Shown piece by piece: positions 1-64,000 of a stretch of DNA of 64,000 nucleotides. The stretch lies in NCBI GenBank assembly GCA_026197075.1, contig JAPHQV010000038.1:1-64000 (forward strand), written 5' to 3'. The notes beneath the pieces are model-generated. The model had not been told where the DNA came from. It was given only the letters and a program-made list of their open reading frames with translations, and did not search any database. The translations under genes were made by a program, and so were the position numbers. Numbering within the stretch: the stretch's first letter is position 1; every line of letters starts with the position of its first letter. Origin of the DNA: Gammaproteobacteria bacterium (GTDB lineage: Bacteria > Pseudomonadota > Gammaproteobacteria > DSM-19610).

Positions 1-171
1 CTTGGTCTGCGCGACTTTATTATTGTCAGTGATGTCCGCGGTCGCCCGGGGCTGGAATTTCAGGGCAGGGCGCGTGAATTGCGCGAAGAGCTCGGGATCG
101 GTGAATGTTTCGTCAGTATCTCCGATGAACGGGAATATGCCGTCGCCTTCGTGACCCTGATGCGGGGTTGA
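1..171 (+). CDS. C-terminal end of an unidentified protein (5' truncated)
   Basis: The frame is open from base 1 to a TGA at 169-171 and gives the last 56 residues of a protein that starts outside the window. The fragment is hydrophilic, alternates strand-like and helix-like stretches, and ends TLMRG. I do not recognise the family and see no catalytic motif. The gene converges on the kinase gene that follows, and the two are separated by a large palindrome that could terminate both transcripts. It has good GC-rich codon use and no internal stops, so I take it as real coding sequence. Confidence 0.55.
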   Translation, partial: LGLRDFIIVSDVRGRPGLEFQGRARELREELGIGECFVSISDEREYAVAFVTLMRG

Positions 172-198
172 AGATGGCAGGGTACCCTGTGGTGGTTC

Positions 199-308
199 AG
201 GGGCCGGGCGGTATTGTCTGATAGGACTCGCTGTGAATACATCCCTGTACGCTCGACGGCCGCATCCCTGCGGCCGACGGTCCTATCAGACAATACCGCC
301 CGGCCCCT
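199..308. repeat. Long palindromic element, copy A (28-bp perfect arms)
   Basis: Bases 199-226 and 281-308 are perfect reverse complements. The 54-nt interior begins CTCGCTGTGAATACATCCC and contains a second hairpin (GGCCGC...GCGGCC). The same interior, inverted, occurs at about 10166-10203 inside entirely different arms. The element lies between convergent genes and could act as a bidirectional terminator, although there is no T-run. Confidence 0.85.
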
Positions 309-320
309 GTTGCCTATTTT

Positions 321-3014
321 TCATGCCAACAATCGATCGATGGCCGCCAGGGTTTCTCGCAGGGCCTCGTCCACCTGCTCCAGTTGCCGCAACTTGAGTA
401 CCCGTTCAAGGTGATCCACGTGCTGCTTGAGGTCATCCACCTGGCAATAGGCCGCGGCACCATTCAGCTTGTGGGCATACGTGCACAAGGCTTCCAGGTC
501 GCCACTGGCGTGGGCCTGGGTCAACCATTCGCGATGCTGGGGTAACTCGGCACGCAGCATGGCCTGCATCTCTTCGACCAGGGCTTGTTGTTTGTGTGGG
601 GTAGTCTGCGACGGCATGTCCGGCAAGCCGGGGCCTGTTCCCCCCCTTGCCGTGGCTACCCAGTACCGCACCGTATTCACCAGCAGCTTTTCACTGATGG
701 GCTTGATCAGGCATTCGTTCAGGCCCATGTCGAGCAGGCGCTCCCGTTCACCCGGCATGGCATTGGCCGTCAACGCCACCACGGGCGTGTCGCGGTTGGG
801 TCCTGTGCCGGCACGGATCCGCCGGGTCACCTCGGCACCACTGAGAATGGGCATTTGGATGTCCATCAGGATGAGATCGAAAGGTCGGCGCTGGGCGAAT
901 TCCAGGGCCTCCTGGCCATTGGCCGCGGCACTGACCTCGGCTTCGTGCTGCAGTAGCTGGGTAGTGAGCAGTTTGCGGTTGATGGCATGGTCATCGGCAA
1001 GCAGTACCCTGACACCCTGCAGCAGTGTGGCCTGGTGCGGGGTGGGCGGTGGATGATCCTGGTTTTCCTGGTCCTGCTGTCGACCCAGCAAGCGCAGCAA
1101 TTCCCGGTACAGGGTGTCGAAGCGCACCGGTTTTCCGAGGCAGGAATCCGCGCCCAGGGCGCATAACCGTTGCATATGTTCACGGTCGGAACTGTTGACC
1201 AGCAGCATGACGCAAGCCTTGCTCCTCGCGCGCAGTTGCTCCATGAGCTGTTCCGGTGTTCCGTCCCGGCCGCTGTTCAGGCCGATCACGACCAGGTCCT
1301 CGTCACCGATCTGTGCCGCCCTGAGCTGATCATAGTCCTCCAGCTCGGTAACTCGCAGGTCCCAGCCCTGCAGCATGTGCAGTATCGCCAACCGGGCGGT
1401 GGGGTGAGGTTCGCACAACAGGACTCGCGTATGTCCGAAGGGCAATGGCGATGATGGCAGGTCGACGGTCTGCTGTTTGCGGCAGGGCAGGGTGAAAAAG
1501 AAGGCCGAGCCGACACCCGCTGTGCTCTCCATTCCGATGGTTCCGCCCATGTGTTCCACCAGGTTGCGGGTGATGACCAGGCCCAGGCCGGTGCCGCCGA
1601 AACGGCGCGTGGCCGAGGTGTCGGCCTGGCTGAAGGCGATGAACAGGCGCTTCTGCTCCGCTTCCGTAAGGCCGATACCGGTGTCATTGACCTGGAAGCG
1701 TAACCAGGCGCGATCCGGTTCATCCTTTTCGAGCATCACCCGGATTACCACGCTGCCGTGGTTGGTGAACTTGATGGCATTACCCACCAGGTTCAGCAAT
1801 ACCTGGCGCAGGCGAATGGGGTCGCCCAGCAGTGCCCGCGGCACATCGTCATAGATGAGTGAAACCAGTTCCAGCTCTTTCTCGTGGGCGGCCGGCTCGA
1901 GAAGCATCAATGCATCCTCCAACGTTTCACGCAAGTCGAAGGGTAGTTCGTCGATGTACAGCTTGCCCGATTCGATCTTGGAGAAATCCAGGATGTCATT
2001 GACGATGGTGAGCAGGTTGGTGGTGGACTGACGAATGGTACGGATATAGTCGCGCTGTTCCTCGTCGACGGGGGTGCGCAGCAGGAGATCGGCGAAGCCC
2101 AGGATCCCGTTCATGGGCGTGCGGATCTCGTGACTCATGTTGGCCAGGAATTCCGATTTGACCTTGTTGGCCTGCTCGGCGCGTTTGCGGGCCTCGATCA
2201 GTTCGAGATTCTGCGTATTCATGGTGTCCAGGGTCTCGCGCAGTTCCCGGGTGGCCTGTTCCACCTGGTCCTGCAGTTCGGCACGATTCTGCTCCAGGGC
2301 CTCGGCCATGGTGTTGATGCCTTGTTCCAGGTGACCGAGTTCACCCCGGGCGCCGGTGGTCACCCGGGCCTTGAGGTCACCCTGGCCGAGCCGTTCCACG
2401 GCACGGTTGAGGTCCAGTACCGGGCGGATGATGTTGGCCCCGATGCGGGCCCCCAGCAGGCTGCTGAACACCACCAGGCCCAGGGTGATGAGGCTGCTGT
2501 GGATCAACACCTGGCGTTGCCGGGCGCGCGTGGCGACGGGGGACATCTCCACGGTCACCGAGCCGAGGATGTGCTGTCGTTCCTCGCGCTGCCGGGAAGG
2601 GCCGCTCATGGGGCTGAGCAGTTCATCATAGGTATCGGTGATCAGGCGGGTCTGGATCACCGGCACCCGGAACACCAGGTCGGGCTGGGGATGTGCCTCG
2701 GGTCTGTTCAGGTCGGCATGTCTGGCTTCCACCAGCAATTTGCCGTCCACGTCGGCGATCATCACATGGGCCACGTCGGCCTCGCGCAGGGCGGCATCGG
2801 CCTGTTGCTGCAGCAGGCCGAGGTCGCCGGCGAATACGCCGAATTCACTGGCGGGCGCCAGTTGGTTGGCGATGGCCTGGCCACGGTCACGCAGGGACTG
2901 GTCCAGGTCCTTGAGTCGGGTATGGGTGAAGTAGCCACTGAGCAGCAGGGACAGGGCCACCACCGGCAGAATGGCCAGCAGCAGTACCCGGCTGCGAATG
3001 CCTTGTCCCGTCAT
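321..3014 (-). CDS. barA: BarA/GacS-type hybrid sensor histidine kinase
   Basis: This is a tripartite phosphorelay kinase in the inner membrane, 897 aa (E. coli BarA is 918). The order is TM1 (about 8-28), a periplasmic sensor region (30-165), TM2 (about 172-192), HAMP, and a HisKA domain with [10 protein letters not shown] and phospho-acceptor His295. The ATPase domain follows (Asn412, DTGIG 444-448, GGTGLGL 473-479). Next comes a degenerate receiver whose aspartate position reads VVIGLN, then an intact receiver (Asp674/675, Asp718, Lys771), and a C-terminal HPt domain with His848. BarA normally phosphorylates UvrY/GacA to control the Csr small RNAs; no response regulator gene lies nearby. 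Its ATG overlaps the stop of the preceding binding-protein gene (ATGA), so the sensor is probably translated together with a periplasmic protein. Confidence 0.93.
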
Positions 3015-3949
3015 GGCTGGGTCTCCAGTGCCTGCAGGCTGTGCAGCAGGTCGGTTTCACCGGGAATCCGCAGGCCCAGGGAGCGGGCCACCTGGTGGTT
3101 CACCGCCACACTGTAATACTCGGGGTGTCGCGCTGGCGGCAGCTGGCGTCCTGGTTCCGCCAGCAGGGACGCGATCCAGTGGGCCGCCTGGGTGGCGATC
3201 TGTTCCGGCGTGGAATAGACCGCCGCCAGGGCGCCGGCCCGTACATAACCCGGCGAAAAACCGATCATGGGCACTTCACGGCGGTAGCTGGTCAGCAGTA
3301 TGCCCTGCAGATTCTGCCGGTTGAAGACCTGTTGGTCGGGTACGGCCAATAGCACTTCGCTTTGCTCCAGCAGGCGGCGCAGCGGCCCCAGGTAGTTACC
3401 CGCTTCTGGTACCAGCCCGATCTGGGCCTGCCATTGCTGCTGGTCAATGGCAGTCTCCAGCTCGGCTTGCAACTCCCGGGAGGTGTTGCCGAGCAGGATG
3501 CCGATACGTCCCACTCCCGGCAGGGCGAGCCGGATCAGGTTCAGCTGGCGGTGCCAGGGTTGGTCGATGAAGATCGCGCTATGGTGCGTCTTGCCGGCGA
3601 CTGATCCTGGCGGGAGGGGATGTCCCGTGGACGGCACCAGGACATGCAGGACCTGGCGCCTGGCCGGCAGGTCGTCCACGAGCCGTGACGCCTGGCTGCC
3701 GATGGTGACGAGCAGGTCGGCCTCGGCAATAGCCTGGTAATCCGGATTGTCCGCCAGGCTTTGTCCCAGCTGGTGGGGCTGGTCACTGAGCTGGCGTAAT
3801 TCCGCGTGCAGGGCCTGGGCCAGTGCCTGGTAGGGGCCGTTGCGTTCGCTCAAGAGCAGCTCGATACGATAGGGCTGGTCAGCGGCCGAGGCCAGGCCGG
3901 CCAGCAAAAACCCGGCCACGGGCAGCAGCCGGAGGCATCGCCCGATCAT
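3011..3949 (-). CDS. Periplasmic ABC-type substrate-binding-like protein (PF04392-like)
   Basis: This secreted protein of about 312 aa resembles the 'ABC transporter substrate binding' family (PF04392), which often occurs without a permease. I chose the ATG at 3949 because it begins a clean signal peptide (MIGRC then a hydrophobic core ending GLASAAD); the frame extends upstream to 4012 without an obvious advantage. No ABC permease or ATPase is adjacent. It lies between a TonB-dependent receptor gene and the BarA-type kinase gene, overlapping the latter by four bases. I infer a role in ligand capture for the receptor or for the kinase sensor domain rather than transport by an ABC system. The ligand is unknown. 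Confidence 0.75.
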
Positions 3950-4120
3950 GACGCTGGCACCGCGCAGCATGCGAATTGTCCCCAAAAATCCCTGCAATGA
4001 AAATCCTGCCAATGTACTGCCGATGTCGTTATCGTCGCATATGTAGGTATAGCGGTATCTGGTCCGGCTTGCCGTGGGCAGGGCCTTTCCCCAAAGGCAC
4101 CTGCTGTGTTGCTTCCGCGG

Positions 4121-6205
4121 CTAGTCTGGTGCCAGGCTGAGCTGGATAAAGGCGCGAGGATCGAAGCGGTTGCCGCGCCGGAACTCCACATGGTCCCCCA
4201 GAATATTCTGCCCCACCAGTGCCAGCTGGGCCCTCTGCCTGCCCAGGCGGAAACTCTTGGCGAAGCGCAGGTCCAGGCGGCTGATGGCATTGATGGATTC
4301 CCATTCCAGCCATTGCATGCGCTCGGTGTAGTGCCAGGCCAGGCTGGCATCCAGCTGGCGCGGGAAGCGGTGGCTGGCGAACAGCAGGTAGCTGTTGCGC
4401 GGCGCGCTCCGACTGTATTCCTCCTGCAGGTCATCGCTGTCGATATCGATATAGGCGTGGCCGAAGCGAACCATGGTGTGGGTGGAGGGCCGCCAGTCGA
4501 GCTGGGTCTCGATACCCTGCAGCCGGGCCCGGTCCGTGGGCTCGAAGTCGATGAGATTGTTGCTGAGCAGGGCGATGGGCTTGTTCTGCGTGGTGGTCAG
4601 GGTGATGAGTTCGTCCACTTCGTCATAAAAAACCTTTACGTCCAGTTGCAGGCGACGTTCGAAGAACTCTCCGAAATAACCAATCTCCACGGATTCGATG
4701 CGCTCGCGGGGCAGTCCGCCGCTGCTGAGGATCAATTGCTCCGCGACCGTGAAGTCTTGTGATCCTAATCCGGGAATGGTCAGTTCGGCATCGATAACGC
4801 CGACCAGGTTACCGATTTCCTCGATCATGGCCGGGGTGCGCGAGGCCAGTGACCAGGCGGTGCGCACGCTGTGCTGTTCGGCGAGGCGGTAATTCAGGGC
4901 CAGGCGCGGCGACAGGTCATGGCCGATGATGTCGTTGTGCTCGAGCATGGCGCCCAGGTTGAGTTTCAGGTCCTGGGTGACGGGGATCTCGGCATTGCCG
5001 AACACCCGGTACAGGTGGTGATAGAGCCAGTCGTCGCGGCCGAACCAACCCTCCGAACGCACCCGGTCCATGCGCAGGCTGCCACCCCAGACGAAGCGGG
5101 TACCCGCCGCCGGGCTGTAGCGATGCTGGAATTCCAGGTCGTGGCGCTGGGTACGCAGGTAACCGTCGAGCAGGGCGCTCGCGGTGAGGGTGCCGGGCAC
5201 CAGGAAACCAGTCAGCTGGTTGACGGTGGCGGCATCGAGATCGGTGGTGACGGGTCCGACCAGCAGCAGGTCGCGGGTGACATGTTCATCGCGGTGAAAC
5301 TGGACATGGAACTCATGCCCCGCCGGGTTGCTGCGTTCCCAGCGCAGTTGCACGAAGTTGTTTTCCTTTTGCTGGGTGTGGGGCGGGTCGGACGGATCCG
5401 AGAACAGGGCGCCTTTGCCCTGCGGGGATTCGGCGATGCCGGCCTGGAACTCCCAGCGGTCGGTGGCGTTGGCCTGGTAGTCGGCGCGGCCGGTCAGGCG
5501 CCGCGCCCGGCTCCAGTCATGGTTGTCCCAGATGCGGTTTTTGTAGCGGGTAATGCCGTCGAAGCCGCCATCCTGCTGGTATTGCAAGCTGAGACGGTAG
5601 TCCAGCGCACCCTGGCGGCCACCGTGGCGCAGCAGGGCGTCGCCGATGTCGTCGCTGCCGCGGGTCAGCTTGGTATAGGTACCCTGTTCCTCGGCGGCAT
5701 GGCGGGTGATGATGCTGATGACGCCCAGGAAGGAATTGGTGCCATAGGCGACGCTGTTGGGACCGCGAATGACCTCGATGCGGTCGATATCCTCCAGCGC
5801 CAGGGGCAGGCTGCTCCAGGAAACGCCGCCGAAGTCGGGCTGGTAGACGGAACGACCGTCCACCAGCACCTGCATGCGGCGCGAGAATTCGTCGGCCATG
5901 CCGTGGTAGCTGGCCACCTGTTGGCTGCCGGTGGCATAGCCGGTCACCATACCCGGCACCAGGCGCAGCACGTCCACCAGGGTGCGGGCACCGCTGGCCT
6001 GGATCATGTGGCGGTCGATGACGGTGACCGCGGCGGGTGTGTCGTGGCGGGACTGCTTCAGGCGCGTGGCGGACAACACCACCGGTAACTCGGAAAGGAA
6101 GGCGGCCTCGTCCTGTTGGGCGTAGAGGCCGGGCGGCAACAGGGCCAGGGCCAGAAGGCTGAGGCGACACCACTGGCGTCGGGAAAAAAGCTTCAAATAC
6201 CACAT
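4121..6205 (-). CDS. TonB-dependent outer-membrane receptor
   Basis: This is a 694-aa outer-membrane receptor. After a signal peptide (cleavage near LYAQQ, residue 30) comes a plug domain of roughly 45-170 with typical plug phrases (RTLVDVLRLVPGM, VLVDGRSVY, IEVIRGPNSVAYG). A long beta-barrel rich in aromatic and charged strands follows. The C terminus ends in LSLAPD rather than the usual terminal aromatic. Substrate cannot be read from the sequence; siderophores, vitamins and small organic ligands are all possible. I saw no Fur box or cobalamin riboswitch in the short upstream region. It heads the operon with the binding protein and the BarA-like kinase, which suggests a trans-envelope sensing or uptake role. 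Confidence 0.9.
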   Translation of the reverse strand: MWYLKLFSRRQWCRLSLLALALLPPGLYAQQDEAAFLSELPVVLSATRLKQSRHDTPAAVTVIDRHMIQASGARTLVDVLRLVPGMVTGYATGSQQVASYHGMADEFSRRMQVLVDGRSVYQPDFGGVSWSSLPLALEDIDRIEVIRGPNSVAYGTNSFLGVISIITRHAAEEQGTYTKLTRGSDDIGDALLRHGGRQGALDYRLSLQYQQDGGFDGITRYKNRIWDNHDWSRARRLTGRADYQANATDRWEFQAGIAESPQGKGALFSDPSDPPHTQQKENNFVQLRWERSNPAGHEFHVQFHRDEHVTRDLLLVGPVTTDLDAATVNQLTGFLVPGTLTASALLDGYLRTQRHDLEFQHRYSPAAGTRFVWGGSLRMDRVRSEGWFGRDDWLYHHLYRVFGNAEIPVTQDLKLNLGAMLEHNDIIGHDLSPRLALNYRLAEQHSVRTAWSLASRTPAMIEEIGNLVGVIDAELTIPGLGSQDFTVAEQLILSSGGLPRERIESVEIGYFGEFFERRLQLDVKVFYDEVDELITLTTTQNKPIALLSNNLIDFEPTDRARLQGIETQLDWRPSTHTMVRFGHAYIDIDSDDLQEEYSRSAPRNSYLLFASHRFPRQLDASLAWHYTERMQWLEWESINAISRLDLRFAKSFRLGRQRAQLALVGQNILGDHVEFRRGNRFDPRAFIQLSLAPD

Positions 6206-6280
6206 GGAAAGCCCGGACTCCGCTTCCTGAATTATTGTGTTTTACGGCGCGGCCTTCCGGTGCGGCGCCACCTGCGACTA

Positions 6281-6348
6281 GGAGCCTGTCGGACTTAGGC
6301 GATCGTAGCGAGCAAGGTGGGAGAGCGGTCCTAAGTCCGACAGGCTCC
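6281..6348. repeat. Palindromic element, copy C (19-bp perfect arms)
   Basis: Arms 6281-6299 (GGAGCCTGTCGGACTTAGG) and 6330-6348 are perfect reverse complements around a 30-nt core beginning CGATCGTAGCGAGCAAGG. The core ends CGGTCC like copies A and B, but is otherwise different. It lies between the divergent TonB receptor and cysM genes; the rest of 6206-6429 shows nothing else that I can name. Confidence 0.8.
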
Positions 6349-6429
6349 CAGGCCCTATGGTGCAGGGTTTTGCCCGGCAGGTCAAAGGGCAAGCTTCTGT
6401 TTTGTGGCGTGAATACGTACACTCGCGCG

Positions 6430-7320
6430 ATGGACTACCGAACCCTGGAAGACTTCGTCGGCAATACCCCGCTGGTGGCCTTGCAGCGCCTGCCCGGCGC
6501 CACCTCCAACCGCATCCTGGTCAAGCTGGAGGGCAACAATCCGGCCGGTTCCGTCAAGGACCGCCCGGCCCTGAGCATGATCCGCCATGCCGAGGCGCGC
6601 GGGGAGATCCAGCCCGGCGACACCCTCATCGAGGCCACCAGCGGGAATACCGGCATCGCCCTGGCCATGGCCGCCGCCATGAAGGGCTACCGCATGATCC
6701 TCATCATGCCCGAGCACATGAGCCTGGAACGGCGTGCCACCATGAAGGCCTTCGGGGCCGAGATTGTCCTGGTGAGCCGCGAGGCCAGCATGGAGGGTGC
6801 CCGCGACCTGGCCAAGGCCATGGAGGCGGAGGGCAAGGGCAGGGTGCTGGACCAGTTTTCCAACCCCGACAATCCGCTGGCCCATTACGAGGGCACCGGC
6901 CCCGAGATCTGGCGCGACACCGCGGGCCGCATCACCCATTTCGTCAGCTCCATGGGCACCACCGGCACCATCATGGGCACCTCCCGTTACCTGAAGGAGG
7001 TGAACCCGGCCATCCAGGTCATCGGCGTGCAGCCCACCGAGGGGGCCTCGATACCCGGCATCCGCCGCTGGCCCGAGGCCTACCTGCCGTCCATCTACGA
7101 CGCCGCGCGGGTGGACCGCGTCATCGACGTGAACCAGCAGGATGCCGAGGACACCACCCGCGCCCTGGCGGCGCGGGAAGGCATCTTCTGCGGCATCTCC
7201 TCCGGTGGCGCCGTGGCCGCCGCCCTGCAGCTGTCCCGGGAAGTGGAGGACGCGGTCATCGTCTCCATCGTCTGCGATCGTGGCGACCGCTACCTCTCCA
7301 CCGGGGTATTTCCCGCCTGA
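6430..7320 (+). CDS. cysM: Cysteine synthase B (O-acetylserine sulfhydrylase)
   Basis: A PLP-dependent fold-type II enzyme that makes cysteine from O-acetylserine and sulfide or thiosulfate in the cytoplasm. It is 296 aa, the usual length for CysM (about 300). The PLP lysine is Lys43 in NPAGSVKDRPA, the phosphate-cup motif appears as TSGNTGIA, and the C-terminal loop reads GISSGGA. The frame is open upstream to 6235, but only the ATG at 6430 gives the standard N terminus (MDYRTLEDFVGNTPLV). The extra frame runs through the palindrome at 6281-6348 and is not coding. The next gene starts 3 bases after the stop, so the two are likely cotranscribed. Confidence 0.93.
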   Translation: MDYRTLEDFVGNTPLVALQRLPGATSNRILVKLEGNNPAGSVKDRPALSMIRHAEARGEIQPGDTLIEATSGNTGIALAMAAAMKGYRMILIMPEHMSLERRATMKAFGAEIVLVSREASMEGARDLAKAMEAEGKGRVLDQFSNPDNPLAHYEGTGPEIWRDTAGRITHFVSSMGTTGTIMGTSRYLKEVNPAIQVIGVQPTEGASIPGIRRWPEAYLPSIYDAARVDRVIDVNQQDAEDTTRALAAREGIFCGISSGGAVAAALQLSREVEDAVIVSIVCDRGDRYLSTGVFPA

Positions 7321-7323
7321 CCC

Positions 7324-9387
7324 ATGGCCAGCCCGCCACGGTCGGGTATCCGCCTGCTGCTGTTTTGCCTGCTGCTGGTCACGGCACCGGCCAGGGCGCT
7401 GGAGGGCATCAGCCTGTCCCTGGGCGATCTGCAGGGGGCGGACTGGTCTCTGCAGGAACTCAGCCTCGAGCTCGACTGGCGCGAGGATGGGGACCTGCGG
7501 GCACGGCTGAGCGCGGCCAGGGCCAGTCTGCCGCCACCGCTCGGTGAGGTGCATGATGTGCAGCTCGACTGCGCACGCCTCGATCTGCAGGTCACCCGCA
7601 TCCGTTGCCGGGAGGGCCGGCTGCGCGCCGAGTCCGAGTGGCTTCCTGGGCTCAGCGCCGGGTTCGCTTGGGAACTGGATCGTGTCACGGGTGCCCTGCA
7701 GCTCCAACTGCGTGACCTGCGCACCCCCCATGGCCGGCTGGATGCGACCCTGCAGCTGCAGGATGGGGCTTGGCAGGCAACCCTCGATATTCACGAACTG
7801 GAGCTGGATGGCCTGCCGGCCCTGGCGCTGCCCTGGTATGCCGCGGCCCAGGACTGGAGCCTGCAGGGTCGGTTACAGGGCCAGCTGCGCCTGGCAGGGC
7901 GGGACACGACCCCGGCCAGCCTGGCGGCGGATCTGCAACTGCGCGACCTGAACTATGCCAATGCCGCCGGTGACCAGGCCGGGGAGGGTTTGGCGCTACG
8001 CCTGCAGGTGCAAGGGAAGACAGGATCCGCGGGATGGGAACTGGAACTGCAGGCCCACGTCGGGCAGGGGCAGCTCTATGCCGCCCCCATGTTCCTGGAA
8101 TTCGGTCCCGAGGCCGCGCTGGAGTTGCAGGCAAGCCTGGCCAGCGGAGCGCAGGGTATCGCGGTCACGGCCTTTCGCTGGGAACATTCCGGCATATTGC
8201 GGGCCGCGGGTTCGGCACGGCTCGCGGCGCAAGGCATGATGCCGGAGCAGGTGCGGCTGGACATCGAACAGGCGGTCTTTCCGGGCGCCTTCACCACCTA
8301 CCTGCAGCCCTGGTTGCTGGATACCTCGTTCTTTGATCTGGACACCCGTGGCGAACTCATGGGTGGACTGCACTACCAGGAGGGTGGGGTAACGCGGCTG
8401 CAGCTGGAACTGCAGGACCTGAGCATCGACGACCCCCGGGACCGGTTCCAGGTGGAAGGTCTGGCCGGCCGCTTGGATTGGGTCGACGATGACCAGGAGC
8501 GCCGCCAGCAACTGCGCTGGACGCACGCGCAGTTGTACCGGGTGGCCCTGGGTGCCCTGCAGGTGGACATCCAGACCCGGGGTCGCCAGGTGAGCCTCGC
8601 GGCCCCGGTGCGCCTGCCGGTGCTGGATGGCAGCCTGCTGGTGGATCGATTCGAACTCGACTACGGCGAGACCATGGCCTGGCGCCTGGATGCGGCCCTT
8701 ACCCCCATATCCATGACAAGCCTGACCCAGGCGCTGGATTGGCCGGAAATGGCCGGTACCCTGTCGGGCATGATTCCCTCCGTACGCTATGAAAACGGAG
8801 AGTTGCAGGTAGGGGGCACCCTGTTGGTGGGGGCCTTCGATGGCGATATCACGGTACGCAACCTGCGCATGGAACAGCCCCTGGGCGTGGTACCACGATT
8901 GTGGGCGGATATCCGTATCGACCGCATCGACCTGGAAACCCTGACCCGCACCTTTTCCTTCGGGCGCATCGAAGGCCGGCTCGATGGCGCCGTGGAAGGA
9001 TTGCGACTGGAAGCCTGGAAGCCGGTGGCCTTCGATGCCTGGTTGGCCACGCCGGAAGACGACCGCTCCCGGCAGCGCATCAGTCAGCGTGCCGTGGACA
9101 ACCTGACCAACATCGGCGGCGGTGGCGTGGGTGGCGCCCTGTCGCGCGGTTTTCTACGCTTCCTGGATGATTTCCCCTACCAGGCCATCGGTTTACGCTG
9201 CCATCTGGAAAACGGGATATGCCACATGGGTGGTGTGGCGCCCGCGGAACGAGGTTATTATCTGGTGAAGGGCCGGTTTCTGCCGCCGCGCATCGATGTC
9301 ATCGGCTACGAGGAACGGGTGGACTGGGAATCCCTGCTGGAACGCCTGCGCACCGTGACGTCGGAAGAAGGTCCGGTGGTGCGCTAG
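7324..9387 (+). CDS. ydbH: YdbH-family intermembrane (phospholipid) transport protein
   Basis: This 687-aa protein has an N-terminal signal/anchor (about 10-25, cleavage near ARALE) and a long region of repetitive amphipathic beta-strands. It ends in the conserved YdbH/'dicarboxylate transport' block with GGGGVGG, FLRFLDDFPY and CHLENGICHM. It is shorter than E. coli YdbH (879 aa). YdbH is an AsmA-like bridge protein that, with YhdP and TamB, moves phospholipid between inner and outer membranes; YnbE and YdbL are its partners. A YdbL-like lipoprotein gene follows after 32 bases, which supports the call. Function is inferred from family and neighbourhood. Confidence 0.8.
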   Translation: MASPPRSGIRLLLFCLLLVTAPARALEGISLSLGDLQGADWSLQELSLELDWREDGDLRARLSAARASLPPPLGEVHDVQLDCARLDLQVTRIRCREGRLRAESEWLPGLSAGFAWELDRVTGALQLQLRDLRTPHGRLDATLQLQDGAWQATLDIHELELDGLPALALPWYAAAQDWSLQGRLQGQLRLAGRDTTPASLAADLQLRDLNYANAAGDQAGEGLALRLQVQGKTGSAGWELELQAHVGQGQLYAAPMFLEFGPEAALELQASLASGAQGIAVTAFRWEHSGILRAAGSARLAAQGMMPEQVRLDIEQAVFPGAFTTYLQPWLLDTSFFDLDTRGELMGGLHYQEGGVTRLQLELQDLSIDDPRDRFQVEGLAGRLDWVDDDQERRQQLRWTHAQLYRVALGALQVDIQTRGRQVSLAAPVRLPVLDGSLLVDRFELDYGETMAWRLDAALTPISMTSLTQALDWPEMAGTLSGMIPSVRYENGELQVGGTLLVGAFDGDITVRNLRMEQPLGVVPRLWADIRIDRIDLETLTRTFSFGRIEGRLDGAVEGLRLEAWKPVAFDAWLATPEDDRSRQRISQRAVDNLTNIGGGGVGGALSRGFLRFLDDFPYQAIGLRCHLENGICHMGGVAPAERGYYLVKGRFLPPRIDVIGYEERVDWESLLERLRTVTSEEGPVVR

Positions 9388-9419
9388 ATTGCAAACTGTT
9401 GTTAGAAGAGGCACACACA

Positions 9420-10016
9420 ATGAAAGCATTGTCGATTTCCCCGTTGCTGCTGGCCCTGTTGTTGCTCAGCGCCTGTGTCACCATCAATGTCTATTTCCCG
9501 GCCGCCGCGGCCCAGGAGGCGGCGGACCGCATCATCAAGGACGTGTACGGCAATGAACAGAAGACGCCGCAACCCGCCGAGCCCTCCTCGCAACTGCAGA
9601 CTCCGCCCTTCGCCATGGTCATGGTAGGAGCAGTGCTGGAATGGTTGGTGCCCCCGGCCCAGGCCATGGACATCGATATCCAGTCGCCGGGCATCCAGCG
9701 CCTGAAGGGCGCCATGACCGGACGCCACCAGCAGCTCGCGCCCTACTACGCATCGGGAGCCGTGGGCATGACCCGCAATGGTGAGATCGCCGTGCGTGAC
9801 CTCAATGCCGTTTCCCTGCGCGATCGCGCCCAGGTGTCCCAGCTGGTAGCCGCGGAGAACCAGGACCGCACTGCGCTGTATAATGAGATCGCACGCGCCA
9901 ACCAGCATCCCGAGTGGGCCGATGATATCCGCAAGACCTTCGCCCGGCGCTGGGTGGATAATGCGCCGGCCGGCTGGTGGTACCAGAACGAGTCGGGTAG
10001 CTGGGTGCAGAAGTAA
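9420..10016 (+). CDS. YdbL/DUF1318 lipoprotein with a YnbE-like N-terminal segment
   Basis: The protein is 198 aa and starts at the ATG after GAGG (9409-9412). A lipobox (LLSAC, Cys17) follows a hydrophobic core. Residues 17-45 hold the phrase CVTINVYFPAAAA, which resembles the short YnbE-type lipoprotein that is a separate gene in E. coli. A second hydrophobic stretch (about 62-80) precedes the C-terminal DUF1318 domain, which carries ALYNEIARAN and ends WYQNESGSWVQK. The gene follows ydbH directly, as ynbE and ydbL do in E. coli. I read it as a single polypeptide combining the two partner functions; the YnbE part is the less certain half. A 250-bp non-coding stretch follows. Confidence 0.75.
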   Translation: MKALSISPLLLALLLLSACVTINVYFPAAAAQEAADRIIKDVYGNEQKTPQPAEPSSQLQTPPFAMVMVGAVLEWLVPPAQAMDIDIQSPGIQRLKGAMTGRHQQLAPYYASGAVGMTRNGEIAVRDLNAVSLRDRAQVSQLVAAENQDRTALYNEIARANQHPEWADDIRKTFARRWVDNAPAGWWYQNESGSWVQK

Positions 10017-10033
10017 TCGACTGTCACTCTTAG

Positions 10034-10230
10034 GCATCCTGGCTGGAGGTTGGTTGCGGGACCGTCGGCCGCATGGGTGAGGCGGAAACCGTCCGATGTC
10101 CAGTGGACATCGGACCCGCCGAACGGGTTCGCCTGGTATTGGCGAACCCTGGACCTGCTTAGCAGGCGGCCGTCGAGCGTACAGGGACGTATTCACAGCG
10201 AGTCCCGCAACCAACCTCCAGCCAGGATGC
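10034..10230. repeat. Long palindromic element, copy B (29-bp perfect arms, branched interior)
   Basis: Arms 10034-10062 and 10202-10230 are perfect 29-bp reverse complements. The interior holds further hairpins: 10091-10115 (12-bp perfect stem), 10125-10149 (9-bp perfect stem, GGGTTCGCC) and about 10154-10166 (CCTGC...GCAGG). Next to the right arm is the inverted copy-A core (to 10203). Transcribed, it would fold as a multi-branched RNA closed by a 29-bp helix. Confidence 0.85.
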
Positions 10231-10267
10231 TGGCATATAGAACCACCTATCTTTAACTTCGAAATTT

Positions 10268-11041
10268 ATGAACGTATTGGTATTCGACATCGAGACCGTG
10301 CCCGACGTGGCGTCCGGTCGCCGACTCCATGGTCTGCAGGGACTGAGCGACGAGGATGTCGCAAAAGTCATGTTCCACAAACGTCGCGAGGAGACGGGGT
10401 CGGATTTCCTGCGTCTGCACCTGCAGCGCATCGTGGCCATCTCCGCGGTGCTGCGCAGCCGCGACCTGGTGCGGGTCTGGTCCCTGGGTGATCCCGAGTC
10501 CGATGAAGCCGAACTGCTGCAGCGCTTCTTCGACGGCATCGACAAGTTCACGCCCACGCTGGTGTCCTGGAACGGCGGCGGCTTCGACCTGCCGGTGATC
10601 CATTATCGCGCCCTGCTGCACGGGGTGGCCGCCCCCCGCTACTGGGACACGGGTGAAGATGACCGCGACTTCAAGTGGAACAACTACCTGAGCCGCTACC
10701 ATGCCCGCCATACCGACCTCATGGATGTGCTGGCCGGTTACCAGGCACGCGCCAACGCACCCCTGGACGAGATCGCCACCATGCTGGGCTTCCCCGGCAA
10801 GATGGGCATGAGCGGTGCCCTGGTCTGGGAGGAATACCAGGCCGGCAATATCGGGGGTATCCGCAACTACTGCGAGACCGATGTGCTCAACACCTACCTG
10901 GTGTACCTGCGCTTCGAGCTGATTCGCGGCCACCTGAGCCACAAGGAGTACGAGCAGGAGCTGGGTCGGCTGCGTGACACCCTGCACGGCGAGGACAAGC
11001 CGCACTTCAAGGAATTCCTGACGGCCTGGAGTGATGAATGA
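10268..11041 (+). CDS. 3'-5' exonuclease related to the DNA polymerase B exonuclease domain
   Basis: A stand-alone 257-aa protein of the PolB-like exonuclease family (DNA_pol_B_exo2). Catalytic motif Exo I is FDIETVPD (Asp7, Glu9). Exo II is in SWNGGGFDLPVI, and Exo III is in YCETDVLNTYLVYLR. It has no polymerase domain. It should degrade DNA (or RNA) from the 3' end with two metal ions, but its physiological role is unknown. The start is the first ATG after copy B of the palindromic repeat, and the phrase MNVLVFDIE is the family-typical N terminus. It precedes rlmD, separated by a REP-like palindrome. Confidence 0.85.
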   Translation: MNVLVFDIETVPDVASGRRLHGLQGLSDEDVAKVMFHKRREETGSDFLRLHLQRIVAISAVLRSRDLVRVWSLGDPESDEAELLQRFFDGIDKFTPTLVSWNGGGFDLPVIHYRALLHGVAAPRYWDTGEDDRDFKWNNYLSRYHARHTDLMDVLAGYQARANAPLDEIATMLGFPGKMGMSGALVWEEYQAGNIGGIRNYCETDVLNTYLVYLRFELIRGHLSHKEYEQELGRLRDTLHGEDKPHFKEFLTAWSDE

Positions 11042-11091
11042 TCGGCCATGCAAGCATGCGGAATAAAACTTGAAGTGTAGTATCTGCCCCC

Positions 11092-11159
11092 GTAGGAGCG
11101 GCCTTCGGCCGCGAATGCCCGCGTACCACGCACGGTTCGCGGCCGAAGGCCGCTCCTAC
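11092..11159. repeat. REP-like palindrome GTAGGAGCGGCC family, copy 1
   Basis: Arms 11092-11115 (GTAGGAGCGGCCTTCGGCCG then CGAA) and 11136-11159 are perfect 24-bp reverse complements around a 20-nt spacer. Imperfect copies occur at 22509-22577 and 40397-40461. The sequence matches the GTAGGAGCGGC REP type common in gammaproteobacteria, usually mobilised by a RAYT transposase; none is present here. Confidence 0.88.
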
Positions 11160-11240
11160 CGAAACCCCGGATAACCGCAACGCCATCGTTCCGCGTATTC
11201 CGTGCTCTTCCGTGGCCAATAACCCAACCACAGGCTTCCC

Positions 11241-12575
11241 ATGACCCGCCGCAACCGTAAACGTCCTTCCCTGCCCGCCGATCCCGTGCGGGCAACCATC
11301 GAGTCCCTGTCCCATGACGGCCGGGGCGTGACCCATGTGGAGGGCAAGGCGGTGTTCGTCGATGGCGCCCTGCCGGGCGAGGAAGTGGATTTTCTCTACA
11401 CGGCTCGCAGCCGCCGTCATGACGAAGGCAGGGTGGTGGAGGTGCTGCGCGCCTCCGTGGACCGGGTGCAGCCGAAGTGCGCCCATTTCGGGATCTGCGG
11501 TGGCTGCAGTCTGCAGCACATGAAACCCGGAGCACAGATCCAGGCCAAACAGCAGGTGCTGCTCGACAACCTGCGCCACATCGGCAAGGTGGAGGCGGGT
11601 GAGATCCTGGCGCCCCTCACCGGTCCCCACTGGGGCTACCGCAACAAGGCGCGCCTTGGCGTCAAGCACGTGCGCAAGAAGGGCAAGGTGCTGGTGGGCT
11701 TCCGCGAGCGGAACAAACCCTATCTCGCCGAGCTGGAGCGCTGCGAGGTGCTGCATCCCTCCGTCGGCGAGCGACTGGTGGAACTGGCGGAGCTGATCGC
11801 GTCCCTGCAGGCGTTCGAGCGCATCGCCCAGATCGAGGTGGCGGTGGGGGAGGAGGCCACGGCCCTGGTGTTGCGCAACCTGGATCCCCTCGAGGCGGAG
11901 GATGAGCAGAAACTGACGGCCTATGCGCAACGCACCGGCCTGCACCTCTGGCTGCAACCGGCCGGACCGTCCAGTGCCGTCCCCCTGTGGCCGCGGGAGT
12001 CACGGTTGTTCTATACGCTGCCGGCCCATGAACTGGTGCTGGACTTCCTGCCCACCGACTTTACCCAGGTGAACCCGCAGATCAACCGCGCCATGATCGA
12101 CCATGCCCTGGCGTTGCTCGAGCCGCAGGGTCATGAACGCATCCTCGACCTGTTCTGCGGCCTGGGCAATTTCAGCCTGCCCATCGCCCGTCGCACCGCC
12201 GCCCTGGTGGGGGTGGAGGGCGATGCCGGGCTGGTGCAGCGCGCCCGTGACAACGCGACGCGCAACGGCATCGACAACTGTGAGTTCCATGCCGCCGACC
12301 TGACCCAGGATCCCTCCGGCCTGCCCTGGATGCGACAGGCCTACGACAAGCTGTTCATCGATCCGCCACGCAGCGGCGCGGCGGAGATGATGCCCTGGGT
12401 GGCGCGGCTGAAGCCGCGACGCATCGTCTATGTGTCCTGCCACCCGGCCTCCCTGGCCCGGGATGCCGGCCTGCTGGTGCATGAGCAGGGCTACCGGTTG
12501 TTGCAGGCCGGGGTCATGGACATGTTTCCCCATACCGCCCACGTGGAATCCATCGCGGTCTTTACCCGCAAATAA
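11241..12575 (+). CDS. rlmD: 23S rRNA (uracil-1939-C5)-methyltransferase
   Basis: RlmD (RumA) methylates U1939 of 23S rRNA using SAM. It is 444 aa, like E. coli (433). A TRAM RNA-binding domain comes first (about 12-72). The 4Fe-4S ligands follow in family spacing: Cys80, Cys86, Cys89 (CGGC) and Cys168. The Rossmann methyltransferase domain has LDLFCGLGNFS (302-312), the FIDPPR loop, nucleophile Cys400 (YVSCHPAS) and general base Glu436 (HVES). The rlmD stop is 4 bp from the end of the convergent regulator gene, so no terminator separates them. Confidence 0.95.
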   Translation: MTRRNRKRPSLPADPVRATIESLSHDGRGVTHVEGKAVFVDGALPGEEVDFLYTARSRRHDEGRVVEVLRASVDRVQPKCAHFGICGGCSLQHMKPGAQIQAKQQVLLDNLRHIGKVEAGEILAPLTGPHWGYRNKARLGVKHVRKKGKVLVGFRERNKPYLAELERCEVLHPSVGERLVELAELIASLQAFERIAQIEVAVGEEATALVLRNLDPLEAEDEQKLTAYAQRTGLHLWLQPAGPSSAVPLWPRESRLFYTLPAHELVLDFLPTDFTQVNPQINRAMIDHALALLEPQGHERILDLFCGLGNFSLPIARRTAALVGVEGDAGLVQRARDNATRNGIDNCEFHAADLTQDPSGLPWMRQAYDKLFIDPPRSGAAEMMPWVARLKPRRIVYVSCHPASLARDAGLLVHEQGYRLLQAGVMDMFPHTAHVESIAVFTRK

Positions 12576-12579
12576 GCGC

Positions 12580-13497
12580 TCAGGCCTGTCGGCGCCAGGC
12601 CTCCAGGCAATCAAACAACTCCTGTAATCCCGGCATGAGACTCACACCCTCGATCGGTTTGCGTAATGCCCTCACGCCCGCGCCCCCGGCCCAGAGTTGC
12701 CGGTGCGAGGGCAGGGCGGCACGCAGTTCCCCCAGGCCCTTGGCCGCCAGGCCTGGTGCATAGGCGGAACTGAAGGACAGGCTCACCACGTCGGCCTGCT
12801 TGAGCTCGGCCGCGCGCACGATCTCCTCGATGGGGGTCTGCGGACCCAGCAGGATAGGTTCGGCGCCCTCGGTGACCAGCAGGGCCTCCACCATCAGCAG
12901 TCCCAGGTGATGTTCCTCGCCGCTCAGCGTGGTCAGCAGCACGCGCGGTGCCCCGCCGGTGGGTGTCATGTTGGCCAGCGCACCGCGCAACAGCTTCTCC
13001 ATATGCTGGCTGAACAGGTGCTCCTCGAAGACCCCGAGTTCGTTGCGGGCCCAGGCCTCGCCTACCCGCGTGACCAGGGGGGCGAAGATGTCCTGGACAA
13101 AAGCCGCGAGTCCCCGGCGGGCCAGCTCCTGGTAGAAGCGTCGTTGCAGGGCCTCCATATCGTGGTTCCGGACCCCTTCCAGCCAGGACTCCAGTTCCGG
13201 GTCCGCGGGGGCGGCGGGCGCGGCCCCCTGGACCTGATCGAGGGCGGCGAGGGCCGCGTCATCCAGCGTCAGCAGCTTGCCCGGGCGGTGGCCGCGATCC
13301 AGCAGGCGCTTCACCTGCGCCAGGCGCCGCACCTGGTCCGGGGCGTAAACCCGTTCGCCGTTGGCGTCGCGCGCGGGGGTCGGGAAGCCGTAGCGGCGCT
13401 CCCACACCCGCAGGGTGTCCTTGGACAGGCCGGTTTCGCGCTCCACGGAGGCGATGGGCAGGCCACCGGCATCGGGAAAAGGAGGTACGGGTTTCAT
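12580..13497 (-). CDS. litR: MerR-type B12-binding photoreceptor repressor (LitR/CarH class I)
   Basis: This 305-aa regulator has an N-terminal MerR winged helix (about 12-80; TGLSKDTLRVWERRYGFP), a helical cobalamin cap and a Rossmann B12 domain. It carries the CarH signature W-x9-EH (Trp149, Glu159-His160). The cobalamin loop appears as E194-x-H196-x-x-G199, with Glu where Asp is usual but the Co-ligating His kept. In characterised CarH/LitR proteins the adenosylcobalamin tetramer represses in the dark and light breaks it down. It is divergent from an eight-gene lipid-modification operon, its probable target. A perfect palindrome, TTTGTC-TAG-GACAAA, begins two bases upstream of its ATG. No Shine-Dalgarno is visible, and autoregulation is likely. 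Confidence 0.88.
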   Translation of the reverse strand: MKPVPPFPDAGGLPIASVERETGLSKDTLRVWERRYGFPTPARDANGERVYAPDQVRRLAQVKRLLDRGHRPGKLLTLDDAALAALDQVQGAAPAAPADPELESWLEGVRNHDMEALQRRFYQELARRGLAAFVQDIFAPLVTRVGEAWARNELGVFEEHLFSQHMEKLLRGALANMTPTGGAPRVLLTTLSGEEHHLGLLMVEALLVTEGAEPILLGPQTPIEEIVRAAELKQADVVSLSFSSAYAPGLAAKGLGELRAALPSHRQLWAGGAGVRALRKPIEGVSLMPGLQELFDCLEAWRRQA

Positions 13498-13498
13498 A

Positions 13499-13513
13499 TT
13501 TGTCTAGGACAAA
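13499..13513. promoter_or_regulatory. Candidate LitR operator
   Basis: TTTGTC-TAG-GACAAA is a perfect 6+3+6 palindrome between litR and the divergent lipid operon, ending 3 bases before the -35 box. A further GACAAA half-site lies at 13572-13577. Position and symmetry fit a MerR-family operator; binding is inferred. Confidence 0.6.
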
Positions 13514-13516
13514 CTC

Positions 13517-13546
13517 TTGACATTTCCGCTTCGACGGGGGTAATTT
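13517..13546 (+). promoter_or_regulatory. Promoter of the lipid-modification operon
   Basis: TTGACA (13517-13522) and TAATTT (13541-13546) are separated by 18 bp. The -35 is perfect and the -10 is weak, which is typical of a promoter controlled by a bound regulator. The predicted start is near 13553. Confidence 0.55.
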
Positions 13547-13581
13547 AAGCACACGTCGAGCTTTTGACCAAGACAAATATC

Positions 13582-13692
13582 ATGATGCTGACTGAATTGC
13601 CCATGTTTTGCCCTGCCCATCCCTGCCTTGTCCAGGCCCGTACCATCACGGCCGTCTCCCGGGCCGGCACCATCACGCGCCGGGGTGGCTGA
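13582..13692 (+). CDS. Possible 36-aa upstream leader ORF
   Basis: An ATG-ATG start at 13582 opens a 36-codon frame (begins MMLTELPMFC, ends TRRGG) whose TGA at 13690-13692 lies one base before the ATG of the flavoprotein gene. This layout would allow translational coupling. There is no clear ribosome binding site and I recognise no homologue, so it may simply be leader RNA. Confidence 0.25.
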   Translation: MMLTELPMFCPAHPCLVQARTITAVSRAGTITRRGG

Positions 13693-13693
13693 G

Positions 13694-14962
13694 ATGCGCA
13701 TCGCCGTCGTGGGATCGGGGATCGCGGGCCTGAGTGCCGCCTGGCTGCTGGCACGTGACCACCAGGTGACCCTGTTCGAGGCCGAGGAGCGCCTGGGTGG
13801 ACACACCCATACCGTGGACATGCACCTGGAGGGACACAGCTTTCCGGTGGACACCGGTTTCCTGGTGTTCAACCACCGCACCTACCCGGAGCTCACGGGC
13901 CTGTTCCACCAGCTGGGGGTGGAGACGGTGGCGAGCGACATGTCCTTCAGTGTGAAGCTCGAGAGTCCGGCGTTGGAATGGTCCGGCACCAGTCTCAACA
14001 CGGTGTTCGGCCAGCGCGCCAACCTGGCGCGCCCGGACTTCTGGCGCATGCTGCGCGACATCCTGCGCTTCAACCGCGAGGCGCCCGCCGACGCGGCCCT
14101 GCACGACGCCATGGCGCTGGGCGACTACCTCCGGTCCAGGGGCTACGGGAAACCCTTTATCCAGTGGTACCTGTTACCCATGGCCGCCGCCATCTGGTCC
14201 TGCCCGACGGCACGGATGCTGGAGTTCCCGCTCGCGTCCTTCGTCACCTTCTGTCGCAACCATGGCCTGCTGCAGATCCTCGATCGCCCGCAATGGCGCA
14301 CCGTGGCCGGCGGTGGCCGCGAATACGTGTGCAAGCTCGCCGCCGGCATCGGGGAGATCCACCTGGGCCGGCCGGTGGAGGCGGTGCGCCCGCGCGGCGG
14401 ACGTATCGAGGTCAGTTCCGGACACCTGTCCGGGCTCTACGACCAGGTGGTGCTGGCCTGCCACAGCGACCAGGCGAGTCGCCTGCTGGGTCAGCATTAC
14501 CCGGACCGGTCGCGCTTGCTGGGCCTCATTCCCTACCAGGAGAACCGCGCCCTGCTGCATACCGATGCCAGCCTGCTGCCGGCGCGCAAGGCCCTGTGGT
14601 CGGCCTGGAATTACCAATCGACGGGCAGTGGGCTGGAGTCGACACCGGTGGCGGTGAATTACCTGATCAACCAATTGCAGCCCCTGCCGGTGACCACCCC
14701 CGTCATCGTCTCGCTGAACCCGGTGCAGGAACCCGATCCTGCACGGGTGCATGGCGAGTATCACTACAGTCACCCGGTGTTCACACGGCAAGCGCGCCAG
14801 GCGCAGCTGGGGCTCAAACTGCGCAATGGCCGCGACGGCCTCTGGCTGGCCGGTGCCTGGCTGGGCTACGGATTTCACGAGGACGGCCTGGTATCGGCCA
14901 TCAACCTGGTGCGCCGCATGCAGGTGGCGGAACCCCGGCGGGAGCAGACCGTTGCGGCCTGA
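13694..14962 (+). CDS. FAD-dependent amine-oxidase-like flavoprotein (COG2907)
   Basis: This 422-aa protein has an N-terminal FAD dinucleotide-binding motif (VVGSGIAGLSAAW, 4-16), then FEAEERLGGH, and a C-terminal FAD contact in LWLAGAWLGYGFHEDG. It belongs to the 'predicted NAD/FAD-binding protein' COG2907 group of the amine oxidase/desaturase superfamily. The frame is open from 13628, but the ATG at 13694 gives the standard N terminus MRIAVVGSG. It is the first enzyme of the putative light-induced operon. With DUF1365 and a CFA-type methyltransferase it forms a recurrent trio, linked from memory to unusual or furan fatty acid formation and singlet-oxygen/light responses. The reaction here is unproven; desaturation of an acyl chain is a reasonable guess. 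Confidence 0.85.
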   Translation: MRIAVVGSGIAGLSAAWLLARDHQVTLFEAEERLGGHTHTVDMHLEGHSFPVDTGFLVFNHRTYPELTGLFHQLGVETVASDMSFSVKLESPALEWSGTSLNTVFGQRANLARPDFWRMLRDILRFNREAPADAALHDAMALGDYLRSRGYGKPFIQWYLLPMAAAIWSCPTARMLEFPLASFVTFCRNHGLLQILDRPQWRTVAGGGREYVCKLAAGIGEIHLGRPVEAVRPRGGRIEVSSGHLSGLYDQVVLACHSDQASRLLGQHYPDRSRLLGLIPYQENRALLHTDASLLPARKALWSAWNYQSTGSGLESTPVAVNYLINQLQPLPVTTPVIVSLNPVQEPDPARVHGEYHYSHPVFTRQARQAQLGLKLRNGRDGLWLAGAWLGYGFHEDGLVSAINLVRRMQVAEPRREQTVAA

Positions 14963-15725
14963 GATCACACCACTGGATGCCGCCAGGCCCGCGGGTGCCC
15001 AGCTCTGCTTCGGCCGGGTGTTGCACCATCGCCTGCTGCCGACGGCGCACCGTTTCAGCTACCCGGTGTATTTCCTGCGCCTGCCCATGCACCGGCTCGA
15101 TACGGTGGCGGTTCCCGGTTTTTCGGTAAACCGCTTCAACCTGCTCAGCTTCCACGAGGCCGATCACGGTGATGGTGGTGATGCCCTGGCCTGGGCCCGC
15201 GGCCTGCTGGCGCGCCATGGCATCGAGGCCGATGGCGAGCTCTGGCTGACCACCTTCCCGCGCGTGCTTGGCTATGCCTTCAAGCCGGTGAGCTTCTGGC
15301 ACTGCCATGGCCGCGACGGTCGCCTGCGCGCGGTGCTGGCGGAGGTCAACAATACCTTTGGCGAACACCATGTGTACCTGCTGCGGGTCAGCGATCCCGG
15401 CGCCGCCCTGCAGGCGGAAAAGGTCTTTCACGTCTCCCCCTTTCTGGCGGTGCAGGGACGCTACCGCTTCACCTTCGGAGTCGGCGCACAGCGCTTCAGG
15501 GCGCGTGTCGACTACGCTGTCGATGGCGGAGAAACCCTGCGTACCGCCTGGTGGGGTGTGGGCGAGCCCTTGACCCCGCGTGCCTGCCTGCGTGCCTTCC
15601 TCCTGTACCCCCTGATGACCTGGACTGTCATCTTCCGCATCCACCTGCAGGCCTTGCGTTTGTTCCTGAAGCGAATCCCCTTCCATCGCAAGCCGCCCGC
15701 TCCCCTGACCGAGGTAACCGAATGA
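14952..15725 (+). CDS. DUF1365 family protein
   Basis: The protein is 257 aa with the DUF1365 core (FGRVLHHRLLPTAHRFSYPV, then YAFKPVSFWHCH and EVNNTFGEHH). I chose the TTG at 14952: it follows GGAG (14941-14944) at seven bases and overlaps the preceding stop by 11 bases. Upstream codons run through the flavoprotein gene in another frame and are not coding. The family has no established biochemical activity but is almost always next to COG2907 flavoproteins and CFA-type methyltransferases. A hydrophobic stretch near the C terminus (LLYPLMTWTVIF) suggests membrane contact. It overlaps the next gene by four bases. Confidence 0.82.
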   Translation: MRPEITPLDAARPAGAQLCFGRVLHHRLLPTAHRFSYPVYFLRLPMHRLDTVAVPGFSVNRFNLLSFHEADHGDGGDALAWARGLLARHGIEADGELWLTTFPRVLGYAFKPVSFWHCHGRDGRLRAVLAEVNNTFGEHHVYLLRVSDPGAALQAEKVFHVSPFLAVQGRYRFTFGVGAQRFRARVDYAVDGGETLRTAWWGVGEPLTPRACLRAFLLYPLMTWTVIFRIHLQALRLFLKRIPFHRKPPAPLTEVTE

Positions 15726-16933
15726 ACACCGCCCGCCTGTCAAATCCGGCCAGTGTCGCGCACGCACCCTGGTATGCGCGCCAGGTCATCCGCCTGCTCG
15801 AGGACATGGGGCATGGCTGCCTGCATCTCCAGTTACCGAACGACATGGCCATCACCCTGGGCCAGGGTCAACCCGATGCCCATCTGCAGGTTCATCAATG
15901 GAGCATGTTTCGCGACGTGCTCACACAGGGGGATATCGGCTTTGCAGAGGCCTATATCGCCGGTGCCTGGGATACCCCGGACCTCGCCGGTCTGCTGACC
16001 CTGCTGGCCCGCAATCGCGATGACCTGGAGCAGGCCATCTATGGGCGCTGGTGGGGCCGGCTGTACAACCGCCTGCGACACCTGCGCAACGCCAATACCA
16101 AGGCCGGATCACGGCGCAATATCGCCACCCATTACGACCTGGGCAATGCTTTCTATGGTCTGTGGCTCGATCGCAGCATGACCTATTCCAGCGCATGTTT
16201 CGACGCGGATCCCGGCGCTTCGCTCGAAGCCGCGCAGGCCCGCAAGTACCAGCGCATGCTCGATCTGCTGGGCATGGACAAGGGTGGTTCCATCCTTGAG
16301 ATCGGCTGCGGCTGGGGTGGTTTTGCCGAGCACGCCGCCCGCGTCTCCGGGCACCGTGTGCGCGGCATCACCTTATCCCGTGAGCAGCTGGATCATGCAC
16401 GCAGGCGCATCGAGCAGGCCGGCCTGGCACGACAGTGCAGCTTCGCCTTCCAGGATTACCGTGAGGAAGACGGGCAGTACGATGGCATCGTTTCCATCGA
16501 GATGTTCGAGGCGGTGGGGGAGGCCTATTGGCCCGCTTACTTCGATACGCTGAAAAAGGCACTCAAGCCCGGTGGTCGTGCCGCGGTGCAGACCATCCTC
16601 ATCGATGATGCCTTGTTCGATCGCTATCGCCAGGGCAGCGATTTCATCCAGCGTTACGTGTTTCCCGGTGGCATGTTGCCCAGTCCGCGACGCTTCGTGG
16701 AAGAAGCGAAGCGCGCCGGCTTCGCGGTCACCCGCCGGGACCACTTCGGCCGCGACTATGCGGAAACCCTGGCACGCTGGTGCCAGACCTTCCTGGCGCG
16801 CAAGGCGGAGGTGAAGCAACTCGGTTTCGACGAACGTTTCGTCCGTATCTGGCACTTCTACCTGGCCTATTGCGAGGCCGGCTTCCGCGCCGGTTCCATC
16901 GATGTGGCACAGTTCGGGCTCGAGCATGCCTAG
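15722..16933 (+). CDS. Cyclopropane-fatty-acyl-phospholipid synthase family methyltransferase
   Basis: This 403-aa SAM-dependent enzyme acts on unsaturated acyl chains of membrane phospholipids. SAM motif I is EIGCGWGG (193-200). The family phrases THYDLGNAFYGLWLD, MTYSSACF and GITLSREQ are present, together with the C-terminal catalytic block QRYVFPGGMLPS and the RRDHFGRDYAETL region. The ATG at 15722 overlaps the DUF1365 stop (ATGA). The product may be a cyclopropane or a methyl-branched acyl chain; homologues in COG2907/DUF1365 clusters can act as methyltransferases in furan fatty acid synthesis rather than as classical Cfa, so I give no symbol. Confidence 0.9.
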   Translation: MNTARLSNPASVAHAPWYARQVIRLLEDMGHGCLHLQLPNDMAITLGQGQPDAHLQVHQWSMFRDVLTQGDIGFAEAYIAGAWDTPDLAGLLTLLARNRDDLEQAIYGRWWGRLYNRLRHLRNANTKAGSRRNIATHYDLGNAFYGLWLDRSMTYSSACFDADPGASLEAAQARKYQRMLDLLGMDKGGSILEIGCGWGGFAEHAARVSGHRVRGITLSREQLDHARRRIEQAGLARQCSFAFQDYREEDGQYDGIVSIEMFEAVGEAYWPAYFDTLKKALKPGGRAAVQTILIDDALFDRYRQGSDFIQRYVFPGGMLPSPRRFVEEAKRAGFAVTRRDHFGRDYAETLARWCQTFLARKAEVKQLGFDERFVRIWHFYLAYCEAGFRAGSIDVAQFGLEHA

Positions 16934-17435
16934 GTTGCCCGTCATCTGCCTGCTTGCACTGCTCGCCTCCGTGGCGAACGCCGGTCCGGCCGGGGTCCCG
17001 GTACCCTTCGAGCCGGTGCAGGTGGGGCAGGGCACGCTGCGCTACCTGGGTCTGCGCATCTACGATGCGACGCTCTGGGCGCCGCCCGCTGGCTGGCATG
17101 TGAATGGCCCCTATGCGCTGGAGCTGACCTATGCCCGCCGCATTGCCGGCGCCAGGCTGGCGGCCAGCACGGTCGAGGAGATCCACAGGCAGTACCCACT
17201 GTCGGCCACCCAGAGGCAAGCCTGGGAACAACGCCTGCAGGCCGTGTTTCCCGATGTCGAACCGGGCGACCGCCTGGCCGCCATCCGCATCCCCGGGCAG
17301 GGCATCGCCTTCCATGCCAGCGGGCGCAGCCTGGGCCGGATCGAGGATGAGTGGTTTGCCGACGCCTTCTTCGGGATCTGGCTGGGCACGGACACCCGCA
17401 AGCCCGATCTTCGCGCCCGCCTGCTGGGCGGCTGA
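16926..17435 (+). CDS. Secreted chalcone-isomerase-like protein
   Basis: This 169-aa protein has a signal peptide (MPRLPVICLLALLASVANAG) and a fold signature of the chalcone isomerase-like family (LRYLGLRIYDATLWAP, ELTYARRI, GRIEDEWFADAFFGIWLG). Bacterial members are periplasmic and mostly uncharacterised; the fold binds fatty acids in plant FAP relatives. I use the ATG at 16926, which overlaps the upstream stop by eight bases, because it starts the signal peptide. Within this operon a fatty-acid-binding role is plausible but inferred. Confidence 0.78.
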   Translation: MPRLPVICLLALLASVANAGPAGVPVPFEPVQVGQGTLRYLGLRIYDATLWAPPAGWHVNGPYALELTYARRIAGARLAASTVEEIHRQYPLSATQRQAWEQRLQAVFPDVEPGDRLAAIRIPGQGIAFHASGRSLGRIEDEWFADAFFGIWLGTDTRKPDLRARLLGG

Positions 17436-17446
17436 GGCGGCGACCC

Positions 17447-18682
17447 ATGGAGGCTCTCGGTCGATACCCGATTCTCGCCTACGGAGGCCTGGGTCTCCCC
17501 CTGGCCTTTGCCGCCTTGCCCCTGTATGTGCACCTGGCACCCTTCTACAGCGTATATCTGAGCCTGGCCTTGCTGGGTATGGTGCTGCTCGGCCTGCGCT
17601 TTCTCGATGCCGTCATCGATCCGCTGCTCGGCATACTCTTCGATCGTTATCCCTACCCGCGCAGGCTCATCCTGCTTGCCTTGCCCATGCTGGGACTGGG
17701 CTGGCTTGGGCTGTTTCATCCCCCGGAGCAGGGGGTGTTGTCCTGGTTGGTCTTCATGCTCGCGCTCACCACCGTGGGCTACAGCCTGGCGACGGTGGTG
17801 CACAGCACCTGGGGTGCGCGCATCCATCCCGCCAGTCATGAACGCACGCGCCTGTTTGCCGCCCGTGAAGGCTTCGGTCTGGCCGGCGTGATACTCGCGG
17901 CGGCGCTGCCGTTGCTGCTCAGTCCCGACCTCGCCAGTGGTCTGCAGTCCATGGGTTGGATCTTCCTCGCCCTGCTGCTGCTGTTCGCGGGCTGGACACT
18001 GGTCGCGGCCCCGGTGATGCAGGCGCTTCCCGGCCGGATGCCGCTGCAACGCTTCCTGTATCCCCTGGCCAATCCCGCCTTCCGGCGCTTCGCACCCGGC
18101 TATTTGCTGAACGGGGTGGCGGCGGCCTTGCCCGCGACCCTGGTGATCTTCTTCATCGACGATGTGCTGCAACTGCAGGCCTATGGCGGGCTGTTCCTGG
18201 GCCTGTATTTCGCCAGCGGCGCCCTGGGTCTGCCCGCCTGGGTGGCGCTGGCCCGGCGCATCGGCAAGCTGGAGGCCTGGCTCGTCTCCATGCTCCTCGC
18301 GGTGGTCACCTTTGCCGGCGCCTTCTGGCTCGGCAGCGGCGACCTGGTGGGCTTTATCCTGGTCTGCATCGCCTCGGGGCTGGCGCTGGGCGCGGACCTG
18401 GCCCTGCCGCCGGCCCTGGTGGCGGACTACATCGATGGCGACCCGCAACCCCTGCCCGGTGCCTACTACGGCCTGCTGGGTTTCTTCGCCAAGTTCACCC
18501 TGGCGCTGGCGGCGGGTCTGGCGCTGCCATTGCTCGATCTGCTCGGTTACCAGCCCGGTGGCAGCGATACCTGGGCCCTGTCCGCCACCTACGCGCTGCT
18601 TCCCTGCCTGCTCAAGATCACAGCCTTGTGCTGGTTCCTGGCCTGGCGCCCACAACTGCAAACAGGAGTCTGTCCATGCTGA
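17447..18682 (+). CDS. MFS transporter (GPH/MFS_2-like)
   Basis: A 411-aa integral membrane protein with about 12 hydrophobic helices. The loop LRFLDAVIDPLLGILFDRYPY is the Na+/melibiose-symporter (MFS_2) signature with its helix 2-3 aspartates. The ATG at 17447 is chosen because it starts just before the first helix. Substrate is unknown; in this operon it could export or flip a modified lipid precursor. Similar MFS genes accompany LitR-regulated CFA/DUF1365 clusters elsewhere (recollection, not checked). Its end overlaps the start of the DUF3833 gene by seven bases. Confidence 0.82.
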   Translation: MEALGRYPILAYGGLGLPLAFAALPLYVHLAPFYSVYLSLALLGMVLLGLRFLDAVIDPLLGILFDRYPYPRRLILLALPMLGLGWLGLFHPPEQGVLSWLVFMLALTTVGYSLATVVHSTWGARIHPASHERTRLFAAREGFGLAGVILAAALPLLLSPDLASGLQSMGWIFLALLLLFAGWTLVAAPVMQALPGRMPLQRFLYPLANPAFRRFAPGYLLNGVAAALPATLVIFFIDDVLQLQAYGGLFLGLYFASGALGLPAWVALARRIGKLEAWLVSMLLAVVTFAGAFWLGSGDLVGFILVCIASGLALGADLALPPALVADYIDGDPQPLPGAYYGLLGFFAKFTLALAAGLALPLLDLLGYQPGGSDTWALSATYALLPCLLKITALCWFLAWRPQLQTGVCPC

Positions 18683-19203
18683 AACCAATCGCCATCCTCT
18701 GCGCCCTGTTCGGTCTCACGGGCTGTGCCGGTGTCACCCCCGACCTCTATCGCGGGCAGGAACCCAGGCTGGACCTGGCGCGCTATTTCGACGGGCCATT
18801 GACGGCCTGGGGCTATTTTGCCGATCGCTCGGGTGCCGTGAAGCGGCGCTTCAGGGTGGAGATGCACGGGGAATGGCAGGGTAACGAGGGCACGCTGACC
18901 GAGGATTTCCACTGGTCCGATGGCAGCACCTCGCAGCGTATCTGGCACATCACCCGCCTGGATGATCACCGCTATCGAGGCCGGGCCGAGGATGTAAAGG
19001 GGGATGCCATCGGGGTTGCCCATGGCAACGCCCTGCAGTGGCGCTACACCCTGTTGCTGCCGGTGGACGGCAAGACCTATGAAGTCCAGTTCGACGACTG
19101 GATGTACCTGATGGACGAGGAGGTCATGCTCAACAAATCGGAGATGCGCAAGTTCGGTTTCAAACTGGGTGAAATCGTGATCGCCTTCCGGAAGGGCCCA
19201 TGA
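18676..19203 (+). CDS. DUF3833 lipoprotein
   Basis: This 175-aa lipoprotein has lipobox LTGC (Cys17) after a short signal sequence. The mature part matches DUF3833 (LDLARYFDGPLTAWGYFADRSG, WQGNEGTLTEDFHWSDG, DDWMYLMDEEVMLNKSEMRKFG). AGGAG at 18664-18668 precedes the ATG by seven bases. The fold is lipocalin-like in appearance, being rich in beta-strands, and the protein should sit in the periplasm facing a membrane. The family accompanies SDR, CFA and COG2907 genes, as here. Function is unknown. Confidence 0.82.
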   Translation: MLKPIAILCALFGLTGCAGVTPDLYRGQEPRLDLARYFDGPLTAWGYFADRSGAVKRRFRVEMHGEWQGNEGTLTEDFHWSDGSTSQRIWHITRLDDHRYRGRAEDVKGDAIGVAHGNALQWRYTLLLPVDGKTYEVQFDDWMYLMDEEVMLNKSEMRKFGFKLGEIVIAFRKGP

Positions 19204-19967
19204 GCCTCAATCCCCGCCTTCGTGACTGGCAGGGCCTGCGGGTCTGGCTGATCGGGGCGAGTTCCGGGATCGGCAAGGCAACGGCGGAAGCCTTGCTGCA
19301 GGAGGGCGCCCGCGTGGCGCTGACCAGCCGCAACGAGGCCGCGCTGCAGGCCATGTCCGGTCCCGACGCCCCGGTGGCCGTGGCGGATGTCACCGATCGT
19401 GACAGCCTGCAGGTGGCCTTCGACCAGGTGCTCGCCAGCCTGGGTGGCATCGACCTGGCCATACTGAACGCCGGGACCCATCGGCCAGTGCGTGCCTGGG
19501 AGCTGGACGCCGCATCCGCCGAACAGCTGGTCCGGGTCAACCTCCTGGGGGCCATCAATGCCACCGCCTTGCTGGTCCCGTACTTCATCGACCGTGGGCA
19601 GGGCAGGCTGGCGATCACGGCCAGCGTCGCCGGCTATGGGGGCCTGCCGACCGGACTGGTGTACGGGGCCACCAAGGCCGCACTGATCAATTTTGCCGAG
19701 ACCCTGTATCTCGACCTTGCGCCCAGGGGTGTGGCGGTGCACCTGATCAACCCCGGTTTCGTGAAGACACCGCTCACCGACCGCAATGAATTCCAGATGC
19801 CGGCCCTGATCAGCAGCGAGGAAGCCGCCCGTGAGATCCTCGCCGGGATGGGGCGCGGTGAGTTCGAGATCCATTTCCCCCGGCGTTTCACCCGGGTCAT
19901 GAAATTGCTGCGCATGCTGCCCTATGCCGGGTATTTCCCGCTGGTGCACAGGTTCACCGGACTATGA
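19200..19967 (+). CDS. Short-chain dehydrogenase/reductase
   Basis: A 255-aa classical SDR: cofactor motif GASSGIG (19-25), NAG (90-92), catalytic Ser142, Tyr155 and Lys159 (YGATK). Arg44 after the second strand (TSRNE) suggests NADP(H) preference. The start overlaps the upstream stop (ATGA). The substrate is unknown; an acyl-chain alcohol, ketone or aldehyde would suit the operon. Confidence 0.88.
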   Translation: MSLNPRLRDWQGLRVWLIGASSGIGKATAEALLQEGARVALTSRNEAALQAMSGPDAPVAVADVTDRDSLQVAFDQVLASLGGIDLAILNAGTHRPVRAWELDAASAEQLVRVNLLGAINATALLVPYFIDRGQGRLAITASVAGYGGLPTGLVYGATKAALINFAETLYLDLAPRGVAVHLINPGFVKTPLTDRNEFQMPALISSEEAAREILAGMGRGEFEIHFPRRFTRVMKLLRMLPYAGYFPLVHRFTGL

Positions 19968-20392
19968 ACAGACTCGATGCCTTATGCGACTATTTCGAAG
20001 GGCTTGGTCTCGATACCTTGCCTGAACTGGAACGCTATTACGCGATTGATACCTGGTTCAAGGATCCCTTTCATGAAACCCGGGGCGTGGAGTCGGTACG
20101 GACCATATTGCGCCACACCTTCACCAAGCTCCCCGATGCACACTTCCGGATCGACCGGCGCTTCTCCGATGCCGACCGCCATGGGGTGATCCTCTGGGAA
20201 ATGAGCTTCACCATGCCTGTTACACGGCGGCCAAGCTGTATCAAGGGGGCCAGCCACATCGAGTTCGACGCTGACGGCAAGGTCGTGGCCCATCGCGACT
20301 ACTGGGATGCGGCCGAGGAACTCTATGGGCGATTGCCGGTGCTGAAGTGGCTGATGCGCGGCCTGGCGCGTCAGGCCGCGGCGAAGCTTTGA
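19964..20392 (+). CDS. NTF2/SnoaL-like protein
   Basis: A 142-aa cytosolic protein with the cone-shaped NTF2-like fold signature (YAIDTWFKDPFHE, HTFTKLPDAHFRI, ASHIEFDADGKVVAHRDYWDAAEELY). Such proteins bind or isomerise small hydrophobic molecules; no catalytic claim is possible here. It is the last gene of the operon, with a four-base overlap with the SDR gene, and is convergent with the DUF533 gene 73 bp away. Confidence 0.8.
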   Translation: MNRLDALCDYFEGLGLDTLPELERYYAIDTWFKDPFHETRGVESVRTILRHTFTKLPDAHFRIDRRFSDADRHGVILWEMSFTMPVTRRPSCIKGASHIEFDADGKVVAHRDYWDAAEELYGRLPVLKWLMRGLARQAAAKL

Positions 20393-20465
20393 CTGCGCCG
20401 CCATCTCCCGGGTACACGCAGGCGGGGCATGGGGGTGGGGCGTAGCAACGTACAGTGTCGCTGCC

Positions 20466-21122
20466 TCAACCTGGCCGGCTGGCTGCTACCGTGGACTGGA
20501 TCTGCTGTACCAGTCCGCTTTCCAGTCCCAATGCATTCGCCAGGGAATCCAGGTAGATCCGCTCCGGCGGCGAGGGTGGCTCAAGCATCAGCATGGCGGC
20601 GGCGTATACCTCGGCGGCATGCTCTGGTGAATCAACGTCACGTGCCAGCGCCACGATGTCCAGCGGTCGGCCGTATTCCTCGAATAGAAACGCCTTGTCT
20701 TCGGCGGGCAGGTCCAGGCCATTGATCTGGTTGAGTATCGCCTGGCTTTCCTGGGTGTCGATCTGGCCATCGGCCTTGGCGGCGGAGATCATGGTGCGCG
20801 CCAGCAGCAGGCTCAGCGCCGCCCTGCCCTCGGTATCGCTTTCCCGGGGCAGGAAGGCGCCTCCGGCCGGAGGCGGTTCGATATCGCCGCTCATCGCCTG
20901 GCCTGCCGGCTGAGCTGCCCCCTGCTGGTAGTTTTGCCAGGCCTTGTAGGCCAGGCCGCCGACCAGTGCCAGGCCGCCCAGCTTGAGGGCGGAACCGGCG
21001 AGTTTGCGGCCTTGTTTCCCGGCCAGGACATTTACCAGCGCTCCCCCGGCCAGGCCGCCGGCGAAACCGCCGGCAGCACCGCTGCCAACAAGTTGATCCA
21101 GCAACCGCTTTGCATCAAACAT
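20466..21122 (-). CDS. DUF533 (YebE-like) tellurite-resistance TerB-fold protein
   Basis: This 218-aa protein has a Gly-rich N-terminal hydrophobic region (SGAAGGFAGGLAGGALVN and LGGLALVGGLAYKAW, about 13-62). A C-terminal TerB-like helical domain follows (SLLLARTMISAAKADGQIDTQESQAI). It matches DUF533, to which E. coli YebE belongs; that gene is induced by envelope and heat stress. It is probably an inner-membrane protein with a cytoplasmic TerB domain. It forms a single-gene unit. Confidence 0.82.
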   Translation of the reverse strand: MFDAKRLLDQLVGSGAAGGFAGGLAGGALVNVLAGKQGRKLAGSALKLGGLALVGGLAYKAWQNYQQGAAQPAGQAMSGDIEPPPAGGAFLPRESDTEGRAALSLLLARTMISAAKADGQIDTQESQAILNQINGLDLPAEDKAFLFEEYGRPLDIVALARDVDSPEHAAEVYAAAMLMLEPPSPPERIYLDSLANALGLESGLVQQIQSTVAASRPG

Positions 21123-21204
21123 GTGTCATTCTCCCGATTATCGACCATAGATGGACCACATGCCTGCCGTGCGGTTCCGCATTGTTCCGGGCAGTTCGGG
21201 CATT

Positions 21205-21627
21205 CTATGTCACGTCTGGAGGTTCCTCATTCCGGCTTCGCCGGATCAGGTAGTACCCTATCGACAAGGTCAGTACCAGGGCCGCAATACCCAGCAAGGT
21301 GCCATCGGAAAGTTCCTTGGGTTCGAGCACGATGATTTTTCTGGCCACGGCGATCATGGCTACGGTAATCACGGCTTCGAGATGTATGACCCTTCTGACG
21401 ATGTAGGTCTTGACTGAATGAAGCAGCTCGATGCCGATGAGCACCAGCAGAAACATGCCGAATAATTCCAGTAACTCCTGTATTTCAAGCAGGAATAATG
21501 GAGGTGTCATAACGTCCTTGACCAGTAACCAAGCCAGCTCATAGGTGGCCAGCAATATCACGATGGCCATCATGAACATAAGGATGTAGGTGATGATTTG
21601 CTCGAATCGCTCGAGTTGCCGCAGCAT
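21205..21627 (-). CDS. psiE: PsiE-like membrane protein
   Basis: This 140-aa protein has four hydrophobic helices and the PsiE phrases LEIQELLELFGMFLLVLIGIEL and HLEAVITVAMIAVARKIIVLE. PsiE is a phosphate-starvation-inducible inner-membrane protein of unknown activity. The frame is open to 21687, but AAGGAG eight bases before the ATG at 21627 decides the start. The 282 bp upstream (21628-21909) show no gene or structure that I can support. Confidence 0.82.
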   Translation of the reverse strand: MLRQLERFEQIITYILMFMMAIVILLATYELAWLLVKDVMTPPLFLLEIQELLELFGMFLLVLIGIELLHSVKTYIVRRVIHLEAVITVAMIAVARKIIVLEPKELSDGTLLGIAALVLTLSIGYYLIRRSRNEEPPDVT

Positions 21628-21909
21628 CTGTTGATCTCCTTGCAACGCGCATTGTGTGGTCGAGAGTATGGCAGGAAGGCCTGACAATGTCCCTGGCTAC
21701 CAGACGGCCTCATCCCTGCGACACACAACCGGTATCGGAATTCAGATTCGACGATGTTGGCACGTGAAGTCTCGCCGCGACCACTGTCCTGCCCGAGCCG
21801 TGGCACGGCACACGGGCACTGCCACCAGTACGCTGTTACCAGGATCTACAACTGTGTCATATGCGCTGTTGGGGTAGTCGTTGCGCGCCTTCGGGAAAGC
21901 GCATTGCGG

Positions 21910-22482
21910 CTATTGCATGAACCACCGTTTTGACAGCGCCGTGAACACCCGCTGCGGATACCAGGTCTGGCCCAGGCTGCCGTTGTAGCGGGCGAGGGCG
22001 CGCACCCGGTCGCCACGCTCGCGGTCCAGATAGTGACGCAGGATGGTGCAGCCGAAGCGCAGGTTGGTCTCGATGTCGAACAGGTCGTCGTCGGGGCGGC
22101 CGATCTCCTCCAGCCAGAAGGGCATCACCTGCATCAGGCCGCGCGCGCCGGCACTGGAGATGGCGAAGCGGTCGAAGTTGCTTTCCACCTCGATGAGGGC
22201 CAGTACGAGTTCCGGGGGCAGGTCCGCGCGGCTGGCCTCGTAATGCACGGCCTTGAGGATGGTCAGGCGTTCCTCGTGGTCCGGCACCCGCCGTTCCAGG
22301 CGACGGTTCATATCCGTCAGCCAGACCTCGGCCGCGAAGCGGTCCTGGAAACTGTCACTGGATTCCACGGCCTGCAGCAGGGCGGCGCGCAGCTCCGGAT
22401 CGGGGGCCTGCGGGAGGTTCGCGCCGGCCGGGGCGGTCAGGGCGAGCAGGCAGAGCAGCAGCAATGTCCTGGTGGTGGTCAT
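21910..22482 (-). CDS. Lytic transglycosylase (Slt/MltC-type SLT domain)
   Basis: A 190-aa periplasmic enzyme that cleaves the MurNAc-GlcNAc bond of peptidoglycan to leave 1,6-anhydro ends. There is a signal peptide (to about Ala21). The SLT domain has LVLALIEVESNFDR with catalytic Glu100, SAGARGLMQVMP and the C-terminal RYNGS motif. It has no lipobox and no LysM domain. It lies downstream of proS on the same strand with a REP-like palindrome between. Confidence 0.87.
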   Translation of the reverse strand: MTTTRTLLLLCLLALTAPAGANLPQAPDPELRAALLQAVESSDSFQDRFAAEVWLTDMNRRLERRVPDHEERLTILKAVHYEASRADLPPELVLALIEVESNFDRFAISSAGARGLMQVMPFWLEEIGRPDDDLFDIETNLRFGCTILRHYLDRERGDRVRALARYNGSLGQTWYPQRVFTALSKRWFMQ

Positions 22483-22508
22483 GGGCTGTGGTGTTCCCCC
22501 GGATCCCC

Positions 22509-22577
22509 GTAGGAGCGGCCTCCGGCCGCGAATTGGTGTGGCACCGCCATTCGCGGCCAGCGGCCGATCCTGCGGGG
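22509..22577. repeat. REP-like palindrome GTAGGAGCGGCC family, copy 2 (imperfect)
   Basis: The left arm, from 22509, reads GTAGGAGCGGCCTCCGGCCG and then CGAAT. The right arm, 22549-22577, is its complement with several mismatches. It lies between the transglycosylase gene and proS. Confidence 0.75.
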
Positions 22578-22605
22578 GTTCAATCGGCCCCGCGCGGCCA
22601 GGAGT

Positions 22606-24321
22606 TTAGTCGGCCCCGCCCAGCCGTTCCTTGAGCAGATCGACGATCCCGGCCAACGGCAGGTTGGTGGAATCGACGTCCTCGCGCGCCTTGAACTCCA
22701 CCAGTCCCTCGTCCAGGTTCTTCTCGCCCACCACCAGCCGGTAGGGGATGCCGATCAGTTCCATGTCGGCGAACATCACCCCGGGACGCAGCTCGCGGTC
22801 GTCCAGCACCGCGTCCAGACCGGCGTTGAGCAGGTCCTGGTAGAGCTGTTCGGCGGCCTCGCGCACGCGCTGGGACTTCTTCGCGTTCATGGGCAGCACC
22901 GCCACCTCGAAGGGGGCGATGGCGGCGGGCCAGCAGATGCCCTTGTCGTCGTGGTTCTGTTCGATGGCGGCGGCGACGATGCGGCTCACGCCGATGCCAT
23001 AGCAGCCCATGGTCATCACCACTTCCCGGCCCGCCTCGTCCAGCACGTTGGCATTCATCGCCTTGCTGTACTTGTCGCCGAGCTGGAAGATGTGGCCCAC
23101 CTCGATGCCGCGGGCGATGGCCAGCGTGCCCTTGCCGTCGGGGCTGGGATCGCCCTCCACGACGTTGCGCAGGTCCACCGCCGGCGGTTCCGGCAGGTCG
23201 CGGCCCCAGTTCACGCCGGTGAGGTGCTGGCCGTCGCGGTTGGCGCCGCACACGAAGTCGGCCATGGCCAGCGCGGCGCGGTCGGCGAACACCGGGATGG
23301 CCAGGCCCACGGGGCCGAGGGAGCCGGGCTTGCAGCCGGCGGCCTGCTGTACCTGTTCCTCGCTGGCGAAGGCGAGGGGACTGGCGACGGCGGCGAGTTT
23401 CTCCGCCTTGATGGCATTCAGCTCGTGGTCGCCGCGCAGCACCAGGGCCACCACCGGCGATTCGCTGCCCTGTACCAGCAGGGTCTTGAGGCACTGGTGG
23501 GCAGGCACCTTCAGGAAGACGCTCAGGTCCTCGATGCTGTGCTGGTCGGGGGTGTCCACCGTCGCCAGGGTGGCGCTGGCGGCGGGGCGTTCGGCGGTGG
23601 GCGCCACGGCCTCGGCCAGTTCGACGTTGGCGGCGTAGCCCCCCTCGCTGGAGAAGGCGATGGCGTCCTCACCCGAGTCGGCCAGCACGTGGAACTCGTG
23701 GGACAGGTTGCCGCCGATGGAACCGCTGTCCGCCTGCACGGGACGGAAGTCCAGGCCCAGGCGTGTGAAGATGCGGCTGTAGGTGTCGAACATGACCTGG
23801 TAGGTTTCGTTCAAAGAGGCGTGATCCACGTGGAAGCTGTAGGCGTCCTTCATGATGAATTCGCGCGCGCGCATGACACCGAAGCGCGGTCGGATCTCGT
23901 CGCGGAACTTGGTCTGGATCTGGTAGTAGTTGACGGGCAGCTGGCGGTAGCTGCGCAGCTCGCGGCGGGCGATCTCGGTGATCACCTCCTCGTGGGTGGG
24001 GCCGAAGCAGAACTCGCGGTTATGGCGGTCGTTGAGGCGCAGCAGCTCCGGTCCGTACTGCTCCCAGCGCCCCGATTCCTGCCACAGTTCGGCGGGCTGT
24101 ACGGCCGGCATCAGCAGCTCCAGCGCGCCGGCACGGTTCATCTCCTCGCGCACGATGTTCTCCACCCGGCGCAGTACCCGAAGGCCCAGCGGCATCCAGT
24201 TGTACACCCCGGCGGCCAGCTTGCGGATCATGCCGGCGCGCAGCATCAGCTGGTGGCTGACGATCTCGGCGTCGGCGGGGACTTCCTTCAGGGTGGACAG
24301 GGGAAAGCGGGACAGGCGCAT
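22606..24321 (-). CDS. proS: Prolyl-tRNA synthetase
   Basis: A 571-aa bacterial-type class II enzyme that charges tRNA-Pro. Motif 1 is at residues 40-75 ([24 protein letters not shown]), motif 2 around [26 protein letters not shown], and motif 3 in [17 protein letters not shown]. Between motifs 2 and 3 lies the INS editing domain (about 225-405) that clears Ala-tRNA-Pro. A His-rich anticodon-binding domain ends the protein. The length matches E. coli ProS (572). Confidence 0.97.
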
Positions 24322-24423
24322 GTCGGGGGGTCCAATAGGGTGGAAAGGCGACGATTGTAGCGGTTGGTCGCCGGGGAGTGTAGGCCGGCACGGCTGTCAG
24401 GCTTCAGTCCGGTAACCAGAGGC

Positions 24424-24696
24424 TCAGGGTTTCTGCAGTTGTGGCGGCAGGGGCAGCACGTTCTGGTCGCGATGGACCTCGATGGTCTCGTAGGCTACCC
24501 CGGCCGGGGGCGGTCGGTCGCTCAGCTGCCACTCCCCGGCGGCATCCTGCCATTTGTAATAGCGTTGGGTGGCGGTGCCGCTGTTGCTCAGTTCCCGGCC
24601 GGTTTCCTCCACCTGGCGCAGAAACCCCGGGTTGAACCAGGCATAGAGACCCAGGGCCAGCAGGGCGAGCAGCAGCAGATAGGTCAGGGTCTTCAT
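24424..24696 (-). CDS. DUF4124-type small membrane-anchored protein
   Basis: This 90-aa protein has an N-terminal hydrophobic helix (TLTYLLLLALLALGLYAW), a short linker and the DUF4124 phrase YYKWQDAAGEWQLSDRPPPAG. A GTG at 24720 would add eight residues and overlap the previous gene; the ATG at 24696 places the signal anchor at the N terminus, and neither has a strong ribosome site. Function is unknown. A second DUF4124 protein is encoded just upstream on the same strand, flanking the tautomerase gene. Confidence 0.7.
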   Translation of the reverse strand: MKTLTYLLLLALLALGLYAWFNPGFLRQVEETGRELSNSGTATQRYYKWQDAAGEWQLSDRPPPAGVAYETIEVHRDQNVLPLPPQLQKP

Positions 24697-24706
24697 GGCG
24701 AGCCGT

Positions 24707-25051
24707 TCAGAATGTGCCACCGTTCCAGCCCCACATCTGTGGCGCGGCGTCGGAAAACTCGATATAGACCCGGTCAGGGCCGATGCCCAGGCCTTCCTGG
24801 ATCAGCTCGCACAGGGCCCGGGACAGGGTGCCGGTGGCGGCGGGAGGCAGGCCGATGCTTTTCAGTTCGAGGTAGGCCAGGGGTTCCTCCTCGCCGGCAA
24901 ACAGCATGGCGGGGTTATGTTCGATGGTTACCATGACGTACTGTTCCGGTTTGCCCAGCTGGTGGGCCACCAGGCGCGAGGCGGTCGCCAGCATGGCGCG
25001 CTGTTGTTCATGGGGCAGTCGGGAATTGGTCTGGATTCGTAACAAGGGCAT
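24707..25051 (-). CDS. MIF/phenylpyruvate tautomerase family protein
   Basis: This 114-aa protein of the macrophage-migration-inhibitory-factor fold has the N-terminal catalytic Pro2, exposed after Met removal (MPLLRIQTN). The core phrases are LGKPEQYVMVTIEH and LGIGPDRVYIEFSDA. It forms trimers in characterised members. The substrate in bacteria is generally unknown. It is cotranscribed with two DUF4124 proteins. Confidence 0.85.
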   Translation of the reverse strand: MPLLRIQTNSRLPHEQQRAMLATASRLVAHQLGKPEQYVMVTIEHNPAMLFAGEEEPLAYLELKSIGLPPAATGTLSRALCELIQEGLGIGPDRVYIEFSDAAPQMWGWNGGTF

Positions 25052-25059
25052 GGGTTTTC

Positions 25060-25503
25060 CTAGTTGCAGTTTTCCTCTACCGCCTTGCGGGCGGTTTCGA
25101 GGCGTTCCTGGCGCTGCTCCTCGGTAAGATAGGTGGTTTCACCGGACTCGGTGCGGATGCGGGTGCGCCCGCCCCTAGACAGGATTTCAAGGTTATGGCG
25201 TGCCGCCTCGCAATTGCGCTGGCGCAGCGCCTGTTGCTCCTGTTGCGCGGCCTGTTCCTCGCGGCTGTCCGATTCGGCCTCCCGGCGTTCCTCGAAGCCA
25301 TCCAGCTTCTGTTGCAGGCGCTCCCGGGCCGCGTCCGGGTCCTCGGCCGGGCGCGCCGCGCCGCGTACCCGCTCGGCTTCCTGCTCGCTGGGCGGGAACT
25401 GGGAAAACTGGGTGACCCCGTCTTCATCCACCCACTTGTATATGGCGCCGTGGGAAGCGATGCTGAAACAGAGCAGAACGAGGGCCGGCAGGATACGCTG
25501 CAT
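25060..25503 (-). CDS. DUF4124 periplasmic protein with a coiled-coil tail
   Basis: This 147-aa protein has a signal peptide (cleavage near SHGAI), then the DUF4124 motif IYKWVDEDGVTQFSQFPP. A Glu/Arg/Gln-rich helical region (about 60-110) is likely coiled coil, and the protein ends with two cysteines in NCEAA and EENCN. The start is the ATG at 25503, with AGGAG seven bases upstream; the open frame further upstream is not coding. Function is unknown. Confidence 0.75.
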   Translation of the reverse strand: MQRILPALVLLCFSIASHGAIYKWVDEDGVTQFSQFPPSEQEAERVRGAARPAEDPDAARERLQQKLDGFEERREAESDSREEQAAQQEQQALRQRNCEAARHNLEILSRGGRTRIRTESGETTYLTEEQRQERLETARKAVEENCN

Positions 25504-25685
25504 AGTGGTTCTCCTGGGCCCCGCATGGGGCCGGTCCCTGCCATTATCCCCGCTGGCCAGGGGAGGGCAAGGGGCCGGGCGGATCTGTGTCACAGAAGCA
25601 AGGATGATGATGGCAATGAAAAGGGCTGTCGGGTACCAGGCCGGTATGGGCGTTCGAGCGGGTCCGTGGGTGCGGGAGGACCGGC

Positions 25686-27500
25686 ATGTCCATTGACGGT
25701 CTCTCGATCCTGCTGCCGGCCGGGGCGCTGGCTGCATTCCTGCTGGGGCTTCTGCTCGGGGGGTGGCGCGGCCGTTCCAGACGGACGAGACGGGTGGACC
25801 GCATCGAAGACCACCCGTTGGCCCCGATTCTGGAGGCCATTGGCGAGGGGGTGATCAGCCTCGATGCGGAAGGCAGGGTGACCTTCATGAACCCGGTGGC
25901 CGTTCGCCTCACGGGCTGGACCGCGGAGGCGGCCATGGGCCGTCCGCTGGGAGAGGTATTCCAGGTCAGCGATGAGCAGGGGCGGGCGGTGGCCGACCCG
26001 GTGGCGGCCTGCCTGCGGGCCGTGGCCCCGGTGCGCTGCCAGGGAGAGCACAGCCTGCGTCGCCGCGACGGCCAGGAGCTCGCGGTGACCCATACGGCAC
26101 TGCCGGTGCATGATCCGGAGGGTGGGCTGCGGGGGGTGGTGCTGACGTTTCGGGACGTCAGCGTGTTGCGGGGCATGGCGCGCCAGTTGCGCTACCAGGC
26201 CAGTCACGACCCCCTTACGGGACTGCTCAACCGTGCCGAGTTCGAATCCCGCCTGGAGGCGGCCATGGAGGAGACGCGTCGCGAGCCGGAACGTCTCCAT
26301 GCCCTGGCATACCTTGACCTCGACCAGTTCAAGGTCGTGAACGATACCTGTGGTCATGCCGCCGGGGACCGCATGCTCAAGCAACTGGCCCGGCTGCTGC
26401 ATGGCAGGTTGCGCGAGCATGATGTGCTGGCGCGCCTGGGCGGGGATGAGTTCGGGGTCCTGTTACGGGACTGCCTGCCGCACCATGCCGAGGAAGTGGC
26501 GGACAGTCTGCGGCGCACGGTGCGGGAGTTTCGTTTCGTTTGGCAGGACCGTACCTTCGATGTGAGCGTGAGTATCGGACTGGCATCCCTGGACCCTGCC
26601 TGTGGCACGGTCGCCAACCTGCTCAGCGCCACTGACGCCGCCTGTCACGTGGCCAAGGAGCAGGGCCGCAACCGCGTCCAGGTCTATCATCCCGACGATG
26701 CCATGCTGGCCCGTCATCGCCGCGAAATGCATTGGGTGCACGAGGTGTCGCGGGCGGTGGAGCAGGATCGCCTGGTATTGTTTGGCCAGCCGGTGGTGGC
26801 GCTGGATCCGGCCGCGGGAGCGGCATCCCATCATGTGGAGGTGCTGGTGCGCATGCTGGGCGAAGGCGGGGAACTGGAACAGCCGCTGGTGTTCATCCCC
26901 GCCGCCGAGCGCTTCAATATCATGTCCTCCGTGGACCGTTGGGTGGTGCGCAAGACCCTGGCGCTGATGGCGGACCAGCCCCGGGCGCCGGGCCAACTTC
27001 GTTGCGCCATCAACCTCTCGGGCCAGTCCCTGTGTGACCCCGCCTTCCTGCCCTATGTGCTGGAGCAGCTGCGCCACCATGGCATCCCGCCCGCCAACGT
27101 GGGTTTCGAGATCACCGAGACCGCGGCCATCGCCAATTTCGCCCAGGCCCAGCGCTTCCTCGCCGAGATCCGCGCCCTCGGCAGTCGCTTCGCCCTGGAC
27201 GATTTCGGCAGCGGTCTGAGTTCGTTCGGTTACCTGAAGAATCTGCCGGTGGATTTTCTCAAGATCGATGGCAGCTTCGTACGCGACATGGTGGAGGATC
27301 CCGTGGACCATGCCATGGTGGAGTCCATCAACCAGCTGGGCCATGTCATGGGGATGCAAACCATCGCCGAATATGTGGAAAACGAGGCCACCCTGGCCAG
27401 CCTGCGCCGACTGGGGGTGGATTATGCCCAGGGCCGGGCCATGGGCGATGTGCGCCCCCTGGAGGAACTGCTGGGCATGCCGGGGACGGCAAAACCCTAG
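25686..27500 (+). CDS. PAS-GGDEF-EAL cyclic-di-GMP signalling protein
   Basis: This 604-aa protein has a single N-terminal membrane helix (about 5-26), a PAS domain (45-160), GGDEF (165-335) and EAL (345-595). The diguanylate cyclase site is intact (GGDEF 252-256), with an inhibitory I-site RxxD (Arg243-Asp246) five residues before it. In the phosphodiesterase domain the signature Glu is in EVL (385-387) rather than EAL, while DDFGSG (505-510) and LKIDGSF (Lys526, Asp528) are kept. It is probably a phosphodiesterase, perhaps bifunctional. An intrinsic hairpin terminator lies 86 bp downstream. Confidence 0.9.
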   Translation: MSIDGLSILLPAGALAAFLLGLLLGGWRGRSRRTRRVDRIEDHPLAPILEAIGEGVISLDAEGRVTFMNPVAVRLTGWTAEAAMGRPLGEVFQVSDEQGRAVADPVAACLRAVAPVRCQGEHSLRRRDGQELAVTHTALPVHDPEGGLRGVVLTFRDVSVLRGMARQLRYQASHDPLTGLLNRAEFESRLEAAMEETRREPERLHALAYLDLDQFKVVNDTCGHAAGDRMLKQLARLLHGRLREHDVLARLGGDEFGVLLRDCLPHHAEEVADSLRRTVREFRFVWQDRTFDVSVSIGLASLDPACGTVANLLSATDAACHVAKEQGRNRVQVYHPDDAMLARHRREMHWVHEVSRAVEQDRLVLFGQPVVALDPAAGAASHHVEVLVRMLGEGGELEQPLVFIPAAERFNIMSSVDRWVVRKTLALMADQPRAPGQLRCAINLSGQSLCDPAFLPYVLEQLRHHGIPPANVGFEITETAAIANFAQAQRFLAEIRALGSRFALDDFGSGLSSFGYLKNLPVDFLKIDGSFVRDMVEDPVDHAMVESINQLGHVMGMQTIAEYVENEATLASLRRLGVDYAQGRAMGDVRPLEELLGMPGTAKP

Positions 27501-27528
27501 TTCTCTCGCTGCTTTCCCGTGGATTCTC

Positions 27529-27557
27529 TTGACCTTCCGTGGCAAGATGCGTAGTTT
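27529..27557 (+). promoter_or_regulatory. Candidate ilvB promoter
   Basis: TTGACC (27529-27534) and TAGTTT (27552-27557) are spaced by 17 bp. The predicted start near 27564 gives a leader of about 100 nt that includes the hairpin at 27586-27608. Confidence 0.5.
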
Positions 27558-27585
27558 CATAAGATTACGCGCCACGGCATGCCCA

Positions 27586-27608
27586 GCCCGGGATCCCGGG
27601 CGTTTTTT
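27586..27608 (+). terminator. Intrinsic terminator or attenuator upstream of ilvB
   Basis: A GC-only stem (GCCCGG-GATC-CCGGGC) is followed by six T. It lies after the GGDEF/EAL gene but also downstream of the candidate ilvB promoter, so it could attenuate ilvBHC. The only in-frame leader ORF is not rich in branched-chain residues, so I lean towards a plain terminator. Confidence 0.65.
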
Positions 27609-27665
27609 GTGCTGGCGGGCACTGTTTCCGCCTGGCCGACCCCCGCATACGAGAGAGAACTGAAC

Positions 27666-29360
27666 GTGGAACTGACCGGTGCCGAAATCTTCGTCCAATG
27701 CCTCAAGGACGAGGGCGTGGAGTACGTATTCGGCTACCCCGGCGGCGCCGTGCTGCCCATCTATGACGCCCTGTACCAGCAGGAGGCCGTCAAGCACATC
27801 CTGGTGCGCCACGAGCAGGCCGCCACCCATGCCGCCGACGGCTACGCCCGCTCCAACGGCAAGCCCGGCGTGGTGCTGGTCACCTCCGGTCCCGGTGCCA
27901 CCAATGCCGTCACCGGCATCGCCACCGCCTACATGGATTCCATCCCCATGGTGGTGTTCACCGGCCAGGTGCCCACCGCCCTGATCGGCAACGATGCCTT
28001 CCAGGAAGTGGACAACATCGGCATCACCCGTCCCTGCGTGAAGCACAATTTCCTGGTCAAGGACGTGAAGGACCTCGCCGAGACCATCAAGAAGGCCTTT
28101 TACGTGGCGACCACCGGCCGCCCCGGCCCCGTGGTGGTGGACATCCCCAAGGACGTCAGCACCAACAAGACCGAGTATCACTACCCGAAGCGCATCAAGA
28201 TGCGTTCCTACAACCCGGTGGTGAAGGGGCATCCACGCCAGATCAAAAAGGCGGTGGAGCTGATCGCCACCGCCAAGCGACCCATGGTCTACAGTGGCGG
28301 CGGCGTCATCCTGGGCGAGGCCTCGCGCTCGCTGGTGGAGTTCACCCGGCTGCTGAACTTCCCCATCACCAACACCCTGATGGGACTGGGCGCCTATCCT
28401 TCGCCCGATCGTCAGTTCGTGGGCATGCTCGGCATGCACGGCACCTATGAAGCCAACATGGCCATGCACAACTGTGATGTGCTGATCGCCATCGGCGCGC
28501 GTTTCGACGACCGCGTGACCGGCAATATCGAGAAATTCTGTCCCACGGCCAGGATCATCCACGTGGACATCGACCCGGCCAGCATCTCCAAGAACGTCAA
28601 GGTGGACGTGCCCATCGTCGGCGAGGTGGACCAGGTCCTCAAGGCCATGATCAAGGAGTTCAAGGACGGTGCCCCCATGCCCGACGCCAAGGCCCTCGAG
28701 CCCTGGTGGCAGCAGATCGAGGAATGGCGCGCCATGGACTGCCTCAAGTTCGACCGCGAGAGCGAGCTGATCAAGCCCCAGTACGTGGTGGAGACCCTCT
28801 ACAAGATCACCAAGGGCAAGGCCTTCGTGACCTCCGACGTGGGCCAGCACCAGATGTGGGCGGCGCAGTTCTACCAGTTCGACAAGCCGCGGCGCTGGAT
28901 CAATTCCGGAGGTCTGGGCACCATGGGCTTCGGCTTCCCGGCGGCCATGGGCGTGCAGTTCGCCCACCCCGACGAGACCGTGTGCTGCATCACCGGCGAG
29001 GGCAGTATCCAGATGTGCATCCAGGAGCTGTCCACCTGTCGCCAGTACGGCCTGCCCATCAAGATCATCAACCTGAACAACCGCTATCTCGGGATGGTGC
29101 GGCAGTGGCAGGAGTTCTTCTACCAGGGCCGCTACGCCATGTCCTACATGGAGTCCCTGCCCGACTTCGTCAAGTTGGCGGAGAGCTATGGCCATATCGG
29201 CATCCAGGTCACCAAGCCGGCCGATGTGGAAGGCGCCCTCAAGGAAGCCATGAAGGTCCGCGACCGGGTGGTGTTCCTCGACTTCATCACCGATCAGACC
29301 GAAAACGTGTACCCCATGATCCCGGCCGGAGCCGGCCAGAACGAAATGATCCTGATTTAG
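27666..29360 (+). CDS. ilvB: Acetolactate synthase large subunit
   Basis: The catalytic TPP-dependent subunit of acetohydroxyacid synthase, first step of valine, leucine and isoleucine synthesis, 564 aa from the GTG at 27666. It has GYPGGAVLP, the catalytic Glu50 in [15 protein letters not shown], and the TPP/Mg site (TGEGSIQM ... LNN). GEG instead of GDG is usual in gammaproteobacterial IlvB. The in-frame ATG at 27579 lies before the terminator hairpin and would add a non-homologous tail, so I favour the GTG. It heads ilvB-ilvH-ilvC. Confidence 0.95.
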
Positions 29361-29385
29361 GTGAACACAAGGGTTTGAGTTAACG

Positions 29386-29877
29386 ATGCGTCACATCATC
29401 TCCATACTGCTGGAAAACGAGGCCGGTGCCCTGTCACGGGTGGCGGGGTTGTTCTCCGCGCGCGGCTACAACATCGAGTCGCTCACCGTGGCGCCCACGG
29501 AGGATCCCTCCCTGTCGCGCATGACCCTGGTGACCAGTGGTACCGACCAGGTCATCGAGCAGATCACCAAGCAGCTCAACAAGCTGGTGGACGTGGTCAA
29601 GCTGTTGGACATGATGGAGGCGCCGCATATCGAGCGCGAGCTGATGCTGGTGAAGGTGCGTGCCGAGAACAGCGGGCGTGATGAAGTGAAGCGCCTGGTG
29701 GACATCTTCCGCGGCCGTATCATCGATGTGAGCAACACCACCTATGTCATCGAGTTGACCGGTGCCGGCGACAAGCTCGACGCCTTCCTGCAGGCCATCG
29801 ATCGCGGCCTGATCCTGGAAGTGGTGCGCACCGGGGTATCGGGTATCGCGCGCGGCGAAAAGGCGCTGCATGTTTAG
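29386..29877 (+). CDS. ilvH: Acetolactate synthase small (regulatory) subunit
   Basis: A 163-aa regulatory subunit that activates IlvB and mediates valine feedback. It has the N-terminal ACT domain (RHIISILLENEAGALSRVAGLFSARGYNIESLTVAPTE) and the C-terminal ACT-like domain (VELTGAGDKLDAFL region). The gene starts 26 bases after ilvB. A large palindrome separates it from ilvC. Confidence 0.95.
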   Translation: MRHIISILLENEAGALSRVAGLFSARGYNIESLTVAPTEDPSLSRMTLVTSGTDQVIEQITKQLNKLVDVVKLLDMMEAPHIERELMLVKVRAENSGRDEVKRLVDIFRGRIIDVSNTTYVIELTGAGDKLDAFLQAIDRGLILEVVRTGVSGIARGEKALHV

Positions 29878-29898
29878 TGGTGTCGGATAGATCGATTA

Positions 29899-29976
29899 CA
29901 CCGCAAAGACGCAAAGGACGCAAAGTACAATCATTTTCATCAATTTTTTCTTTGCGTCCTTTGCGCCTTTGCGGTG
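29899..29976. repeat. Palindrome CACCGCAAAGACGCAAAGG family between ilvH and ilvC
   Basis: Arms 29899-29925 and 29950-29976 are 27-bp reverse complements with one mismatch, around a 24-nt AT-rich spacer. Each arm contains a tandem GCAAAGRACGCAAAG motif. The rest of 29878-30022 is a short AT-rich leader to ilvC. The palindrome could reduce read-through between ilvH and ilvC. Confidence 0.85.
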
Positions 29977-30004
29977 AAAGATTTTATTTTTTAATTACGT
30001 TTAA

Positions 30005-31033
<1,029 letters not shown>

Positions 31034-31052
31034 AGTATTTGCGCTTACCCGA

Positions 31053-31078
31053 CGCCGCGGTTCGTCCGCGGCGTTTTT
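31053..31078 (+). terminator. Intrinsic terminator after ilvC
   Basis: CGCCGCGG-TTCGT-CCGCGGCG followed by five T. The 8-bp perfect stem ends the ilvBHC transcript. Confidence 0.85.
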
Positions 31079-31100
31079 GTTTGACTTCGGAACCTGACCC

Positions 31101-31730
31101 ATGGCCGCTAGCCGTTACCCATTCTTTTCCCGTGAAGGTTGGCCCTTCCTGCTGATTGTCATCGCCAGCGGTTCTGTTGCCTGGTATTACCTGGGCCTGG
31201 TCTGGACCCTGCCCTTCTGGATACTGGGATTCCTGATCCTGTTCATGTTTCGCGATCCGCACCGGGAGATCCCCGCCAGTCCGCTGGCGGTGGTCAGCCC
31301 CGTGGACGGTCGCATCAGCGCCATCGAGCGCCTCCATGATCCCTACCTGGATCGCCAGGCCCTGCGGGTACAGATCGATATGTTTCGCACCGGGGTGTAC
31401 ACGGCACGCAGCCCGGTGGAGGGCAAGATTCTCGAGCCAGGTGCCGATAGCCAGGCCAGGCTGCCGCCCAAGGCGCCCCATGGAGTATGGATTCGGACCG
31501 ATGAAGGTGACGACCTGGTGATGGTCATGAACCGGGGCCCCCTGGGTAATGCTCCGCGCTGTGGCGTGCGCTATGGTGAAAGGGTCGGCCAGGGACAACG
31601 CTGCGGCTACCTCCACCTGGGCGGCAGAATCCAGCTATATTTACCGGAAAATGCCCGCGTGACGGTGAATATCAATGATCAGGTCCGTTCCGGACGGGAT
31701 TCAGTGGGGCAACTGGTGCGTAAGCGATGA
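31101..31730 (+). CDS. Phosphatidylserine decarboxylase-like protein lacking catalytic residues
   Basis: A 209-aa protein of the short phosphatidylserine decarboxylase family: two N-terminal membrane helices (about 15-50), SPVDGRI (Asp69), a RSPVEGKI block and a C-terminal GRIQLYLPENARVTV block. Active short-form enzymes self-cleave at a Gly-Ser pair to make a pyruvoyl group; here the aligned pair is Gly174-Gly175. The conserved VHVNR histidine is replaced by Tyr100 in VYTAR. Canonical self-processing therefore looks impossible. Its start follows the ilvC terminator and its end overlaps pssA (ATGA), as a psd-pssA pair would. It may be a non-catalytic partner of PssA, or use other chemistry. 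Confidence 0.75.
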   Translation: MAASRYPFFSREGWPFLLIVIASGSVAWYYLGLVWTLPFWILGFLILFMFRDPHREIPASPLAVVSPVDGRISAIERLHDPYLDRQALRVQIDMFRTGVYTARSPVEGKILEPGADSQARLPPKAPHGVWIRTDEGDDLVMVMNRGPLGNAPRCGVRYGERVGQGQRCGYLHLGGRIQLYLPENARVTVNINDQVRSGRDSVGQLVRKR

Positions 31731-32521
31731 ATCACGATGACGAGGTAGAAGAGGGCAACGACGAGTCGAAACCGCGCAGCCGCGGGGTCTATCTGCTGCC
31801 CAACCTGTTCACCACCGCCGGGTTGTTCGCCGGTTTCTACGCCATCGTGGCGGCCATGGCCGGTCGCTTCGATGCCGCCGCCATCGCCATCTTCGTGGCC
31901 ATGATCATGGACGGCATCGACGGCCGGGTGGCACGCCTCACCAATACCCAATCGGCCTTCGGCACCGAGTACGACAGCCTCTCCGATATGGTGGGCTTCG
32001 GCCTGGCGCCGGCCCTGGTGATGTATGCCTGGTCCCTGCAATACCTGGCCGACCTCGGCCCGGCCTGGGGCAAGCTCGGCTGGCTGGTGGCGTTCATCTA
32101 TACCGCCTGTGCGGCCCTGCGCCTGGCGCGCTTCAACACCAAGGTCGCCAGCGCCGACAAGTATTACTTCCAGGGCCTGCCCAGTCCCTCGGCGGCGGCG
32201 GTGCTGGCTGGTTTTGTCTGGCTCAGCGTGGACTGGGACTGGGGCGGCCAGGAGGTGCGTTTCGTCGCGGCCTTTCTCACCATCGTCATGGGCTTGCTGA
32301 TGGTGAGTAACGTGCGCTATTACAGCTTCAAGGAATTCGACTTCAAGAAGCGCGTACCCTACGTGGCCATGCTGGTCATCGTGCTGATGCTGGTCGTTAC
32401 CAATCTCAACCCCCCCGCCGTGTTGTTCTTCGGGTTCACCATCTATGTGGTCTCCGGCATCGTCTTTACCCTGCGCCGCCGCAAGAGCGTGCTGCCTACC
32501 GACCCCCCCGGGCAGGGTTGA
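31727..32521 (+). CDS. pssA: CDP-diacylglycerol-serine O-phosphatidyltransferase
   Basis: A 264-aa integral membrane CDP-alcohol phosphatidyltransferase that makes phosphatidylserine from CDP-diacylglycerol and serine. The family motif DGxxAR(x8)GxxxDxxxD is complete: Asp65-Gly66, Ala69-Arg70, Gly79, Asp83, Asp87. About eight hydrophobic helices follow a charged N-terminal tail (1-20). It overlaps the Psd-like gene by four bases, so the two are translationally coupled. Confidence 0.93.
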   Translation: MNHDDEVEEGNDESKPRSRGVYLLPNLFTTAGLFAGFYAIVAAMAGRFDAAAIAIFVAMIMDGIDGRVARLTNTQSAFGTEYDSLSDMVGFGLAPALVMYAWSLQYLADLGPAWGKLGWLVAFIYTACAALRLARFNTKVASADKYYFQGLPSPSAAAVLAGFVWLSVDWDWGGQEVRFVAAFLTIVMGLLMVSNVRYYSFKEFDFKKRVPYVAMLVIVLMLVVTNLNPPAVLFFGFTIYVVSGIVFTLRRRKSVLPTDPPGQG

Positions 32522-32529
32522 CCCGGGGC

Positions 32530-32558
32530 TTGGCATCCGCTCCAGCTTGTTTTATATT
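32530..32558 (+). promoter_or_regulatory. Promoter of the leuA leader
   Basis: TTGGCA (32530-32535) and TATATT (32553-32558) are spaced by 17 bp. The predicted start, near 32565, coincides with the ATG of the leader peptide. Confidence 0.7.
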
Positions 32559-32564
32559 CGAGTC

Positions 32565-32660
32565 ATGAACCGAGTAGCCCGCCATTCTGGTGCCCCCTCC
32601 AGCCTGCCGTCCGGCGGGCTGCTGCTCGTGCTGCGACTGCTGCCGCCCGGCGGCAACTAA
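32565..32660 (+). CDS. leuL: leuA leader (attenuator) peptide
   Basis: A 31-aa ORF (begins MNRVARHSGA) with the run LLLVLRLL, six leucine codons in eight. It lies directly upstream of leuA behind a good promoter. This is the hallmark of a leucine attenuator leader in which the ribosome stalls when Leu-tRNA is short. GC-rich segments inside and after the ORF (around 32612-32690) can pair in alternative ways, but I cannot find a stem with a clear T-run, so the terminator part is unresolved. The promoter places the mRNA start at or next to the ATG, so the peptide is probably read from a leaderless message. Confidence 0.75.
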   Translation: MNRVARHSGAPSSLPSGGLLLVLRLLPPGGN

Positions 32661-32762
32661 ACACCCACCCCGGCGGGGGATCATCACGCAAACAATCACT
32701 TTTCTAACGCGCGGCGGGCAGGCCGGAACCGGCTTTGGTATGCTTGCCGCAGCGGAATCCCT

Positions 32763-32781
32763 CCCCCACGGACCGTGGGGG
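32763..32781 (+). promoter_or_regulatory. Hairpin in front of the leuA ribosome site
   Basis: CCCCCACGG-A-CCGTGGGGG is a near-continuous palindrome, about 8 bases before GGAG (32789-32792) and 17 bases before the leuA ATG. There is no T-run, so it may affect translation or RNA stability rather than terminate. Confidence 0.5.
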
Positions 32782-32798
32782 ATCGAGCGGAGCAGATC

Positions 32799-34349
32799 AT
32801 GAGCGGCAAAGACAAATTAATCATTTTCGATACCACCTTGCGCGACGGCGAGCAGAGCCCGGGCGCCTCCATGACCAAGGACGAGAAGGTGCGTATCGCC
32901 AAGGCCCTGGAGCGCATGCGGGTGGACGTCATCGAGGCGGGCTTCCCCATCGCCAGCGTGGGCGATTTCGAAGCGGTGCAGGCCGTGGCCCGGTCCGTCA
33001 AGGACAGCACCGTCTGTGGCCTGGCCCGCGCCCTGGACAAGGACATCGACCGCGCCGGCGAGGCCCTCAAGGATGCCAACTCGGCGCGCATCCATACCTT
33101 CATCGCCACCTCGCCCATCCACATGAAGATGAAATTGCGCATGGAGCCGGACCAGGTGGTGGAGCAGGCGGTGCGGGCCGTGAAACGCGCGCGCCAGTAC
33201 ACCGACAACGTGGAGTTCTCTCCCGAGGATGCCGGGCGCTCGGACCTGGATTTCCTTTGCCGGGTCATCGAGGCGGTCATCGCCGCCGGGGCAAGCACCG
33301 TCAATATCCCCGATACCGTGGGCTACAACCTTCCGCATCAGTTCGGCGATCTGATCCACAAACTCATCGAACGCGTACCCAACGCCGACCAGGCGGTGTT
33401 CTCCGTACATTGCCATAATGACCTCGGACTGGCTGTGTCCAATTCCCTGTCGGCGGTGTTGAATGGCGCGCGCCAGGTGGAGTGCACCATCAATGGTCTC
33501 GGCGAGCGCGCCGGCAACGCCGCCCTGGAGGAGATCGTCATGGCCGTGGCCACCCGCCAGGACGTGTTCCCCTGCCAGACGGATCTCGATACCACCCAGA
33601 TCATGACCTGTTCCCGGCTGGTGTCGGGCATCACCGGTTTCGCCGTGCAGCCCAACAAGGCCGTCGTCGGCGCCAATGCCTTTGCCCATGAGTCGGGGAT
33701 CCACCAGGATGGGGTGCTCAAGAGCCGCGAGACCTATGAAATCATGCGCGCGCAGGATGTAGGCTGGACCGCCAACCGCATCGTGCTCGGCAAGCACTCG
33801 GGCCGCAATGCCCTGAAGAGTCGTCTCAAGGAACTGGGCATCGAATTCGAATCCGAGGAAGCGCTGAACGATACCTTTACGCGCTTCAAGGATCTTGCCG
33901 ACAAGAAGCACGAGATCTTCGACGAAGACCTGCAGGCCCTGGTGAGTGAAGCCAGCCAGGAGACCGCCAACGAGCAGTACCGCCTGGTGGCGTTGAAGGT
34001 CTGCTCCGAGACCGGCGAGACGCCCAATGCCGCCGTGACCCTGTTGGTGAACGGCGAGGAGCAGCGTGCCAATGCCTTCGGCGGTGGTCCCGTGGATGCT
34101 GCCTTCAAGGCACTGGAGGCCATCGTGCACAGTGGCTCGGTACTCCAGCTCTACTCGGTCAACAGCATCACCAGCGGTACCGATGCCCAGGGTGAGGTGA
34201 CGGTGCGCCTGGCGAAGGACGGCACCATCGTCAACGGCCAGGGCTCCGATACCGACATCGTCATCGCCTCGGCACGGGCCTATATCAATGCCCTGAACAA
34301 GCTGGCCCAGCCCGCTACGCGGGAGCATCCACAGATGGGGGACGTGTAG
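32799..34349 (+). CDS. leuA: 2-Isopropylmalate synthase
   Basis: Condenses 2-oxoisovalerate with acetyl-CoA, the committed step of leucine synthesis. It is 516 aa. The catalytic TIM barrel starts [14 protein letters not shown], has the metal histidines in HCHNDLGLA and ESGIHQDG, and is followed by the C-terminal LeuA allosteric domain (about 395-510) for leucine feedback. The ATG at 32799 follows GGAG at six bases; the in-frame ATG at 32775 falls inside the hairpin. Confidence 0.95.
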
Positions 34350-34355
34350 GGAGCC

Positions 34356-35066
34356 ATGGTGCTGGATCCACAACGACAGGCCGCCTACCTGGAGGCCATG
34401 GGCATACAGCCATGGATGGCGCGGAGCGGCACCCCCGGAGCAGAAGTGGCCCTGCCACCCGTGGAGCCGGGCATGCCGCCGGGCGCGGATGCCGAGGCCA
34501 TTGCATCCCTGGACTGGCAAGCCCTGCAGGCGGCGGTGGCGAACTGTACCCGTTGCGACCTGCACCGCAGCCGTACCCAGACCGTGTTCGGGGTCGGCGA
34601 CCCCCAGGCCCGCTGGCTCGTCATCGGCGAGGCACCCGGGGCCGAGGAGGATCGCCAGGGCGAACCCTTCGTGGGTCGTGCCGGCCAGTTGCTGGATGCC
34701 ATGCTCAAGGCCGTGGGCCTGGCCCGCGGCCAGGTCTACATCGCCAATATCCTCAAGTGCCGACCGCCCAACAACCGCGACCCCCATGCGGACGAAGTGG
34801 CCTGCTGTACACCTTACCTGCAGCGCCAGATCGAACTCATCGATCCGGCACTGATCCTGGCCGTGGGCCGTATTGCCGCCCAGCACCTGCTGGGCAGCGA
34901 CCAGCCCATCGGCAAGCTGCGCGGTCAGGTACATCGCTATGGGGAGGCGGGCATCCCGCTGGTCGCCACCTACCACCCGGCCTACCTGTTGCGCAGCCCC
35001 GCCGAGAAGCGCAAGGCCTGGCAGGATCTGCAGCTGGCCCAGCGTACGGCTCAAGGTCTGGACTGA
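34356..35066 (+). CDS. Family 4 uracil-DNA glycosylase
   Basis: This 236-aa Fe-S glycosylase excises uracil from DNA. The 4Fe-4S ligands are likely Cys64, Cys67, Cys135 and Cys151. The active-site motif is [20 protein letters not shown] (91-110) and the second motif is HPAYLLR. The N-terminal 50 residues are a Pro-rich linker common in proteobacterial members. It starts six bases after leuA and is followed closely by rimI. Confidence 0.92.
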
Positions 35067-35084
35067 ACTTCCGTCAATGGTTCC

Positions 35085-35549
35085 ATGAGCACCGCGGCCC
35101 ACTCCTTTCCCCCCCGTTTCCGTCCCATGCGTGAGGAGGACCTCGATGCCGTCATGGAGATCGAGGTGCGCGCCTACCAACACCCCTGGACCCGCGCCAT
35201 CCTCAAGGACTGCCTGCGGGTGGGATACAACTGCTGGCTCTATGAACGGGAAGGCGCCATCCTGGCCTACGGGGTGATGAGCGTGGCGGTGGGGGAGGCC
35301 CATATGCTCAACCTGACCGTGCGCCCGGAATCCCAGGGGCAGGGCCTGGGTCGTAAAATACTCAAACATTTCCTCGGTCTGGCCCTGCGCCATGGCGCCG
35401 ACATGGTGCTGTTGGAGGTGCGACCCTCCAATACCCCGGCGCTGGCCCTGTACAGCAAGATGGGTTTCAACGAGATAGGGGTGCGCAAGGGCTACTACCC
35501 GGGCCCCAATGGCCGCGAGGATGCCCTGGTGCTGGCGCTGAACCTCTAG
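35085..35549 (+). CDS. rimI: Ribosomal protein S18 alanine N-acetyltransferase
   Basis: A 154-aa GNAT acetyltransferase that modifies the N-terminal alanine of S18. The acetyl-CoA site is VRPESQGQGLGRKIL, followed by LLEVRPSNTPALALYSKMGF and RKGYYP, the RimI signatures. It starts 18 bases after the glycosylase stop. In many gammaproteobacteria rimI lies near the tsa genes; here a Sua5-type gene is two genes on. Confidence 0.92.
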   Translation: MSTAAHSFPPRFRPMREEDLDAVMEIEVRAYQHPWTRAILKDCLRVGYNCWLYEREGAILAYGVMSVAVGEAHMLNLTVRPESQGQGLGRKILKHFLGLALRHGADMVLLEVRPSNTPALALYSKMGFNEIGVRKGYYPGPNGREDALVLALNL

Positions 35550-35550
35550 G

Positions 35551-35640
35551 AAAACCGGGGACAGACCACGGTTTTCAGGGAGATTCCCTACCAAGGGTCG
35601 CGCCAACAAAACCGCTAAACCGTGGTCTGTCCCCGGTTTT
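35551..35640. repeat. Palindrome AAAACCGGGGACAGACCACG family between rimI and prfC
   Basis: Arms 35551-35574 and 35617-35640 are perfect 24-bp reverse complements around a 42-nt spacer. The right arm ends in TTTTT, so on the plus strand it could terminate the rimI transcript. Confidence 0.85.
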
Positions 35641-35688
35641 TAAAATCCGCTACAATGTCCGGTCAACCGAATTCCAGACCTGCACCCC

Positions 35689-37269
35689 ATGACGTCCCTC
35701 ATCGAAGAAGCCAAGCGGCGCCGCACCTTCGCCATCATCTCCCACCCCGACGCGGGCAAGACCACCCTCACCGAGAAGCTGCTGCTGTTCGGGGGTGCCA
35801 TCCAGCTTGCCGGTTCGGTGAAGGGCCGCAAGGCGGCGCGCCATGCCACCTCCGACTGGATGACCATGGAGCAGGAACGCGGCATCTCCGTGACCTCCTC
35901 GGTGATGCAGTTCCCCTACCAGGACGCCATGGTGAACCTGCTCGATACCCCGGGTCACGAGGACTTCTCCGAAGACACCTACCGCACCCTCACGGCGGTG
36001 GACTCCGCGCTCATGGTCATCGACGTGGCCAAGGGTGTCGAGGCGCGCACCATCAAGCTGATGGAGGTATGCCGACTGCGCACCACGCCCATCTTCACCT
36101 TCATCAACAAGCTCGACCGTGAGGGCAAGGAGCCCATCGAGCTGCTCGACGAGGTGGAGGAGGTGCTGAAGATCCGCTGTGCCCCCATGAACTGGCCCAT
36201 CGGCATGGGTCGTCGCTTCAAGGGGGTGTACAGCCTGGTGGAGGACGAGGTGCATCTCTACGTGTCCGGCAGGAATGACGTGAAGCAGAGCGCGACCGTC
36301 ATCAAGGGCCTGGACAACCCCATGCTCGACGAACTGCTGGGCAGCCAGTCACAGGAGCTGCGCAACGAAATCGAACTGGTGCAGGGCGCCAGCCACGGCT
36401 TCGACCTGGATGCCTACCTGGCCGGCGAGCTGACCCCGGTGTACTTCGGTTCCGCCATCAATAATTTCGGCGTGCAGGAACTGCTGGATGATTTCGTGAA
36501 GTTCGCGCCCGGCCCCCAGCCGCGCGATGCCACCGCGCGCGTGGTGGACCCCACAGAAGAGAAATTCACCGGCTTCGTGTTCAAGATCCAGGCCAACATG
36601 GATCCCCAGCACCGCGACCGCATCGCCTTCCTGCGGGTCTGCTCCGGCAGCTACACCCGTGGCATGAAGATGCAGCACGTGCGCATCGGCAAGACGGTGC
36701 AGGTGGCCAATGCCGTGACCTTCCTGGCCTCCGACCGCGGCCACGTGGAAGAGGCCTTCCCCGGCGACATCATCGGCCTGCACAACCATGGCACCATCCG
36801 CATCGGCGACACCTTCACCCAGGGCGAGGACCTCAAGTTCACAGGCATCCCCAACTTCGCGCCGGAACTGTTTCGTCGCGCCGTGCTGCGCGATCCCCTG
36901 CGCATGAAGGCCCTGCAGAAGGGCCTGGATCAGTTGTGCGAGGAAGGCGCCACCCAGCTGTTCCGACCCCTGAAGAACAACGACCTGATCCTGGGCGCCG
37001 TGGGCATCCTTCAGTTCGAGGTGGTGGCGCAGCGCCTGCGTGATGAATACAAGGTGGAGGCCAGTTTCGAGAACGTGGCCGTGTCCACCGCGCGCTGGGT
37101 GGAAAGCGACGATCCCAAGGCCATCGACAAGCTGCGCGACAAGGCCTACGAGAACCTGGCCCTGGATCAGGCCGGCGAACTGGTCTACATCGCGCCCACG
37201 CGCGTCAACCTGGACCTGGCCATGGAACGCCACCCCGAGATCCGTTTCCGCGCCACGCGGGAGCATTAG
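35689..37269 (+). CDS. prfC: Peptide chain release factor 3
   Basis: A 526-aa translational GTPase that recycles RF1/RF2 (E. coli 529). G1 is [10 protein letters not shown] (18-27), followed by the ERGISVTSS switch, DTPGHEDF (G3) and [10 protein letters not shown] (G4). Domains II and III complete the protein. The start ATG follows the palindrome by 48 bases. Confidence 0.96.
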
Positions 37270-37347
37270 CATGCCGGGGCTGGTGAATTACCCGTCGGTT
37301 CGCCGAAATCGGGCACGGTGAACGATACAGCGGCGGGTGCCTGATCC

Positions 37348-38358
37348 ATGACATCGAACACGGATATCGAGGTTGCCGTGCAGGAAGCCACGGCAACCCT
37401 GCGTCGCGGTGGGATCGTCGCCTTTCCGACCGAGACCGTTTACGGTCTCGGTGCGGACGCGGAAAACCCAGAGGCGGTGGCGCGCCTGTTCATGGCCAAG
37501 GGCAGACCTGCCGATCATCCGGTCATCGTGCACATCGGCGACGCCGAACAACTGGAGCGTTGGGCTGTGGACATCCCGCCATCGGCTGCATTGCTTGCGC
37601 AGCGCTTCTGGCCGGGGCCGCTCACCCTCATCCTCAAGCGCGACGCGCGCGTGCCCGATGCCGTCACCGGTGGCCAGGACACGGTCGGCCTGCGAGTGCC
37701 CGATCACCCCGTGGCGCTCGCATTGCTGGCTGCCTTCGGTGGTGGCATCGCCGCGCCCTCGGCCAACCGCTTCGGGCGGCTCTCTCCCACTACCGCAGCC
37801 CACGTCCGCACGGATCTCGGCGAGGCCGTCGACTATATTTTGGATGGTGGCTCCTGCCAGGTGGGGATCGAGTCCACTATCCTTGATCTGAGCGGCGCCC
37901 GTCCGCGGTTGCTGCGCCCGGGCGTTATCACGGCCGACGCGCTCGAGGCCGTGTTGGGGGAGAAGCTTGCCGGGCCCTCGGGCAATGCCCCGCGTTCTCC
38001 GGGCGCGCTGCCTTCCCATTACGCGCCGCGAACACCGCTCGTCCTCGTTCCGCCCGAGGACTTGGCAGCCGAAGTTGTCCGGCGTCTTGAAAAGGACGAG
38101 CGCGTGGCGGTGCTGGCGCGTTCCGTCGCGACGCCACAAATCGAATGGCTGTTTCTATCCGGGTCTGACTTTACTGAATGCGCCTGGCAGATCATGCCGG
38201 CCGACCCGGACGGTTACGCGCACGAACTGTACGCACGTTTGCACGCGCTCGATGCGCTGCACGCCGACTGCCTGCTCGTCGAGGCACCGCCGGCGGAGGC
38301 GGTCTGGCAGGCAGTGCGAGACCGGCTCGCGCGTGCCGCCCGGGCCAGGCTTGACTGA
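37348..38358 (+). CDS. L-threonylcarbamoyladenylate synthase (Sua5 type)
   Basis: A 336-aa two-domain protein. An N-terminal TsaC/YrdC domain makes threonylcarbamoyl-AMP for tRNA t6A37 (GGIVAFPTETVYGLGADA, RPADHPVIVHI, GLRVPDH, SANRFGRLSPTTA). A C-terminal Sua5 domain follows from about 215 (SPGALPSHYAPRTP). The length matches Sua5 rather than the short TsaC of E. coli (190 aa). Confidence 0.92.
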   Translation: MTSNTDIEVAVQEATATLRRGGIVAFPTETVYGLGADAENPEAVARLFMAKGRPADHPVIVHIGDAEQLERWAVDIPPSAALLAQRFWPGPLTLILKRDARVPDAVTGGQDTVGLRVPDHPVALALLAAFGGGIAAPSANRFGRLSPTTAAHVRTDLGEAVDYILDGGSCQVGIESTILDLSGARPRLLRPGVITADALEAVLGEKLAGPSGNAPRSPGALPSHYAPRTPLVLVPPEDLAAEVVRRLEKDERVAVLARSVATPQIEWLFLSGSDFTECAWQIMPADPDGYAHELYARLHALDALHADCLLVEAPPAEAVWQAVRDRLARAARARLD

Positions 38359-38372
38359 CGCAAGCACTGTCA

Positions 38373-39281
38373 ATGAACGACGCTGGTAACAAGGCCCCAC
38401 CCGGTTCACGCGCGGCTAGCGACCTTGCCCCGGCGGGTGTGGGCGTGTATCTCGGGCGCCAGGTCGCCTTCCTCACCCAGCACGGCAAGGAGAAAGTTGT
38501 TGCGCCGACGCTGGAGGCCGCGTTTGGCTGCAAGGTGGCGCATGTCACCGGCTACGATACCGACCTCCTCGGCACCTTCACCCGCGACATCCCGCGCACC
38601 GGCAACCAGCTTGAGGCGGCGCGCAAGAAGGCGCGCCTCGGCATGCAGCTTTCCGGCTTACCGCTCGGGCTCGCCAGTGAGGGTTCGTTCGGTCCCGACC
38701 CGATGGTGGGGATGTTTCCCTGGAACGTGGAGTTGCTGATTTTTCTCGATGATGAGCGTGGCCTGGAGCTTGTCGGCGTGGCCCAGGGCAAGGCGAACTT
38801 CTCTCATGTGCTGGCCGCCGACTGGGCTGCGGCGGAAGCCTTCGCCAGGCAGGCGGGATTCCCCGCGCATTATCTGGTGATACGCCCCGAGAGCGAGGAC
38901 GATCCGCGCATCCACAAGGGGATCGCGGCCTGGACGGAGCTGGAAGCCGTCTTTGCCTGGGCGCTGGCGGAATCGGCCAACGGGCGGGTATTCGTCGAGA
39001 CCGACGTGCGTGCCAACGCCAATCCCACGCGCATGGACAACATCCGTCTAGCTGCCGAGGACTTGGTGATGAAGCTGAACTCATTGTGTCCGGCCTGCGG
39101 CACACCGGGATTCTGGCTCGTCGAGCGTGTCACCGGACTTCCCTGCGGCGACTGCGGCGCGCCCACGCGTGAGACCCGCGCCGAAGTTCACGGCTGTCTG
39201 AAATGCGCTCATCGCGAGACCCGCGAGCGACCCGACCCGCCATACGCCGATCCGGGCCGCTGCGATTACTGTAATCCCTGA
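38373..39281 (+). CDS. DUF6671 family protein with C-terminal zinc ribbons
   Basis: A 302-aa protein resembling DUF6671. The N-terminal half contains LGRQVAFLTQHGKEKVVAP and GYDTDLLGTFTRDIPRTGNQ. The C-terminal 65 residues hold four CxxC pairs (CPACG, CGDCG, CLKCAH, CDYCNP), enough for two zinc ribbons. Function is unknown. It follows the Sua5 gene by 14 bases, so co-expression is likely. A 77-bp gap follows (39282-39358); one frame of it reads as a short hydrophobic peptide without a start, perhaps a remnant. Confidence 0.75.
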   Translation: MNDAGNKAPPGSRAASDLAPAGVGVYLGRQVAFLTQHGKEKVVAPTLEAAFGCKVAHVTGYDTDLLGTFTRDIPRTGNQLEAARKKARLGMQLSGLPLGLASEGSFGPDPMVGMFPWNVELLIFLDDERGLELVGVAQGKANFSHVLAADWAAAEAFARQAGFPAHYLVIRPESEDDPRIHKGIAAWTELEAVFAWALAESANGRVFVETDVRANANPTRMDNIRLAAEDLVMKLNSLCPACGTPGFWLVERVTGLPCGDCGAPTRETRAEVHGCLKCAHRETRERPDPPYADPGRCDYCNP

Positions 39282-39358
39282 TAAGTCCATCGCCGCCGTC
39301 GCCCTTTGCATCCTGGTGGGCAGCATGTTCCTCGGCACCAAGGAGGCGCCTGCCGGGA

Positions 39359-40270
39359 TTACTTTTCAACGAACGCCCGGATCGCCTCCACCATGTCATC
39401 GGCGAAGAAATCGCGAAAGAAATGGTCCGCGCCGTCGATAGTGACTAGCTCGATATCACCCTTGTCCGCCATGGGCGCCAGCCGTTCCGGCAGGCCCGGC
39501 ACCACATCGTCCTCGGAGCCGGCGATCACCAGCACCGGCTTATCGATCTTCGGCAGCAGGGCAGGGGTGTCGAAGCGCGTGTCCGGCTCGTAGTAGGACA
39601 GCACGGCCTCCGCCGTCGCCGTGGCCTGCGGGCAGTAGATGAAGCCCGGAGTCTTAATCTCCGTATCACCCTTGCCGGCCTTGACCAGCGCCTGGGCCTC
39701 CTCCAGCAGTTCCTCCAGCGGTACGCCGTAGCTCTTCTCATAGCTGCGGGCGGCGTAATCCGCATCCCAGGTCTGGGGCGCGATCAGCACGACCTTCCGG
39801 ATCAGGTCCACACCCCGCTCCGCCGCGAACCAGGCGGTCTGGTTGGCGCCGCGGGAATGACCCAGTAGCACCACTTCCTGCGCACCCTGTTCCTGCAGCC
39901 AATCCAGCCAGATGCCGATCTCGTCCAGGGCATCCGTGTGCTTGTGACGATGAACGGTCTCGCAGTCGTACATGCCTTCACGCTGGTCCTGGTCCAGCGA
40001 GAGGGTGATGGACAGGGAACTCAGCCCGGCATCCCCGAGCAGGTCCTGCAGGGCCGTGGTGATCTCCATGCGGCCATGGGCCAGGGTGCCGTGGGTGATG
40101 AGAATCACGGGCCGGGATTGCCATTCGTCGCCCACCGGATGCCAGTGGGCATTGAGGGTCAGGCCCTGTTGCTGGAGCTGCACGTTATCGGCACTCACAG
40201 TGAAGTTTGCAAGAACCAGCAGGAGAAGGGTGACCGCGAGGATGAGTCGTTTCTGTATCTGCATATTCAT
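39359..40270 (-). CDS. Secreted alpha/beta hydrolase
   Basis: A 303-aa protein with a signal peptide (to about ADN) and an alpha/beta-hydrolase fold: HGTLAHGR oxyanion region, nucleophile elbow GHSRG, GSEDDVVP aspartate loop and a terminal DGADHFF histidine. It should be a serine esterase or lipase-like enzyme in the periplasm; no substrate can be assigned. It forms a single-gene unit with repeats upstream. Confidence 0.8.
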   Translation of the reverse strand: MNMQIQKRLILAVTLLLLVLANFTVSADNVQLQQQGLTLNAHWHPVGDEWQSRPVILITHGTLAHGRMEITTALQDLLGDAGLSSLSITLSLDQDQREGMYDCETVHRHKHTDALDEIGIWLDWLQEQGAQEVVLLGHSRGANQTAWFAAERGVDLIRKVVLIAPQTWDADYAARSYEKSYGVPLEELLEEAQALVKAGKGDTEIKTPGFIYCPQATATAEAVLSYYEPDTRFDTPALLPKIDKPVLVIAGSEDDVVPGLPERLAPMADKGDIELVTIDGADHFFRDFFADDMVEAIRAFVEK

Positions 40271-40296
40271 TCCTTGTTGATGTGTTTAGGAGTAAA

Positions 40297-40326
40297 CGTC
40301 ATTGCGAGCGAAGCGAAGCAATCTCC
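40297..40326. repeat. CGTCATTGCGAGCGAAGCG repeat (half copy)
   Basis: This is one arm of a repeat common in proteobacterial genomes. The inverted partner at about 40340-40370 (GGATTGTTTCAATCGCAATG) is degenerate. Confidence 0.65.
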
Positions 40327-40396
40327 CGGACAGGGTGCTGGATTGTTTCAATCGCAATGATGCTGTGCGCCGGGTTGCGGGAGTGGCATACACCCT

Positions 40397-40461
40397 GTAG
40401 GAGCGGCCTTCGGCCGCGAACCGGGGGTGGCACACCGTTCGCGGGCAGAGCCCGCTCCTAC
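40397..40461. repeat. REP-like palindrome GTAGGAGCGGCC family, copy 3
   Basis: Arms 40397-40421 and 40437-40461 are imperfect reverse complements. The right arm contains the stop codon of the VTT-rhodanese gene (40458-40460), so the element abuts or has replaced the end of that gene. Confidence 0.78.
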
Positions 40462-41429
40462 CTTCTGTATTCCACCGGATACCCGTTCCGGTTCCAGTCG
40501 GTCATGCCCATGCGCGCCACGCGCACGTCGGTGTACCCCTGTTTCGCCAGCAGGCGTGCGGCCTCGCTGGACATGCGGTCGGTACGGCAGACGGTAACGA
40601 TAGGACGTTGCTGACGGTCGTTCAATTCCCCCAAGCGCGCCGGCAGTTCCGGCAGCGGGATGTTCAGGGCGCCGGGGATGTGGCCCTGTTCGCCTGTGAA
40701 ATCCTCGGGCTTGCGCACGTCCAGCACCAGCACGTCGGTACCGGCGTCCAGGCGCTGCTTGAGTTCCGGGACATCCACCATGGGCGGCCTGCGCCAGCGG
40801 CTCACCAGGCGCGGCAGGAAGGCCACCGTGGCCAGTAGTGCCAGCGCCAGCAGGCCCTTCTGGATCAGGCCCTCACCGCCGGCCACCGCCTCGCGCCCGG
40901 CATAACCCAGGTAGGTATAGGCGAAGGCGCCGGGCAGCATGCAGACATAGGTCGCCAGCAGGTAGTGCCACAGGCGGATGCGGGTCAGGCCCAGGGCGTA
41001 GTTGAGCAGGTTGAAGGGGAACAGGGGCACCAGGCGGGTGAAGGCCACGAAGCGCCAGCCCTCCGCCTCCACGCCCGTGATCAGCTGCTTCAGGCGGCCA
41101 CCGGCCCGCTGCGCCACCCAGTCGGAGGCCAGGTAGCGCGCCACCAGGAAGGCCAGCAGGGCGCCCAGGGTGGCGCCGGTGAGGTTGTAGAAGGTGCCCA
41201 GCACCGGCCCGAACAGGGCGCCGCCGGCCAGGGTAAGCACCGAACCGGGGACGAACAACACCGCGGCGATGGCATAGACCAGCATGAACAGCAGGGGCGC
41301 GGCCAGGCCGGCGGACTGGACCCACTGTTCCAGCGCCGCCGCGTCGAGGCGGTCGCGATAGAGCACGGCGAGCGTGATGCCGGCTGCCAGTATCAGCAGC
41401 AGCAACAGGCGGATGCCGTTGCGCTTCAC
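40458..41429 (-). CDS. VTT-domain (TVP38/DedA-like) membrane protein fused to rhodanese
   Basis: A 323-aa protein. Residues 1-215 are a TVP38/TMEM64-type VTT domain with about six helices and the motif FVPGSVLTLAGGALFG ... FTRLVPLFPFNLLNYALGLTRI. Residues 220-320 are a rhodanese domain with an intact sulfur-carrying cysteine in VTVCRTDRMS. The protein should sit in the inner membrane with rhodanese in the cytoplasm. It starts one base after the desaturase stop, so the two are one operon controlled by the operator at 42311-42330. VTT proteins have been proposed as lipid scramblases or ion carriers. The coupling to sulfur transfer is unexplained. Confidence 0.85.
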   Translation of the reverse strand: MKRNGIRLLLLLILAAGITLAVLYRDRLDAAALEQWVQSAGLAAPLLFMLVYAIAAVLFVPGSVLTLAGGALFGPVLGTFYNLTGATLGALLAFLVARYLASDWVAQRAGGRLKQLITGVEAEGWRFVAFTRLVPLFPFNLLNYALGLTRIRLWHYLLATYVCMLPGAFAYTYLGYAGREAVAGGEGLIQKGLLALALLATVAFLPRLVSRWRRPPMVDVPELKQRLDAGTDVLVLDVRKPEDFTGEQGHIPGALNIPLPELPARLGELNDRQQRPIVTVCRTDRMSSEAARLLAKQGYTDVRVARMGMTDWNRNGYPVEYRR

Positions 41430-41430
41430 C

Positions 41431-42276
41431 TCAGTCTTCCCAGCGCCGGCGGTTGATGGCGTAGTCGCTGATCTTGCCCACGAAGGGGATGGTCAACATG
41501 CCCGGCAGCCAGGAACACCACCGGTCCTCGCGGAAGGAACGGATGCCGATCTCCATGTCCACGTGTCCCTTGCGCGGTTGATCACGATAGGTGCCGAACA
41601 GCCGGTCCCACCAGGGCAGGTTGAAGCCGAAGTTGCTGTTGGTCTCGTCGTCCTCGGTGGAGTGGTGCACGCGGTGCATGTCCGGCGTCACCACGAACCA
41701 GCGCAACACCCGGTCCAGGCCCAGGGGCATGCGCACATTGCTGTGGTTGAACATGGAGGTGGCGTTGAGCAGCACCTCGAAGATCACCACCGCCACCAGC
41801 GGCGGTCCCAGCAGCAGGATGACGGCAAACTTGATGCCCATGGACAGCAGGATCTCCAGGGTATGGAAGCGCGCTCCGGTAGTGACGTCGAAATCCAGGT
41901 CGGCGTGGTGCACCCGGTGCAGGCGCCACAGCAGGGGGATGGCGTGTACCATCACATGCTGCAGCCAGATGAAGAAATCCAGGATCAGCACCGAGGCGAG
42001 CACCGCCACCCAGAAGGGTACGTCGAAATAGTTGAACAGGCCCCAGCCCTGCTCGCTGGCGAACAGGGCCATGCCCACGGCGGCGGTGGGGGCGAGCACC
42101 CGCAGCACGAAGCTGTTGAGGAACACCAGGCCGAGGTTGTTGCCCCAGCGCACCCACTTGGAATGCTGTGGCACCCGGCGCGGGGCGGCCAGTTCCCACG
42201 CGGCCATGATCAGGAAGATGCCGAAGAAGAACCCCAGGCGTATGGGGATCTCGTAGGTCATCAGGAAGGCTTCCAT
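41431..42276 (-). CDS. Sterol desaturase/fatty acid hydroxylase family protein
   Basis: A 281-aa multipass membrane di-iron protein. Histidine boxes are visible: HVMVHAI, HRVHH, HTLEI and the second HRVHH. The frame is open to 42342, but the first 22 codons overlap the operator palindrome, so I use the ATG at 42276. The family hydroxylates or desaturates hydrophobic substrates with O2. The substrate here is unknown. It is the promoter-proximal gene of an operon with the VTT-rhodanese protein. Confidence 0.85.
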   Translation of the reverse strand: MEAFLMTYEIPIRLGFFFGIFLIMAAWELAAPRRVPQHSKWVRWGNNLGLVFLNSFVLRVLAPTAAVGMALFASEQGWGLFNYFDVPFWVAVLASVLILDFFIWLQHVMVHAIPLLWRLHRVHHADLDFDVTTGARFHTLEILLSMGIKFAVILLLGPPLVAVVIFEVLLNATSMFNHSNVRMPLGLDRVLRWFVVTPDMHRVHHSTEDDETNSNFGFNLPWWDRLFGTYRDQPRKGHVDMEIGIRSFREDRWCSWLPGMLTIPFVGKISDYAINRRRWED

Positions 42277-42310
42277 GGGTGTACCTCGCGAGCGAGTCCA
42301 GAGAATCATA

Positions 42311-42330
42311 TATTCAATTGAAGTATTGAA
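42311..42330. promoter_or_regulatory. Operator ATTCAA-N8-TTGAAT, site 1
   Basis: The sequence is an inverted repeat extending to 9-bp arms (ATATTCAAT/ATTGAATAT) and lies upstream of the desaturase operon, next to a TATGAT -10-like box on the minus strand. The same 6+8+6 pattern recurs at 44691-44710 before the ArsR-rhodanese gene, its likely regulator. Confidence 0.7.
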
Positions 42331-42442
42331 TATGCTAGTCATCCCCTACGGGCTTGTCAATGATCAATGTTTGCATGGCAGCGGGATATTGACAGAATCC
42401 ACGACCGAACCTGGTTTATATTCAGGGTAAGCCTGATTCATC

Positions 42443-42499
42443 CGTCATGCCGGCCCCCAGTGGTCAGCGCCCGGGATACCGGCAAGCGCCGGTATGACG
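42443..42499. repeat. CGTCATGCCGG inverted repeat
   Basis: CGTCATGCCGG (42443-42453) and CCGGTATGACG (42489-42499) pair with one mismatch. It is a short dispersed-repeat type related to the CGTCATTCCCGC elements in the nir region. Nothing else is visible in 42343-42557. Confidence 0.65.
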
Positions 42500-42557
42500 A
42501 GTGCACTGATCAGGCAATCCAGGATAGTCGGCACAACTCCCTTACTTCGAGATCACC

Positions 42558-43118
42558 ATGCCCAGATTCGTTCCCCGTACCGTCATGTTCATCCCCCTGC
42601 TCCTGCTGCAGGCCTGCGGCCCCCTCACCATCCGTGACACCGCCACGAACACCCACGTGCCCATCGGCGGCGGCAGCCTCGAATTGCACCGCGAGGTGAG
42701 TTTTCCCAGGGAGCGCACCCGGGTGTTCTTCCAGGATGGCGAGATCCTGTCCTCCATCAACGAGTTCAAGCCCCACTGCCAGCTGGAGATCGGCTCGCTG
42801 GGAGACGAGGTGCGGACGGTACAACCCGATCGCTTCGAGATCACCCGGATCTCCACGCGCATCGACCCGGTGGTGATGATGCAACCGGTACGACTGGCCG
42901 CCGTGGGCATGGGGATCGGTGCCTCCTTCGGCGGCATGGATGGGGGTGTCACCCGCCATACGCAGGTCTTCCTGTTCCGACTACACTCCGAACGCCAGCC
43001 GCAGGTGCGCCAGCTCAATTGCGGCGGCGCCTTCGACGACCCGGGACTGGCGGAATGGCCGACCCTGCAGGACATCGCCCGGTCGCTGGGTGAGTACGCA
43101 ACCCTGAACTTCGATTGA
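42558..43118 (+). CDS. Hypothetical lipoprotein
   Basis: A 186-aa protein with a lipobox (LLLQAC, Cys20). The mature part begins with GPLTIRDTATNTHVPIGGG and has a beta-rich central region and two further cysteines (HCQLE, NCGGAF). I do not recognise the family. It lies alone between repeats, on the opposite strand to its neighbours. Confidence 0.7.
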   Translation: MPRFVPRTVMFIPLLLLQACGPLTIRDTATNTHVPIGGGSLELHREVSFPRERTRVFFQDGEILSSINEFKPHCQLEIGSLGDEVRTVQPDRFEITRISTRIDPVVMMQPVRLAAVGMGIGASFGGMDGGVTRHTQVFLFRLHSERQPQVRQLNCGGAFDDPGLAEWPTLQDIARSLGEYATLNFD

Positions 43119-43165
43119 GGCAGACACCCTGCTGATCCTTTTTCGTCATGCCGCGCAGTAGTGCG

Positions 43166-44584
43166 TCACCAGGGCCACAACCGGTGCAGCCACTTGACCA
43201 GGGTGCGTGTGCCCGGGCTGAACAGCCGGGCGGCATAGGCGGTATTGGCGGCACGGCGATGGACCTGCGCCAGGGTGGGATAGGCATGGATGGCGGCGGA
43301 CAGGTCCCTGACCTTCGCGCCGGTCTGCATGGCCAGCACGATTTCATGGAGCAACTCGCCGGCGTGAGGGCCCAGCAGGGAGGCGCCGAGGATGCGGCCC
43401 CGGCGGGTGACCAGCTTGATCCGTCCTTCGCTTTCCACTTCTGCCAGGGCCCGGTCGATGTCCCGGAAATCGAAGCGCAGTACCTGCGGGTCCAGGCCCT
43501 GTTCCCGCGCCTGCTGCTCGGTCAGTCCCACCTGCGCCAGCTCCGGGTCGCAGTAGGTGACCCGGGGCACCACGCGGTAGTCGGTCCGGGTGGGGAGGCG
43601 GAACACCAGGTTGCGGATCACGATCCCGGCCTGGTATTCCGCCATGTGGGTATAGGCATGGGGGCCGCAGACGTCGCCACAGGCGAAGATGTGTTTCTGC
43701 GAGGTGCGCAGGCGGTGATCCACCTCGATGCCGCGCGCACCCACCCGCACGCCGGCCGCGTCCAGGCCCAGCCCCTCCACCCGCGGTCGGCGGCCGGTGG
43801 CCACCAGGAGTTCGTCGCCCCGCAGGGACAGGCCGTCGGCGCCCAGCAATTGCTTGCCGCCAGCATCGACGCGCATCCGTTCCACCCGGGCGCCGGTGTG
43901 AATGCGCATGCCTTCCCGTTCCAGTTTCGCGCGCAGCAGGCCCGCCAGTTCCGCATCCTCGCGCGGCAACAGGCGGTCCGCGCGCTGCACCAGGTCGACC
44001 TCGCTACCGAGGCGGGCAAAGGCCTGGCCCAGCTCCACGCCGATGGGGCCGCCCCCGAGCACCAGCAGGCGCGCGGGCAGTTCCGGCAGGGAGAAGGCAT
44101 CGAGGTGAGTAATGCAGTTGTCCGCCGTGAGGCCATCGATGGGCGGCAGCGCCGGCTGGCTGCCGGTGGCGATCACGAAACGGCGCGCGCGCAGCACCCG
44201 TTCCCCGACCCGTACCTCGTGGGGCGAGATGAATTCCCCGGGCTGGCCCAGTAATACCTCGCAGCCGTAGTCGCGAAACCGCTGCGGGTCGTCGTGGCGC
44301 TGGATATGCTGCACCACCGAGGCCACATGGGCGTTGATCCGGCCCATGTCGATACGCGGTTCCAGTGACTCCAGGCCGAATTCCGCGCCGCGGCGCATCA
44401 GGTTGGCCACCTTGGCGCTGTGCAGCAGGGTCTTGCTGGGTACGCAGCCATAATGCAGGCAGTCGCCGCCAAGCTGTTCCGATTGTTCGACCAGGGTGAC
44501 GCGCAGGCCGAGCTGGGCCGCGACGCTGGCCACCACCAGGCCGCCGGGGCCGCCGCCGAGAATCACCAGGTCGCGTGCTTTCAT
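43166..44584 (-). CDS. Mercuric-reductase-like pyridine nucleotide-disulfide oxidoreductase
   Basis: A 472-aa FAD flavoprotein. FAD motif GGGPGGLVVAS (10-20), redox disulfide GGDCLHYGCVPSK (Cys42, Cys47), NAD(P) motif LGGGPIGVELGQAF, and the C-terminal HAYPTL motif with the interface histidine are all present. It lacks the N-terminal metal-binding domain and C-terminal CC pair of true MerA, so mercury is not the expected substrate. Related flavoproteins occur with VTT-domain proteins, as in this region. It is divergent from the ArsR-rhodanese gene, with the second operator copy between them. Confidence 0.85.
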   Translation of the reverse strand: MKARDLVILGGGPGGLVVASVAAQLGLRVTLVEQSEQLGGDCLHYGCVPSKTLLHSAKVANLMRRGAEFGLESLEPRIDMGRINAHVASVVQHIQRHDDPQRFRDYGCEVLLGQPGEFISPHEVRVGERVLRARRFVIATGSQPALPPIDGLTADNCITHLDAFSLPELPARLLVLGGGPIGVELGQAFARLGSEVDLVQRADRLLPREDAELAGLLRAKLEREGMRIHTGARVERMRVDAGGKQLLGADGLSLRGDELLVATGRRPRVEGLGLDAAGVRVGARGIEVDHRLRTSQKHIFACGDVCGPHAYTHMAEYQAGIVIRNLVFRLPTRTDYRVVPRVTYCDPELAQVGLTEQQAREQGLDPQVLRFDFRDIDRALAEVESEGRIKLVTRRGRILGASLLGPHAGELLHEIVLAMQTGAKVRDLSAAIHAYPTLAQVHRRAANTAYAARLFSPGTRTLVKWLHRLWPW

Positions 44585-44690
44585 CTCTCCTGTTTCCTCT
44601 GCGGATGCTTGCCCGGCCGCTGCCGGTCACAGCGGTGAATCTTCCCATCAGCCGGCAGGCGCTCGCCACTGCCCCGATATGGCGTATACT

Positions 44691-44710
44691 ATTCAAGTCG
44701 TTAATTGAAT
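44691..44710. promoter_or_regulatory. Operator ATTCAA-N8-TTGAAT, site 2
   Basis: It has the same spacing and half-sites as 42311-42330. It directly follows a TATACT -10 box (44685-44690), so a bound repressor would cover the ArsR-rhodanese transcription start and may also affect the divergent flavoprotein gene. Confidence 0.72.
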
Positions 44711-44731
44711 TCATGTCCGACATGAGGCCGC

Positions 44732-45391
44732 ATGCCCGGAACGAGCCATTTCAAGCAGGATCTGTTCGCCCAGTTTGCCCGTGTCGGCAAGGCGCTCGGT
44801 AACGCCAATCGGCTGGAATTGCTGGAATACCTGGCCCAGGGCGAGCGCAGCGTGGAGTCTCTGGCCAGGGTTTCCGGGCTCAGCATCGCCAACACCTCCC
44901 AGCACCTCCAGCAGTTGCGCCAGGCCGGCCTGGTGAGTAACCGCAAGGAAGGGCAGCATGTGTACTACCGGCTGTCGGGCGAGGACGTGGTGCATCTGCT
45001 GGAATGCCTGCGCCGTTTCGCCGAGACCCATGTAGCCGAGGTGGATCGCCTCATCGATGCCTATCTCACCGTCAAGGACGGCCTCGAACCTCTGCCTGCA
45101 AGCGAACTGTTGGATCGTGCCCGCGATGGCCTGGTGACGGTGATCGATGTGCGCCCGCCGGAGGAATTTGCCGCCGGCCATGTGCCGGGCGCCCTCAATA
45201 TCCCGCTGTCCGAACTGGAGCGGCACCTTGCAGACCTGCCAACCGACCGCGAGGTGGTGGCCTATTGTCGCGGCCCTTACTGCGTGCTGGCCTACGAGGC
45301 CGTGGATCGGCTGCGCAAGAAGGGCTTCCAGGCGCGCCGATTGCAGGATGGCTTTCCCGAGTGGAAGGGCGCCGGTCTGCCCGTGGAGTGA
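44732..45391 (+). CDS. ArsR-family repressor fused to a rhodanese domain
   Basis: A 219-aa protein. Residues 1-100 are an ArsR winged helix (RLELLEYLAQGERSVESLARVSG, SQHLQQLRQAGLVSNRKEGQHVYYRL) without the CxC metal site of ArsR or the SmtB ligands; the only cysteine there is Cys92. Residues 115-215 are a rhodanese domain with two cysteines in the active loop, CRGPYC (Cys179, Cys184). GAGG five bases before the ATG supports the start. This suggests sensing of sulfane sulfur or persulfide, as for SqrR/BigR, but with a built-in sulfurtransferase. Likely autoregulated through the adjoining operator. Confidence 0.9.
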   Translation: MPGTSHFKQDLFAQFARVGKALGNANRLELLEYLAQGERSVESLARVSGLSIANTSQHLQQLRQAGLVSNRKEGQHVYYRLSGEDVVHLLECLRRFAETHVAEVDRLIDAYLTVKDGLEPLPASELLDRARDGLVTVIDVRPPEEFAAGHVPGALNIPLSELERHLADLPTDREVVAYCRGPYCVLAYEAVDRLRKKGFQARRLQDGFPEWKGAGLPVE

Positions 45392-45474
45392 TGCATGAAC
45401 CGGAATAGCGCCCGCCGTCCCCGGGTTCAATCCACCACCGACCTCATGTCTGCCGGATAAATCAATTGTCTCGA

Positions 45475-45502
45475 AGCGGCACCAGGGACGCCTGGTGCCG
45501 CT
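45475..45502 (-). terminator. Hairpin downstream of csbD
   Basis: AGCGGCACCAGG-GACG-CCTGGTGCCGCT is a 12-bp perfect stem, about 30 bases past the csbD stop. There is no T-run on either side, so termination is uncertain. Confidence 0.4.
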
Positions 45503-45531
45503 CGCAGAAGCATGGAACTCGAGGCCGAGAT

Positions 45532-45744
45532 TTAGTGGCGTATGTCCTGGTTCTCTTTTTCGAAATCCTCGATCTGCTTCTCGGCTTCATCCTTCGAGAC
45601 GCCATAGGTCTCCTGGATCTTGCCTGCAAGTTGGTCACGCTTGCCGGAAATGACGTCAAGGTTATCGTCACTGATTTTTCCCCACTTTGCCTTTATCTTG
45701 CCCTTGAACTGCTTCCAATTGCCTTCAACGATATCCCAGTTCAT
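45532..45744 (-). CDS. CsbD-family stress protein
   Basis: A 70-aa hydrophilic protein with the CsbD signature (MNWDIVEGNWKQFKGKIKAK, WGKISDDNLDVISGKRDQLAGKIQ). The family is induced by general stress; its activity is unknown. AAGGAG six bases before the ATG at 45744 decides the start over the longer frame. Confidence 0.88.
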   Translation of the reverse strand: MNWDIVEGNWKQFKGKIKAKWGKISDDNLDVISGKRDQLAGKIQETYGVSKDEAEKQIEDFEKENQDIRH

Positions 45745-45917
45745 ATTGATCTCCTTGTGGTGAATCACGGGCCGCTCCCGTGGAGTTCCCTAATGGAATG
45801 AACAGGATAATGGCAGGGCGTGGTGCGGTCTGTACGGTGTCGTACATAATGTAAGGTTGAGAAGTGGGAAAATCCATCTCTTGCTATCCGCCTGGTGCAG
45901 GTGTGATATGGGCATGA

Positions 45918-47582
45918 ATGGGGTGGTCGATGGATCCTGATCTTGTCGATATGGCAACCAAGGCATTTCCCGCGGGGCCTGACCGGGTCTCGCTCTATCC
46001 CGCTGCGGGCCAGATACGCGTACTGAATGCGCTGCAACAGGATGCAGCCGCGGGACTACACCTGCTGTGCGTGACCGGCCCCGTCGGTAGCGGAAAGACG
46101 GTGCTTTTGCGTGCCCTGCGACAGAGCTTGAGTCATGCCTTGGCTGGACTGGTGGAAAAGCCGACACCGGGCAGGCTGTTGGTCGATGTGGCAAGGGCGC
46201 TGAAACTGAATGCCATGAATGATGACGAATCATTCCTGCGCCGACACCTGGTCAAGATGCTGTCACTGGCGGAGAAACAGAATCGCCCCATTGTCCTGAT
46301 CGTCGATGATGCGGAACATCTTTCGTCAGACGATCTCGATCTGCTCCTGCATTTCTTTCCCAGGGGGCACGCCACCCTGGTTTTCTCCAGTGCTACCGAT
46401 CCCGAGACCTGGTTGCCGTTCGCTACGAATGCTTGCGAACCTGTGGCTATCGATCGAACCTATCACCTCGAACCATTGTCGGCGAACGAGACCGCGGACT
46501 ATATCCGCCATCGCCTGCGCGAGGCCGCGGTGTCAGATATCCTGTTCCAGCCTGCCACGGTCGCGGCGATCCACCAGGAAAGTGTTGGCCTTCCGGGACT
46601 CATCAACCAGTGTTGCTCCGAAGAGCTTGCGCAGGGCGGCCCGCCGAAAAGTGAGGCCGCCAGCACAGCAGCACCGACTCCCGAACCTAAGCCCGAGCCA
46701 CAGCCAGAGTCACAGCCCGAGCCACAGCCAGAGTCACAGCCCGAGCCACAGCCAGAGTCACAGCCCGAGCCACAGCCCGAACCCCGTCTCGAACTGAAGG
46801 GTGAACTCGAGCCCATTTCCTGGCCCGATCCCGTCATCAGTTTCGAGTCACCAGCCCTTGCCGCCGTACCTGTGATCACCGCTGGGCTCAGGAAGAACCC
46901 GGTATCTTCATCGAAGCACATCCCGCCAGCCGATGAAGATGAAGCCCTGGTCATGGCCGGGCGGCTGAGCAGCCTGCGACGCAGCAAGAAACGCTGGCGC
47001 GCAGTCGCCATCCTGGCCAGTGCAGTGCTTGCCGCTGTCCTTACCAAGGAGGTATGGGTGGATCGTGTCCCCTTCATTGTCGCATCTCTCCAGGGCGTGA
47101 CCGATCGGGCTGCCGATCAATTGGCTTTGAAATTCTTCGGACCTGTGGCGGAACAATCCCTGGCATCAAGTGTTCCCGATGCCCAGGCTCGGCCCGAGGC
47201 ACAGGAGGAGGGTAGCCATAATGCCGAATTCGCCGCGCTGGATACACCACCTCCACTGCTGGACGGAGATCGTTCCGCCACCTTCATCCCCAGACCGATC
47301 AGTGCCCCGCTTCCGGAGCCGGTAACAGAAGTATCGGTGGCAGAAGAGCCTGTGACGGAGGAAGCGGTAGTGAAGGCGAGCGTGAAGGAAACGCCGCCCC
47401 TGAGCGCAGGGCAGCGCGCGGAGGTGGCGCGCCTCTATGCGGAACGCGCGGAATACGAATGGCACAAGGGCGAACTGGCATCCGCCGCCATCAGCATCCG
47501 GAATGGCCTGGCCACCGATCCGGGCAATCAAAGGCTGCTGGAGATGCAGGCGCGATTACAGGAGAGTATACAGGCGCGCTGA
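45918..47582 (+). CDS. ExeA/GspA-like AAA ATPase with membrane anchor and TPR-like tail
   Basis: A 554-aa protein. The N-terminal P-loop ATPase has Walker A GPVGSGKT (54-61) and Walker B VLIVDD (126-131) with an ExeA-type C-terminal helical part to about 240. A Pro/Glu/Gln-rich tract (about 255-290) is encoded by a 24-bp tandem repeat. A single membrane helix lies at about 361-378. The periplasmic part ends in a TPR-like hairpin pair (RAEVARLYAERAEYEWHKGE). GspA/ExeA proteins couple ATP hydrolysis to secretin assembly across peptidoglycan; no secretion genes are nearby and no peptidoglycan-binding domain is visible. An in-frame ATG at 45930 is an alternative start. Confidence 0.72.
   Translation: MGWSMDPDLVDMATKAFPAGPDRVSLYPAAGQIRVLNALQQDAAAGLHLLCVTGPVGSGKTVLLRALRQSLSHALAGLVEKPTPGRLLVDVARALKLNAMNDDESFLRRHLVKMLSLAEKQNRPIVLIVDDAEHLSSDDLDLLLHFFPRGHATLVFSSATDPETWLPFATNACEPVAIDRTYHLEPLSANETADYIRHRLREAAVSDILFQPATVAAIHQESVGLPGLINQCCSEELAQGGPPKSEAASTAAPTPEPKPEPQPESQPEPQPESQPEPQPESQPEPQPEPRLELKGELEPISWPDPVISFESPALAAVPVITAGLRKNPVSSSKHIPPADEDEALVMAGRLSSLRRSKKRWRAVAILASAVLAAVLTKEVWVDRVPFIVASLQGVTDRAADQLALKFFGPVAEQSLASSVPDAQARPEAQEEGSHNAEFAALDTPPPLLDGDRSATFIPRPISAPLPEPVTEVSVAEEPVTEEAVVKASVKETPPLSAGQRAEVARLYAERAEYEWHKGELASAAISIRNGLATDPGNQRLLEMQARLQESIQAR
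46695..46778 (+). repeat. 24-bp in-frame tandem repeat (3.5 copies)
   Basis: Units start at 46695, 46719, 46743 and 46767 (half unit). Each encodes EPQPESQP. The copies are identical at nucleotide level, so this is a recent and probably length-variable expansion in the linker of the ExeA-like ATPase. Confidence 0.9.
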
Positions 47583-47621
47583 GCTTGCACTCCTGGCTCT
47601 TGCCGTAGAGACTCGGTCCTC

Positions 47622-48437
47622 ATGAACCTGCTGCTTGCCACTGTCCTTGCGGGTAGCCTCGCCTACGGTGCCTTGACCCTGCTACTGTTCGCCCGGCAGG
47701 AGTCGATGGTGTTTCTGCCCGCCGGATCGGTGGCGGTCACGCCCGCACAGCGTGGTCTGGTGTACGAGGACCTGCGACTGCATAGTACGGATGGCGTGGT
47801 CCTGCAGGCCTGGTATGTGCCGGCATCCGCTGCCGACGCGCCGGTAGTGCTTTTCTTGCACGGTAACGCCGGTAATATCTCTCACCGCCTCGACACCCTC
47901 AGCCTGCTGCACGGTCTTGATCTTTCCACCCTGATCCTCGACTACCGTGGGTATGGCAACAGTGGCGGTCGACCGTCGGAGCAGGGCCTGTACGAGGATG
48001 CACTTACCGCCTGGCGCTACCTGGTGGAGGAGCGTGGCGTACCACCTGGGCGTATCGTGCTGCATGGCCGCTCCCTGGGTGCCGCCGTGGCCGGCTGGCT
48101 GGCGACGCAGGAACGTCCCGCCGCACTGATCCTCGAGTCCGCCTTTTTGTCCGTGCCGGAACTCGGCGCCCACCACTATCCCTGGTTACCGGTCCGCCTG
48201 CTGGCGCGCATCCGCTTTCCCCTGCACGAATACGTGAAGGAACTGCAGGTGCCGGTGCTGGTGGTGCACAGCCCTGACGATGAGATCGTGCCCTTCGTCC
48301 AGGGTCAGGCCTTGTACGCGGCCGCGCCGGAGCCGCGCGCCTTTCTGGAGATCCGTGGTGGTCACAATGAGGGTTTTATTCTGGGCGGAACGCACTACCG
48401 TGAAGGGCTGCGTGCTTTCCTGGAGGCTCACTTGTGA
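47622..48437 (+). CDS. BEM46/YfhR-type alpha/beta hydrolase
   Basis: A 271-aa protein with an N-terminal membrane helix (about 3-24). The hydrolase fold has VVLFLHGNAGN, the nucleophile elbow GRSLGAAVAG, SPDDEIVPF and GGHNEGF. This is the serine hydrolase group of fungal/animal BEM46 and E. coli YfhR, of unknown substrate. It starts 39 bases after the ATPase gene and may be cotranscribed. Confidence 0.85.
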   Translation: MNLLLATVLAGSLAYGALTLLLFARQESMVFLPAGSVAVTPAQRGLVYEDLRLHSTDGVVLQAWYVPASAADAPVVLFLHGNAGNISHRLDTLSLLHGLDLSTLILDYRGYGNSGGRPSEQGLYEDALTAWRYLVEERGVPPGRIVLHGRSLGAAVAGWLATQERPAALILESAFLSVPELGAHHYPWLPVRLLARIRFPLHEYVKELQVPVLVVHSPDDEIVPFVQGQALYAAAPEPRAFLEIRGGHNEGFILGGTHYREGLRAFLEAHL

Positions 48438-48490
48438 ACCGATGGCCAAGATGGAGTCTCACGCCACCGCATAGAACCTGTTAACCTCAC

Positions 48491-49306
48491 TCAGAAACCC
48501 AGGCCGCCCAGCGTAACCGCCACCCCCAGGAACTCGGTCTTGCTTTCGGGCTCATGCACACTGCCGATGGGAACACCGTTGCGTCGCAGCACTTCGGTGT
48601 CGCCGGCGCCGAAGCGCCATTGTTCGTACCAGGCAGAAACCGATAGGGTACGCCCGTCGTTCCACGGCCGTGTCCAGACCAACTCGAGACGACCGCCTGC
48701 GCGTGCCTCCTGGCCGACCTCCACGCTATCGTAGTCGTTCTTGAAATCCACACGCAGCGATGGATCGAGCGGGCGCAGCAGGCGCAGGTCCAGCCTCAGG
48801 CTGTCGCCGCCGGTAAGCTTCCGTTCGGCTTGCAGACCGGCCAGCAGGTACGGCCAGCTGTAGATCTCATCCACCCCGAAGGCGCTCACGGTCGAGCGGA
48901 TATCCCGGTTCCACCAGCGCAGCCCGCCACCCGCGTACCAATCCAGGGTGACATGTGGATGATCGAAGCCACGCAGACCGAGCCATGCGCTCCCGTCGGC
49001 GATCCTCTGGTCCGTACGCGTGGTGATGCTGCTGCCGCTGCTGGTCATACCCTCGTAGCGGACATCGGCGTCGAAGTAGCTCAGCTTCGCACCGGTTGAC
49101 CAGGTCGCCGACTGCCCGCGCAGGCTGGCGACGATGCCGGGCAAGGATCCGTGTTCGCGGTTGAGCCGGCGGCCATCACTGCCGGTTTCCCGGTAGTCCA
49201 TGTAGCCGCTCGCCAGGCCCAGCGCACCGGACCAGGACCAGTCCTCGTCTGCCTGCGCCATAGCAGCGACCACCGCCAGCAGGCATGCCAGTAATACTCG
49301 TCGCAT
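48491..49306 (-). CDS. Predicted outer-membrane beta-barrel protein
   Basis: A 271-aa protein with a signal peptide (cleavage near AQADE) and many alternating aromatic/polar strands (WSWSGALGLASGYMDYR, DWYAGGGLRWWNRD, LSVSAWYEQWRFG), ending in Phe as outer-membrane proteins do. I recognise no specific family. It lies downstream of a secreted lipoprotein gene on the same strand, separated by an intrinsic terminator. Confidence 0.65.
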   Translation of the reverse strand: MRRVLLACLLAVVAAMAQADEDWSWSGALGLASGYMDYRETGSDGRRLNREHGSLPGIVASLRGQSATWSTGAKLSYFDADVRYEGMTSSGSSITTRTDQRIADGSAWLGLRGFDHPHVTLDWYAGGGLRWWNRDIRSTVSAFGVDEIYSWPYLLAGLQAERKLTGGDSLRLDLRLLRPLDPSLRVDFKNDYDSVEVGQEARAGGRLELVWTRPWNDGRTLSVSAWYEQWRFGAGDTEVLRRNGVPIGSVHEPESKTEFLGVAVTLGGLGF

Positions 49307-49339
49307 CTTGTTTGTCTTATCCTCTATCTGCCATCAGGC

Positions 49340-49369
49340 AAAAAGAGGCCGCGCACTGGGCGCGGCCTC
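49340..49369 (-). terminator. Intrinsic terminator of the Gly-rich lipoprotein gene
   Basis: Read on the minus strand: GAGGCCGCGC-CCAGT-GCGCGGCCTC followed by five T. It has a 10-bp perfect stem. Confidence 0.85.
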
Positions 49370-49385
49370 AGGGTGCCGTGGCGGA

Positions 49386-50402
49386 TCAGATGGCCGCCAG
49401 CGAAGTCCAGGTGGTATCGATAAACCCGTCCACGCCGCTATCGCCGTTGCTGTCGATCGACAGGCGCACATTATCACCGCCCAGCGCCTCAAGGGTGACG
49501 GTGGTGGCGTTAGCGCCAGTGATCACCAGCGTACCAGCACTCGGCCAGCCGTCGAGAATATCGCTGCCGGTGAATGGCGTGGTCGTCGCGAACGTAACCC
49601 GGCCGCTGAGGCTGCCGATGTCGATGATGCCGGAATACTCCAGGCTGTAGAGCCCGGAATTGATTCCTTCCGTGTAACCAAATGTGAAGTTACGCAGGGT
49701 GCTGGTATGGTTTCCTTCGCGATACGCCAGGCTGCTGCCGCTGAGCAGCACCTCGATATTGTCGTCGCCCGGTGCCGCAATACTGAAGCTCATGCCGCCG
49801 TCGACACGCGCGGAATCACCGCCATCGTTGATCGTCAGGGCGGTGAAGGTGAAGGAGGCGCCCATGCTCCAGACGCTATCGATATAAGGTTCCCCGGTTA
49901 TTGTGAAGCCCGACATGGACAGAGAACCACTGATGGTGGCGCCCATCTCGAAGCAGTTGTTGAACGTGATCGAGAAGCTGTCCCCGGACGAGAACTCGTT
50001 GTCATTGTCGGCATCATTCCACGACAGGCTGAGCGAGCCGCTGGTACAGGCTACGGTTTCATTGACCACTACCCCCGACACACTGGCCACCAGCTGGTTG
50101 CGCTTGTCATGCAGGGTTTCGAGCGACCAGCGTGCAAGCTCGGCGAGTGACGGGCGATCGCCCGTATCCACGACAGCGCCGGTGATGACGGATGATCCAA
50201 TGCTGCCGGCGCCGATCGTTTCACTTCCGGTCGTGGTTACTTCACTCGAGGCCGACTGGGAATTGCCGGACGTCAGCGCGAGCGCAGGGAATACCGTCGA
50301 GCCCGTAGCGGGTGCGGAATCGCCGCCTCCACCTCCGCCACCACAGGCGGTAAGACCGCAGATGAGAAATCCAAGCGTGGATATGCGCATTTTCATGGAC
50401 AT
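49386..50402 (-). CDS. Secreted lipoprotein with a Gly-rich linker
   Basis: A 338-aa protein with lipobox (LTAC, Cys20) followed at once by seven glycines. The mature part is Ser/Thr/Gly-rich and strongly beta-predicted, with acidic turns (NDADNDNEFSSGD, SIDSNGDSGVDG) like calcium-binding repeats. No enzymatic motif is visible. GGAG seven bases upstream supports the start. It is probably exposed on the outer membrane; function unknown. Confidence 0.72.
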   Translation of the reverse strand: MSMKMRISTLGFLICGLTACGGGGGGGDSAPATGSTVFPALALTSGNSQSASSEVTTTGSETIGAGSIGSSVITGAVVDTGDRPSLAELARWSLETLHDKRNQLVASVSGVVVNETVACTSGSLSLSWNDADNDNEFSSGDSFSITFNNCFEMGATISGSLSMSGFTITGEPYIDSVWSMGASFTFTALTINDGGDSARVDGGMSFSIAAPGDDNIEVLLSGSSLAYREGNHTSTLRNFTFGYTEGINSGLYSLEYSGIIDIGSLSGRVTFATTTPFTGSDILDGWPSAGTLVITGANATTVTLEALGGDNVRLSIDSNGDSGVDGFIDTTWTSLAAI

Positions 50403-50566
50403 TATTGTTCTCCCTGAGAATTATTGGTGACTTCTTCGGCCTGTGGCCGCTTCTCATTGCGCGCGGTCGATTCCTTGTTCCCCCATGCCGCGCATGGGGA
50501 AGATAGCACGGTCGGCCGGGCCGGGCCACCGCTGACGCAGGCATGACGAATCATGCGGTGACACCT

Positions 50567-51787
50567 TCAGTCGAAACGATAACCCTTCGGTACCACCACC
50601 ACGCCCTTCTCCGATACGGTGAAGCGCGCCCGGTCCTGCTCCGGGTCATGGCCGATACGCGCGCCGGGCGGGATATGCACATCCTTGTCCACGATGCAGT
50701 GACGCAGGGCGGCGCCATCGCCCACGTGCACGCCATCGAACAGCAGGCTGTCTTCCACCAGGGCCTCGTCGCCCACGTACACCTTCGAGAACAGCACCGA
50801 GTGCTGCACGCTGCCGCCGGCAATCACCGTGCCGCCGGCGATGATGGAATTGATGAAGATGCCTTCGTCGCCTGAGCTGCCGGGCACGGTGCGTGCCGGC
50901 GGCCGCTGGCTGGCATAGGTGCGGATCGACCAGTCATCCTGGTACAGGTCCAGCGGCGGTATTGGCAACAGCAGGTCCATGTTGGATTCGTAGAAGGCAT
51001 CGATGGTGCCCACGTCGCGCCAGTAGCGGTCCGGGGTCACGCGACCTACCTCCCCGCCGAAGGGGTAGGCAAACAGGCTCTGGCGCGCGAGCAGCCTGGG
51101 CAGGATGTCCTTGCCGAAGTCATGGCTCGACGTCGTGTCCGCGTGATCGGTCTTGAGCGCCTCCAGCAACAGCTCGATGTTGAAGACATAGATGCCCATC
51201 GAGGCCATCGCCTGGTCGGGATTGCCCGGCAGGCCGGCCGGCGTCGCGGGTTTTTCCTGGAAGTCCCGGATACGCTGTTCCTGGTCCACCTGCAGAATAC
51301 CGAAGGCACCGGCCTCGGAGACGGGCACCTGCATGCAGGCAACGGTCACCTCGGCTTGATGTTCGGCATGGAAGTTCAGCATCGGGGCATAGTCCATGCG
51401 GTAGATATGGTCTCCGGACAAAATGACCACGTATTTCGCGCCGCTCCGTTCCAGCAGGTACAGGTTCTGGTGGATGGCATCGGCAGTGCCGGCATACCAC
51501 TGCTCGCCCTGGCGCATCTGCGGAGGCACGGTAGTGATGTATTCCCCCAACTCCGGGTTGAAGATGGACCAGCCGTCGCGCAGGTGCTTCTGCAGGGAAT
51601 GGGACTTGTACTGGGTGAGTACCAGCACCCGCCGCAGGCCGGAATGGAGGCAGTTGGTAAGGCTGAAGTCGATAATCCGGTACTTGCCACCGAAGGGCAC
51701 GGCCGGTTTGGCGCGATCGCGGGTAAGGGGGTGCAGGCGCGAGCCGACTCCGCCGGCGAGGATGATGGTCAGGGTCTGGTCCAGCAT
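50567..51787 (-). CDS. glgC: Glucose-1-phosphate adenylyltransferase
   Basis: Makes ADP-glucose for glycogen synthesis; 406 aa. The nucleotidyltransferase motif is AGGVGSRLHPLTRDRAKPAVPFGG, with the product-site phrases SGDHIYRMDYAPML and FQEKPA. A left-handed beta-helix C-terminal domain follows. No other glg gene is in the window. A 16-bp perfect palindrome lies 91 bp upstream. Confidence 0.95.
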   Translation of the reverse strand: MLDQTLTIILAGGVGSRLHPLTRDRAKPAVPFGGKYRIIDFSLTNCLHSGLRRVLVLTQYKSHSLQKHLRDGWSIFNPELGEYITTVPPQMRQGEQWYAGTADAIHQNLYLLERSGAKYVVILSGDHIYRMDYAPMLNFHAEHQAEVTVACMQVPVSEAGAFGILQVDQEQRIRDFQEKPATPAGLPGNPDQAMASMGIYVFNIELLLEALKTDHADTTSSHDFGKDILPRLLARQSLFAYPFGGEVGRVTPDRYWRDVGTIDAFYESNMDLLLPIPPLDLYQDDWSIRTYASQRPPARTVPGSSGDEGIFINSIIAGGTVIAGGSVQHSVLFSKVYVGDEALVEDSLLFDGVHVGDGAALRHCIVDKDVHIPPGARIGHDPEQDRARFTVSEKGVVVVPKGYRFD

Positions 51788-51877
51788 GATGGGATTCCTG
51801 TGATCGGCGGTGCCGGTAGGGTCAAGATTGGTCCATGCGACAGTCTATCGCAGCCGGCCCACTGGCCGCGCTACGGG

Positions 51878-51893
51878 AGTGCTTGCAAGCACT
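51878..51893. promoter_or_regulatory. 16-bp perfect palindrome upstream of glgC
   Basis: AGTGCTTGCAAGCACT lies in the 331-bp gap between glgC and bfd (51788-52118). It could be an operator for glgC; no known consensus is matched. The only other signal in the gap is the Fur box. Confidence 0.35.
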
Positions 51894-52066
51894 ATGCCGG
51901 TGCAGGCAAAGGGTCGGGGCGGGCAGGAAAGCCCCGGGTTCGGCGTGGTTTATGGACCCGGAGGGCGCCGAGCCCCGGCGGGATCGCACCGGCTTGGAGC
52001 AGCGCCAGGTGTCCCGGGCGCGATACCGGTGCGGGGCGTGGGGACGGGGTGATTCTCTACAAATAC

Positions 52067-52087
52067 GATTGACAATCACTCTCATTT
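52067..52087. promoter_or_regulatory. Fur box upstream of bfd
   Basis: GATTGACAATCACTCTCATTT matches most of the Fur consensus GATAATGATAATCATTATC by eye, 31 bases before the bfd start. Fe(II)-Fur would repress bfd when iron is sufficient. Confidence 0.7.
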
Positions 52088-52118
52088 GTATTCAAATATG
52101 CGTCAGGAGGAAGTCACC

Positions 52119-52325
52119 ATGTATGTCTGTCTCTGCAAAGGCGTAACCTGCGGCGCGATCCGGTCCGCAGTCCAGGAACAGGGCGCGGTCCACCTGCGCG
52201 ATCTGAGCCGCAACCTTGGCGTTGCCACGCAATGCGGAAAATGCGCCTGTGCGGCGCGCCAGGTACTCCAGGATGCGCTCGACGGCTCCGCTTGCTGTGC
52301 GGGAGCGTCCGAAGCGGCCGCCTGA
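52119..52325 (+). CDS. bfd: Bacterioferritin-associated ferredoxin
   Basis: A 68-aa [2Fe-2S] protein that delivers electrons to bacterioferritin to release stored iron. The cysteine ligands are Cys4, Cys6, Cys39 and Cys42 (CLC ... CGKC), the Bfd pattern. AGGAGG at 52105-52110 is eight bases before the ATG. The gene lies behind a Fur box and 107 bp upstream of bfr. Confidence 0.92.
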   Translation: MYVCLCKGVTCGAIRSAVQEQGAVHLRDLSRNLGVATQCGKCACAARQVLQDALDGSACCAGASEAAA

Positions 52326-52432
52326 TCCTCTGCTAGACTTCCCTTGCCCTATACCATTCGAAATATCCCATCGTTTCATCATCACCGATGTGCCGTCACG
52401 GCGCATTTCATTTTGTGTTAGTGGAGGAAATC

Positions 52433-52897
52433 ATGAAGGGCGATACCAAGGTTATCGAATTTCTCAACAAGGCCCTGCGTAACGAGTTGACCGCGATCAA
52501 CCAGTATTTCCTGCATGCCCGGATGTACGAAAACTGGGGTCTGAAGGAACTCAACGAACACGAATACCACGAGTCCATCGACGAGATGAAGCATGCCGAT
52601 GCGCTCATCAAGCGCATCCTGTTTCTGGAGGGGCTGCCCAACTTGCAGGATATGGGTAAGCTCAAGATCGGCGAGAATGTGCCGGAGATGTTGCAGTGTG
52701 ACCTGGATCTGGAACGCGAGGCGCTGCCGTTGTTGCGCGACGCCATTACTCATTGCGAATCCGTACGGGATTACGTATCACGGGAATTGTTCGAAAGCAT
52801 TCTCGAAGGCGAGGAGGAGCACATCGACTGGCTGGAGACCCAGCTGGAGCTGGTCGAAAAGCTCGGGGTACAGAACTATTTACAGTCCAAGTTGTGA
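52433..52897 (+). CDS. bfr: Bacterioferritin
   Basis: A 154-aa haem-containing 24-mer iron store. All ferroxidase ligands align with E. coli numbering: Glu18, Glu51, His54, Glu94, Glu127, His130, and the haem ligand is Met52. The ATG at 52433 follows GGAGG and gives the exact family N terminus; the upstream frame is not coding. Confidence 0.96.
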
Positions 52898-52920
52898 TCC
52901 CGGCGGTCCCTGCCGGGATC
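52896..52920 (+). terminator. Hairpin at the end of bfr
   Basis: GATCCCGGC-GGTCCCT-GCCGGGATC overlaps the bfr stop codon. It has a 9-bp perfect stem and only two T after it, so it is a weak terminator or a stabilising 3' hairpin. Confidence 0.45.
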
Positions 52921-52953
52921 TTGCACCAAATTCGCCCGGGCAGGCGGGTGGCT

Positions 52954-52970
52954 TGCACATTGCCTGTGCA
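52954..52970. promoter_or_regulatory. Candidate NtrC site upstream of nasT
   Basis: TGCACATTGCCTGTGCA is a TGCAC-N7-GTGCA dyad, close to the NtrC consensus, 88 bases upstream of the -24 element of the nasT promoter. Confidence 0.5.
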
Positions 52971-53057
52971 GGCACGCCCGGGAAGGCGCCGGCCCCCTGA
53001 ACGCGAATACCTTTCTATGTCATTGATGAGCCTGTAACCGGCATTTGGTTTTCCACT

Positions 53058-53073
53058 TTGGCACGGCTCTTGC
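53058..53073 (+). promoter_or_regulatory. Sigma-54 promoter of nasT
   Basis: TTGGCACGGCTCTTGC has the -24 GG and -12 GC with exact 10-bp spacing and full TGGCACG/TTGC matches. It implies RpoN/NtrC nitrogen control of nasT. Confidence 0.75.
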
Positions 53074-53108
53074 CACTGCAAGAAGGTAAATGAGCCAGCG
53101 ACAGCCAG

Positions 53109-53708
53109 ATGTCAATGAAGTTACGGGTCATGCTCGTGGACGACCGGGACGAGCGAGTGGAGTTGCTCAGGGTGCCGCTGATGGCGGCCGGGCACGAAAT
53201 CATCGCCCGCGTGCATCCGGAGGATGACCTGCAGGCCAGGGTGCAGGAATGGAAGCCGGATATCATCATCGTGGATATGGATTCGCCCAGCCGCGATACC
53301 CTGGAACAGATGCGCTGTATCACACGGGATCAGCCTCGTCCCATCGTGATGTTCGCGGAAAGTGAGGACCGTAACCTGATCCACGATGCCGTCCAGGCCG
53401 GGGTCAGCGCCTACATCGTGGATGGACTGGGCCACAAGCGGGTCATCCCGATCCTGGAAGTGGCCATCGCCCGCTTCAACGAATTCCAGAACCTGCGCCG
53501 TGAGCTGGAGGAGACCCGGCTCAGCCTGGCTGAACGGCGCATGCTCGACCGGGCCAAGGCGCTGCTCATGGAACAACGTGGCTGGACCGAGAAACAGGCC
53601 TACCAGGCGCTGCGCAAGATGGCCATGGACCGCAATCTGCGCATGGGGCAGGTGGCGGAACAATTGGTGGCCATGTTCGAACTCATGGGCCTGGAGCCGC
53701 GTACATGA
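53109..53708 (+). CDS. nasT: ANTAR-domain RNA-binding antiterminator (NasT-like)
   Basis: A 199-aa protein with an N-terminal receiver (Asp11/12, acceptor-position Asp56) and a coiled linker. The C-terminal ANTAR domain (about 135-190; AERRMLDRAKALLMEQRGWTEKQAYQALRKMAM) binds paired hexaloop hairpins. NasT prevents termination in nitrate-assimilation leaders; its usual partner NasS, a nitrate-binding NrtA-like protein, is not encoded next to it. Such a leader is present in front of nrtA 1.8 kb downstream. An ATG at 53115 is an alternative start. Confidence 0.9.
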   Translation: MSMKLRVMLVDDRDERVELLRVPLMAAGHEIIARVHPEDDLQARVQEWKPDIIIVDMDSPSRDTLEQMRCITRDQPRPIVMFAESEDRNLIHDAVQAGVSAYIVDGLGHKRVIPILEVAIARFNEFQNLRRELEETRLSLAERRMLDRAKALLMEQRGWTEKQAYQALRKMAMDRNLRMGQVAEQLVAMFELMGLEPRT

Positions 53709-53717
53709 GAGGTTATT

Positions 53718-54881
53718 TTACATCTGGTAGGTAACCTGGAAGTGCAGCCAGTGCTGCTCCAGGCTGATGCGGTTGCCGGTGGGCGAGGTCAGGCTGTTCT
53801 CGAAACCATGACTGTAGGCGAAATTGCCGGACAGGTTCTCGGTGAGTTTCCGTGTCACGCCCACCCCCAGGTGAGTCTCGACAATGGCAACCGAGCCCAG
53901 GTTGGTATCCACCACGGCGGCACCGATGGGCGAGGCGCCATGGTTCAGGCCCAGGCGCAGGGTGGTGGCGGGCCCCATTCGCTTGCGCAGGCCGATGGCG
54001 TACACGGTCTGGTCCTTCCATCCGAAGGTGACCTGTGCCGGCACCGCTCCGCTGTAACCGGCGGGGCGTGAGAAGGATACCCGGTCACGCACGCTGTTGA
54101 AGTAGATACGCTTTACATCGGCCTCCACCACCAGGTCCTGGACACCGAGGTAGGCGGCGCCCACTGCCAGGCTGGCGGCGCCATCCAGGTCGAAGCCCAC
54201 CTGGCCTTCGGCGGTGTTGAATTCATGGGCGCTGGCATCCTGCTTGCTGCTGTAGGCCAGTCCCAGTTGCCAGTCAGGGGTCGCCCGGAAGGTCGCGCCG
54301 AGGGTGACGCCGATTCCGAACTGGCGGTTCTGGGGCAGGCTGAACTGGGGACTGTTGAGGGTCAGGCTCTGGTTGTAGATATTCAGGCTGGCCCCCAGGG
54401 CCAGCCGGTCGGTGAACTGGTAGCCCAGGGCCGGGCTGAACTGCAGCACCTCGCGCTGGCTGACCGCCGCCTGGTTGCCGGCCAGGTTGGGGAATACATC
54501 GGCCACATCCACGCCGAAGCCGGAGACCCCGGCCAGGCCCATGCCCAGTACCAGCCGTGGACTGAGCCGGAAGGCGACGGCGCCCGTGGGCAGGAAGGAA
54601 AGATTGGAGTCGCTGTCCACTCCATTGACGGAGCGGGGCGGATTCAGCAGGCTGAAACCCATGTCCAGGCGCACGCTTTCCATGCCCAGTCCCGCCAGTC
54701 CCGCGGGGTTGGTGAACAGGGTGGCGCTGTCCTCGGGCATGGCCACCACCGCGCCGGCCATACCGGCCTGGGTGGCATTGAGGCCCACACGCTGGTCGCC
54801 GTTGGTCGCGAAGGCGCTGGCATGCAGGACCAGCAGGGAAGAGGCAAGGGCGATACGACAACAGCGTGCAGCACGGCGCAT
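53718..54881 (-). CDS. FadL-family outer-membrane transporter
   Basis: A 387-aa outer-membrane protein with a signal peptide (cleavage near AFAT). The family N-terminal hatch is present (LNATQAGMAGAVVAMPEDSATLFTNPAG). The beta-barrel ends FQVTYQM. Members import long-chain fatty acids or aromatic hydrocarbons. It is inserted between nasT and the nitrate operon on the opposite strand, so it is probably unrelated to them. Confidence 0.88.
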   Translation of the reverse strand: MRRAARCCRIALASSLLVLHASAFATNGDQRVGLNATQAGMAGAVVAMPEDSATLFTNPAGLAGLGMESVRLDMGFSLLNPPRSVNGVDSDSNLSFLPTGAVAFRLSPRLVLGMGLAGVSGFGVDVADVFPNLAGNQAAVSQREVLQFSPALGYQFTDRLALGASLNIYNQSLTLNSPQFSLPQNRQFGIGVTLGATFRATPDWQLGLAYSSKQDASAHEFNTAEGQVGFDLDGAASLAVGAAYLGVQDLVVEADVKRIYFNSVRDRVSFSRPAGYSGAVPAQVTFGWKDQTVYAIGLRKRMGPATTLRLGLNHGASPIGAAVVDTNLGSVAIVETHLGVGVTRKLTENLSGNFAYSHGFENSLTSPTGNRISLEQHWLHFQVTYQM

Positions 54882-54977
54882 GCAATCATCCTTGGGGCGA
54901 AGGGCCCGGTGGTTGCTGGGACCGGGGCAGTATACACTGGAATATCAACTAAGTGCCTATTCCGAATGGAGTCTTCC

Positions 54978-55322
54978 ATGCGTAATTCATTTTTGCTGTT
55001 TACCCTCCTGTTGCTTGCGGGAACAGCAAGCGCCAATGACACTGCTGCACGGGAAAATGATCCGCGCGATCAGGCCATGATCGACCTGGCCTGGGATAGC
55101 GGCTGTTTCAATTGCCATGACGTCCACGAAGAAATACGCGGGCCTGCCTGGGTGGAAGTGGCGCGTCGCTATCGGGGCGATGACACGGCATTCGAACGGC
55201 TGGTGGTGACGGTGCGCGAAGGTGGCAGCGGTAACTGGGGCGATGACCGCATGTCGCCCAATCGCCGAGTGCCGGAGGAGGATATCCGTACCCTGGTTGA
55301 GTGGCTGTTGACCCTCGAGTAA
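54978..55322 (+). CDS. Small periplasmic c-type cytochrome
   Basis: A 114-aa class I cytochrome c. A signal peptide (to about Ala19) is followed by haem motif CFNCH (Cys43, Cys46, His47) and a probable axial Met in DDRMSPNRRVPEED, like c-551/c5 proteins. GGAG six bases before the ATG at 54978 sets the start; the long open frame upstream is antisense to the FadL gene. It is likely an electron carrier, and the partner is unknown. It precedes the nrt leader. Confidence 0.88.
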   Translation: MRNSFLLFTLLLLAGTASANDTAARENDPRDQAMIDLAWDSGCFNCHDVHEEIRGPAWVEVARRYRGDDTAFERLVVTVREGGSGNWGDDRMSPNRRVPEEDIRTLVEWLLTLE

Positions 55323-55464
55323 TCACACCCAATCCATTTTTGGATGCTGAAATGGTGCGTCGGCGCACATTCGCGCCTGTTCCTGGTGCGTGTTTCCTCT
55401 TGCCGGTGAGCGTCTTCCGGAAAAAATGCAGCGCTCGAATAGTAAAATCAAACAGATGAGAAAC

Positions 55465-55480
55465 TGGCACGGTTGATGCT
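55465..55480 (+). promoter_or_regulatory. Sigma-54 promoter of the nrt operon
   Basis: TGGCACGGTTGATGCT: the -24 element is perfect and the -12 GC is at the exact spacing (ATGC instead of TTGC). The predicted start, near 55491, places the ANTAR-type hairpins at the very 5' end of the transcript. Confidence 0.7.
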
Positions 55481-55497
55481 TTAGGAAAAACATCATA

Positions 55498-55587
55498 GAC
55501 GGACCGCAACGGAGTGGTCCGTCACTGTGACATCCGACCCGGTTATCGGGATCGGTTCGGTAACAGGCCAACCAACGATGGGTTGGC
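55498..55587 (+). promoter_or_regulatory. Candidate NasT (ANTAR) target: two AACG hexaloop hairpins
   Basis: Hairpin 1 (55498-55523) has an 8-bp stem GACGGACC/GGTCCGTC, two further pairs, and hexaloop AACGGA (55508-55513). Hairpin 2 (55567-55587) has stem GCCAACC with one bulged G and hexaloop AACGAT (55574-55579). Both loops have A at position 1 and G at position 4, the ANTAR-target signature. The linker (43 nt) is longer than in the best-known leaders and contains a small CCCG/CGGG stem. Confidence 0.7.
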
Positions 55588-55599
55588 ACACGGACAACG

Positions 55600-55650
55600 G
55601 CGTCCATGCGCACGGGAATCTCCCCGGCCGCGCGTGGACGCTTTTTTTTT
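55600..55650 (+). terminator. Leader terminator upstream of nrtA
   Basis: A 12-bp stem (GCGTCCATGCGC with GCGCGTGGACGC, one G-T pair) has an 18-nt loop and is followed by nine T. It lies 30 bases before the nrtA start and would stop transcription unless relieved by NasT. This and the hairpins account for 55491-55650 of the 357-bp gap 55323-55679; 55323-55464 shows only the promoter region. Confidence 0.85.
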
Positions 55651-55679
55651 GGGTTGAATTTGAGTGCAGGAGTGACGCG

Positions 55680-57080
55680 ATGATCAAGGCAATGAAATAC
55701 ACGGGCATAGTGAAGCGGGAACCGCTGGTGAAGGCCATGGCGGCACTCTTTTCCGGAGTGCTGCTGCTGGGCATGAGCCAGGCTCATGCCGTGGGCGATC
55801 TGGAAAAGGAGGACTTGAAGTTCGGCTTCATCAAACTGACGGACATGGCCCCCCTGGCCATCGCCTATGAAAAAAGATTTTTCGAGGACGAGGGCCTGTA
55901 TGTGACCCTGGAGGCGCAGGCCAACTGGAAGGTGCTGCTGGATCGGGTCATTTCCGGGGAACTGGATGGCGCTCACATGCTGGCGGGCCAGCCCCTGGGT
56001 GCCACCATCGGTTTCGGCACTCAGGCGCACATCATCACCGCCTTCTCCATGGACCTGAACGGCAACGGCATCACCGTATCCAATGAGGTCTGGGAGCAGA
56101 TGAAGCCCCATATACCCATGGAAAACGGCAAGCCGGTCCACCCCATCAAGGCGGATTACCTGAAACCGGTGGTGGAGCAGTACAAGCGCGAGGGCAAGCC
56201 CTTCAAGATGGGCATGGTGTTCCCGGTCTCCACCCACAACTATGAACTGCGCTACTGGCTGGCCGCCGGCGGCATCAACCCCGGCTACTACGCGCCCCAC
56301 AAGGGCGATACCTCCGGCACCATCGGTGCCGACGCCCTGTTGTCCGTGACACCGCCGCCGCAGATGCCATCCACCATGGAGGCGGGCACCATCCATGGCT
56401 ATTGCGTGGGTGAGCCCTGGAACCAGCAGGCGGTGTTCAAGGGCATCGGGGTCCCGGTCATCACCGATTATGAAATCTGGAAGAACAATCCCGAGAAGGT
56501 GTTCGGGGTATCCCAGCAGTGGGCCGATGCCAATCCCAACACCCACAAGGCGGTGATCAAGGCCATGATCCGCGCCGCCAAGTGGCTGGATGACAATGAC
56601 AACGCCAATCGTCCCGAGGCGGTGAAGATCCTGTCACGACCGGAATACGTGGGCGCCGACTATGACGTCATCGCCAATTCCATGACCGGAACCTTCGAAT
56701 ATGAAAAGGGTGACAAGCGTGAAGTGCCGGACTTCAACGTGTTCTTCCGCTACCACGCTACCTATCCCTACTACTCGGACGCCGTCTGGTACCTGAGCCA
56801 GATGCGCCGCTGGGGCCAGATCGCCGATCCGAAGCCGGACAGCTGGTACATGGACATCGCCAAAAAGGTCTATCGGCCCGACCTGTATGCGGAGGCGGCC
56901 AGGGAGCTGATCGCCGAAGGCAAGATGGCTGCCAGCGACTTCCCGGACTTTGCCACGGAAACCGGCTTCCGGGCGCCGCAGAGCGAGTTCATCGACGGCA
57001 TCACCTTCGACGGCACCCGGCCCAATGCCTACCTCGAGTCCTTCACCATCGGGCTCAAGGGCGACGAGGTGGTGAAGTAA
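55680..57080 (+). CDS. nrtA: Nitrate ABC transporter, substrate-binding protein
   Basis: A 466-aa periplasmic nitrate-binding protein. A signal peptide (MSQAHAVG cleavage, about residue 37) is followed by the NrtA core: [78 protein letters not shown] at 55668-55672, seven bases before the ATG, decides the start; the frame upstream runs through the terminator. It is the first gene of nrtABC-nirBD-nasA. Confidence 0.93.
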
Positions 57081-57131
57081 TGCGGGTGTCGAATGTTGTA
57101 ATGATTGGGTAGGTATGAGCAGAGGTTTCTC

Positions 57132-58148
57132 ATGATAGTACAGATGATGTCACGCATCGGTGAGCAGGATTGGCTGGCCCCCCTGGTCAAGCTGGCCCGC
57201 GGCGAGAACCCAGGGCGGCAGTTGCAGATCATCCACCGCGCCTTCCTGGTGCCACTGCTGGCCTTCGGCCTGTTCCTGGCCCTGTGGAGTGGTGCCGCGG
57301 CGCGCATCGAAACCTCGCTGGGACAGGTGCCGGGACCCTCCCAGGTCTGGCAGCAGGCGCAGGGCCTGCTGGAAGAACATCGCCAGGAACGCGCCAAGGC
57401 GGAGGCCTTCCATGAACGCCAGCTTGAGCGCAATGCGGCGCGCCTGGCGAAGGACCCGGATGCCGAGGTGACGGTGCGCGCCTATACCGGTCGTCCCACC
57501 TTCATCGACCAGGTGTTCACCAGCCTCAAGACCGTGGCCACGGGTTTCGTGATCGCCAGCCTGATCGCCATTCCCATCGGGATCGCCTGCGGACTGAGCC
57601 CGGTGCTCTACAACGCCTTGAACCCGCTCATCCAGCTGTTCAAGCCGGTCTCGCCCCTGGCCTGGTTGCCCATCGTCACGCTCATCGTCAGTGCGGTATA
57701 TGTGTCCGACGATCCCATGTTCCCGCGCGCCTTCGTGACCTCGGCCATCACCGTGACCCTCTGTTGCATCTGGCCCACCATCATCAACACCACCGTGGGG
57801 GTGGCCGGCATCGACAAGGACCTGCTCAATGTCAGCCGTGTGCTGCGCCTGGGCTGGTTCACCAAGGTGCGCAGGATCGTCATCCCCTCGGCCATCCCCA
57901 TGATATTCGCCGGCCTGCGCCTGTCCCTGGGCATCGGCTGGATGGTGCTCATCGCAGCGGAGATGCTGGCCCAGAACCCGGGCCTCGGGAAATTCGTGTG
58001 GGACGAGTTCCAGAACGGCAGTTCCGATTCACTGGGCCGCATCATGGTGGCGGTATTCGCCATCGGCCTGATCGGCTTCCTGCTCGACCGCCTGATGCTC
58101 GGCCTGCAACGCTGGCTGAGCTGGGACCGCAACGCGGTACTGCGCTGA
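57132..58148 (+). CDS. nrtB: Nitrate ABC transporter permease
   Basis: A 338-aa inner-membrane permease. One N-terminal helix (about 38-58) is followed by a periplasmic helical insert (GQVPGPSQVWQQAQGLLEEHRQE) and the BPD_transp_1 domain with the EAA-type loop (NVSRVLRLGWFTKVRRIVIPSAIP). The ATG at 57132 has AGAGG six bases upstream; an earlier TTG (57105) lacks one. Confidence 0.93.
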   Translation: MIVQMMSRIGEQDWLAPLVKLARGENPGRQLQIIHRAFLVPLLAFGLFLALWSGAAARIETSLGQVPGPSQVWQQAQGLLEEHRQERAKAEAFHERQLERNAARLAKDPDAEVTVRAYTGRPTFIDQVFTSLKTVATGFVIASLIAIPIGIACGLSPVLYNALNPLIQLFKPVSPLAWLPIVTLIVSAVYVSDDPMFPRAFVTSAITVTLCCIWPTIINTTVGVAGIDKDLLNVSRVLRLGWFTKVRRIVIPSAIPMIFAGLRLSLGIGWMVLIAAEMLAQNPGLGKFVWDEFQNGSSDSLGRIMVAVFAIGLIGFLLDRLMLGLQRWLSWDRNAVLR

Positions 58149-58161
58149 AGGAGACACAGAC

Positions 58162-60243
58162 ATGAGCAACGAACACCTGGAAATCTCGCGGGTCACCATT
58201 GACTTCCCGACGGACAACGGCCCGTTCCGGGCGCTGGAGGACATCAGCCTGAAGATCGCCAAGGGCGAATTCGTCTCCCTCATCGGTCATTCGGGTTGCG
58301 GCAAGTCCACGGTCCTGAACATCGTCGCCGGCCTGTACCAGGCAACAAGTGGCGGGGTGATCCTCGACGGCAGGGAAGTGAACGAGCCGGGACCGGACCG
58401 CGCGGTGGTGTTCCAGAACCACTCCCTGCTGCCCTGGCTCACCGCCTACCAGAACGTGGAGCTGGCCGTGAAGCAGGTGTTTCGCGGCCGCAAGAGCCGC
58501 CGCGAAATGGACGAGTGGATACGCCACAACCTGGAGCTGGTGCACATGGATCATGCACTGCACAAGCGCCCAGACGAGATTTCCGGCGGCATGAAGCAGC
58601 GCGTGGGCATCGCCCGCGCCCTGGCCATGGAGCCCAAGGTGTTGCTGCTGGACGAGCCCTTCGGAGCCCTGGACGCCCTTACCCGCACCCATATGCAGGA
58701 CTCGCTCATGGAGATCCAGCAGGTGTTGGGCAACACCGTGATCATGATCACCCACGACGTGGACGAGGCCGTGTTGCTGTCCGACCGCATCGTAATGATG
58801 ACCAATGGTCCCGCCGCCACCGTCGGCGACATCCTGGAGGTCGACCTGCCGCGGCCCCGTCGGCGTCTGGAACTGGCGGAAGACCCCGCCTACAACCATT
58901 TCCGTGCGGAAGTGGTGCGCTTCCTGCACGAGGGCCATACGCGACCGAAACCAACAGCACAGGCCGAGAACAGGACACCGCTGGAAAAGACCGAGCTGAA
59001 GATTGGCTTCATGCCACTCACCGACTGCGCGCCCCTGGTGGTGGCCCGGGAGAAGGGCTTTTTCGCGGAACAGGGGCTCGACGTCAACCTGGTTCGCGAA
59101 TCGTCTTGGGCCAATATCCGCGACAAGGTGCGCTATGGTCTGCTCGATGGAGCCCAGATGTTGGCGGGCATTCCTCTGGCGGCCAGCGTGCCCTCGCGTG
59201 GCACGCCCATGGTGGCGGCCATGAGCCTCGACCTCAATGGCAATGCCATCACTGTGTCCCGCGAGCTGTATGCCCGCATGCAGGCCACGGGCGAGGACCT
59301 GCACGATGCCATGGGTAGCGCCCGCGCGCTGCGCAAGGTAATCGATATCGACCAGCAGCAGGATGTCGAGCCGCTGATCTTCGCCGTGGTATTCCCGGAA
59401 TCCTCCCACAACTACCTATTGCGCTACTGGATGGCGAGTGCCGGAATCGATCCGGATGTCGACGTGATCCTACTGGTGGTTCCGCCACCGCGGATGGTGA
59501 GTCACCTGAAGCAGGGGCTGATCTCGGGTTTCTGCGTCGGCGAGCCCTGGAACGCCCTGGCGGTGGAAAAGGCCAAGGGTCATACCCTCATCAGCAGCCA
59601 TGCCATCTGGAACAACCACCCCGAGAAGGTCTATGGAGCTACCCGCGCCTGGTCGGAGCAGCATCCTCACAGCCTGCAGGCCCTGGTCACGGCTCTCATG
59701 CGGGCCTGCGCCTGGATCGACGACACGGGCAATCGCGAGGAACTCTGTATGCTGCTGGGCCAGTCGCGCTACCTGGATTGTCCACCGGAGGTGCTGCGCC
59801 ACTCCCTGAGTGGAACCTACCCCACCTGCGCCGGCGAGCCGCCTCTGGCGTGTCCCGATTTCAATGTCTTCCATCGTTATGCGGCCAACTATCCCTGGCG
59901 TTCCCATGCCCTCTGGACACTGGGCCAGATGCAGCGCTGGGGACAGCTGGGCGGGGCCGCGGATCTGAACCGGATCGCGCGCGAGGTCTACCGGCCCGAA
60001 TGGTACCGCGCGGCCGCGCGGACCCTGGGTTACCCGGTGCTGGAGCAGGAGTACAAGCGCGAAGGGTTGCACGCGGCACCCTGGACCCTGCAGGAAAAGG
60101 AACAGGCCATCGTCATGGGCGCGGATGCCTTCATGGATGGCCGGGTGTTCGACCCGGATGAGCTGGCGGCCTACTTGCGTGGCTTTTCCACCGACCCACA
60201 TGAAACAAGCGGCCAGCGCCTGGCCCTGGAGTGCGTGAAATGA
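58162..60243 (+). CDS. nrtC: Nitrate ABC transporter ATPase fused to an NrtA-like domain
   Basis: A 693-aa protein like cyanobacterial NrtC. Residues 1-262 are the ATPase: Walker A GHSGCGKST (42-50), signature ISGGMKQ (140-146), Walker B LLLDEP (161-166). Residues 278-690 are an NrtA-like binding domain (LKIGFMPLTDCAPLVVAREKGFF, FCVGEPWNAL, HRYAANYPWRSHALW). In cyanobacteria this domain is cytoplasmic and regulates transport. No separate nrtD ATPase gene is present, so NrtC may act as a homodimer. It overlaps nirB by four bases. Confidence 0.92.
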   Translation: MSNEHLEISRVTIDFPTDNGPFRALEDISLKIAKGEFVSLIGHSGCGKSTVLNIVAGLYQATSGGVILDGREVNEPGPDRAVVFQNHSLLPWLTAYQNVELAVKQVFRGRKSRREMDEWIRHNLELVHMDHALHKRPDEISGGMKQRVGIARALAMEPKVLLLDEPFGALDALTRTHMQDSLMEIQQVLGNTVIMITHDVDEAVLLSDRIVMMTNGPAATVGDILEVDLPRPRRRLELAEDPAYNHFRAEVVRFLHEGHTRPKPTAQAENRTPLEKTELKIGFMPLTDCAPLVVAREKGFFAEQGLDVNLVRESSWANIRDKVRYGLLDGAQMLAGIPLAASVPSRGTPMVAAMSLDLNGNAITVSRELYARMQATGEDLHDAMGSARALRKVIDIDQQQDVEPLIFAVVFPESSHNYLLRYWMASAGIDPDVDVILLVVPPPRMVSHLKQGLISGFCVGEPWNALAVEKAKGHTLISSHAIWNNHPEKVYGATRAWSEQHPHSLQALVTALMRACAWIDDTGNREELCMLLGQSRYLDCPPEVLRHSLSGTYPTCAGEPPLACPDFNVFHRYAANYPWRSHALWTLGQMQRWGQLGGAADLNRIAREVYRPEWYRAAARTLGYPVLEQEYKREGLHAAPWTLQEKEQAIVMGADAFMDGRVFDPDELAAYLRGFSTDPHETSGQRLALECVK

Positions 60244-62684
60244 AAGAGAAACTGGTATTGATCGGCAATGGCATGGCGGGCATGCGCACGGTGGAGGAAT
60301 TGCTCAAGATCGATCCGGAGCAATATGACATCACGGTGTTCGGCGCCGAGCCCTACGGGAACTATAACCGCATCATGCTCTCCCCGGTGCTGGCCGGTGA
60401 GAAGACCATCGATCAGATCATGCTCAATGACGAGCAATGGTATGCGGAGCACGGCATCCAGTTGCACAAGGGCAAGCAGATCGTCGACATCGACCGTGCC
60501 CGCCGCCGTGTGATCGCGGCCGACGGCACGCAAGCGCCTTACGATCGCCTGATCCTGGCCACCGGTTCCACACCCTTCATCATCCCGGTGCCGGGCCGGG
60601 ACCTGGAAGGGGTGATCGGCTTTCGCGACATCCAGGATGTGGACCGCATGCTGGCGGCGACCACAAGATCCGATGGTCATGCGGTGGTGATCGGTGGCGG
60701 CCTGCTGGGCCTGGAAGCGGCCAACGGCCTGCTCAAGCAGGGCATGCGCGTCACCGTGGTGCACCTGCTCGACAGCCTGATGGAGCGCCAGCTCGACAAG
60801 GCGGCCGCCAAGCTGCTCAAACGTTCCCTGGAGCAGAGAGGCATCCAGTTCCTCATGGAGGCGCAGACCGAGGCGATCCTGGGCCAGGAGCGAGTGGAGG
60901 CGGTGCGCTTCAAGGACGGCAGTGAGCTTTCCGCCGACCTGGTGGTGATGGCCGTGGGCATACGTCCCAATATCGAGTTGGCCCGGCAGGTGGGACTGCA
61001 CTGCGAGCGCGGCGTGGTGGTGACCGACACCCTGCAGACCTACGACCCGCGGGTGTATGCGGTCGGTGAATGCGTACAGCACCGTGGGACCACCTATGGC
61101 CTGGTGGCGCCGCTGTTCGAGCAGGCCAAGGTCTGTGCCAACCACCTGGCCAAACACGGCATCGCCCGCTACGAAGGGTCCATCACCTCCACCAAGCTCA
61201 AGGTCACCGGGATCGACCTGTTCTCCGCCGGGGATTTCAGCGGCGATGACAGCACCGAGGAACTGCTGCTACAGGACCCGGCCCGCGGCATTTACAAGAA
61301 GGTGGTGGTGAAGGACAACCGCATCCAGGGCGCGGTGATGTATGGCGACACCCTGGACGGAACCTGGTTTTTCGAGCTGATGCGCGATGGCACCGACATC
61401 TCGGAATTGCGCGAGAACCTGCTGTTCGGCCAGGCGCACCTGGGGGATTCCGGTCATGGCCCGGAAAAACGCGTGGCGGCCATGGCGGACACGGCGGAGA
61501 TCTGCGGCTGCAACGGTGTGTGCAAGGGCGATATCGTCAAGGCCATCGGCGACAAGAAACTGTTCACCCTGGAGGAGGTGCGTGCCCACACCAAGGCCTC
61601 CAGTTCCTGCGGTTCCTGTACCGGTCTGGTGGAGGCGCTGCTGGCCCATACGGTGGGCGGCGACTATTCGGCCGCCCCGTACCGCAAGCCACTTTGTGGC
61701 TGTACCGAGCACAGCCATGACGAGGTGCGCGCGGCGCTGGTTGCCAATGAACTCAAGACCATGGCGGCGGTGCGCGACTTCCTGGAATGGAAGACGCCCG
61801 ATGGCTGTCCCAAGTGCCGCACCGCGCTGAACTACTACCTGCTCTGTGCCTGGCCCGCCGAATACCAGGATGACAGCCAGTCGCGATTCATCAACGAGCG
61901 CGCCCATGCCAATATCCAGAAGGACGCGACCTATTCCGTCATCCCGCGCATGTGGGGCGGTGGCACCACGCCCGATGAGCTGCGCGCCATCGCCGATGCG
62001 GCCGACAAGTTCAATATCAAGACGGTGCATGTCACCGGCGGCCAGCGTATCGGCCTGTATGGACTGAAAAAGGAGGAACTGCCGGAAATATGGGCCGATC
62101 TCGGCGCCCGCGGCCTGGTATCGGGTCACGCCTACGGCAAGGCCCTGCGCACCGTGAAGACCTGCGTCGGCAAGGAATGGTGTCGCTTCGGCACCCAGGA
62201 TTCGACCCAGATGGGCATCGACCTGGAAAAGATGACCTGGGGTTCCTGGACACCGCACAAGTTCAAGATGGCGGCCTCCGGTTGTCCGCGCAACTGCGCG
62301 GAAGCCACCATCAAGGATTTCGGCGTGGTGTGCGTGGACTCCGGTTACGAGTTGCACGTGGGTGGAAACGGTGGCGTGAAGGTGCGCGCCACCGATTTCC
62401 TTTGCGCCGTGAAAACCCCGGACGAGGTACTCGAATACTGCGCGGCTTACATGCAGCTGTATCGCGAGAACGCCCATTACCTGGAGCGCACCGCACCCTG
62501 GATCGAACGCGTTGGGCTTGCCTATGTGAAGGGTTGCATCGTCGAGGACGAGGCACAGCGCAAGGCCCTGGCGGCACGTTTCCGATTCGCCCAGCAGTTC
62601 GCCCAGGACGATCCCTGGAGTGCATGCGCCAAGGGCGAGGACCAGCATGAATTCACCCCCATCCTGCAGGTGGGGCAAGCATGA
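60240..62684 (+). CDS. nirB: NADH-dependent nitrite reductase, large subunit
   Basis: An 814-aa cytoplasmic sirohaem enzyme that reduces nitrite to ammonium. FAD domain (LVLIGNGMAGMRTVEELL), NADH motif GGGLLGLEAANG, two CxCxxxC-type [2Fe-2S] segments (CGCNGVCKGD with SSCGSCTG; CGCTEHSHDE with CPKCRTAL), and a C-terminal sirohaem/4Fe-4S site (TCVGKEWC and SGCPRNC). GGAG precedes the ATG at 60240; the GTG at 60231 is less likely. Coupled to nrtC by ATGA. Confidence 0.95.
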   Translation: MKEKLVLIGNGMAGMRTVEELLKIDPEQYDITVFGAEPYGNYNRIMLSPVLAGEKTIDQIMLNDEQWYAEHGIQLHKGKQIVDIDRARRRVIAADGTQAPYDRLILATGSTPFIIPVPGRDLEGVIGFRDIQDVDRMLAATTRSDGHAVVIGGGLLGLEAANGLLKQGMRVTVVHLLDSLMERQLDKAAAKLLKRSLEQRGIQFLMEAQTEAILGQERVEAVRFKDGSELSADLVVMAVGIRPNIELARQVGLHCERGVVVTDTLQTYDPRVYAVGECVQHRGTTYGLVAPLFEQAKVCANHLAKHGIARYEGSITSTKLKVTGIDLFSAGDFSGDDSTEELLLQDPARGIYKKVVVKDNRIQGAVMYGDTLDGTWFFELMRDGTDISELRENLLFGQAHLGDSGHGPEKRVAAMADTAEICGCNGVCKGDIVKAIGDKKLFTLEEVRAHTKASSSCGSCTGLVEALLAHTVGGDYSAAPYRKPLCGCTEHSHDEVRAALVANELKTMAAVRDFLEWKTPDGCPKCRTALNYYLLCAWPAEYQDDSQSRFINERAHANIQKDATYSVIPRMWGGGTTPDELRAIADAADKFNIKTVHVTGGQRIGLYGLKKEELPEIWADLGARGLVSGHAYGKALRTVKTCVGKEWCRFGTQDSTQMGIDLEKMTWGSWTPHKFKMAASGCPRNCAEATIKDFGVVCVDSGYELHVGGNGGVKVRATDFLCAVKTPDEVLEYCAAYMQLYRENAHYLERTAPWIERVGLAYVKGCIVEDEAQRKALAARFRFAQQFAQDDPWSACAKGEDQHEFTPILQVGQA

Positions 62685-62706
62685 GGCATAAGGTGGAATA
62701 TGATTT

Positions 62707-62775
62707 CGTCATTCCCGCGAAGGCGGGAATCCAGTGCCTCGAATCTCATGGATTCCCGCCTTCGCGGGAATGACG
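62707..62775. repeat. Palindrome CGTCATTCCCGCGAAGGCGG between nirB and nirD
   Basis: Arms 62707-62733 and 62749-62775 are perfect 27-bp reverse complements around a 15-nt loop. This repeat type is widespread in proteobacteria. Here it splits the nir operon and could lower nirD and nasA expression or protect the nirB message. Confidence 0.88.
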
Positions 62776-62821
62776 GGAAATTGAATTATTCACAGGCATT
62801 TCGGTTCAGGAGCCGAGGATT

Positions 62822-63181
62822 ATGAGCACCCAACAAAGCGCAATACTGAACACGGACAGTGATGAGTGGATCGAGGTGGGCCGGCTGGAGGATATTCCGC
62901 GCCAGGGCGCCCGGGTGGTACGCCGCGCGCAAGGCGACATCGCAGTATTCCGCACCCTCGACGACGAGGTCTTTGCCTTGCGTGATCGCTGCCCCCACAA
63001 GGGCGGCCCCCTGTCCCAGGGCATCGTGCACGGGAAACGCGTGGCTTGTCCGCTGCACGACTGGAAGATCCACCTGGACAGCGGCCTGGCCGTGGCGCCC
63101 GACGAGGGCTGCGCGGCGCGTTTCCCGGTGCGGATGGAAGGCGGGCGGGTGTGGTTGAGCCTGAAGGGAATTACAGCCTGA
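62822..63181 (+). CDS. nirD: Nitrite reductase small subunit (Rieske type)
   Basis: A 119-aa Rieske-fold partner of NirB. The cluster ligands are present in RCPHKGGPL (Cys-x-His) and ACPLHDWKI (Cys-x2-His). AGGAG and GAGG lie 10-15 bases upstream of the ATG. Palindromes lie on both sides. Confidence 0.93.
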   Translation: MSTQQSAILNTDSDEWIEVGRLEDIPRQGARVVRRAQGDIAVFRTLDDEVFALRDRCPHKGGPLSQGIVHGKRVACPLHDWKIHLDSGLAVAPDEGCAARFPVRMEGGRVWLSLKGITA

Positions 63182-63194
63182 GGCAGTGGAAGTA

Positions 63195-63265
63195 CCGTCA
63201 TTCCCGCGCATGCGGGAATCCATGGACTGTAAACCACTGGATTCCGGCATGCGCCGGAATGACGG
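63195..63265. repeat. Palindrome CGTCATTCCCGCGCATGCGG between nirD and nasA
   Basis: Arms 63195-63222 and 63238-63265 pair with two mismatches. It belongs to the same family as 62707-62775, but the arm sequence differs, so it is an independent copy rather than a duplicate. Confidence 0.82.
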
Positions 63266-63288
63266 GCTCATGACGAACTGGGAACTGC

Positions 63289-64000
63289 ATGATGCAAGAA
63301 GTACAAACCACCTGTCCCTATTGCGGCGTCGGCTGCGGCCTGCGGGTGGGTCGGGATGCGGAAGGCAGGGTCAGTGTGCGCGGCGACCCGGAGCATCCGG
63401 CCAACTACGGTCGCCTCTGTTCCAAGGGCGCGGCCCTGGCGGAGACCCTGGATCTCGAGGGTCGCCTGCTGCAGCCGGAGATCGCCGGCACGGCGGTGGA
63501 TTGGGACCAGGCCCTGGATACGGTGGCGCAGCGCTTTCAGGCCGTCATCGATGAGCATGGTCCCGATGCGGTGGCCTTCTATGTATCCGGCCAGTTGCTC
63601 ACCGAGGATTACTATGTCGCCAACAAGTTGATGAAAGGGTTCATCGGCGCCGCCAATATCGACACCAATTCCCGGCTGTGCATGTCCTCGGCGGTGGCCG
63701 GCTACAAGCGGGCCTTCGGCACGGATACCGTGCCCTGCGACTATGCCGACCTGGAGCAGGCCGAACTCATCGTCATTACCGGTTCCAACCTGGCCTGGTG
63801 TCACCCGGTGCTGTTCCAGCGCATCGCGCGCGCGCGACGCGACAATCCCGCGCTCAAGGTGGTGGTCATCGATCCGCGCCGTACCGTCACCTGTGACATC
63901 GCCGACCTGCACCTGGCCATCGCACCGGGCACGGATACAGCCCTGTTCAATGGTCTGCTCGTTCACCTGGAACAGGCAGGCAAGCGGGCGGCGAACTTCG
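63289..64000 (+). CDS. nasA: Assimilatory nitrate reductase catalytic subunit (3' truncated by window end)
   Basis: The frame is open from the ATG at 63289 to the last base (237 codons). The N terminus has the 4Fe-4S site CPYCGVGCG ... LCSKGAAL, then AFYVSGQLLTEDYYVANKLMKGF, NIDTNSRLCMSSAV and VIDPRRTVTCDIAD, the molybdopterin oxidoreductase pattern of NasA/NarB. The active-site region SRLCMSSAV is of the Nas/Nap type. It reduces nitrate to nitrite for NirBD. The second ATG at 63292 is an equally possible start. Confidence 0.93.
   Translation, partial: MMQEVQTTCPYCGVGCGLRVGRDAEGRVSVRGDPEHPANYGRLCSKGAALAETLDLEGRLLQPEIAGTAVDWDQALDTVAQRFQAVIDEHGPDAVAFYVSGQLLTEDYYVANKLMKGFIGAANIDTNSRLCMSSAVAGYKRAFGTDTVPCDYADLEQAELIVITGSNLAWCHPVLFQRIARARRDNPALKVVVIDPRRTVTCDIADLHLAIAPGTDTALFNGLLVHLEQAGKRAANF

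Follow-up and report, generated by a model that had tools for sequence, protein, structure and literature searches.

A probable NasT-type antitermination leader with three hexaloop hairpins and an inserted spacer, upstream of an operon encoding an NrtC–NasS-type fusion

The closest described system is NalA, the leader of nirBD in Pseudomonas, where transcription is started by sigma-54 and NtrC and antiterminated by NasT (review PMC12830290). The leader that we analysed shares with NalA a sigma-54 promoter, a promoter-proximal hexaloop, a GGACAA[AC]GGCGTCC P2 hairpin that overlaps the terminator, and a nitrate/nitrite operon, and Pseudomonas-like leaders also bear a third A1/G4 hexaloop. It differs in having an extra 42-nt hairpin (SLx), a much longer spacing between its first and last hexaloop hairpins (HP1 and HP3), an operon headed by nrtABC and a score below Rfam gathering. 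The dual-hexaloop ANTAR antiterminators (eut/EutV, nasF/NasR, amiE/AmiR; PMC3369931, PMC8934654) have in common with it the A1/G4 hexaloops, the mutual exclusivity of P2 and terminator and a short gap, here between HP2 and HP3, but two hexaloops instead of three, and no spacer hairpin. In their mechanism the P2 hairpin overlaps the terminator (PMC3369931), linkers are limited to about 2–25 nt (PMC8164766, PMC3369931), and an ANTAR dimer is proposed to bind the recruitment hairpin and then the antitermination hairpin (Walshe 2022, PMC8934654); extension of the linker by 20 nt abolished EutV antitermination (PMC8934654). The NasS–NasT system of Paracoccus, in which NasT normally needs NasS (PMC3795266), likewise combines a NasT-type ANTAR protein with a NasS-type cytoplasmic nitrate-binding domain, but in the present genome that domain is joined to the ATPase NrtC and no free NasS occurs. 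Cyanobacterial NrtC/CmpC (PDB 8w9m, 9ua1) has the same succession of an ATPase and an NrtA-like domain, whereas the domain studied here groups with proteobacterial NasS/NrtA-like proteins and is accompanied by NasT and an ANTAR leader. The leader belongs to the known NalA kind, as a variant set apart by the combination of three hexaloops, an inserted spacer and a putative transporter-fused sensor. Neither third-hexaloop leaders nor NrtC–NasS fusions are described in the literature searched, a set that excluded key NalA papers (Romeo 2012, Nie 2024).

Positions 55465–55650 of the window, the 64,000-nucleotide stretch of DNA analysed, very probably form a NasT (ANTAR) antitermination leader of the operon nrtA-nrtB-nrtC::nasS-nirBD-nasA, judging from the sequence (Table 1). 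An initial annotation had proposed such a leader, and this is well supported by the promoter, the hexaloops, the terminator, the operon, the nearby NasT and homologous leaders across many genomes, but its hairpins were mis-paired. The elements it named were recovered in the order given: the sigma-54 promoter, a predicted transcription start (~55491) just 5' of HP1 (from 55498), two A1/G4 hexaloop hairpins with loops AACGGA (HP1) and AACGAT (HP2), a strong terminator with a 13-bp stem and nine T, and nrtA, starting at 55680. The ANTAR protein placed 1.8 kb upstream indeed has receiver and ANTAR domains.

Table 1 Coordinates of the leader elements, genes and candidate promoter sites in the window
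Feature	Positions	Strand	Evidence
NtrC-box-like palindrome TGCAC-N7-GTGCA, upstream of nasT	52954–52970	+	sole exact match in window
sigma-54 promoter-like site of nasT, TGGCACGGCTCTTGC	53059–53073	+	exact pattern match, 36 nt before nasT ATG
nasT, pseudo-receiver + ANTAR, 199 aa	53109–53708	+	Pfam ANTAR 8e-17, Response_reg 2e-9
Leader sigma-54 promoter, TGGCACGGTTGATGC	55465–55479	+	GG-N10-GC; predicted +1 ~55491
HP1, 10-bp stem, hexaloop AACGGA (55508–55513)	55498–55523	+	MFE fold
SLx, spacer hairpin filling the 43-nt linker	55525–55566	+	MFE fold
HP2, 7-bp stem, hexaloop AACGAT(+G) (55574–55579/80)	55567–55587	+	MFE fold
HP3, antiterminator P2, GGAC-AACGGC-GTCC, loop 55596–55601	55592–55605	+	folds, covariance model match, P2 motif
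Intrinsic terminator, stem 55600–55641, then T9 55642–55650	55600–55650	+	13-bp stem in fold; sequence
nrtA, periplasmic nitrate-binding protein	55680–57080	+	Pfam NMT1_2 3e-99
nrtB, permease	57105–58148	+	profile searches
nrtC::nasS, nitrate ABC ATPase (~residues 1–255) + NasS/NrtA-like domain (~266–693)	58162–60243	+	NCBIfam ntrCD; Pfam ABC_tran + NMT1_2; trees; operon slot
nirB, nitrite reductase large subunit	60231–62684	+	TIGR02374 2.6e-281
nirD-like small subunit	62822–63181	+	ORF with Rieske-like sequence in L345
nasA-like nitrate reductase	63289–64000, past window to contig position 65946	+	885-aa ORF in L345

The pairing changes with HP3, a third A1/G4 hexaloop hairpin that had been overlooked. 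The end of its loop and its 3' arm (55600–55605) are the first bases of the 5' arm of the terminator, and in folding HP3 appears in an RNA truncated ahead of the terminator 3' arm and is lost to the terminator in the full leader. HP3 and the terminator are mutually exclusive; HP2 does not overlap the terminator. All three hairpins have stems of at least 3 bp with A1/G4 hexaloops, and the gap of 4 nt between HP2 and HP3 falls within the 2–25 nt range, whereas the 43 nt between HP1 and HP2 (55524–55566) exceed it. HP3 is invariant among the aligned relatives, and P2 hairpins of its type recur in dozens of leaders.

We based a canonical ANTAR covariance model on 17 short leaders with two hairpins each, located near other NasT genes and none of them of this family. 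Its best match in both the window and the whole genome is at 55569–55605, which is HP2+HP3 (27.0 bits). The leader thus has the match expected of it, but on HP2+HP3, and not on HP1+HP2 (5.9 bits only). The model disallows long linkers and is hence blind to HP1+HP3. Its second-best match (23.7 bits) falls within a TonB-receptor gene and is accompanied by no T run, so the E-values are optimistic and the score alone is modest; the HP2+HP3 match is convincing because of its position upstream of the terminator and nrtA. A match at 5407–5475 (−), in coding sequence and lacking a T run, was rejected as chance. At the gathering threshold Rfam gave no match in the searched sequence. The top subthreshold match, at 55453–55642, is to P11 (RF00625; E 7e-4, 25.7 bits against a gathering threshold of 70), which we take to be the NasT-controlled NalA leader. 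The P11/NalA elements occur in the same order here (sigma-54 promoter, hexaloop P1, middle hairpin, GGACAA[AC]GGCGTCC P2, terminator), with SLx added.

Alignment of the relatives' leaders shows two compensatory pairs in the HP1 stem and two in the HP2 stem. The HP2 loop, which can be read as seven nucleotides (AACGATG) if its last G is unpaired, keeps A1 and G4 while other positions vary (AACGAT, AGCGAC and AGCGAC, with the genomes G001 and G010 included); the HP1/HP2 arrangement is found in only three close relatives, a small sample in which to judge how well the individual loops are conserved. With A1 and G4 retained beside changed neighbours and its stem altered in compensating pairs, HP2 has the marks of a hairpin in use. 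The linker between HP1 and HP2 has the length of 43 nt first reported, but rather than a CCCG/CGGG stem it is mostly one larger hairpin, SLx. This hairpin is missing from the same-family genome G010 (a 29-column gap in the alignment), and the 43-nt stretch is mostly a genus-specific hairpin. The architecture is a variant, as the initial annotation suspected, but by virtue of three hexaloops plus an inserted spacer hairpin and not of a longer linker.

To place this arrangement among other NasT leaders, we sampled NasT relatives and genomes carrying the P2 motif GGACAAMGGCGTCC. This yielded 128 non-redundant leaders with the P2–terminator design, 102 of which have a sigma-54 site; these numbers contain related sequences and should not be read as independent events. 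Folds were made without loop constraints except on P2, since a scan that forced A1/G4 on every hairpin was biased. Of the 79 hairpins whose loop starts 33–50 nt from the promoter start, 53 have hexaloops, 52 of them A1/G4. P1 is therefore anchored to the promoter, and the P1–P2 distance varies from 0 to 90 nt. Long hairpin-filled spacings are common: P1 and P2 are more than 25 nt apart in 31 of the 70 leaders with a promoter-proximal P1, and all 31 have a spacer hairpin, a count that is taken from minimum-energy folds and partly reflects length. Compared with shuffles, the linkers have the more stable folds (mean z −2.5). An extra A1/G4 hexaloop hairpin lies in the linker of 14/43 long leaders, against 0.82 ± 0.79 (maximum 3) in 200 shuffle sets. 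These third-hexaloop leaders are spread over about six lineages, among them a Pseudomonas-like group that matches the P11/NalA consensus; the window leader belongs with them and has an added spacer. In at least 20 leaders the hairpin that separates a promoter-proximal hexaloop from P2 is a spacer with no ANTAR loop.

The third gene of the operon encodes the NrtC–NasS-type fusion. A PF13379 profile search of the genome (99.67% complete) found no free NasS: the domain is carried by NrtA, by the C-terminal half of NrtC and by one weak match on contig C34 (L005), an unrelated solute-binding protein that we rejected as NasS. Fused NrtC with NasT and without free NasS also occurs in G010 (82% complete), G171, G247 and G162. 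In G001 the C-terminal domain and NasT are present and the nrtC frame is split in its assembly, while G007 has fused NrtC and NasT was not found in its 71% complete genome. G159 appeared to be a fusion by open-frame length, and was discarded: nrtC (292 aa) and nasS are separate, closely following frames. We suggest from these sequences that NasT is probably controlled by a transporter-tethered sensor, the NasS-type domain of NrtC, which is the sole candidate for its nitrate sensor in this genome. It is also conceivable, if somewhat unlikely, that the C-terminal domain regulates transport only, with NasT ungated or gated otherwise, by phosphorylation or c-di-GMP. In cyanobacterial NrtC, the regulatory domain at the C-terminus is believed to act on transport. 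That protein has a like layout of ATPase and domain (PDB 8w9m, E 1e-75), and c-di-GMP binding to NasT has been reported (review PMC12830290). In G182 (L122), NrtC is fused to a similar domain outside the main fused clade, apparently by a separate fusion, and NasT was not found, so that a purely transport-related role of the domain is possible as well. Against a role in transport only, the fused gammaproteobacterial domains form one clade (100/99) split from the cyanobacterial NrtC/CmpC domains (100/93). Further, a free nasS occupies the slot of the fused domain in the nrtB-nrtC-nasS order of G133 and G241, 14–16 nt after nrtC, and in genomes with the fusion NasT is present while free NasS is absent. 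A tree meant to place the fused domain within free NasS excludes the cyanobacterial domains, but TAT-type NrtA-like proteins remain near.

Under the mechanism that we propose, nitrogen limitation would lead to transcription from the sigma-54 promoter, presumably under NtrC control. Without active NasT the terminator is predicted from the fold to form, and RNA polymerase would halt at T9. Active NasT dimers would bind the hexaloops while the RNA is being made, with HP1, SLx, HP2 and HP3 emerging in that order. HP2+HP3 would act as the canonical antiterminator pair, and HP3, held closed, would leave the terminator without its 5' arm. HP1, the first out, is most likely an extra recruitment hairpin, with a possible relay from HP1 to HP2 to HP3 and SLx filling the gap. 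NasT itself would probably be silenced by the NasS-type domain fused to NrtC and released upon nitrate binding. The combination of a three-station relay leader (HP1 recruitment, HP2 relay, HP3 antiterminator) with a NasT sensor that is covalently part of the nitrate transporter is offered tentatively. The strict P1–P2 distance in EutV leaders implies that HP1 may be too far away to act, and three arrangements are compatible with the sequence: HP2 as a relay, HP2 as the sole recruitment hairpin with HP1 as an accessory, and HP1 as the recruitment hairpin acting across a folded spacer.

In a different reading HP1 and HP3 are the working pair, SLx and HP2 serve as a structured spacer, and the A1/G4 of HP2 is a relic or coincidence. 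We consider this possible but rather doubtful. The HP1 loop lies at a typical P1 distance from the promoter start (43 nt; range 33–52 in 70 leaders), the at least 20 leaders whose spacer hairpin before P2 has no ANTAR loop provide a precedent, and the reading leaves just 5 unpaired linker nucleotides. It accounts poorly, however, for an HP2 that keeps A1/G4 in all three relatives with compensatory stem changes and has both the canonical 4-nt gap to HP3 and the covariance model match, and for the enrichment of third hexaloops in linkers. The pairing originally put forward, HP1+HP2 across the 43-nt linker with a separate terminator, is very unlikely and was rejected on terminator overlap and covariance score: both loops are A1/G4 hexaloops, but the terminator is overlapped by HP3 and not HP2, the score of 5.9 bits compares with 27.0 for HP2+HP3, and the distance lies outside the published linkers of 2–25 nt, with a 20-nt extension having abolished antitermination by EutV. 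That the region is a constitutive attenuator, or that GC-rich hairpins are arrayed there by chance, with NasT playing no part, is highly improbable, since, although GC-rich sequence folds easily and a chance match of 23.7 bits exists, the leader RNA folds far more stably than its shuffles (−77.7 against −55.1 ± 3.8 kcal/mol; z −6.0, 0/200), shares its P2–terminator design with the surveyed leaders and has a sigma-54 site and nasT nearby.

Returning to the three-station relay with a tethered sensor, read-through would, if it is true, report transporter state or membrane nitrate, analogous to MalK–MalT; should NrtC::NasS control NasT, the fusion would constitute a transporter-tethered antitermination system. 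The current ANTAR model has the dimer move from recruitment to the terminator-overlapping hairpin over a strictly limited distance (PMC8934654). Among natural NasT leaders, those whose long spacings are filled by hairpins, about one third of which have a third hexaloop, offer a set of RNAs for asking whether spacers or relay hairpins relax this limit, and they show that a search capping the linker at 25 nt can pass over genuine targets.

The sigma-54 promoter of the leader is one of two exact matches to TGGCACGNNNNWTGC in the 64 kb, against 0.27 expected, and the second lies just 5' of nasT. Upstream of nasT there is also a TGCAC-N7-GTGCA palindrome, which resembles the NtrC-box consensus; between 55250 and the leader promoter no such box was found with up to two mismatches. 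The nasT site and the palindrome fit with nitrogen control of nasT as well as of the operon.

The nasT product is 97% identical in the sister genome G001, where nasT and leader are only ~0.7 kb apart. In the window an OmpP1/FadL-type gene (53718–54881, −) lies between them. The genome encodes a second ANTAR response regulator, 27% identical to NasT, between sensor-type genes (L002, contig C59). In Nevskiales/Nevskiaceae (L059, L060, L068, L071, L072), two divergently transcribed nasT genes are adjacent, and at least some of them come with a nasS of their own. In G010, hexaloop hairpins form a further leader-like array beside nasT, near a contig end (L159/L346, contig C57).
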